DNA from: Pseudomonadota bacterium
GTDB taxonomy: Bacteria > Desulfobacterota > Desulfobulbia > Desulfobulbales > SURF-16
Length of the DNA stretch: 33,279 nt
NCBI GenBank assembly: GCA_018816555.1
Contig: JAHIVT010000162.1
Coordinates: forward strand, 1 to 33,279
Direction: 5' to 3'
Positions within the stretch are counted from its first letter, which is position 1; each line of letters starts with the position of its first letter. The notes below the pieces were generated by a model. It did no database searches and had not been told where the DNA came from. It saw nothing but the letters and a program-made list of their open reading frames with translations. The translations under genes and the position numbers were made by a program. Below, one piece after another: positions 1-33,279 of this stretch.

Positions 1-140
1 CACAAAAGCTAACAATACAGGAAGAACTTTATGGTCGCCTTGCAATATATTCCATGTAAATTCAATGTGTTACATTGTAAGATAACCAGACTCACCACCT
101 GGTTGTCTTAATCTGTAAAAGCGTTCGCGAAAATCGGTGA

Positions 141-440
141 TTATCAAACATAGAAATTTTTATTCCGTCTATCGATGTTATCAGTGCTTATGAAAAAGCC
201 ACTTTGTCATTATTTGAGCAAATTGTGATTAACAACCAATTATCCGCCACCCTCGTCCAAATCCGCGACGCCCTCCTGCCCAAATTGATGAATGGGGAAA
301 TATCCGTAGGGGCGGGTTCCAAACCCGCCCTCTATGAGAACCCCACCCTCGTCCTTGGGTTGGGTCCAAAAGACAGGGCAGGTTTGGAACCTGCCCCTAC
401 CCAATCCACCGCCACGGAATCACCACGGGGGCCATCATGA
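141..440 (+). pseudogene. hsdS: hsdS 3' remnant (type I restriction specificity subunit, C-terminal end)
   Basis: The open frame reads through NIEIFIPS, then an acidic helix, then the segment IRDALLPKLMNGEISV. That segment is the usual last helix and tail of HsdS proteins, which recognise DNA and hold HsdM and HsdR in the type I complex. The frame is closed by a TGA at 138-140, and no HsdS-like reading is visible in bases 1-137, so the two target-recognition domains are missing or the gene is disrupted here. A possible frameshift around 121-150 (frame 1 reads FAKIGDYQ before a stop) may join more of the gene. After GEISV, where HsdS normally ends, the frame runs into a REP-like palindrome and continues to a TGA at 438-440. 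I call it a broken gene; an intact hsdS with a frameshift is the alternative. Confidence 0.6.
306..400 (+). repeat. REP-like inverted repeat, copy A (in the hsdS tail)
   Basis: The left arm 306-331 and right arm 375-400 are inverted copies of one another with a single G/A difference. Each arm is itself a small hairpin (GGGCGGGTT / AACCCGCCC type). The outer ends are GTAGGGG and CCCCTAC. Translated in the frame of hsdS, the arms give GAGSKPAL and RAGLEPAP, the same peptides produced by copy B in the neighbouring transposase gene. The layout of two opposed hairpins is that of a bacterial interspersed mosaic element mobilised by RAYT enzymes. Confidence 0.85.
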
Positions 441-1137
441 CCGATAACGCCCAATACAACCCCGCCATTCACCATCGCCGTTCCATTCGGTTGCAGGGGT
501 ATGATTATTCCCAGGCCGGGGCCTATTTCATAACCATCTGCACCCACAACCGGGAATGTTTGTTTGGTGCCGTAACCGTAGGGGCGGGTTCCAAACCCGC
601 CCTCTCCAAACCCGCCCTGGGGCCGTGGCCACAAGACAGGGCAGGTTTGGAACCTGCCCCTACCCAATCCGCCGCCCAAATGGTGTTAAACGAATTCGGA
701 GAAATCGTCCACTGCACATGGGATGATTTGCCTAACCACATTGGCGGGATTGAATTGGATTCATTTGTAGTCATGCCAAATCATGTTCATGGAATTATCG
801 TTATCACTGAGGTGGGGACGGAACCAAAGGATAGGGCGAGTTCGGAACCTGCCCTTACGGGAACAAGCTTATTACCGGAAATTGTACGGCAACTGAAGAC
901 GTTTTCGGCCCGCCGCATCAATCAAAGACGTGGCGTCCAGGGACTTTCGGTCTGGCAACGCAATTATTATGAACATATCATTCGAGATGAAAAGGATTTA
1001 ACACGCATTCGTGAATATATCGCCAATAATCCCGTGAATTGGCAGTCGGATGAAAACTACCTGGAAATGCCCAGAACGGTAGTTGCCGAGAATTTCTCAG
1101 TAACTGTTAAGTCTCGACGTGGCAAGGAGGGCAATAA

Positions 1138-1141
<4 letters not shown>
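437..1141 (+). CDS. REP-associated tyrosine transposase (RAYT, Y1/HUH family)
   Basis: A 234-residue single-strand DNA transposase of the IS200-like Y1 superfamily, the type that binds and cleaves REP palindromes. The N-terminal block with [18 protein letters not shown] and the metal-binding His-x-His motif MPNHVHG (H116, H118) are present, as is the tyrosine region WQRNYYEH (Y177/Y178, one being the likely nucleophile) followed by the usual IANNPVNW. Two stretches are extra compared with the family: residues about 48-78, which are REP copy B translated in frame, and about 126-142, from a degenerate copy C. The ATG overlaps the hsdS TGA (ATGA at 437-440), and the stop overlaps the hsdR ATG (1138-1141). 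The insert lies between CLFGAV and [10 protein letters not shown], normally a short loop, so the enzyme may still fold. Family assignment is secure; activity is unknown. Confidence 0.9.
578..663 (+). repeat. REP-like inverted repeat, copy B (inside the transposase gene)
   Basis: The left arm 578-603 is identical to that of copy A, and the right arm 638-663 is identical to the right arm of copy A. A 15-bp in-frame tandem duplication of the left-arm end (590-603 and 605-618) gives the peptide KPALSKPAL. The flanks match too: both copies are preceded by CCGTAGGGG and followed by ACCCAATCC[A/G]CCGCC. The element keeps the reading frame of the gene it interrupts. Confidence 0.85.
810..858 (+). repeat. 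Degenerate REP-like element, copy C
   Basis: The right arm 833-858 differs from the right arm of copies A and B at a few positions. The left part around 810-826 (GTGGGGACGGAACC) is a decayed left arm. It is translated in frame in the transposase as [14 protein letters not shown], so it looks like an older insertion than copy B. Confidence 0.6.
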
Positions 1142-4347
<3,206 letters not shown>

Positions 4348-4388
4348 TAAGGCGCTACAAGGATTGCCAGCCATGACAGGTGAAACTG

Positions 4389-4826
4389 ATGGTGGAAGGT
4401 AAAAAGAAGGATAGTCTGCTATCTCAGATCTTAGTAGCGGTGGCAATCGCCCTTCTCGCAGGCGGCACCGCCCCCTGGTGGTGGAGCGAGCTCAAGGATG
4501 TCTTCCGCATGAGAACAGGAGAAAGTCCTGCAACTTCCGTGGAGAGGCCTCCAACCGAACCGCCGGTGGAATCCCTCAGACGCGCCTTAGAGGACTATGA
4601 GGCGGTGCATGCACTCTATGGCCAGTCCAGACCGGCCGATAACTGTGTTGAAATTCGTGACATCGTTGAGCACATCCGGCTCTATGTCGGCAACGAACGG
4701 CTCGTCCCCGAGAGCTTTCGTTATACGGTCAGATATCCGACACCGAAGTCTGTGCCAACAATTTCAGACCTGGCGACAGACCGGATCACCCGGATAAAGA
4801 ACACAAAATCTCAATGTTTTGATTAG
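4389..4826 (+). CDS. Small single-pass membrane protein, unknown function
   Basis: I do not recognise the family. The protein (about 145 residues) has a hydrophobic segment, ILVAVAIALLAGGTAPWWW, near residues 13-31, then a proline-rich linker and a soluble part with the sequence EALEDYEAVHALYG-like helix and two cysteines. The ATG at 4389 is chosen because AGGTGA sits 5 bases before it; a GTG at 4380 would make it three residues longer but has no ribosome site. It starts 41 bases after hsdR and could share its transcript. It might be an accessory to the restriction locus or an unrelated cargo gene. Confidence 0.6.
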   Translation: MVEGKKKDSLLSQILVAVAIALLAGGTAPWWWSELKDVFRMRTGESPATSVERPPTEPPVESLRRALEDYEAVHALYGQSRPADNCVEIRDIVEHIRLYVGNERLVPESFRYTVRYPTPKSVPTISDLATDRITRIKNTKSQCFD

Positions 4827-4941
4827 CCTTGCATGGATGTCGTGCTGGAGATTTTTAAACCTTCGCATTATGCTTGTCCTACATAAAACGCAAATCCCCG
4901 GGGCAATACCTTAATCCAGCAGAGAAAGGAGAAAACCCGCT

Positions 4942-6564
4942 ATGACCGACGAAATTTTCCATTCGATTTTTCCGCGTCCTGAGATGGTGCCGGCTGCCTA
5001 TGCCATCACCTCCCCTCTCCAACAGGGCCGCTACCTGTGCGATGGCGAAATCAGAACATGGTCCGGTCCCCACCAGGATGTGCTGTCGCCTGTACATGAA
5101 ACAATCCTTGATACCATCCAGCCGAAACTCATCGGCAGCTACCCTTTGCTCACCGAGGAGCAGGCTCTGGAGGCACTTGATGCAGCCTGCCGGGCCTATG
5201 ATCACGGCCGGGGGGCATGGCCGACCATGGGCGTAGAGGAGAGAATCAAACATGTGGAGGCATTTGCCTTTCGGATGCAGGAGGAGCGTGAGCATGTCGT
5301 TAAACTCCTGATGTGGGAGATCGGCAAGAGCCTGCCCGACGCCGGGAAGGAATTCGACAGGACCATCGATTACATACGGGACACCATCGATGCCCTGAAA
5401 GACCTGGATCGGGTATCGTCACGTTTTGTCATTGAACAGGACGTCATCGCCCAGATCCGCCGTGCGCCGCTGGGTGTGGTGCTCTGCATGGGGCCGTTCA
5501 ACTATCCCCTGAATGAAACCTTCACGACCCTGATTCCCGCCCTCATCATGGGTAATGCGGTGATCTTCAAGCCGCCCAAGCTGGGGGTATTGCTGCACCA
5601 GCCGCTGCTTGAGGCATTCCGGGATTCCTTTCCCAGGGGTGTTATCAACACGATCAACGGAGAGGGACAAAAGGTCATCGGCCCCCTGATGAAATCCGGC
5701 AGAATCGATGTGCTGGCCTTCATCGGCAGCAGCCGGGTTGCCGACTCCCTGAAAAAACAGCATCCAAGGCCCCATCGCCTGCGTGGCGTCCTTGGCCTCG
5801 AAGCAAAAAACGCGGCAATCATCCTTCAGGATGCCGACCTGGATCATGCGGTGCAAGAATGCGTCCTGGGGGCGCTATCCTATAACGGCCAACGGTGTAC
5901 GGCCCTGAAGATGCTTTTTGTGCATGAAAAAATTGCCGATACCTTCATTGCCAAATTCAGTGAGGCCGTTGATAAGCTGCAGATTGGCATGCCGTGGGAC
6001 GACAAGGTGCAGATTACGCCTTTGCCGGAACCGAACAAGACCGGGTATCTGACACAGTTGATTGATGATGCCCGCAGCAAGGGAGCAAGGGTTGTTAATC
6101 AAAAGGGCGGCAGAGTACACCACACCATCATGAGTCCGGCTGTTGTCTATCCGGTCGGACCCGGCATGAGACTCTATACCGAGGAGCAGTTCGGGCCGGT
6201 GGTACCCATCGCGGCGTTTGCCGATATCGAAGAACCCATGAATTATGTGACCCAGTCCGACTACGGGCAGCAGGTCAGCCTGTTCGGCACTGACCCGGAG
6301 ATCATTGCCGACCTGATCGATCCCCTGGTCAACCAGGTATGCCGGGTCAACATCAACAGCCAGTGCCAGCGCGGTCCTGACACCTTTCCCTTCACGGGCA
6401 GGAAGGATTCCGCCGAAGGCACCTTATCCGTTTCAGATGCACTGAGGGCCTTCACCATCCGGACTCTGGTCGCAGCCAAGGAAACCGACACAAACAGACG
6501 AATCATCAAGTCAATTATCACGGAGAGAAGATCGAGGTTTCTGTCAACGGATTTCATCTTTTGA
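4942..6564 (+). CDS. gapN: NADP-dependent non-phosphorylating glyceraldehyde-3-phosphate dehydrogenase-like aldehyde dehydrogenase
   Basis: An aldehyde dehydrogenase superfamily enzyme whose closest recognisable type is GapN (EC 1.2.1.9), which oxidises glyceraldehyde 3-phosphate to 3-phosphoglycerate with NADP and bypasses ATP-yielding glycolysis steps. Family signs are MGPFNYPLNETFTTLIPAL and IFKPPK in the cofactor domain, and the nucleophile C319 in SYNGQRCTALK. The end EEQFGPVVPI and PFTGRKDS is also typical. The usual ELGGK general-base motif is replaced by GLEAK at 285-289, so Glu sits two places later than normal. The 540-residue length is longer than the roughly 475-500 of classical GapN, mostly at the N-terminus. 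AAGGAG precedes the ATG. It stands alone, convergent with the next gene. The exact substrate is not proven; related semialdehyde dehydrogenases are alternatives. Confidence 0.82.
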   Translation: MTDEIFHSIFPRPEMVPAAYAITSPLQQGRYLCDGEIRTWSGPHQDVLSPVHETILDTIQPKLIGSYPLLTEEQALEALDAACRAYDHGRGAWPTMGVEERIKHVEAFAFRMQEEREHVVKLLMWEIGKSLPDAGKEFDRTIDYIRDTIDALKDLDRVSSRFVIEQDVIAQIRRAPLGVVLCMGPFNYPLNETFTTLIPALIMGNAVIFKPPKLGVLLHQPLLEAFRDSFPRGVINTINGEGQKVIGPLMKSGRIDVLAFIGSSRVADSLKKQHPRPHRLRGVLGLEAKNAAIILQDADLDHAVQECVLGALSYNGQRCTALKMLFVHEKIADTFIAKFSEAVDKLQIGMPWDDKVQITPLPEPNKTGYLTQLIDDARSKGARVVNQKGGRVHHTIMSPAVVYPVGPGMRLYTEEQFGPVVPIAAFADIEEPMNYVTQSDYGQQVSLFGTDPEIIADLIDPLVNQVCRVNINSQCQRGPDTFPFTGRKDSAEGTLSVSDALRAFTIRTLVAAKETDTNRRIIKSIITERRSRFLSTDFIF

Positions 6565-6595
6565 TGTAATCATTATCGAATCAGACGAACCGAAA

Positions 6596-7321
6596 TCACC
6601 TGCGTACCGTTGATCGTTTCGTAACGGGAGTTCTTACACTGCTGGTGCTGCCTGGTCTGGGTTTTGTGCCGGGCTGGTAACTTCTGTTGGTTTTGCTGAC
6701 AGCGGTTTTCGGTGCGGTTCTGGACCTGTTCATCGGCGGGGTGAAAGCAACGCGCTCTTTATCCGGTGTATAGAGTTTTTTCTCAAATTGACTGCCGCCT
6801 TTCTCAAAAACAAGAACCTCGGGTGAGATGCTGACCACCTGGTAGCCACTGACAGTCTCCCCTTCTTCAACAACCCTGGATGACCATTTTGCGGAAGGCG
6901 CCTTTCTGGCGGCTGTCACCCGGGATCGAACCCCTCTGTTTATCGGCATTGTGGCAACCGGATAACGAATCAACCCTTTGCGCGTACTGCCGCTGATCAG
7001 CGACCCGGCATAGCGGACTTCCTCCACATCAATGCTAATCGTATCATCAGTTGCCATATCTTCCAGGGTTTCAGCAGATTGGATCTTTCTTTCCTGATTA
7101 AAAAGATACCCTTCACTCAGATCAGGCAGTCTGGCAGGCAATGATGGATAAAATCGTATTTCGTTGGACAGAGGGGGAAGCTGCTGCTTCTGTGGACTTA
7201 CCTGGCCGGAGTGGATAGGGATATCCCTACTCTGCAGACTCTCGACAACGGTAATGGAGAAAAAGATAAAAGAGATGAAAAGGGCGATGATCAGTATTAT
7301 TTTCCAGCCAACTGTTTGCAT
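6596..7321 (-). CDS. GspC/PilP-like membrane protein (type II secretion or pilus HR-domain type)
   Basis: The protein of 241 residues has one N-terminal membrane segment (about residues 6-27) and a periplasmic body. Residues about 95-195 look like the homology region of GspC/PilP proteins, which tie the inner membrane platform to the outer-membrane secretin: a strand with VRYAGSLISGS, then VVEEGETVSGYQVVSISPEVLVFEKGG. The last 45 residues are rich in Arg, Thr, Ser and Pro and look disordered. The start at 7321 has AGGA 5 bases upstream. No other secretion genes flank it, but gspAB lie 11 kb away in this window, so it could be a partner of that system. The fold match is by eye and only moderately sure. 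Confidence 0.55.
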   Translation of the reverse strand: MQTVGWKIILIIALFISFIFFSITVVESLQSRDIPIHSGQVSPQKQQLPPLSNEIRFYPSLPARLPDLSEGYLFNQERKIQSAETLEDMATDDTISIDVEEVRYAGSLISGSTRKGLIRYPVATMPINRGVRSRVTAARKAPSAKWSSRVVEEGETVSGYQVVSISPEVLVFEKGGSQFEKKLYTPDKERVAFTPPMNRSRTAPKTAVSKTNRSYQPGTKPRPGSTSSVRTPVTKRSTVRR

Positions 7322-7416
7322 GACGTTCCTGACTGCCGTGACCGCAAAAGCTTAACACCTGCTCCCATTGCTATTTGCCCCGACATTATAAAAAGATTTC
7401 CGGCAGTTTCTTTCCT

Positions 7417-7860
7417 CTACCACCCCCAGAGCAGCCTGCGGGCCACCCATCCTGTTTTGCCGCTTTCGTGTTTGACCTTGACCCAGTATTTGCTGCGTTC
7501 AAGGGTGCGAAAAACCACCCCGTAACGGGCCTGACCCGTGATCTTATATTTTTCCCCCGGCCCGCTGCGGATATTGACCAATTTTGTCTTCACAATCATA
7601 TGCGGGGTAGACCTGGTCAGCGAGGCGTAAACCCAGCCCTCGTCATTCTCGAAATCCCTGACCTGAAGCCATTGCCCCCGAGATTTGAGCACCTGCAGGG
7701 GAAAACCCTTCCCCAGGACCCATTTGACCTCGTTTTTCAGGGAGGGGCCTGAGCGCAGATGCACCTCATCCTTGGCAATACTGACCATTTTTGCCGCACC
7801 GGCGATCGGGATCAGGACGAACAACAGGCTAAACAGCAATATTCGACATCTTCGGGACAT
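7417..7860 (-). CDS. Periplasmic protein with two bacterial SH3 domains
   Basis: The 147-residue protein starts with a cleavable signal (basic MSRRCR, then a leucine/phenylalanine-rich core ending near AGAA). Two SH3b domains follow: residues about 27-83, with VHLRSGPSLKNEV and WLQVRDF..EGWVY, and about 88-145, with VNIRSGPGEKYKI and WVKVKHESGKTGWV. Such domains usually bind peptidoglycan or peptide ligands in the envelope. No Shine-Dalgarno sequence is seen; the ATG is directly preceded by a run of TTTA/AAAT repeats. It lies 95 bases upstream of the GspC-like gene on the same strand, so the two may be cotranscribed. Confidence 0.85.
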   Translation of the reverse strand: MSRRCRILLFSLLFVLIPIAGAAKMVSIAKDEVHLRSGPSLKNEVKWVLGKGFPLQVLKSRGQWLQVRDFENDEGWVYASLTRSTPHMIVKTKLVNIRSGPGEKYKITGQARYGVVFRTLERSKYWVKVKHESGKTGWVARRLLWGW

Positions 7861-7876
7861 TTTATTTATTTATTTT
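7861..7876. repeat. Short AAAT tetranucleotide repeat abutting the start codon of the SH3 gene
   Basis: On the minus strand the sequence directly before the ATG of the SH3b gene is about four AAAT/AAATA units, followed further upstream by more A/T. It takes the place of the ribosome binding site. It is short, so slippage would be modest. Confidence 0.6.
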
Positions 7877-7929
7877 AAATTTTTTCCTGCATGAAAAAAG
7901 CTTCTTAAGGCATGACTGTCAAGAAAAGT

Positions 7930-8451
7930 CTACTCCGCTTCCGTAAAAGGAATCATGCCGGCCTCTTTATCTTTGACTTTCAGAGCGGCAACCAGTTGCA
8001 CGAGCCCGGAATCAAGATCCGCCAGGGCATTGTCCGGCAGGCGCCGCAAAACATCGGCCAGGGCTCCCTGGGCCGGCCGCGGCGCCTTTTCCAGCAATGC
8101 CGTCCCCACATCCGTCAGAAACAGCCGAACCACTCTCTGGTCGCTGCCGTTGCGGTCCCGGTAGATCAAGCCCCTCTGTTGCAGCTTGTCCAGCATATTG
8201 CTGCTGGTGGACTGGTGAATGGACAGGACATTTGCCAGACGTGATACTGTCAAACCGGGCTCATTGTATAATTCCCAGAGCATCCAGAGCTGGGCGGCGC
8301 TCACCCCTGACTCTTTCTCCACCCAGCGGGAATAGGTCTGCACCGATCTGAAGATAATGCGAAGATTTTTCAAAACCGCCTGAAAGAGAACATGACGCGG
8401 TTCACTGTCCTGCTCCTGCGCAACCTGCTGCGCCTTGTCCATAACAGCCAT
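7930..8451 (-). CDS. MarR-family transcriptional regulator
   Basis: A winged-helix dimeric regulator of the MarR type. The helix-turn-helix is seen in GLTVSRLANVLSIHQSTSSNMLDKLQQRGLI-like order (pieces: TVSRLANVLSIHQST, SNMLDKL), followed by the wing YRDRNGSDQRVVRLFLTDVG with the conserved D-x-R. The start at 8451 is chosen because GGAGG lies about 10 bases upstream; the longer frame from 8481 would begin only a few bases after the predicted transcription start. It is divergent from the MscS-type channel gene, so that operon is a possible target. The ligand cannot be told from sequence. Confidence 0.9.
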   Translation of the reverse strand: MAVMDKAQQVAQEQDSEPRHVLFQAVLKNLRIIFRSVQTYSRWVEKESGVSAAQLWMLWELYNEPGLTVSRLANVLSIHQSTSSNMLDKLQQRGLIYRDRNGSDQRVVRLFLTDVGTALLEKAPRPAQGALADVLRRLPDNALADLDSGLVQLVAALKVKDKEAGMIPFTEAE

Positions 8452-8491
8452 GACCTTCTTCCCTCCCTGCTGGTGCACCATATTTGCCCAA

Positions 8492-8520
8492 ATTATATTT
8501 ATACAATAACATATTGCGAA
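8492..8520 (-). promoter_or_regulatory. Predicted marR promoter with overlapping palindromic operator
   Basis: On the minus strand a perfect -10 box TATAAT (plus-strand 8492-8497) is separated by 17 bases from TTCGCA (8515-8520), 4 of 6 bases like the -35 consensus. The palindrome CAATA-ACA-TATTG at 8504-8516 spans the spacer and the edge of the -35 box, a typical place for an autorepressor operator. Binding by the MarR protein is an inference. Confidence 0.45.
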
Positions 8521-8911
8521 AACATTTCAACCTGTCGCCCGAATATAACCGGGGCAAAACCAATTTCGCTTCAGCCCTTCCTGTCCTCCGGCCAAGGTCA
8601 ATTTTTTTTGCCATATCCCGAAGGACGGGAACATGGTAAGATAGAAGCCGATTTCCCTGCCCCTCTGCATGATGCGGGAAATAGCCTGACAGATAATAAA
8701 GCCGGCATCCCCCTGCCTGGCCCGGCAAAAATAAAGAAAGAAAGCTGAATCGGCACCTTTTTTGCCTATTACACAACCATTTTCGCCATTATACCGTTAA
8801 ATAAAAAGGGCGCGGAGAATTATCCGGCGGCCCAGTTGACAAAAACATTTGCCATTCACCTCCATGTCATCAAATCAGATAAAGGGTTTTCCTTTGCCCT
8901 GCAGAGCATTC
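8521..8911. other. Intergenic region between marR and the channel gene
   Basis: About 390 bases without a credible gene. A TTGACA hexamer is present at 8837-8842, but no good -10 box follows at the right distance, so I do not call a promoter. Open frames here have no family likeness. The channel gene has in-frame ATGs at 8849, 8864 and 8912, so part of this stretch may be coding if an upstream start is used. Confidence 0.4.
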
Positions 8912-11245
8912 ATGCTGAAAAAATTTCTTTTCACCATCCTGTTTTTTACGGTGTCGGTGTTGGTGTTTGCCGACGCATTTCCCTGCCAACCGGTCTGGGC
9001 CGCAGAACCGGCAGTGACGGAAAAAAATCCCGAAAGCACGGCGCAGGCCACACCCCAGAGCACCATTGAAGAAAAGCTGAAAAAAATCCAGCTGCTGCTG
9101 GCAGACAGCAAATCAGAAAAAACAGAGGGCCTCGGCCAGCAGCTCAATATCCCGTTGGAGAAGTTCCAGGAAAAAACCACTGTTCTGCAAGAAATCGAGG
9201 CCACCTACCAGCGGCAGCTCACCGCCCTGGCCAAACAGTCTTCCCTGGCCCAGGAGCAGAAAAACCTGAACGAACAGATCGACTCCCAACAGGGAGTTCT
9301 CGTATCACAGCTGCCCCCATACTCCCTCAGCACCTATGACCAGTATCTTGATCAACTGGAAAAAGCCCAACAAAGGGAAAAATCGGCAAACGAAACCCTG
9401 CAGATCGACAAGAAAAACCTGGAGGATGCCCATGACGATATGAACGCAGCTGCCCAGCAGGTGCGGCTCCTGGCAGAAAAAGCCGGCAACGGTGGGAAGA
9501 AGACCGATGCCTCCGCCCCGAACATGCAACTCACCATTGCCAAACTGAAAAATGAGCTGTCTGAAGCAACCCTGGACCTCAATCGCTATATTTCCGACAA
9601 CACCAAACTTGATCTGCAGATCGCCCAGCTGCAGAAAAAAATAACCCAGCAACAGGTTGACTGGGTCAAATCTCATCTTGCCTATGACGAACAGGACCTG
9701 CAGGCAAGGCTGAAACTTCTTGAGGGTCTCCGGCAGAAGCTTAAATCGCTCATGTCCTCCCTGGCCGCGGAGCAGCAGGGGGTGGAGGATGCGTGGCTCA
9801 AGGCGCAACAGGAATACAGCGACACGGGCATTAATGATGAATTGAAAAGAGAAAGAAGCAAATCCTGGCTGGACGCCCGCCAGGCATGGCGGGATACCTA
9901 TCAGCAAGTCCTGGAGCAGACCGAGAATTCGTTGCGGCTCATCTCCCTCAGCGAAGACACATGGCAACGGCGCTATGCGATAATCAAGGGAGAGGCGGGG
10001 TTCGATGAGTTTAGCAAATGGGAAAAGGAAACCACGGAATCCATCACAAACGTCAACAGGCTCATTACCATGGCGCAAAATTCCCAGAGCAACCTGCAAC
10101 CGCAGATCGTCTCGGTGAGGATACAACTCGCCAAACAGGGGATTGATCCTGTTGTCGCCAAAAACCTGAACACCATGCTGGAGGCGCTCAATAAACAGTT
10201 GGAACGGACGGTTGAATATCTGTCCAGACTGCAAACCATGGCCCTTTTCCAAAACCGTTTTCTCGAGGCAATCGACGCAAAGCAGAAAAGCGTCAAACTG
10301 ATCGACATCCTGCAGGGGCTGGGAACCAATTTTGTCAATATCCTTGATTTTGAAGTCTGGGTCATTGACGACCAATCAGTGACGGTCAAGAAAGTCATTG
10401 TCGCCCTTCTGATACTCTTTATCGGTCTGCAGCTGGCCAAATACATCTCCCGCTTCACCACCAACCGGATCCTGCTGCGCACCAAACTGGATGAAAGCGA
10501 CCGGGCGATTTTCGACCGCATCCTCTATTTTCTGATGCTGATTCTGATCGTGCTTTTTGCCCTGCACACGGTCAATATTCCGCTCACTGCGCTGACCTTT
10601 TTGGGTGGCGCCTTTGCCATCGGTGTCGGTTTCGGTACCCAGAACCTGCTGAACAACTTCATCAGCGGTTTTATTATCATGCTGGAGCGTCCCGTCAAGA
10701 TCGGCGACACCATTGAATTTGAAAATACCATCGGTACCATCGAGGAGATCGGCATCCGCTGCACCAGGATACGCACAGCCAGTAATGTGCATATCCTGGT
10801 TCCCAACAGCAGCCTGCTGGAGAAAAATATCGTCAACTGGACCCTTTCAGACCATATAATCCGCTGCCAAGTTCGGGTGGGCGTTGCTTATGGCTCAAAG
10901 GTTCGGGATGTGTCAAAGCTGCTTTACAAGGCGGTTAGCGAACATGATAAAATCCTGAAAAAACCGGAACCGGTGGTCATCTTCAACGATTTCGGCGACA
11001 GCGCCCTGATATTTGACGTCTATTACTGGATACGGCTTGGCGACACCCGCATGGAAAAATTTATCATTGAGAGCAATGTGCGATTTCTCATTGAAAAACA
11101 TTTCCGCGACGGCGGCATCAGCATCCCCTTCCCCCAGCGGGATGTTCATTTTGATGCCGATAAACCGCTCAACATACGGGTTTCCAGGGACAGCGGCGAG
11201 CCGCAGAGCAAAGATGCCGGTGACAACCACGGACCACAAACTTGA
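8912..11245 (+). CDS. Large MscS-family mechanosensitive channel (MscK/YbdG-KefA-like)
   Basis: An inner-membrane channel that opens under membrane tension to let solutes out during osmotic downshock. The start at 8912 gives a signal peptide (MLKKFLFTILFF... ending AWAA-like at VWAA). Residues about 45-430 form a long Gln/Lys/Glu-rich periplasmic coiled coil, typical of MscK-type proteins. Membrane segments are near 489-510 and 530-553, and the pore helix TM3 near 557-590 carries GGAFAIGVGFGTQNLLNNF. The vestibule starts with LERPVKIGDTIE and ends near residue 760. At about 777 residues it is shorter than MscK of E. coli (about 1100). It is followed by pldA, whose frame opens 4 bases before this stop. 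In-frame ATGs at 8849 and 8864 would add 21 or 16 residues. Confidence 0.92.
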   Translation: MLKKFLFTILFFTVSVLVFADAFPCQPVWAAEPAVTEKNPESTAQATPQSTIEEKLKKIQLLLADSKSEKTEGLGQQLNIPLEKFQEKTTVLQEIEATYQRQLTALAKQSSLAQEQKNLNEQIDSQQGVLVSQLPPYSLSTYDQYLDQLEKAQQREKSANETLQIDKKNLEDAHDDMNAAAQQVRLLAEKAGNGGKKTDASAPNMQLTIAKLKNELSEATLDLNRYISDNTKLDLQIAQLQKKITQQQVDWVKSHLAYDEQDLQARLKLLEGLRQKLKSLMSSLAAEQQGVEDAWLKAQQEYSDTGINDELKRERSKSWLDARQAWRDTYQQVLEQTENSLRLISLSEDTWQRRYAIIKGEAGFDEFSKWEKETTESITNVNRLITMAQNSQSNLQPQIVSVRIQLAKQGIDPVVAKNLNTMLEALNKQLERTVEYLSRLQTMALFQNRFLEAIDAKQKSVKLIDILQGLGTNFVNILDFEVWVIDDQSVTVKKVIVALLILFIGLQLAKYISRFTTNRILLRTKLDESDRAIFDRILYFLMLILIVLFALHTVNIPLTALTFLGGAFAIGVGFGTQNLLNNFISGFIIMLERPVKIGDTIEFENTIGTIEEIGIRCTRIRTASNVHILVPNSSLLEKNIVNWTLSDHIIRCQVRVGVAYGSKVRDVSKLLYKAVSEHDKILKKPEPVVIFNDFGDSALIFDVYYWIRLGDTRMEKFIIESNVRFLIEKHFRDGGISIPFPQRDVHFDADKPLNIRVSRDSGEPQSKDAGDNHGPQT

Positions 11246-11292
11246 TTGATTTACGACAAAGAAGAAACGTTCCCTACCCACGAGAACATGCC

Positions 11293-12372
11293 ATGAAAAA
11301 AATTCTCTCCTTCACGCCTGCCATCCTGCTGCTGGTGCAACTCGCGTCCCCTGCCGCCTGGGCTGCCGGAGATTTCACAAGCTACGAAGAATGCCTGGTG
11401 GAGACCATGAAAACCGCGGCTGACTCCATGACGGTCAGCCAGGTAAAGAAGTCCTGCAGCCCGTATCTCATGCCTGAACTCATGGCGGAAGCCCCTCTTG
11501 AAGAGGCCCCTGAAGAGGCAACTCCGGTTTTGGACACGGAACAAATGGAGGAACTGCCTGCCGTAACCCGCCGGCTCACCTATGAATCAATAAATCAGGG
11601 AAACCTCTTCAACATCATCCCGCACAAACCCAATTATATCCTGCTGGCCAGCTACAATGACAACCTGAACGGCCAGGGCCTACAACTCGATGACAGCGAA
11701 CTTGACCGTACTGAGGTCAAATTCCAGCTGAGCTTCAAGGTTCCCCTGACAAAAAATCTGTTTGGTTATGAAAATGGCCGGATTTTTGCCGCCTACACCA
11801 TGAAGTCATTCTGGCAGGCATACAACGGAGACATTTCAAGCCCCTTCCGCGAGACCAACCATGAGCCGGAAATCTTTGTTTCCCTGAAGACCGACAAGGA
11901 TATTTTCAGCCTCAACAACCCTTACATCCTGGCCGGCCTCTCCCATCAATCAAATGGACGCAGCGGCGACCGGTCGCGGAGCTGGAACCGGGTCTATCTT
12001 GACTTTATTTTCCAACGGGGGGACTTTGCCCTGAGCATCAAACCCTGGTATCGGTTACCTGAAGGAAGCAAATCCTACCCGGGTGATCCCGGCGGAGACG
12101 ACAATCCTGATATCTCCGCCTATATGGGCTATGGGGAACTGACCGGCGCCTGGTCGAAAAAGGGCAATACCCTGAGCATCATGCTCCGCAACAACCTGCG
12201 CAGCAGCCACAACCGCGGCGCGGTGCAGCTTGGCTGGAGCTTTCCCCTGGGAGACGAGATGCCGCTGAAAGGCTATATCCAGTATTTCAACGGCTACGGC
12301 GAATCACTCATCGACTACAATACCTCGGTCAACCGCATCGGGCTTGGCGTGCTGCTCACCGACTGGCTTTAA
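11293..12372 (+). CDS. pldA: Outer-membrane phospholipase A1 (PldA)
   Basis: A calcium-dependent beta-barrel enzyme that hydrolyses phospholipids misplaced in the outer leaflet of the outer membrane. The signal peptide MKKILSFTPAILLLVQ ends at AAWAA. After an acidic linker (EEAPEEATP), the barrel begins with PNYILLASY. The catalytic signature is complete: H218, S220 and N232 in SHQSNGRSGDRSRSWNR, matching the His-Ser-Asn triad of OmpLA. The last residue block ends with a hydrophobic strand, LGVLLTDWL, fitting an outer-membrane barrel although the final residue is Leu rather than Phe. The ATG at 11293 is preferred over a TTG at 11242 because it begins the signal peptide. It follows the channel gene by 47 bases and precedes the transporter by 18. 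Confidence 0.93.
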   Translation: MKKILSFTPAILLLVQLASPAAWAAGDFTSYEECLVETMKTAADSMTVSQVKKSCSPYLMPELMAEAPLEEAPEEATPVLDTEQMEELPAVTRRLTYESINQGNLFNIIPHKPNYILLASYNDNLNGQGLQLDDSELDRTEVKFQLSFKVPLTKNLFGYENGRIFAAYTMKSFWQAYNGDISSPFRETNHEPEIFVSLKTDKDIFSLNNPYILAGLSHQSNGRSGDRSRSWNRVYLDFIFQRGDFALSIKPWYRLPEGSKSYPGDPGGDDNPDISAYMGYGELTGAWSKKGNTLSIMLRNNLRSSHNRGAVQLGWSFPLGDEMPLKGYIQYFNGYGESLIDYNTSVNRIGLGVLLTDWL

Positions 12373-12390
12373 TTTTTCAGTAAAAAATCC

Positions 12391-13620
12391 ATGCCGTCGT
12401 CCACCGTCATCATCTTCCTGGTCACCTACCTGGGCGTAGCCCTGGGCCGCATCCCCGGCCTGACCCTTGACCGGACCGGTATTGCCCTGCTCGGGGCAAT
12501 CGCCATGATCATCAGCGGGGCGGTACCGCTGCCATCCGCCCTGGCGGCCATCGATCTGCCCACCATCGTCCTGCTCTACGCCCTGATGATCCTCTCGGCC
12601 CAGCTCCGCCTCGGCGGCTTTTATACCTGGGTCGCGGGGAAAAGCACCGCCCTGCTTGACCGGCCCCGGCGGTTTCTGCTGATCAGCATGCTGCTTGCCG
12701 CCCTGCTTTCCGCCCTGCTGGCCAATGATATCATCTGCCTGGCCTTCACCCCGGTACTGGCCATGGCGCTCTTCCGGGCCGGGCTCAACCCCCTGCCCTT
12801 TCTGCTGGGGCTTGCCGCGGCAAGCAACATAGGCTCCGCGGCCACCATCATCGGCAACCCCCAGAACATGCTCATCGGCCAGATCGGTCGGCTGCCTTTT
12901 GATCATTTCCTCTCCTGGTGCGCCCCGCCCGCGCTGATCGCCCTGGCTGGCGCCTATTTCATTATCTGCGCCCTCTATCGAAACCGATTTATCGCTGCCC
13001 CTAGCCCCCGGCCCGCCACCCCCCCGCCGGACTGGCCGCTCTTCAACCTGTGGCAGACCACCAAAGGGCTCTTGGCCGCCGGCGTGCTGCTTGCCCTTTT
13101 TTTTACCTCAATTCCCCGGGAACTCTCGGCCATCGCCGTGGCAGGCTTTCTGCTCTACAGCAGGAAAATGCGTTCCCGGCAGATGATGGAGCTGGTGGAC
13201 TGGCATCTCATCACCCTGTTCTGCGCCCTTTTTATCGTGGTGCAGGGCATTGTTGTTGAAGATGTTCCCGGTCGCCTCATCGCGGCCATCGGCAGCCGGG
13301 GTTTCAACCTGACCGGCCTCACCAATCTGGCAGCGGTTTCCACCATCATGAGCAATCTGGTCAGCAATGTGCCGGCCGTCATGCTGCTCATCCGTTTTCT
13401 CGACCCGGCCCAGCCGCTGCAATGGTACGTATTGGCCCTGTCAAGCAGCTTTGCCGGCAACCTGATTGTCATCGGCAGTATCGCCAACCTCATTGTCATT
13501 GAACAGGCGAAAAAGCTCGGCGTTGTGATCACCTTCCGGGAACACGCCCGCACCGGGGTGCCGGTGACGCTCTTTTCCCTGCTGGTGCTGGCCCTCTACG
13601 CCATGCTTTTCACAGGCTGA
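12391..13620 (+). CDS. ArsB/NhaD/SLC13-superfamily membrane transporter
   Basis: The protein has 409 residues with about ten or eleven hydrophobic segments, an ion-transporter superfamily member. Two halves with inverted-repeat signatures are visible: GSAATIIGNPQN at residues 148-159, and GNLIVIGSIANLIV near 357-370, which in DASS/ArsB proteins form the substrate- and sodium-binding hairpins. The substrate is not predictable; arsenite, sulfate, dicarboxylate or Na+/H+ exchange are all seen in relatives. No arsenic genes lie nearby. It starts 18 bases after pldA without a clear ribosome site, suggesting translational coupling in the channel-pldA-transporter operon. Confidence 0.85.
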   Translation: MPSSTVIIFLVTYLGVALGRIPGLTLDRTGIALLGAIAMIISGAVPLPSALAAIDLPTIVLLYALMILSAQLRLGGFYTWVAGKSTALLDRPRRFLLISMLLAALLSALLANDIICLAFTPVLAMALFRAGLNPLPFLLGLAAASNIGSAATIIGNPQNMLIGQIGRLPFDHFLSWCAPPALIALAGAYFIICALYRNRFIAAPSPRPATPPPDWPLFNLWQTTKGLLAAGVLLALFFTSIPRELSAIAVAGFLLYSRKMRSRQMMELVDWHLITLFCALFIVVQGIVVEDVPGRLIAAIGSRGFNLTGLTNLAAVSTIMSNLVSNVPAVMLLIRFLDPAQPLQWYVLALSSSFAGNLIVIGSIANLIVIEQAKKLGVVITFREHARTGVPVTLFSLLVLALYAMLFTG

Positions 13621-13732
13621 TATCCACTAAAAAATCAGCGAACTCTTTACAGTTTGTATTTGACCCTTCCTCAGAAAAACGTTACTTATCAACGAGCTAC
13701 CACCATAACAGAACATCAGAGGGAGAATATTT

Positions 13733-14584
13733 ATGAGCATTCATTTCCGGCTGCCAACCTGGATGTATTTATTGTTCCTCATTACGCCTCTTGTCTCTTC
13801 ATGTATTCCTCTTGTTCCTCCCGGCAGCCCGGAAACCGGCTACACCATTACCGGTTTTGTCGGTGAATCGTCACAGGTCCCCGCACCCAATGAGACGGTC
13901 TTCCTCCTTGACGGCCAAACAGAAAAGCCATTGACCAGCGTGGGAACCAACTTTTTCGGCAAATACACCTTTGCCGCTTTGCCGCCCGGCTTGTACATTC
14001 TGCAGGTACGCAACATCAAATGGGGGGTGCTCATAAAAGATCAAAGTGAGCGTCTGGATATTGACTTAAGCGCACCGGGCGGCAAGATGAACTATCTGGT
14101 CGCCCCCCAGACAAAGCAAGCTGCGGAAGCGGCTCCGGCCAAGCCGCAGACCGGAGAAGCGCGCACTGTCAGGGGAAAGACCGGCCAAAGCGGAGCAGAC
14201 GGGGGCTCCGGCGATAAGCTCCAGCAACTTTTGCTCTCTTCTGCCTGGTGCAGCTTTTCATTTAAGGGGGGGAGTCAATACAGCAGCACCTCTTCCAGCC
14301 GGGTCCGCTTCTTTACCGACGGCACCTATGCCAAGGGCAGTCGGAGTGAAGGAAGTTACACGGGAAAGACCATGGATGACTATGGCAACACACAGCCGGA
14401 TGGTTCTCTTTATGGCAGCCAGACGGATTCCGGCGGGGACGGCCGGTGGGAAGTGACGCATGGTCAGCTTTTTATGTCAGAGGGAAACGGTTCCATGGAA
14501 CTCGTGGATCTGGTCATCAAATACAACTCCAACGGGTCCCCTATTCTGAAGGCAGAAGGCAAAGAATATTGTCGTTGCGACTAA
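13733..14584 (+). CDS. Lipoprotein with carboxypeptidase-regulatory-like domain
   Basis: The 283-residue protein begins with a lipoprotein signal; the lipobox LVSSC puts the lipidated residue at C24. Residues about 36-96 fit a carboxypeptidase-regulatory-like beta sandwich (TGFV..., PNETVFLLDG, FGKYTFAALPPGLYILQV). A low-complexity Ala/Gly/Lys linker (about 125-165) leads to a Ser/Gly/Tyr-rich C-terminal domain that I do not recognise, ending in EYCRCD. AGAGGGAG precedes the ATG. A TTGACC at 13660-13665 with a poor -10 at 13683 is the only promoter hint. Function unknown; envelope location is well supported. Confidence 0.8.
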   Translation: MSIHFRLPTWMYLLFLITPLVSSCIPLVPPGSPETGYTITGFVGESSQVPAPNETVFLLDGQTEKPLTSVGTNFFGKYTFAALPPGLYILQVRNIKWGVLIKDQSERLDIDLSAPGGKMNYLVAPQTKQAAEAAPAKPQTGEARTVRGKTGQSGADGGSGDKLQQLLLSSAWCSFSFKGGSQYSSTSSSRVRFFTDGTYAKGSRSEGSYTGKTMDDYGNTQPDGSLYGSQTDSGGDGRWEVTHGQLFMSEGNGSMELVDLVIKYNSNGSPILKAEGKEYCRCD

Positions 14585-14613
14585 TCCTTACCCTTGTTTA
14601 GCATGTCATTCTG

Positions 14614-14687
14614 CGGTAGGAGCGGGCCATGCCCGCGACCTTTGTTGCGAAAACACCGTTATCGCGGGCATGGCCCGCTCCACACCG
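14614..14687. repeat. REP-like perfect inverted repeat (GCGGGCCATGCCCGC type)
   Basis: Arms 14619-14638 and 14662-14681 are a perfect 20-bp inverted repeat around a 23-base spacer. Each arm is also a hairpin, GCGGGC-CAT-GCCCGC. The outer flanks GCGGT...ACCGC extend the match with a small gap. The arm looks like known gamma-proteobacterial REP sequences (GGGAGCGGGC..GCCCGCGA). It lies 29 bases after the lipoprotein gene and could also act as a transcription stop or mRNA stabiliser, but has no T-run. Confidence 0.8.
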
Positions 14688-14911
14688 CGAGACTTTCACA
14701 GCAGCGAAGCGTTTGCCGCTTGCGTCAATTATGAAGGTTAAAGGGTGTCTTGAATAATTAGAATTCTCGTTCGAGATCAAGAAACAGCAAAAATTAAAAA
14801 GTACCCTTCAGGGTATAAACTCCGCATATTAGGTATATGTGAGCATTTTTCATTTTTGCTGTGACACAGAGATCGGGCGAAAAGGCAATTATTCAAGATG
14901 CCCTAAAGCCG
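14688..14911. other. Intergenic stretch with small palindromes
   Basis: No gene is seen. A short perfect hairpin TACCCT-TC-AGGGTA lies at 14802-14815 and CATAT/ATATG arms at 14825-14839. Neither is followed by a T-run, so no terminator is called for the convergent genes. Confidence 0.4.
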
Positions 14912-15223
14912 CTATTTCACCTCACCCCTGATTTTTATAATGATTTCCTGAGTTTTCACAAAGTTTCCCCCCTCTTCCCGCTTCACGATATGGAAAAAAT
15001 CACAGCTGGCACACCCTTTTACTTTATCTACAAAAGAACCCTGGATCTGACCGCCACACAGTGTTCCTGCCACCGCCCAGCAGGTTCTTCCGCCATTTAT
15101 GCCATTATTTACTCTGTGGGTGATAAAAGAATAAGCGACAGGACATTCACCTAATTCAGCGACCTTGTCCCCACCGGGTTGACGTCCACACTTGAAAAAT
15201 TCCCAACAGTTCTCTTTTGCCAT
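14912..15223 (-). CDS. Two-CW domain protein (cysteine-rich, probably metal-binding)
   Basis: A 103-residue protein of the two-CW family, common in deltaproteobacteria. The two CW motifs are C6-W and C48-W. Seven cysteines at 6, 12, 27, 48, 56, 71 and 74 are arranged as CWEFFKC, GECP, CWAVAGTLCGG and CASC, a probable metal site. The family has no firmly established function; it is often linked with redox or signalling proteins. The ribosome site GGTGGA precedes the ATG. Its upstream region holds the inverted 9-bp arrays and palindrome. Confidence 0.85.
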   Translation of the reverse strand: MAKENCWEFFKCGRQPGGDKVAELGECPVAYSFITHRVNNGINGGRTCWAVAGTLCGGQIQGSFVDKVKGCASCDFFHIVKREEGGNFVKTQEIIIKIRGEVK

Positions 15224-15284
15224 TAGTAATCCACCATTTTGACGAAAAAAGGGTTCATTGTTTGTTTATCAAATCTCTGCCAGC

Positions 15285-15410
15285 TAAAATACTTGAAGTA
15301 CTTGAAGTGCCCTTGTGCCCCTTGCGGGTATAAAGTTAGAGGAGTTATCTGATCAGATAAGTACCGCAACTTCAGGTACTTTAGTCATTTTAAGTACTTT
15401 AGGCACTCTT
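15285..15410. repeat. Two inverted arrays of 9-bp repeats
   Basis: Left array on the plus strand: TAAAATACT (15285-15293), TGAAGTACT, TGAAGTGCC, then weaker CTTGTGCCC. Right array in the opposite orientation: GCAACTTCA (15366-15374), GGTACTTTA, GTCATTTTA, AGTACTTTA, GGCACTCTT (15402-15410). Read on the minus strand the right units become TAAAGTACT-like. The arrays face each other across a perfect 16-bp palindrome. They occupy the space between the recD2 stop and the two-CW gene. Confidence 0.75.
15345..15360. promoter_or_regulatory. Perfect 16-bp palindrome between the 9-bp arrays
   Basis: TTATCTGATCAGATAA is its own reverse complement. It lies 122 bases upstream of the two-CW gene and 109 bases past the recD2 stop. 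It could be an operator for a dimeric regulator, or the centre of a repeat element; no T-run follows, so it is not an obvious terminator. Confidence 0.5.
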
Positions 15411-15468
15411 CTCGAACCGCATCCGGGTATCGAAGTAAAATCTGCCGAAATCAGGTTGTCTGAATGTC

Positions 15469-17967
15469 TTACATTACCCCGGATACAATCAATTCCTTGA
15501 GAGCCGTTTGCCGTTGGCTGGTATCCTGGTTCTGAACCGCCATGGCCAGGGCTTTGCGCGTACCAACAAACACAGCCAGTTTCCTGGCTCTGGTCAGGCC
15601 GGTGTAAATAAGATTTCTGAAGAGCATTTTGAAATGCTGGGTGAGGACCGGAATAATGACCGCTGCAAATTCACTGCCCTGTGACTTATGGATCGTGATG
15701 GCATAGGCCAGGTCCAGTTCCACAATATTATCCTTTTGATACAAGATCTCCCGGTTATCCGGGAAAAAGGAGATGACACAGGTCAACTCTTCATTGTCAA
15801 TTGCCCTGATGGTGCCGATATCGCCGTTAAAGACCCCCAGGTCGTAATTATTTCTTCGGTGAATAACCCTGTCGCCGACCCTGAAAATCCTTTCACCAAC
15901 CTTCAGCTGACTCTTCCCTTCAGTGGGCGGATTGGCCGCTTGCTGAATCATGGTATTGAGACTCACCGTGCCGAGGCTTCCCCTGGTCATGGGGGACAGG
16001 ATCTGGATTTCACAGTTTTTGCCGAAATATTTCGGTATCCATTCCAGGTATAACTTTCTGACAATATCCGAGGCAGCCAGGCCATAGTGCAGCGATGACC
16101 AGGGATGCACCTTTTGTAAAACCGAGAGTAATTCATCGACCCCGGTCCGGGCTTTATAGACATCTTCCAGATTGACGTGCTGAAATTTCTTGGGAATGAC
16201 AAATTCAGTCTCATAGGGAATTAACGGCTCATTGGTGCGGAATTCAAAAAGGTTCGGGGCATTGCCCGGGTCAGGGCCGGGGCCGGATGTTTTAAGGTCA
16301 TGGAACCGTTTCACTTTCGCCACAAAGGATAACTGCTCTTTGGTTGCCTCCTCGGAATCAAGGAACAGGCAATCAATTTTGTTCTGCCACAGTTCAGGTT
16401 TTTTGAACGGCGAATCGATGTACGGCATTGCACCATGGTTGATCTGGTGGGCGTATTGAATAATGAGTGAATCTTGCGCCTGTCGGAAAATTCTGGTCAG
16501 CTGAAAACATGGCAGCCTGCCTGAACCAATCATGTCTTTTAAAACGTTGCCGGCGCCCACCGAGGGCAGCTGGTCCGCATCGCCGATGAAGAGAACCTGG
16601 CTGCGATCAGGCACGGCCTTAAGCAGAGAGGCAGTCAGATTGATGTCCAGCATGGAACATTCGTCAACAATGAGGAAATCCACCTCCAGGGGATCTTCTT
16701 CATTTTTCTTAAACTTGCCCAGCTGCCATTCCAGGAGACGGTGGATGGTTTTCGCCTCCCGGCCGATGACCTCGGACATACGCTGGGCGGCCCGACCGGT
16801 GGGAGCGGCAAGCAACACCTTCAACCCCATCGCCTCAAGCAATTTCACTATCACCAGGGTTGTGGTGGTCTTGCCGCAGCCCGGGCCGCCGGTCAGAATA
16901 GAGAATTTTTCCCCGGCGATATGGTTTACGGCAACGGCCTGCTCATCGCTTAAGGATATATTTTTTGACTCGCAGTAGCGGGTGACCCACTTGCCAACCC
17001 TGTCTTTGTCAATCTGTGGAGGATTGCCAAAGCCTGCGACCTTCCTGGCCACATACAACTCATCGAAATAGAGAGACTTCGAGTAAAAGCATGATTCCGT
17101 CACCCCGCCGGCAGTGGTGAGCTGCCGGACCATCAGCTGCCCCTCCTGCTCCATCTGACCAAGCAAGCCGGGCAGCCTGTCTCCGAGATCCAATTGCAGA
17201 AGCTCTTTGACCTGCACGGCAATCTGCGACTGGGTCAGATAGCAGTGACCGAAATCCCTGCTTGCCGCCAGCACATGTTTGATCCCTGCCATGATTCTTT
17301 GGGGACTGTCAGTCGCCAGGCCGATACTCAAGGCAACTTTGTCCGCTGAGAAAAACCCTATCCCGTAAAAATCATTGGCAAGACGGTAGGGATCTTCCGT
17401 TACATAGGGGATGGCCCTGTCCCCGTATTGCTTGTAAATGCGCACGGCAAAAAGAGTGCTTATGCCATGGGTCTGCAGGAACATCATCACTTCCCGGATG
17501 GCTCGATGCTCCGCCCAGGCAGCACTGATCATTTCCAGTTTCTTCGTGGCAATGCCGGGAACCTCGGTCAGCCGGTCTATTTCTTCCTCAAAAACATCCA
17601 GGGTCTGCTTGCCGAAATGGCTGACAATGCGTTTGGCGGTCTTCGGGCCGACTCCTTTGATCAGCCCCGAGCCCAGATACTTTTCCAGCGCGGCCGAAGT
17701 GGCCGGTTTTTTTTCCACGGCCCTGGTTGCCTGAAATTGCCGGCCAAACTGAGGGTGCATCGTCCAGGCGCCGGCAAACTCCATGGTAGCGCCGGCAAAC
17801 ACCTTGGTTTGGTGGACGACAACGGTTTCCAGTTGTTGAGGATTATCGAAAGGGAAAACGCGCAAGATGGAAAAGCCATTGTCGGCATTGTGAAAGGTGA
17901 CACGATCCACAATCCCCCGCAGGGTTTCTTCAATAAAGCCGGTCTGGTTGATTACTGATTGCCGCAT
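15469..17967 (-). CDS. recD2: RecD2-type ATP-dependent DNA helicase
   Basis: A 5'-3' SF1B helicase of the RecD2 family, active in DNA repair without RecBC. The N-terminal part carries an OB-like start (LRGIVDRVTFHNADNGFSIL) and helix-hairpin-helix DNA-binding segments (KGVGPKTAKRIVSHFG, TEVPGIATKKLEM). Walker A is GGPGCGKT with K366; Walker B is VDECSMLD; ADQLPSVGAG and the arginine-containing QLTRIFRQAQDS follow. The C-terminal UvrD-like motif AITIHKSQGSEF and NLIYTGLTRARKL are complete. At 832 residues it is slightly longer than usual (about 740); an insertion around the GPGPDPGNAP region explains part. The ATG has a weak ribosome site. It is followed by the repeat arrays. Confidence 0.95.
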   Translation of the reverse strand: MRQSVINQTGFIEETLRGIVDRVTFHNADNGFSILRVFPFDNPQQLETVVVHQTKVFAGATMEFAGAWTMHPQFGRQFQATRAVEKKPATSAALEKYLGSGLIKGVGPKTAKRIVSHFGKQTLDVFEEEIDRLTEVPGIATKKLEMISAAWAEHRAIREVMMFLQTHGISTLFAVRIYKQYGDRAIPYVTEDPYRLANDFYGIGFFSADKVALSIGLATDSPQRIMAGIKHVLAASRDFGHCYLTQSQIAVQVKELLQLDLGDRLPGLLGQMEQEGQLMVRQLTTAGGVTESCFYSKSLYFDELYVARKVAGFGNPPQIDKDRVGKWVTRYCESKNISLSDEQAVAVNHIAGEKFSILTGGPGCGKTTTTLVIVKLLEAMGLKVLLAAPTGRAAQRMSEVIGREAKTIHRLLEWQLGKFKKNEEDPLEVDFLIVDECSMLDINLTASLLKAVPDRSQVLFIGDADQLPSVGAGNVLKDMIGSGRLPCFQLTRIFRQAQDSLIIQYAHQINHGAMPYIDSPFKKPELWQNKIDCLFLDSEEATKEQLSFVAKVKRFHDLKTSGPGPDPGNAPNLFEFRTNEPLIPYETEFVIPKKFQHVNLEDVYKARTGVDELLSVLQKVHPWSSLHYGLAASDIVRKLYLEWIPKYFGKNCEIQILSPMTRGSLGTVSLNTMIQQAANPPTEGKSQLKVGERIFRVGDRVIHRRNNYDLGVFNGDIGTIRAIDNEELTCVISFFPDNREILYQKDNIVELDLAYAITIHKSQGSEFAAVIIPVLTQHFKMLFRNLIYTGLTRARKLAVFVGTRKALAMAVQNQDTSQRQTALKELIVSGVM

Positions 17968-18106
17968 GGGAAAAAAATTGCCTTGACCGTCTGAGTTTGC
18001 AAGGGAGACATGAGGATGGTTTATGTTCCTTTAATCGCTTATAGCCTTATTTAAGGGAGATTGTTGGACTTTTATAAATTCGGCATGAAAAGAGGGGGAC
18101 AGGCTC

Positions 18107-19252
18107 CTAGAATACAGGCACGTAGAAGAAATATTTCTGGTACCTGAAAATAACGCCATCCGTTGAAATCTCCGCCACTTTTAGATCCGGGGTAAGCATC
18201 TGACCTTCCCGCAATACTTTGCCGTTGATGCTTGCAAAGCGCGAAGCCGGTTTATTTTCGTAGAAGAGGTGCGCACTAATGTGAATGTCCGGCAGTTGCT
18301 CTCTTATGGCCCTGGGAAGCTGCTCAATGTGCAGGGCTTTTTTCATTAAACTGCCTTTGGGCTCAATCGGGCTGGAATCTGCCGTTTCGACAGGCCGGGG
18401 GCGCTGCGACTGATCTTGCTCCGGTTCTTCGTAATATTCTTCAGGGTGAGTGGCCGTTACCGGGGATAGAGATTTGCCGGCAATGGCAACATCTTCGAGA
18501 GGAGCCATGTTCGCCACTTCCGGCCCGCTCTCCCGGGTATCCTCTGCATATGCATCTTCCTGCAGTTGCGGATCTGCAGCTATTTCTCCATGAGACATGG
18601 GTGTTGCTGCGGCAGGATCTTGCCGGGAGGCAGTATCATCTTCCACCATACCTGACACAGTGCTTTCATCCTCTGGGGTGGCAGGTTCGGCTTGCCGGGG
18701 CTCGGGGCTGACGGGCGAGAGTGCCGGCGTTGCTTGAGGAGCCAAGTTCGCCACTTCCGACCCGCTCTCCCGGGTATCCTCAACATACGCATCTTCCTGC
18801 AGTTGCTGACCTGCTGCTATCTCTCCATGAGACATGGGTGTTGCTGCGGCAGGATCCTGCGGGGAGGCAGGATCATCTTCCGCCTTACTCACCACAGTGC
18901 TTTCATCCTCTGCGGCGGCAGGTTCGGATTGCAGGGGTTCGTGGCTGACAGTTGCGAGTCCCGGCCTTGCTTGAGGAGCGATAGACTTCCTTCTCTCCTG
19001 AACCGTTTCCTGTTGCGCCTGATCAGAGCTGTGGACCATGGCCTGCTTTTCCGTGGCCGGCTGCTTTTGGCGTATAACAAAAAAGAGGATAAAAATCACA
19101 TTCACAAGCACAATCGCCGCAAGGGCTAAAGGCCACCAAGCTTTTTTCTTCTTTTGCGGGGCAAGTTCCTGCGGGGCGGTGTTCAGGTCAGGAACGCGCG
19201 CCTGCTGCCGCTGCTTCTCCGACTTCTTAAGGGCGTCGAGAATATAGGACAT
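18107..19252 (-). CDS. gspB: Type II secretion accessory protein GspB
   Basis: Inner-membrane partner of the GspA ATPase, which in ExeAB-type systems helps build the secretin ring through the peptidoglycan. Signs are the N-terminal MSYILDALKKSE, one membrane segment about residues 39-61, and the C-terminal GspB domain (about 310-381: ALHIEQLPRAIREQLPDI, NGKVLREGQMLTPDLKVAEI, FRYQKYFFYVPVF). The linker, about residues 90-270, is acidic and Pro/Ala-rich, and is built of 79-residue repeats. GAGGAG inside the end of gspA serves as ribosome site; the gspA stop and the gspB ATG are separated by one base, so translation is likely coupled. Confidence 0.92.
   Translation of the reverse strand: MSYILDALKKSEKQRQQARVPDLNTAPQELAPQKKKKAWWPLALAAIVLVNVIFILFFVIRQKQPATEKQAMVHSSDQAQQETVQERRKSIAPQARPGLATVSHEPLQSEPAAAEDESTVVSKAEDDPASPQDPAAATPMSHGEIAAGQQLQEDAYVEDTRESGSEVANLAPQATPALSPVSPEPRQAEPATPEDESTVSGMVEDDTASRQDPAAATPMSHGEIAADPQLQEDAYAEDTRESGPEVANMAPLEDVAIAGKSLSPVTATHPEEYYEEPEQDQSQRPRPVETADSSPIEPKGSLMKKALHIEQLPRAIREQLPDIHISAHLFYENKPASRFASINGKVLREGQMLTPDLKVAEISTDGVIFRYQKYFFYVPVF
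18501..18990 (-). repeat. 237-bp tandem repeat inside gspB
   Basis: Matching landmarks recur exactly 237 bp apart: GGAGCC at 18501 and 18738, GGAGCG at 18975, and TCCCGGGTAT at 18531 and 18768. The unit encodes 79 residues with the shared pieces DPAAATPMSHGEIAA, QLQEDAY and EDTRESG. There are about two full copies and the start of a third. Confidence 0.85.
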
Positions 19253-19253
19253 G

Positions 19254-21167
19254 TTACTTCTCCTCGCCTATGGCAACTAATCTGGGCACTTTGCTGTTAT
19301 ATGCCGAATTAAGATGAATGATTGTTAAAGGGCCAACGATACCGTCCGGGACAAGGTTTCTTTCAAACTGGAACTGCTTTACCTGACTGACCAAATCGTT
19401 ATCATAGTGGACAGGTGTCTGGGCACTGGCCGGCCGTTTTTGGATGAGGGCAAGTTTCTTATCCAGCCACTCCACCTTGGCGGCATGATTTCCCGGTTTG
19501 ATGGCCATGACATATTCTTCCGGTTTTTCCCACAATAGGCAATATTCGCCTTTCCAGTGTGTTTTGAAGTCTTCGATGGAGACACGTTTGTGTTCTGTAC
19601 CGAAGACCAACTCGGCGGACTGGCCGTCGAAAGAGACAATGGTTGCGTAAAAGCGTTCGCCAAAATTGTCATACAAGCTTAATATTGCAGGTCTATTGAG
19701 CTCAACAAGGCTGTTGAAACTGCCTTCCTGGGAGAGGTATCGTAAGTTGTGTGATTCGGCAACGGCACTGGCAGAGGCGAGATCCACCGGAACATCAGTA
19801 ATCCCCCAACTGGCCAAAAGTGCCTGGTGGGCCATCACCATGGTGGAGGCAGGGGGCACACCCTCAGGCCTCGTCAGTGGCGAAAGTGCCGGTGGCGGTG
19901 TGTTATTGGCCGTGGCATCGATTTCTTCTGCCGGGGCTCCGTCATCAGGGGCGGCACTCTGCTGAGGAACCGCCTTCATGTCCGCAGCCTGTGGTGCCTC
20001 CTGGGCCTGCTCACGAGACGGAAGTACCGGTGGCGGTGTGTTGTTTGCCGTGTCATCGATTTCCTCTGCCAGGGCTCCGTCATCAGGGGCGGCACTCTGC
20101 TGAGAAACCGCCTTCATGTGCGCAGTCTGTGGTGCCTCCTGGGCCTGCTTAAGAGCCGGAAGCGATTCTGTTGCCACCTGTGCAACGTCTCCCCCCGGTT
20201 GGGTGATTTCGACCAGTGGCGCCATTGGGCTCTGCCCAAATAAAGTGTCCGGTCTTTGCCTAAGATAGGCTGCTGCCAATACGGAACCACCCAATAAAAG
20301 AATAAGCCCTGCTATGAGCATCCCTGATTTTTTTACTGTACGATCCGGCCGGTCAGCGATTTCGCCAAAAACTTCGCGCGCCGCCTTTTTAATGGTCGCA
20401 ATGTCCACCAAGTCCTGATCCTGCACGTAAGCTCCAAGGAGGGACCTGTCGCAAATAATATTGAGCAGGCGCGGGGTGCCGTTGGTTAACTTGAAAAGGG
20501 TTTTAATGGTTGATTCCGGGAAGATTTTTTTGCGGCAACCGTTTATTGCCAGTCGGTGGTCAATGTAGGAACCTACTTCGCTTTCGGAGAGTGGGGTAAG
20601 ATGATACCTGGCGGTGATTCGTTGTGCGAGTTGGCGCAACCCCGGCTGCGCAAGCTTTTTGATAAGTTCCGGTTGGCCCAGCAAAATGATCTGCAGAAGT
20701 TTTCGCGTATTCGTTTCCAGGTTGGTAAGCAGTCGGATTTGCTCCAAAACATCGGTACTGAGATTCTGGGCTTCATCAATGATGAGCACAGCCTTCCTGC
20801 CGTTTGCATGGGAATGGAGCAAGAAGCTGTTTATGTGATCAACATAAAATTTAATACTGTTTTGTTCTTTTTGATGGTGGATGCCGAACTCATCGCAAAT
20901 TGTCGCCAGCAGTTCTTCAACAGTGAGTTTGGGATTGAAAATAAACGCTATGTCCGTATTTTCCGGAACTTGTTCAAGAAGACAGCGGCAGATGGTTGTT
21001 TTTCCCGTGCCCACTTCACCGGTGAGCATAACAAAGCCGCCATCGACCCGCATGCCATAGAAAAGATGCGCTAAGGCCTCCTTATGGCGTTCGCTCATAT
21101 AGAGGCTGTGCGGGTCTGGTGCAATGGAAAAAGGAGCTGCGGTAAAACCAAAATGTTCTTGATACAT
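19254..21167 (-). CDS. gspA: ExeA/GspA-type AAA ATPase with C39-like and peptidoglycan-binding domains
   Basis: Cytoplasmic AAA ATPase joined to a periplasmic part that contacts peptidoglycan and, with GspB, helps secretin assembly. From MYQEHFGF the ATPase shows Walker A TGEVGTGKT (K56), Walker B IIDEAQNL (D131, E132) and ANGRKAVL before it. A membrane segment follows near 283-305, then a repeat-rich linker, a C39-peptidase-like fold (RPAILSLYDNF, HWKGEYCLLWEKP; its catalytic residues are not obvious) and a peptidoglycan-binding module (QVKQFQFERNLVPDGIVGPLT). The start at 21167 begins the conserved N-terminus; the longer frame from 21215 would begin upstream of the predicted -10 box. No other gsp genes adjoin. 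Confidence 0.93.
   Translation of the reverse strand: MYQEHFGFTAAPFSIAPDPHSLYMSERHKEALAHLFYGMRVDGGFVMLTGEVGTGKTTICRCLLEQVPENTDIAFIFNPKLTVEELLATICDEFGIHHQKEQNSIKFYVDHINSFLLHSHANGRKAVLIIDEAQNLSTDVLEQIRLLTNLETNTRKLLQIILLGQPELIKKLAQPGLRQLAQRITARYHLTPLSESEVGSYIDHRLAINGCRKKIFPESTIKTLFKLTNGTPRLLNIICDRSLLGAYVQDQDLVDIATIKKAAREVFGEIADRPDRTVKKSGMLIAGLILLLGGSVLAAAYLRQRPDTLFGQSPMAPLVEITQPGGDVAQVATESLPALKQAQEAPQTAHMKAVSQQSAAPDDGALAEEIDDTANNTPPPVLPSREQAQEAPQAADMKAVPQQSAAPDDGAPAEEIDATANNTPPPALSPLTRPEGVPPASTMVMAHQALLASWGITDVPVDLASASAVAESHNLRYLSQEGSFNSLVELNRPAILSLYDNFGERFYATIVSFDGQSAELVFGTEHKRVSIEDFKTHWKGEYCLLWEKPEEYVMAIKPGNHAAKVEWLDKKLALIQKRPASAQTPVHYDNDLVSQVKQFQFERNLVPDGIVGPLTIIHLNSAYNSKVPRLVAIGEEK
19873..20148 (-). 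repeat. 138-bp tandem repeat inside gspA
   Basis: The landmark CCTCCTGGGCCTGC recurs at 19997 and 20135, exactly 138 bp apart. Each unit encodes 46 residues with QAQEAPQ, QQSAAPDDGA, AEEID and TANNTPPP. There are two copies in the periplasmic linker, with only a few substitutions between them. Confidence 0.85.
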
Positions 21168-21198
21168 AGGCGCTGTTAAACCAAAGAGGCTTTTATAT

Positions 21199-21204
21199 AT
21201 TATA
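21199..21204 (-). promoter_or_regulatory. Candidate -10 box for gspAB
   Basis: On the minus strand TATAAT matches the consensus perfectly and lies about 32 bases before the gspA ATG at 21167. No good -35 box is seen 17 bases further up, so the promoter is tentative. Confidence 0.35.
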
Positions 21205-21215
21205 CATAGTGTCAT

Positions 21216-21575
21216 AAGCTCGAGGCACCCATCCCAGACGCGAAACGAGCGAGGAGCCGGAGCAGCAGCCTTGCAGCGCTGTGAGCAGGCACCACAGCAA
21301 ATGACAAAGGCTGAGGGGATGGATCGGACTTATGGCGCTGTGTAGAAAACTTGCACACTGGAGATGCTGTTTACTTTTTCCCCCATTAGAAAATGATAGG
21401 GAGATAGCTTGACTTTTGGCTTTGGACGATGACATAGATTTAATTTTGTATTGTGTCCCTATATCTTGCTTGACACAATCGAGAAAGCGATGAGTCAGCA
21501 AAGACGCAACCCCTTTCAATTTGTTTTCAGTTACAAATAAAACAGGTATTCACCTGAACGGATAATTGTCTCCCG
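21216..21575. other. Intergenic region between ietS and gspA
   Basis: About 360 bases with no supported gene. The right half (21340-21560) is A/T-rich; the left part (21220-21320) is G/C-rich with a weak hairpin GCTGTG/CACAGC at 21278-21298. A minus-strand frame of about 108 codons crosses it, but the protein has no family likeness. Confidence 0.4.
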
Positions 21576-24059
21576 CTACACCTCAATCTCGACAGGCTGA
21601 CGGATCATGTTGGCCACTGGGGTGTAAAGATCCACCTCTGTCTCCGGGGTGCGGATGGTTATGACCAGGGAATATCTGGTCTGATTGCCCCAGCGTTCTT
21701 GTCGTGGATTTGATTTCCACCAGCCCATCACCGGGAAAATGGCAATATGGCCGCGTTGGGCCAACTCAACAGCAGTTCCTGTCCAGGTGTCGGAATGGAT
21801 CGATCCAAGTTTGCGAAGGTTCTTACCCAGGGTCCATTTGGTATCACTTGGAGCTGCTCCTGTTGGCCGACCCGTCTCTTCGTCATGAGCGGCACGGTTG
21901 ATACGCTGGCGAAAAGCGTCAAGGGACTCAAGAGGTCTTTTCACCTCAAAGCGAAGGCCATGACTGGCATAGCTGTATTTTTTACTCCAGCCACGCCGAG
22001 CAGGGTTAGGTTCAATGAAGTAGGAAAGCGTCACCTTCATTTCAACAGGTGTATTTTCAAGTCCTGCCAGGATGTCGGTCGGCCACGGGAGATCATGCAG
22101 GTTTAAATCCCGTGTTACTGCCCGTCCGTCTCGTTTATCAAACGGTTGCAAAGTATCCTGGGCCACCAAAGTGAGAGAGTTGCAAGCACTCCATAACGCC
22201 CTTCCCAAATCGGGCACCCCAAAACCGCAATACCGCAATAAACCTTCATGATGCTGCTGTATGCGAAGCGGCGCAAAGCGGTTTTTCATGGCCTCGGTCC
22301 ACTCCGCCGAGTGGATCATTAATGCCCGGATGGTTTCCGGCCAATAATCGGGATACTGGCTTTGAAGCAGGGCGGCAAATCGTGCTGCCAGAGCGGTAGC
22401 AGCGCTGGTGTCTCCTGCATTAACTAAAGGCCGCATCAGCTCATGCTGCCAATTCGTGGTCAACAGATCCAGACTGTCCAAGGTGTCGGCTGATCCGGTC
22501 GGGTCAATGGCCATATTGCCGCCTTCCATGACAATATCAGGCTTAAGCGGCCAAGGTCTTGACCAGGCATTGGATGTGGTGCTCGATGGACTCAGGTCAC
22601 CTGGCGGGGCCACCAATTGCCAACCAGGATACTCCCTGGGATCAATAAAATTCTTTTCGGTATAGGCGCCAACGGTCAGGGCATTCCAAGCCTGTCCTGG
22701 ATCATGAACCCCCTCGGTCATATTATTGGCAGGGTAATAGTGTTGAAAGGCTCTGTCTGTATTGCCGGCGGAAATGATAATCAGCCTTTGCGTTTCATCG
22801 TCAGCACCAGCACAGAGTGCATCGATACTGGCCGACCAGGACGAGGGTCTGCCGGCATCACGAAAATCCGTGGTGGTAACGGCCATGCAGAAGTTTCTTG
22901 TTCTTTCAGGTCCAAGGATACCTGCACGGCCAACAGCTTCGGCGGTGATATTGCCATAAAGATGCGGATCATTTTGTCCATGCGGCGGCAGGATCTTTAC
23001 CGATTCCAGCCTATGGGAAAGCTGAATCGGTCCTTGGTAGGCGAGAAGTTCAGTCAGATCCCCATAGGCAGCCAGGCCAGCCATTTCAGTTCCATGCCCT
23101 TTATGGTCAGCCGTTCCCCAGCCAGGATCACACGAGTCAAGATCGTTTTCGTCAAGAACCGGTTCCAGTAGCGGGTGAGTGTGATTGATACCGGTGTCCA
23201 GGATGCAGACTGCAGGGCATCCATCAGCAGGAGGGGTGATTTGTTCAAGCGCGGCACGCATCCACTCGATTTGTTCAGGGCGATGCATGGCGGTGAAGAA
23301 ATCTGCTCTATCCTTCATTTTGCGAAGCTCTGCAATGCAGTTGAGCAGATTGACGGAGCGGCTCATTTGGGCCTTGGTGCCTTGTACGCCCACCACAATC
23401 CTGTCGGGAAAGTGTATGGCCTCATCCAGTACACGCAAATTCAGCTTCCGGGCATGTTCCGTGAAGAAAACCAATTCTGCCTGGCGCTCTTCACCGGCCC
23501 GGAGCCACACCTCCCACCAGACTACCTCGTCATCCGGCGGAATACTTTCTGGAGTGTCAGTCCATAATGCCTCAAGAGCTGCTTTGCGGATTGAAGCAAT
23601 GTTGGCAATTAGATCCTGGTTTTTGGCTTTTCCTCTGGGTGAATCCTTTTCCGGATTCAGATAGTCATTCAGCTTCCGGGTCAGAATGTCGAGCTTGCCT
23701 TCAGGGACAAAGACTGTCGCCACTGTCCTTCCTTCAAGCTGCTGTACCGCCAGGAGTTCTATCCCTGAACGCTGGGCCTCAAGGCTCTCAAACTTTAGTT
23801 CAAAATCAGGTTCACTCTCAAACTGCAGATAAATGCCGTTCTTGGCGTCTATGCCGTAGGCCTTCTGTTCTTCAATGGCGGTCTGGGACTGTTGGCGGAT
23901 CGCGTCGAATTGACGGGCAAGGCGCTGACCATGAGTTTCACGTTGGCGGGGCGTGGAGCGAAAAGTTGGACCTCTGGTAGAAGGCGAGGTGTATGGCTCA
24001 GTCGTAGCGGTATTAACGATATATAGATGAGAGAGTCGTTTCTGGTCGTTTCCGGGCAT
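21576..24059 (-). CDS. ietS: Subtilisin-like serine protease, IetS-type
   Basis: An S8-family protease predicted to be cytoplasmic (no signal peptide). The catalytic triad is complete: D288 in ILDTGINHTHP, H322 in DHKGHGTEMAG and S552 in GDTSAATALAA, with N433 of SAGN as oxyanion residue. The first about 280 residues are a helical and mixed domain typical of proteases paired with AAA ATPases; about 200 residues beyond the catalytic core form a beta-rich tail. The upstream gene is an AAA ATPase that ends 6 bases before the ATG at 24059 (a TTG at 24065 is an alternative). This pair matches ietA-ietS, first reported as a plasmid-stability toxin-antitoxin pair and later as an anti-phage system. 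In that scheme the protease is the toxic effector restrained by the ATPase. The assignment rests on architecture and order. Confidence 0.85.
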   Translation of the reverse strand: MPGNDQKRLSHLYIVNTATTEPYTSPSTRGPTFRSTPRQRETHGQRLARQFDAIRQQSQTAIEEQKAYGIDAKNGIYLQFESEPDFELKFESLEAQRSGIELLAVQQLEGRTVATVFVPEGKLDILTRKLNDYLNPEKDSPRGKAKNQDLIANIASIRKAALEALWTDTPESIPPDDEVVWWEVWLRAGEERQAELVFFTEHARKLNLRVLDEAIHFPDRIVVGVQGTKAQMSRSVNLLNCIAELRKMKDRADFFTAMHRPEQIEWMRAALEQITPPADGCPAVCILDTGINHTHPLLEPVLDENDLDSCDPGWGTADHKGHGTEMAGLAAYGDLTELLAYQGPIQLSHRLESVKILPPHGQNDPHLYGNITAEAVGRAGILGPERTRNFCMAVTTTDFRDAGRPSSWSASIDALCAGADDETQRLIIISAGNTDRAFQHYYPANNMTEGVHDPGQAWNALTVGAYTEKNFIDPREYPGWQLVAPPGDLSPSSTTSNAWSRPWPLKPDIVMEGGNMAIDPTGSADTLDSLDLLTTNWQHELMRPLVNAGDTSAATALAARFAALLQSQYPDYWPETIRALMIHSAEWTEAMKNRFAPLRIQQHHEGLLRYCGFGVPDLGRALWSACNSLTLVAQDTLQPFDKRDGRAVTRDLNLHDLPWPTDILAGLENTPVEMKVTLSYFIEPNPARRGWSKKYSYASHGLRFEVKRPLESLDAFRQRINRAAHDEETGRPTGAAPSDTKWTLGKNLRKLGSIHSDTWTGTAVELAQRGHIAIFPVMGWWKSNPRQERWGNQTRYSLVITIRTPETEVDLYTPVANMIRQPVEIEV

Positions 24060-24065
24060 TGGCAA

Positions 24066-25076
24066 TTACCCAGGTAGGTGATCTTTGTGAGCAGCCTTCC
24101 GGGGAAAATTCGCTTTTCGATCGAGCAACAATGCCGTGATGTCTTTCTGGGTGATTTTTTCCCTGTCGCTGATAATGGCCTCCTTAATGGCATCTTCACA
24201 GGCCTTGGCAATATCGGCAAAACTAAGACCTTCTGCGGAGGCTGCGATGCGCTTCCAGATAATCCGGGTGGTTGGGAAACCAGCTACCTTGTTTTTGATC
24301 AGTTCGATGGTCAATGCCTCATCTGGGAGTCTGAAGTTAACGACATCGTCAAAACGCCGGAACAGGGCATAGTCCAGGATATCAGGATGGTTGGTCGCCG
24401 CCAGAATAAGGCTGTCGGAATCATCCTGTTCTATCATCTGCAAAAAACTATTCAATACCCGGCGGATTTCCCCGACATCATTGGCCTGACCACGTTGGGA
24501 ACCGATTGAGTCAAATTCGTCGAAAAAGTAGACGCCCCTGGTCTGGACTAAGGCATCGAAGATGAGGCGCAGTTTGGCGGCCGTCTCTCCCATGAATTTG
24601 GTGATCAACCCTTCAAGGCGGACCACAAAAAGTGGTACCCCCAACTCCCCGGCCAGCACACTGGCAGACATGGTTTTGCCGGTACCAGGCGGTCCAACGA
24701 ACAACATCTTTTTTCGTGGGATCAGACCGTGAGAACGGAGTTTAGCAATCTGGCGCTGCTCCTTGATGATGCGGGTCAGACGGCCATGAATATCACGGTC
24801 CAGAACGATATCCGACAAACGGAGCTTCGGATAAGAGGCAGATAGGAGGGAGGACAGCTCCCCTTTGGGTTGGGATATGGCAATCGGCCGTGCTTGATTC
24901 GGCTGCCCCTTTTTCCTTTTGGCTTCGTCGATCAAAGCACGCAGCTCTCTGGCCAGTTTTCCATGCCCCTGTTTCGCTTCGTGGGCGGCAACCTGCATGG
25001 CAACTGCAAAAAAATGCGGCTCGTCACCTTCGAGATGCGATTTCAGCAGTGCTTTTAACTGTTCGGCGCTGGCCAT
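24066..25076 (-). CDS. ietA: AAA ATPase, IetA-type
   Basis: A 336-residue AAA ATPase. Walker A GPPGTGKT spans 128-135 (K134), Walker B is FFDEFDS (D186, E187), sensor 1 is N229 in AATNH, and arginine finger candidates are R240 and R241 (FRRFDD). The C-terminal helical lid follows, with LSFADIAKACEDAIKEAI. The N-terminal 80 residues are a small helical domain followed by a short linker, similar to ATPases that regulate a neighbouring protease. The ribosome site AGGA lies 7 bases before the ATG. In the reported ietAS systems the ATPase controls the protease IetS. It is the first gene of the pair. Confidence 0.9.
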   Translation of the reverse strand: MASAEQLKALLKSHLEGDEPHFFAVAMQVAAHEAKQGHGKLARELRALIDEAKRKKGQPNQARPIAISQPKGELSSLLSASYPKLRLSDIVLDRDIHGRLTRIIKEQRQIAKLRSHGLIPRKKMLFVGPPGTGKTMSASVLAGELGVPLFVVRLEGLITKFMGETAAKLRLIFDALVQTRGVYFFDEFDSIGSQRGQANDVGEIRRVLNSFLQMIEQDDSDSLILAATNHPDILDYALFRRFDDVVNFRLPDEALTIELIKNKVAGFPTTRIIWKRIAASAEGLSFADIAKACEDAIKEAIISDREKITQKDITALLLDRKANFPRKAAHKDHLPG

Positions 25077-25460
25077 GATGTGTCCTGTTGATGGATTTTA
25101 AAGCACAAATAACTATAGAGAGATATTACCATTTATATGTGAATTGTCGCGGATTTTTTTTGAAATTCTTAACGCAAAAAAGGAGGGCAGATTTATTCTT
25201 TTCAAAGTCATGATATTTCCAAAACAGCAGCATTTATCAACCCTTGAATTTTCCAAAATTTGCCTATTAACAATTCTCAGTTAAAATTGTTTTTTCTTTT
25301 GCAGACTCAATATTTGCTGGCCCCCACCTGCACAGCTATGTCTGTGTCAAATGTTGCCATTACAGCCTTGTACCGGAGCCATGGACGTAATAACTGAGAA
25401 TAGTATAGAAGCACGTTCCAAAATAACCGATTACCGACTTTTCAGCTAACTAACTAACGG
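25077..25460. other. Intergenic region upstream of ietA, with an 11-bp inverted repeat
   Basis: No gene is visible in about 380 bases, which are A/T-rich near ietA. ATTCTCAGTTA at 25273-25283 is repeated as its reverse complement TAACTGAGAAT at 25391-25401, bounding about 130 bp. The CAATT/AATTG stem at 25271-25289 is followed on the plus strand by a T-rich tract. The A/T-rich stretch 25100-25145 probably holds the ietA promoter, but no box stands out. Confidence 0.4.
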
Positions 25461-26033
25461 TTAGATTCCACTTGGAAGTTTGGCCTGCATCATCTCCTTT
25501 CTGTCGATTTTGCGGCCATCTACTATAAAGGTGCCGTCACCAACAGCATGGAGAGTTTTTTTCTCCTCTCGAGTACTGTCAAAGTATGCGGCAACAGCTT
25601 TAAGTACAACGATGTTGTATTGAGTCACGATATCGACAACCCTACATTCGATATTTGCGAGGCACTCCTTGATGATTGGTGCCCGAACATGTTTGGCTTT
25701 CAAACGAGTGAGTTTAAATTTTGTAAACTTATCCGTATCAGCTCCGGAGCATGTTCCCACTCCAACAACGGTATCAATTAGGTCCACCGTTGGGATTGAA
25801 ATTACACACTCCCTCGATTCTTGAAGTGCGGTGTATGAATAATTCCATGGCCCGGTGGTAATGGCAAATTCTGCTGTAAAGTCCAGTACCATGGTCCATG
25901 AGATGGTCATCACGTTGTCTTTTCGACCGTCATTTGTAGTAACCAAGACAACCGGCCCCGGTTCTATTAGCGTGAATACCCTGCTCATCTGCATACTTTC
26001 CATGTCCATTTCCTTCCGGGTATCAAAGTTCAT
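25461..26033 (-). CDS. Flavoredoxin-type flavin reductase family protein
   Basis: A split-barrel FMN-binding protein of the flavin reductase/flavoredoxin type, which transfers electrons or reduces flavin. Family pieces are PGPVVLVTTNDG, NVMTISWTMVLDF, ECVISIPTVDLID, GTCSGADTDKFTKF and RAPIIKECLANIECRV. The 190-residue length is normal. The start is not certain: ATGs at 26033, 26009, 26003, 25994 and 25988 are all in frame before the conserved region, and GGAAAG lies two bases before the first. It stands alone; 121 bases separate it from the zinc-ribbon gene upstream. Confidence 0.88.
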   Translation of the reverse strand: MNFDTRKEMDMESMQMSRVFTLIEPGPVVLVTTNDGRKDNVMTISWTMVLDFTAEFAITTGPWNYSYTALQESRECVISIPTVDLIDTVVGVGTCSGADTDKFTKFKLTRLKAKHVRAPIIKECLANIECRVVDIVTQYNIVVLKAVAAYFDSTREEKKTLHAVGDGTFIVDGRKIDRKEMMQAKLPSGI

Positions 26034-26154
26034 ATCTTTCCAAATACTCTGAACAAGCTGAAAGATAGATATGCTGCGTCACAAAATCAGGGCATTAAAT
26101 AGTCCCACCCCTATTTTCTCTAATCAATTATGGCCCCCCGTAACTTTATGAAGA

Positions 26155-26382
26155 TTATTTCGAAGTAAAATATCGACCAATGCGTTCCATAATTTTACAG
26201 GGCATCTCAAAGACGGTTGTTACTATTCCCGGCTGTGCACTTGGTCCCGTACTCCCCAGCTTAAAGTCCGAGTAGAACTTTTGCCCACATGTTGGGCACT
26301 CCATAAGCATGCCGCCGATGTTGTCAGGAAATCGTAATTGTTGGCCGCATTTTGGGCACTTCTTCTCAGTATAATCAGTCAT
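26155..26382 (-). CDS. Small zinc-ribbon protein
   Basis: The 75-residue protein has an N-terminal zinc ribbon with two knuckles: C9-P-K-C12 and C29-P-T-C32, separated by LRFPDNIGGMLME, a spacing common to MJ0042-like finger proteins. The C-terminal half is unremarkable. Function unknown. It lies on the same strand as the flavoredoxin gene. Confidence 0.75.
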   Translation of the reverse strand: MTDYTEKKCPKCGQQLRFPDNIGGMLMECPTCGQKFYSDFKLGSTGPSAQPGIVTTVFEMPCKIMERIGRYFTSK

Positions 26383-26572
26383 GGTTAGGTTATAACTCTC
26401 TGGACAGAATATAGGCGATATAAAACACCAAAATACTATACATCTTGAAAGTCAACATATCCAGAAATCGCGCTACCAGCATATGATTCTTCCCCCAAAG
26501 CCCTTGAGATAACCTGCAAAAAGTCCGAATCCTTTAGAGAAAACAGGTTAATTTCTAAAAAGTAGCAGGACT

Positions 26573-26758
26573 ATGAAGATTTCCGAGGCTACCCATTTCT
26601 GTTTACAGTATCAAAAAGCAAATTCAAAGCTGAATACTATCAAGAACCTCGCAGAACTCTCCAAGGGTAGAAAAACAAAATACCAGGCTGAGCCTTGGCG
26701 GGACATAATCCAAAAGCCAACGGTCTCGCTCCTGGTTCCCGCAAAATATTTCGTTTGA
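26573..26758 (+). pseudogene. N-terminal fragment of a tyrosine recombinase (phage-integrase family)
   Basis: About the first 30 codons (MKISEATHFCLQYQKANSK, then NTIKNL) resemble the SAM-like DNA-binding start of deltaproteobacterial tyrosine recombinases. After about base 26665 the resemblance stops and the frame closes at 26758. The catalytic half (R-H-x-x-R and Tyr) is absent, so it is a relic. Bases 26759-26890 up to the kinase gene hold no gene I can support. Confidence 0.45.
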
Positions 26759-26890
26759 TTCTTGGTAAGAGATATGGGCGAATTTCTCAAGAGACCCTTG
26801 AAGAGTGCTGTAAAGTCTGTCATCATGAGTATATGCGACACTCACATGGAATGCCATCCACACTGCGTTTTACCGACAAGGGGATGTTGA

Positions 26891-29128
26891 ATGCCGGAAC
26901 CAGCAAAGAGTGTGTCACCACGTTATCCTCAAAAAAAGCGTTCATTCTCCAAAACCCTGACTGCCGCCCTGATCCTGACGGTTGTGAGCGTTTCTGTCGT
27001 GACGGTTTCCATGTCCTATTTTACTGTTGCCAAAAAGGCAAAGCTGCAACTGGAGGGAAGAGCGGATGAATATCTGGCCTCCCTTGCCAGTGTTCTGGCA
27101 ATGCCGCTATGGGAGCTTGATGAATCGGCAGCCAGGAGCATAGGCAATGCTTACTTTCAAAACGAGCTCATTGAAAAGATCAAAATAACCGACAACATGG
27201 GCGATATCTTTTTTGACTCTGACAGGAAGAGTAAGGCACCCCTGGTGAGCAGGGCCGGCAACATCGTCCACCATGGCCAATTAGTTGGCTACCTTGAAAT
27301 ATCCCTCACGGAAAAATACAATGCGGCAGTTCACCGGCAGTTGCTGTTGTCAGGTATGGGCACGCTCTTTGCCGTCATTCTCGTGTTGGTGATTGCTACC
27401 AGATTTCTTCTGCGCATGCTGCTGACCAGGCCTCTCGATCATCTTGGCAGGATTGTCAACGACTACGCAGCAGGCAGATACGATTTGCCGGGTCGCGACA
27501 TGCCGTTCATCGAATTTCAGCCATTGGTGAATGTGCTTGGCGAAATGGGAGGCAAGATCAACTCACAGATGACGGAACTGCGGGATGCGGAGAAGAAATA
27601 TCGCAGCATCTTCGAAAACGCGGTGGAAGGCATCTTTCAGTCCACCCCGGAGGGGCGTTTCTTGAGCGCCAATCCGTCCATGGCGCGGATGCTTGGCTAT
27701 GATTCTCCTGCTGAGCTGATTGAAAGCATTACTGATATCGGCAACCAGCTCTATGTCGACCCGGAGCGTCGTCTGGAATTCTTGCAAATGATGAGAGAGG
27801 GGAAAACCGTTGCCGGTTTACAGGTTCAATTTTACCGCAAAGACAAAAGCACTGTATGGTCATCGATTCATGCTCGACCTCTTCTGGGTGAGAAGGGAGA
27901 GCTGGTTCTGACGGAAGGAATCGCTGAAGATATAACCGAGTACAGAAGGGCGGAAGCGGAACGAGCAAAGCTCGAAAACCAGCTCCACCAGTCACAGAAA
28001 ATGGAAACGGTGGGACTTCTTGCTGGAGGCATTGCCCATGATTTCAACAATCTTCTGACTATCATCCTTGGTTATTCCGACATGTTGGCTGCCGATTTTG
28101 CCGAAGACGACCCGCGCCGCGACAAGGTCAAGGCGATCACCCATGCGGGGGAGCGAGCCAAAGAAATGACGCAGCGGCTTCTCGCCTTCAGCCGCAAGCA
28201 AATCATCGAACCAAAGCCTCTGGCGCTGGGTGCCATTATTCAACAGTTTGTGGACATGCTGCGCCGCACGATTCGCGAGGATATCGTCATTGAGCTCAGG
28301 ATTTCCCCCTCTCTCTCCCTGGTGCGTGCCGACCCGGGACAGATCGAGCAGGTCCTGGCCAACCTGTCAATAAATGCCCAGGACGCCATGCCCGAAGGCG
28401 GCATCCTGACAATTGAAGCTAACGACATTGATCTCGATGAATCCTATACGACCAGTCATCCGGAAATAGTTCCCGGACCGTATGCCATGCTCGCGGTGAG
28501 CGATACGGGCATGGGCATGGACAACGAGTCGATGGAACATATCTTCGATCCTTTTTTCACGACCAAGGAACTGGGCAAGGGTACTGGTCTGGGGCTTTCA
28601 ACGGTTTACGGCATCGTCAAACAACATGGCGGCTCCATCTCGGTTTATTCTGAAAAGGGCCACGGCTCCACGTTCAAGGTTTATCTCCCCAAATTGGTCG
28701 AGAAAGACGCGCCGATCGAAGAGTACGATATTCCTCCGGATGAAATGGCCTCCGGCACTGAAACGATTCTGCTGGCTGAGGACGATGAACTGGTCCGGAC
28801 CCTTGCCCTCACCATGCTGCAAAGCCTCGGATATCAGGTGCTGGTGGCGGAACATCCCGAGCGCTGTGTCGAGCTGGCCGCAGAGCATATTGGCGCCATC
28901 AACCTGCTCCTGACCGATGTCGTGATGCCGGGGATGAACGGCAAGGACCTCTTCGATCAACTTCGTCTGATCCTGCCGGAATTGAAGGTATTGTTTATGT
29001 CGGGATACACCCGCAATGTGATCACCCACCGCGGCGTTATCAATGAAGGCGTGAATTTCGTCCAGAAGCCTTTTACCATTCGTACCCTGGCCAAAAAGGT
29101 GCGAACTGCGCTTCTCTCAACAAATTGA
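26891..29128 (+). CDS. Hybrid sensor histidine kinase with PAS and receiver domains
   Basis: A 745-residue membrane sensor. Membrane segments lie near residues 22-45 and 153-175, enclosing a periplasmic sensor of about 105 residues; a HAMP-like linker follows. A PAS domain (about 232-350) with ENAVEGIFQSTPEGRFLSANP comes next, then the dimerisation helix with H383 in GGIAHDFNNLL. The ATP-binding part shows NLSINAQDAMPEGG, SDTGMGMD, IFDPFFTTKELGKGTGLGLS. The C-terminal receiver has D676 in LLTDVVMPGMNG. This layout (NtrB-like kinase plus receiver) is complete. The next gene, a solute-binding protein, starts 19 bases later; it may provide the ligand. The start at 26891 is preceded by GGGG. Confidence 0.93.
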   Translation: MPEPAKSVSPRYPQKKRSFSKTLTAALILTVVSVSVVTVSMSYFTVAKKAKLQLEGRADEYLASLASVLAMPLWELDESAARSIGNAYFQNELIEKIKITDNMGDIFFDSDRKSKAPLVSRAGNIVHHGQLVGYLEISLTEKYNAAVHRQLLLSGMGTLFAVILVLVIATRFLLRMLLTRPLDHLGRIVNDYAAGRYDLPGRDMPFIEFQPLVNVLGEMGGKINSQMTELRDAEKKYRSIFENAVEGIFQSTPEGRFLSANPSMARMLGYDSPAELIESITDIGNQLYVDPERRLEFLQMMREGKTVAGLQVQFYRKDKSTVWSSIHARPLLGEKGELVLTEGIAEDITEYRRAEAERAKLENQLHQSQKMETVGLLAGGIAHDFNNLLTIILGYSDMLAADFAEDDPRRDKVKAITHAGERAKEMTQRLLAFSRKQIIEPKPLALGAIIQQFVDMLRRTIREDIVIELRISPSLSLVRADPGQIEQVLANLSINAQDAMPEGGILTIEANDIDLDESYTTSHPEIVPGPYAMLAVSDTGMGMDNESMEHIFDPFFTTKELGKGTGLGLSTVYGIVKQHGGSISVYSEKGHGSTFKVYLPKLVEKDAPIEEYDIPPDEMASGTETILLAEDDELVRTLALTMLQSLGYQVLVAEHPERCVELAAEHIGAINLLLTDVVMPGMNGKDLFDQLRLILPELKVLFMSGYTRNVITHRGVINEGVNFVQKPFTIRTLAKKVRTALLSTN

Positions 29129-29146
29129 ATGCCCAAAGGGCGCTGT

Positions 29147-29911
29147 ATGAAAAGGACAATTCTGATATTGGCGGTGCTGCTATTGGGATATGCGCCATGC
29201 GGCATATGCGAAGAAAAAATGCTTTTCTTCACAGGAGGGATATCACCTCCCCTGGTTTTTGAAAAAAATGGCCGGATTGTTGGCATGGACGTGGATACCG
29301 TAAGTGAATTCTGTAAATATCAACAAATAACGCCGGAATTCAAGGCATATCCGCTCAAACGCGCCCTCGAGATGATGAAGACGCCTGATGCGCAAGGAAT
29401 TTTTACGATATTTCGCACTCCGGAGCGTGAAGAGTTTTTGCAGTTTCCCGAAACACCAATCAATACTGTCACAACAGTCATCATTGGCTTGAAGGGGAGT
29501 AATGTCAAAATCGGCAAGATGGATGATTTGAAAAACATCAAACTTGGGGTCATCCATGGCCATAAATATGGTCCATTATTTGATAACTATCAGGGATTAA
29601 ATAAATATCCCGTTCGAGACAAATCCGTCTTGATCCGATTGCTTGCTGCGGGAGATAGAGTTGATGCCATTATTAATTCAGAGGCGGTCTTCGAATATGA
29701 ATGTATGGAATTCGGCTACGATATAAATAGGTTTGAGAAGCTGTACACGGTTGCGGAGAATCCAGTGTATATCGGTTTTTCAAAGAAAGCTCTGGGTGAT
29801 GAACGGGCAGCCGAACTCGCTGAGAAGTTTAGTGAATTCATGAAAGAGATAGCAGGAAACGGTAAGTTGAAAAACATGAGAGAGAAGTACGAGGGGCAGC
29901 CAAGCTACTGA
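29147..29911 (+). CDS. Periplasmic solute-binding protein (family 3 type)
   Basis: A periplasmic binding protein of the amino-acid/polar-solute class. After the signal MKRTILILAVLLLGYAPC the mature part starts with MLFFTGGISPPLVFEKNGRI and GMDVDTVSEFCK, the usual first lobe. KMDDLKNIKLGVIHGHKYG opens the second lobe. The end KLKNMREKYEG is typical. No ABC permease is nearby. The gene follows the kinase stop after 18 bases, so it may sense a ligand for the kinase. An upstream ATG at 29129 adds 6 residues without a signal-like start, so 29147 is preferred. Confidence 0.88.
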   Translation: MKRTILILAVLLLGYAPCGICEEKMLFFTGGISPPLVFEKNGRIVGMDVDTVSEFCKYQQITPEFKAYPLKRALEMMKTPDAQGIFTIFRTPEREEFLQFPETPINTVTTVIIGLKGSNVKIGKMDDLKNIKLGVIHGHKYGPLFDNYQGLNKYPVRDKSVLIRLLAAGDRVDAIINSEAVFEYECMEFGYDINRFEKLYTVAENPVYIGFSKKALGDERAAELAEKFSEFMKEIAGNGKLKNMREKYEGQPSY

Positions 29912-30007
29912 TGAAATCCGCCGGATAGCACTGCTCGTAACAATCTGCTTGGAGGCTTGCCTACTTGATTTTCACCGCAACACCTCAGCCCTCAACACAG
30001 GCACCCG

Positions 30008-30214
30008 CTACCTTTTGCGCAACACCTTCCCTATTCTGCCCAGGAAATAAATGACAATGCCCACCACGGCAGTGGTCTTGCCGAACTTGAGGACAGTCAG
30101 ATTATCGATTTTATCTCCCCAGATCGTGCAGAGGGTGCCGATAACGAGCAGCACTGCCCCGATAATCCTTCGTGTTTTTTCTTTTTCACTGAGTTGCGTC
30201 ATGAGAAAATCCAT
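30008..30214 (-). CDS. Small two-pass membrane protein
   Basis: About 65-69 residues with two hydrophobic segments (RIIGAVLLVIGTLCTIWG and KTTAVVGIVIYFLGRIG) and a basic tail. The family is unknown. Starts at 30214 and 30202 are both possible; the latter has GAGGA about 11 bases upstream. A longer frame to 30328 is unlikely. It is divergent from the next gene. Confidence 0.55.
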   Translation of the reverse strand: MDFLMTQLSEKEKTRRIIGAVLLVIGTLCTIWGDKIDNLTVLKFGKTTAVVGIVIYFLGRIGKVLRKR

Positions 30215-30438
30215 CCTCGCGCCAGATTTGCACGGCTGCCGGCAAACCGCTGATTTAACTGTTCCCCCGATCATAAAACCGGCAATGTGCGCCTCTTCGG
30301 CATTAATACACATTACCCGGCATTGCAAAATACCCTAAAAAAACCGATTTCACCGGGAATTACAAAAAAAATATTCCCTGTCTTATCGATACATTGTAAA
30401 ACAAAGTCAGACCTGCAACTCTACCAAGGAGAAAAAGC

Positions 30439-30924
30439 ATGCGGACTTTTCAGCAGACTCCCTTGTCACCCCACCCGGTCACCCTTCTCATTTTGCCCGC
30501 CGTCCTGCTCCTTTACGGCAACGTTTCCGCCCAGGAATCAGCTCTCACGCCAACCCAGATCGCCTATCTCGAAAGGCTTGTCCAACAGGACGCCCCGGTG
30601 GCCATTGTGCATATGCTCTGCGTGGTGCTGCTGAAGATCACCGCCTTTATCATCGGTTATCTCATTGTCAAACTGGGCCATGACACCTTTGTCAAGGGCA
30701 TAACCGGGGAATTTGACTTCGGTTTCAGCGGCCAGGGTGTTTCCGCCCGGCTCAAATCAGCAGCGCCCGGCACATTCTTTGTCCTGGCAGGGGCCGCCAT
30801 CATCATGTGGGGGCTTTTTGTCAGTAAGCCCTACGACTTCAGCTTTACTGAAAGGATGCACCAACAGCGGGTCGAACAACCCGCACCGGCCGCCAAATCA
30901 ACACCTGTCCCGCGACTGCCCTGA
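30439..30924 (+). CDS. Membrane protein with signal-like N-terminus, unknown function
   Basis: A 161-residue protein that I do not recognise. A hydrophobic N-terminus (about 14-33, ending NVSAQ) may be a signal peptide. Two further membrane segments are near 55-80 (AIVHMLCVVLLKITAFIIGY) and 108-128 (APGTFFVLAGAAIIMWGLFV), with a short soluble loop, FDFGFSGQGVSARLKS, between them. The tail is Pro/Ala-rich. CAAGGAG precedes the ATG. It lies 54 bases before the HExxH protein gene and is likely cotranscribed. Confidence 0.7.
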   Translation: MRTFQQTPLSPHPVTLLILPAVLLLYGNVSAQESALTPTQIAYLERLVQQDAPVAIVHMLCVVLLKITAFIIGYLIVKLGHDTFVKGITGEFDFGFSGQGVSARLKSAAPGTFFVLAGAAIIMWGLFVSKPYDFSFTERMHQQRVEQPAPAAKSTPVPRLP

Positions 30925-30978
30925 CAAGCACGGCAGGCCCGCCTGGTTACTGCAGTCAAAACTTGAGGAGTCACTGAA

Positions 30979-32487
30979 ATGAAAAGAGAAATATATGCAA
31001 GGCTCTTTGTTCTGCTGATCATGCTGTCTCTCACCGGAGCAATTGCCCCCGCATACTCCCAGGATCCCCCCTCGCCTGACCCCGCCCAAACCGCTGAACA
31101 GATTTATCAGGAGGCCAAGACTCTGGTGGAGTCAGACCAAGCCTCTGCCGATCTTCTCCAGCAGGCCCTGACCAAGGCCCATGGGGCATTGGCCCTGGTC
31201 CCCCAATCATGCAAATACACCTTTGCCATTGGCCTGCTGCACTACCGCCTGGAAGACTGGAACAATGCCAGCCAGTGGTTTACCAAGGCAGCCGCTTTAC
31301 CCCCTGATCAGTGCGGGCAATACGATATCAATCTCTGGCTTTCCATGACCAGGGAAAAGCAGTTGGCCAGCACACCGATACTTGCCATGGCCGGAGAAGT
31401 GGAGGTCACCCGCCATTTCGCGCTGAAAGATCCGGACGCTTACCTGACGGCAACGGAATTTTCACCGTCAGGACCGGAAAATGTTCTGCCCCAGGTCCGT
31501 CTAGACGCACCGGATGACCCTTTGCGTGATTTTCTAACCTCCCGCCTGGGCAGCGTGCAGTTTTACCGCCAGGGACCATTCCTGCTCTGCGGCCGGGAAA
31601 ATATGGCGGAACTGGAAAAGCATTACCAAAAGGGCATCGTTGACGCATACCGTTTTATCCGCAGCGAATACGGCTTTAAAGAGCCGGACTCTGTTATCAC
31701 GGCGCTGCTTTCCAAAAATCCTAACGAGCTTATCTCCTTTGCCGAAAAAATCTATCCGCAAGAGCGCTTCCCCTATTACAACCCCTATTTCGGTATTTAC
31801 GCCAAAAATGACCATCTCCTGGTTGCCACCGTTGGCGGCGGCTACGGCACTCTGTTACATGAACTCATGCATGCCCTGATCGCCGATGATTGTCCTGAAG
31901 CCCCCCTGTGGCTGGTGGAAGGTCTGGCGACCCTGTATGAACGATCGGGTTGGACAACCCGCAGACTGCTGGGCCTGCCCAACTGGCGCATGGATATTAT
32001 CAGCTATCAACGCCCTGTAAAGCTAGCCGAATTTGAGCGGATTACCGGGCAGGAGGAAATCCATCGGGATGACCTGGCCTTTATCAGGCTGCTCATGCTG
32101 TTTATCGATGATAAGGAGCAGGTGGGCCGCCTTTACCGGGAGGCTAAATCCCAGGGGGCATCCTTTTCGATTACGCAGTGGCTGCATGACCGGGGACCGG
32201 AGTTCTCGGAACAGGCATGGCAGGAATTCGTTAACCACAGCATAGCGGTATACAAGGCCGAGGTGCAACGGGAAAGCGGCCGGCTGTCCTTTCAGCAGGT
32301 CATGTTCATCCAGAAGGCGCTCAATAAGATCATGCAGGCCGGGTTGAAAGAAGATGGCTTGTGGGGCTCCAACACCCGGATCAAGTTGCAGGAATTTCAA
32401 GGCAGAAACGGGCTGCCCGCCGATGGCGACTACACCGGCAAGGTGCAGACGCTTCTCGAACAGCAGTATGGGGCGAGTAACCTTTAA
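30979..32487 (+). CDS. Secreted HExxH (gluzincin-like) protein with TPR and peptidoglycan-binding domain
   Basis: The 502-residue protein has a signal peptide (MKREIYARLFVLL... to PAYSQ), a TPR-like helical part about 35-115, and a metallopeptidase-like centre. That centre has H294-E-L-M-H298 and a third ligand E314 in WLVEGLATLYE, the gluzincin arrangement. The C-terminal module (about 430-500) has a peptidoglycan-binding-1 fold: QVMFIQKALNKI, EDGLWGSNTRIKLQEFQ. It is likely periplasmic and acts on or near the wall. The substrate is unknown. Upstream is a small membrane protein gene. Confidence 0.82.
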   Translation: MKREIYARLFVLLIMLSLTGAIAPAYSQDPPSPDPAQTAEQIYQEAKTLVESDQASADLLQQALTKAHGALALVPQSCKYTFAIGLLHYRLEDWNNASQWFTKAAALPPDQCGQYDINLWLSMTREKQLASTPILAMAGEVEVTRHFALKDPDAYLTATEFSPSGPENVLPQVRLDAPDDPLRDFLTSRLGSVQFYRQGPFLLCGRENMAELEKHYQKGIVDAYRFIRSEYGFKEPDSVITALLSKNPNELISFAEKIYPQERFPYYNPYFGIYAKNDHLLVATVGGGYGTLLHELMHALIADDCPEAPLWLVEGLATLYERSGWTTRRLLGLPNWRMDIISYQRPVKLAEFERITGQEEIHRDDLAFIRLLMLFIDDKEQVGRLYREAKSQGASFSITQWLHDRGPEFSEQAWQEFVNHSIAVYKAEVQRESGRLSFQQVMFIQKALNKIMQAGLKEDGLWGSNTRIKLQEFQGRNGLPADGDYTGKVQTLLEQQYGASNL

Positions 32488-32500
32488 CCTCCCCAAAGCC

Positions 32501-32547
32501 GGGGACAGAATAATTTTCGCAAAAACCGAGAAAAAAATTCAGTCCCC
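32501..32547. repeat. REP-like inverted repeat (GGGGAC type)
   Basis: The left arm 32501-32517 (GGGGACAGAATAATTTT) and the right arm 32531-32547 (AAAAAAATTCAGTCCCC) are imperfect inverted copies, with GGGGAC/GTCCCC ends and A/T-rich inner parts around a 13-base loop. It lies 14 bases after the stop of the HExxH gene, a typical place for REP elements. Confidence 0.65.
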
Positions 32548-32571
32548 TCAGCCCTATCCAATGCAGCGTGT

Positions 32572-32617
32572 AAAAAAAGGGAAGCCAGGCCAATGCGCCC
32601 CGGCTTCCCTTTTTTTT
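32572..32617. terminator. Bidirectional rho-independent terminator
   Basis: The stem GGGAAGCC (32579-32586) pairs with GGCTTCCC (32602-32609) around a 15-base loop that can extend the stem partly. A T-run of 8 follows on the plus strand (32610-32617) and an A-run of 7 precedes it (32572-32578), so it stops transcription from both convergent genes. Confidence 0.9.
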
Positions 32618-32652
32618 GGGTTATACGCCTGTTTTGCCCAGGTTTCCGCTTT

Positions 32653-33153
32653 TTACTGCTCTTCCGTTGCCACTGTCACGGTAATGGTGGTTTCGCCCTC
32701 CATCGGCATGACGGCAATATTGGTAACCCGCTGATCTTTGCCATAGACGAGAACGGTCTGACCGCCCATGTTCATGACTGCCTGCTCGGCCCAACCGTGG
32801 GATGTCATCTGCTCTTTATAGCTTTCAGCCACCTTGTCAACCGGGTCGGCGGTTGTCAGGGTCACGGAATAGCCGCCGGTAACCTCAAGCGCACTCATGG
32901 CCTTGGAGGGTTGGTACAGGGGCACATCTTCCGGAAAGTTCTTGGGGATTTCCGTGGCATCACCGGTGGTTACCGTAAATTTCTCACCCTCGGTTGCCCC
33001 GGTTATCTTCATGCCCTGGTCGGAAAGATCGACTTGCGTCTTGGCGCCGGTTTCCTTTTCAATCTTTTTTTCAACAGCCTTTTCCTCCACGGAATTTCCA
33101 CATCCGTTCAAGAGAAGCAGGAAACAGCACAGACACAAGGACAATCTTTTCAT
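32653..33153 (-). CDS. Lipoprotein, unknown function
   Basis: A 166-residue lipoprotein from the ATG at 33153, with a strong AGGAGAG ribosome site. The signal MKRLSLCLCCFLLLLNGC gives lipidated C18. An acidic/lysine helix (EEKAVEKKIEKETGAK) follows, then a two-strand domain (residues about 45-165) with KFTVTTGDATEIPKNFPEDVP and YKEQMTSHGWAEQA, similar in outline to small bacterial lipoproteins that hold a folded GYSVTLTT sheet. The family is common in deltaproteobacteria, but the role is not known to me. Confidence 0.8.
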   Translation of the reverse strand: MKRLSLCLCCFLLLLNGCGNSVEEKAVEKKIEKETGAKTQVDLSDQGMKITGATEGEKFTVTTGDATEIPKNFPEDVPLYQPSKAMSALEVTGGYSVTLTTADPVDKVAESYKEQMTSHGWAEQAVMNMGGQTVLVYGKDQRVTNIAVMPMEGETTITVTVATEEQ

Positions 33154-33279
33154 ATTTTCTCTCCTGTATAAAGGTTGCAGGCAGTCTCTCAATAAACGGG
33201 CTGACCGCCGAAAGTGCTTGATGTTTTTCTATATTAGCAACACGAAAACGTGACGCCAAGTTTTATTACCAGGCCGCTG

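What the first reader, a model, noticed from the sequence alone, without database searches (positions are those of the whole stretch)
306..663. REP-like palindromes inserted in frame in two coding sequences
Copies A and B are nearly identical double hairpins that keep the reading frame of an hsdS remnant and of a RAYT gene and give the same peptides ([16 protein letters not shown]). Copy B also carries a 15-bp in-frame duplication. In-frame palindromic inserts are known from Rickettsia RPE elements; a REP element inside its own candidate transposase is unusual. The peptide could be a tolerated insertion or a way of coupling the element to translation.
Basis: partly seen in the sequence, partly recalled or inferred. 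Interest (0 to 1): 0.75.

Follow-up and report, generated by a model that had tools for sequence, protein, structure and literature searches.

The report
Transposase gene carrying its own target
A small bacterial transposase-like gene carries, inside its own protein-coding sequence, copies of the DNA hairpin it probably acts on, and across its relatives this built-in hairpin and the protein helix that probably reads it change together, like a lock and key passed on as one piece.

Summary
Copies A (306-400) and B (578-663) are paired GTAG-REP hairpins (REPINs), in frame in an hsdS tail and in a RAYT gene (437-1141). REPs inside this RAYT class are already in print (Quentin 2018, subclass 2.4), so the basic finding is a new member of a known kind. 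New in my searches is how they behave. Of 184 RAYT ORFs, 157 carry a REP tag in the loop after the HUH motif. The REP core varies between genes and tracks the next helix (and one face of alpha-B), hardly the rest of the protein. The helix column covarying most strongly with a REP base aligns with the E. coli residue reported to contact the REP. Three closely related genes in one genus carry three different REP-plus-helix segments on one backbone; one keeps another's REP type beside the gene. Most likely the loop REP and its reading helix form an exchangeable specificity cassette, so a RAYT that changes specificity brings its substrate along. Covariation and swaps are shown; binding, cutting and benefit are inferred. 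Copy B sits in a second loop, used in 6 of 184 genes.

The parts
141..440 (+). open 3' part of a broken hsdS reading frame, running through copy A to a TGA that overlaps the RAYT start (ATGA 437-440)
   Evidence: frame 2 translation of the window head
306..400 (+). copy A: REPIN (two GTAG-REP hairpins, tags outward), arms 306-331 and 375-400, in frame at the 3' end of hsdS, 5' of the RAYT
   Evidence: inverted repeat I3; translation
437..1141 (+). RAYT / TnpA_REP, 234 aa, HUH and Tyr present; stop overlaps hsdR start (ATGA 1138-1141)
   Evidence: NF047646 E 1.3e-19 at 70.6 bits, under its cut-off of 80; Y1_Tnp 30.4 bits, over its cut-off of 23; fold 4er8 Z 12.2
578..676 (+). copy B: REPIN 578-663 in frame at site 1 (about residues 48-80) with a 15-bp in-frame duplication at about 591-620
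   Evidence: insert absent in most relatives; low pLDDT
692..739 (+). alpha-B helix (residues 86-101), second element whose residues covary with the REP core
   Evidence: model; columns 54-66, window residues 90-102
782..790 (+). HUH motif (His116, His118)
   Evidence: invariant columns
813..858 (+). copy C: degenerate REPIN in frame in the post-HUH loop (the usual in-gene REP site of this subclass)
869..919 (+). first 17 residues (145-161) of the helix after the loop, the proposed REP-reading helix; same type as relatives with GGGTT-type REPs; column 115 = Arg151, column 119 = Thr155
1016..1018 (+). Tyr194, putative catalytic tyrosine
   Evidence: invariant; aligned with E. coli Y115 (numbering worked out; its catalytic role is recalled)
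1138..4347 (+). hsdR, type I restriction subunit
   Evidence: TIGR00348 E 6.7e-180

Best explanation
The gene is very probably a group 4 / subclass 2.4 RAYT. In this subclass the loop between the HUH strand and the next helix usually holds an in-frame copy of the RAYT's own REP. That REP, the following helix (alpha3 of E. coli TnpA_REP) and the alpha-B helix together set specificity. They behave as one exchangeable cassette (about 276 bp in the clearest case) inside an otherwise shared catalytic backbone. When the cassette is replaced or the gene moves to a new host, the reading helix arrives with a copy of the hairpin it reads, so the enzyme has a substrate from which a new REP population can be seeded. 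In the window the loop copy has decayed; fresh copies of the same type lie 5' of the gene (A), in a second permissive loop (B) and in hsdM on another contig. SHOWN: in-frame REPs; REP core-helix covariation that the backbone does not explain; segment swaps between closely related genes; matching REPs in flanks and genomes. INFERRED: that the helix reads the REP in this subclass, that the RAYT cuts or mobilises it, and that linkage is why the REP stays in the gene.
For: 157 of 184 RAYT ORFs have GTAGGG or CCCTAC in the loop (68/81 in the genome contigs set, 89/102 in the phylum set). Inverted-repeat score >=10 in 136 of 180 loops against 6.9 for synonymous shuffles and 3 for an upstream control. 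In 145 dereplicated genes, controlling for backbone distance, REP-core similarity goes with residue identity at columns 112 (.32), 115 (.28), 116, 119 (.21), 120 (.27), 121 and weakly on alpha-B (54-66, up to .14); columns before 54 and after 144 stay within .06 of zero apart from a few at -.08 or -.09; helix partial Mantel .317, null sd .02. Column 115 with REP base 5 is the strongest pair, and column 115 aligns with E. coli K82, reported to contact a REP base (Corneloup 2021). Nearest neighbour by helix predicts the core with 1.60 of 8 mismatches; by 87 backbone columns 4.32; random 4.67. REP type changes 82 times on the backbone tree (500 shuffles: mean 92.5, minimum 84) and 18 on the helix tree (floor 17). 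L160, L173 and L197 (one genus; 838 bp or more downstream 88-89% identical in each pair) carry three segments; L160 keeps an L197-type REPIN in its 3' flank. Of 33 pairs with N and C parts >=78% identical in DNA, 14 share the core (helix DNA .80-1.0) and 17 do not (mean .53). 89 of 126 loci have own-type REPs in the flanks, shuffles 12.2. Copies beyond the loop copy: 7 of 9 genomes with a TCGCG-type RAYT (24 of 386 others have any copy) and 7 of 7 with an ATTCATG-type RAYT (21 of 388 others). Helix-similar pairs keep 90% REP-arm identity while third positions are at 48%.
Against: 27 of 184 loops lack these tags and some have only 6-13 residues, so a loop REP is not needed for the gene to exist. 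The window's own loop copy is degenerate. One different-core pair keeps a similar helix (L144/L155, helix DNA .90) and one keeps alpha-B (L138/L154.91), so segments are not always replaced whole; the 17 different-core pairs share 17 loci and are not independent. For L173 only the downstream side matches L160 and L197. Some lineage signal remains: 82 changes is below all 500 shuffles, and the window at columns 137-152 reaches .071 (2 of 100 permutations as high). 93 of 335 flank tags within 400 bp are of another type. The own genome holds 15 TCGCG-type REPs although its only RAYT at E<=1e-25 is of another type, with 9 of 26 candidates scored. REP types for the tree were drawn up after seeing the REP-helix table; the distance tests do not use them. 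Mutual-information scores ignore relatedness. No binding, cleavage or expression data.
Confidence: 0.72

Rival explanations
1. Self-insertion. Each RAYT mobilises only its cognate REP, and copies keep landing in permissive loops of its own gene (and of genes such as hsdS and hsdM). The match between loop REP and helix then arises anew each time; there is no cassette and no benefit.
For: All six site-1 inserts contain REP sequence or decayed REP units; own-type REPs flank the gene; in-frame copies in hsdM and hsdS here; in-frame REPs in many genes elsewhere (Di Nocera 2013).
Against: The post-HUH loop is tagged in 157 of 184 genes, site 1 has inserts in 6 of 184, and no insert of 8 or more residues was found elsewhere in the profile span, so position is far from random even among permissive loops. 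In L160 helix and loop REP are both of one type while a flank REPIN is of the L197 type.
Confidence: 0.35
2. Neutral tolerated insertion into a peripheral loop with little effect (the published reading of Quentin 2018).
For: Both sites are low-confidence loops in the model; the peptide varies and the REP is read in two frames (116 and 47 tags).
Against: Neutral relics should lose their palindrome and their DNA identity: 66 of 184 loops carry perfect 27-29 nt palindromes, and helix-similar genes keep 90% REP-arm identity at saturated third positions. Neutrality alone does not explain the REP-helix match.
Confidence: 0.15
3. Autoregulation: the in-gene hairpin in single-stranded DNA or mRNA is bound by the RAYT or stalls ribosomes and limits its own synthesis.
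For: Cognate-type hairpin inside the gene; ATGA overlaps in the window suggest coupled translation. Not tested.
Against: Nothing specific; I saw no RNA binding by RAYTs in the passages read, but did not search for it. The REP differs from gene to gene in reading frame and in spacing.
Confidence: 0.15
4. Shared descent only: REP types mark RAYT lineages, so any part of the protein would correlate with them.
For: Closely similar genes often share REP types (14 of 33 pairs); 82 changes on the backbone tree is fewer than in any of 500 shuffles.
Against: Windows outside columns 57-80 and the helix show little correlation with REP core even before control (raw r .002-.094); 82 changes on the backbone tree against a floor of 17.
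Confidence: 0.03

Closest known systems
TnpA_REP subclass 2.4 of Quentin et al. 2018 (= RAYT group 4 of Bertels 2017, as Quentin reports)
   Different: They read the region as peripheral with little impact. Here the loop REP tracks the adjacent helix and swaps with it. The window also has a REPIN at a second site, and every intact REPIN of its type found in the genome is in coding sequence
Intragenic GTAG REPs (Di Nocera et al. 2013) and Rickettsia RPE
   Same: In-frame palindromes, more than half dimers or groups, coding for 20-30 residues
   Different: The examples seen there lie in unrelated host genes; here the host gene is the associated transposase, at two recurrent sites
E. coli TnpA_REP (rayT) and its REP, PDB 4er8
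   Same: Fold (Z 12.2), HUH, conserved W-Q region, helix at the place of alpha3
   Different: The aligned E. coli loop between the HUH strand and alpha3 is short (about GDDD), too short to hold a REP; E. coli REPs have a bulge
Type I hsdS target-recognition-domain swapping (works like)
   Same: Exchange of a specificity segment between conserved flanks (search listing, and recall)
   Different: Here the exchanged segment also contains the DNA site that it is thought to recognise; unrelated protein

Membership tests
TnpA_REP subclass 2.4 / RAYT group 4 | HUH plus Tyr core of the RAYT type | tested here: met
   NF047646 E 1.3e-19, 70.6 bits, under its cut-off of 80; Y1_Tnp over its cut-off; invariant H116, H118, Y194; 4er8 Z 12.2, rmsd 3.2 over 129 residues
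TnpA_REP subclass 2.4 / RAYT group 4 | variable-length region between HuH and Y with in-frame REP | tested here: met
   copy C at 813-858, degenerate; tags present in 157 of 184 ORFs
TnpA_REP subclass 2.4 / RAYT group 4 | placement in the published subclass by its own HMM or tree | not tested
   the published profiles and sequences were not at hand
GTAG REP / REPIN | GTAG tag at the foot of a GC-rich hairpin, dimers with tags outward | tested here: met
   GTAG at 306 and 578, CTAC at 397-400 and 660-663
GTAG REP / REPIN | repeated in the genome | tested here: met
   six exact hairpins (A, B, hsdM), one at one mismatch (copy C) and three at two mismatches in 4.93 Mb, a small family
REPtron | RAYT cuts or mobilises the associated REP | not testable with these tools
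   needs biochemistry; the paper read assayed E. coli, Stenotrophomonas and Marinomonas systems
Type I restriction-modification operon (context) | hsdM, hsdS, hsdR in order | tested here: inconclusive
   hsdR beside the RAYT; hsdM, a DUF1016-like ORF (label recalled) and a truncated hsdS ORF end contig C90; no join between C90 and C43 found

The most novel reading that the evidence does not exclude
Group 4 RAYTs carry a self-labelled specificity cassette. The helix that reads a DNA hairpin is encoded beside an in-frame copy of that hairpin, and the two are exchanged as one unit between transposase backbones across phyla. The 145 natural pairs collected here are then a readable recognition code between helix residues and REP bases.
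Probability: 0.6. Interest if true: 0.85.

Novelty: new variant of a known kind. Interest (0 to 1): 0.7.

Why it matters
How RAYTs choose their REPs, and how new REP families start, are open questions; Corneloup 2021 says contacts of the group 3 enzymes can only be speculated on for want of structures. If the loop REP is the substrate of the adjacent helix, then for a gene of this subclass with an intact loop REP the recognition site can be read from the gene alone, and the natural swap pairs are ready-made domain exchanges for the bench. A transposase gene that holds its target in frame beside its reading helix would also explain how a changed or newly arrived RAYT avoids being left without a substrate.

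Tried and rejected
Peptide as a conserved domain: rejected. The same 28-nt REP is read as GRGTACRAPT in L067 and VGARHAVPL in L074, and GTAGGG tags lie in two frames, 116 and 47, with none in the frame that gives a stop. REP type as a mere lineage marker: rejected as the whole explanation, though a weak lineage signal remains. Identical-REP pairs as proof of constraint: the first count (110 pairs, 47% codon identity) was chosen on identical REPs and is biased, so pairs chosen by helix were used instead. Genome counts: the first contrast (9 of 9 and 7 of 7 positive) counts the loop copy itself, so for the TCGCG type it is partly true by construction; leaving the loop copy out gives 7 of 9 and 7 of 7. 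Joining C90 to C43 as one operon: no overlap or shared 16-mer was found, so order is suggested only by gene content. Foreign REPs in flanks as a general rule: only 16 foreign tags with an exact match among the other loop cores, in 11 loci; the clear case is L160. Exact-string literature search for the REP: no paper. A broad phrase search returned noise. Structural neighbours under Z about 8 were not considered.

Dropped rows: of 190 sequences searched (the window's first 4000 bases and 189 loci) 7 gave no ORF that passed the filter. Of the matches listed (a capped list) I used the 30 loci that it fetched, one of them the window, and 80 more. Of 184 ORFs, 35 had no readable right arm and 4 near-identical ones were removed, leaving 145; 19 of the 145 fitted no REP type and were left out of the tree counts, leaving 126. 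Three pairs of identical genes, loci held in both collections, were left out of the 33 pairs. L120 is the window itself and was removed. Profile columns in the loop (about 92-109) also correlate with the REP, but are coded by it, and were not counted as evidence.

Full report
WHAT IS THERE. Window 306-400 and 578-663 are two REPINs: pairs of hairpins with GTAG tags pointing outward, cores GGGCGGGTTCCAAACCCGCCC and GGGCAGGTTTGGAACCTGCCC. Copy A is in frame in an hsdS tail (open from 141, stop TGA 438-440). Copy B is in frame in a 234-aa RAYT (437-1141) matched by NCBIfam NF047646 (E 1.3e-19, 70.6 bits, under its cut-off of 80) and Pfam Y1_Tnp (30.4 bits, over its cut-off of 23). The RAYT overlaps the hsdS-tail frame and hsdR by ATGA at its two ends. 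A third, degenerate REPIN lies in the same gene at 813-858. The window lies on contig C43 of a 4.93-Mb assembly of 183 contigs. The only other exact copies of this REP type are one REPIN in frame in hsdM on C90, absent from an hsdM in a similar operon (L040). So the six exact hairpins found in this genome are all in coding sequence, in restriction-modification genes or the RAYT; three sites at two mismatches (C75, C86, C115) were not examined.

STRUCTURE. An AlphaFold model from a 23-row alignment (mean pLDDT 74.3, pTM 0.69) puts copy B's insert between two short strands and copy C in the loop before the helix at 145-165, both with low confidence. The fold is that of E. coli TnpA_REP bound to a REP hairpin, 4er8: Z 12.2, rmsd 3.2 over 129 residues; IS608, ISDra2 and related transposases follow at Z 9.6-11.5. 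His116, His118 and Tyr194 are invariant in the alignment, so the expected catalytic residues are present.

WHAT IS KNOWN. Di Nocera 2013 (PMC3733652; abstract, sections 5 and 16, part 1 of the discussion and passages seen) describes GTAG REPs and in-frame REPs in many genes. Quentin 2018 (PMC6006769; [quoted passage not shown] Corneloup 2021 (PMC8266576; outline, introduction, part 1 of the discussion and section 29 seen) reports that E. coli K82 on the DNA-binding helix alpha3 contacts a REP base. Nunvar 2013 (PMC3686654; abstract and passages seen) links REP abundance to the cognate RAYT. Bertels 2017 and Messing 2012 are not held. I found nothing on a REP-helix cassette in the listings; the library lacks most subscription papers and preprints, and supplements were not open to me.

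THE FAMILY PATTERN. I collected 184 RAYT ORFs: the window, 81 from the 80 loci, and 102 from genomes in a sample of 395 of the phylum. In 157 of 184 the post-HUH loop carries GTAGGG or CCCTAC: 68 of 81 and 89 of 102 in the two sets. With the stricter GTAGGGG or CCCCTAC it is 152 of 184, against 17 of 184 in the rest of the profile span. Perfect double-foot palindromes of 27-29 nt occur in 66 of 184. Of 180 loops long enough, 136 score at least 10 for inverted repeats, against 6.9 for synonymous shuffles and 3 for a stretch upstream. Six of 184 genes have an insert of 8 or more residues after profile column 44, the site of copy B; the five other than the window are L038, L039, L041, L187 and L216, and their inserts contain REP sequence or decayed REP units. 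No other insert of that size was seen outside the loop. In-frame REP tags beyond the core at the C terminus occur in 25 of 184. The profile behind the phylum sample was built from 23 relatives, most of them with loop REPs, so the frequencies are not an unbiased census.

REP AND HELIX GO TOGETHER. The loop REPs have many cores, and most core types go with their own version of the next helix. For 145 dereplicated genes with a readable right arm, residue identity correlates with REP-core similarity, after removing backbone distance, at columns 112 (.32), 115 (.28), 116 (.17), 119 (.21), 120 (.27) and 121 (.21), spaced roughly like one helix face. A weaker signal lies on alpha-B (54, 58, 61-62, 65-66.08-.14) and in the stretch after the helix (up to .17). 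Columns before 54 and after 144 are near zero. The partial Mantel value is .317 for the helix (null sd .02, 0 of 100 permutations as high) and .144 at most for windows around alpha-B; for N-terminal windows up to column 56 it is .028 or less; for columns 137-152 it is .071 (2 of 100). A leave-one-out neighbour by helix predicts the core with 1.60 mismatches of 8 (alpha-B 3.06, backbone 4.32, random 4.67). The strongest residue-base pair is column 115 with REP base 5, then 119 with base 6 (relatedness not controlled). In the hhalign alignment column 115 (window Arg151) falls on E. coli K82; a shift of a residue or two cannot be excluded.

SWAPS. REP type (126 typed genes, 18 types) needs 82 changes on a tree of 87 backbone columns, where 500 shuffles give a mean of 92.5 and a minimum of 84, so lineage explains a little. 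On a tree of 19 helix columns it needs 18; the floor is 17. Windows of 19 columns elsewhere need 44 (53-71, alpha-B), 61 (40-58), 65 (66-84) and 83-88. Among 33 pairs with N and C parts at least 78% identical in DNA, 14 share the core and have helix DNA identity .80-1.0; 17 differ in core and have mean helix identity .53 (range .35-.90, the .90 being L144/L155); 2 could not be typed; the 17 pairs involve 17 loci. L160, L173 and L197 come from three genomes of one genus and share 838 bp or more of downstream sequence at 88-89%, so they are very probably the same gene at the same place; upstream of the gene only L160 and L197 match. They carry three different REPs and helices. Between L160 and L197 the upstream part and the first part of the gene are 92-95% identical, alpha-B to just before the conserved Trp 33-61%, and the last part 88-89%. 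Local matches stop at L160 position 1156 and resume at 1433, giving a tract of about 276 bp. L160 still has an L197-type REPIN 3' of the gene, as expected if helix and loop REP were replaced together and the flank was not.

GENOMES. Own-type REPs occur in the flanks of 89 of the 126 loci that have any tag there (shuffles: mean 12.2, maximum 22 of 1000); exact copies lie at a median of 96 bp on the 5' side and 92 bp on the 3' side. Two type-specific searches of 395 genomes (at most 2 mismatches): the TCGCG-type REP occurs in 33, the ATTCATG-type in 28, reversed control 0 in the genomes listed. Nine genomes have a RAYT with that core or the one-step variant CTCGCG; 7 of 9 have copies beyond the loop copy, while 24 of 386 others have any copy. 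For ATTCATG it is 7 of 7 against 21 of 388. TCGCG REPs occur in 0 of the 7 ATTCATG genomes and ATTCATG REPs in 1 of the 9. Of the other positives 13 and 10 have two or more copies; in some of them a RAYT fragment outside my set overlaps or adjoins a REP (G350, G274, G163).

DNA, NOT PEPTIDE. The same REP is read in two frames with different peptides (L067 and L074). In 207 pairs with helix identity of at least .8 and backbone identity up to .75, REP arms are 90% identical (identical in half) while third positions at shared residues are 48% identical. The REP is therefore kept, or renewed, as DNA.

MECHANISM AND LIMITS. The cassette reading (0.72) explains position, match, turnover and the L160 flank. 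Self-insertion by each RAYT into a permissive loop (0.35; the two are not exclusive) explains the match and copies A, B and the hsdM copy, but less well the one preferred loop and the joint change in L160. Neutral drift does not explain the match. Autoregulation was not tested. 27 of 184 loops lack the tags, so the loop REP is not essential. In the window the loop copy is decayed and copy B is best read as an insertion at a tolerated second site.

CONTEXT. 32 of the 182 other loci have a gene similar to hsdR, hsdM, hsdS or the DUF1016-like gene (tblastn E <= 1e-6) within the 1-3 kb held, all on the RAYT's strand; 19 of them have hsdR or hsdS, and 7 show hsdS-RAYT-hsdR. No control set was run for this.

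Noticed in passing
window 1-4347; loci listed: RAYTs of this group sit beside type I restriction-modification or DUF1016-like genes in 32 of 182 other loci (19 with hsdR or hsdS), always on the same strand, in 7 in the order hsdS-RAYT-hsdR as in the window. No background rate was measured.
   Followed up: partly
L138 and L154: The RAYT's stop-to-stop frame overlaps an hsdM-like stretch (L138, 694-residue open frame) and a DUF1016-like stretch (L154), suggesting in-frame fusion or insertion of a whole RAYT into these genes.
   Followed up: no
own genome, contigs C14, C101, C102, C151 and others: A second REP family (GTAGGGGCGGTTCGCGAACCGCCCCTAC, 15 sites at up to 2 mismatches) is present although the only strong group 4 RAYT found is of another type; not all candidates were scored.
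   Followed up: no
L038, L041, L083, L093, L108, L062; window 591-620: In-frame tandem expansion of short units, often REP-derived, inside the RAYT (for example DMRAGLEP repeated in L041), like the 15-bp duplication in copy B.
   Followed up: no
C90 end (L238) and window 1-140: hsdS is broken: a 308-aa ORF lies near the end of C90, and an hsdS tail lies at the start of C43; an unassembled repeat between them is possible.
   Followed up: partly
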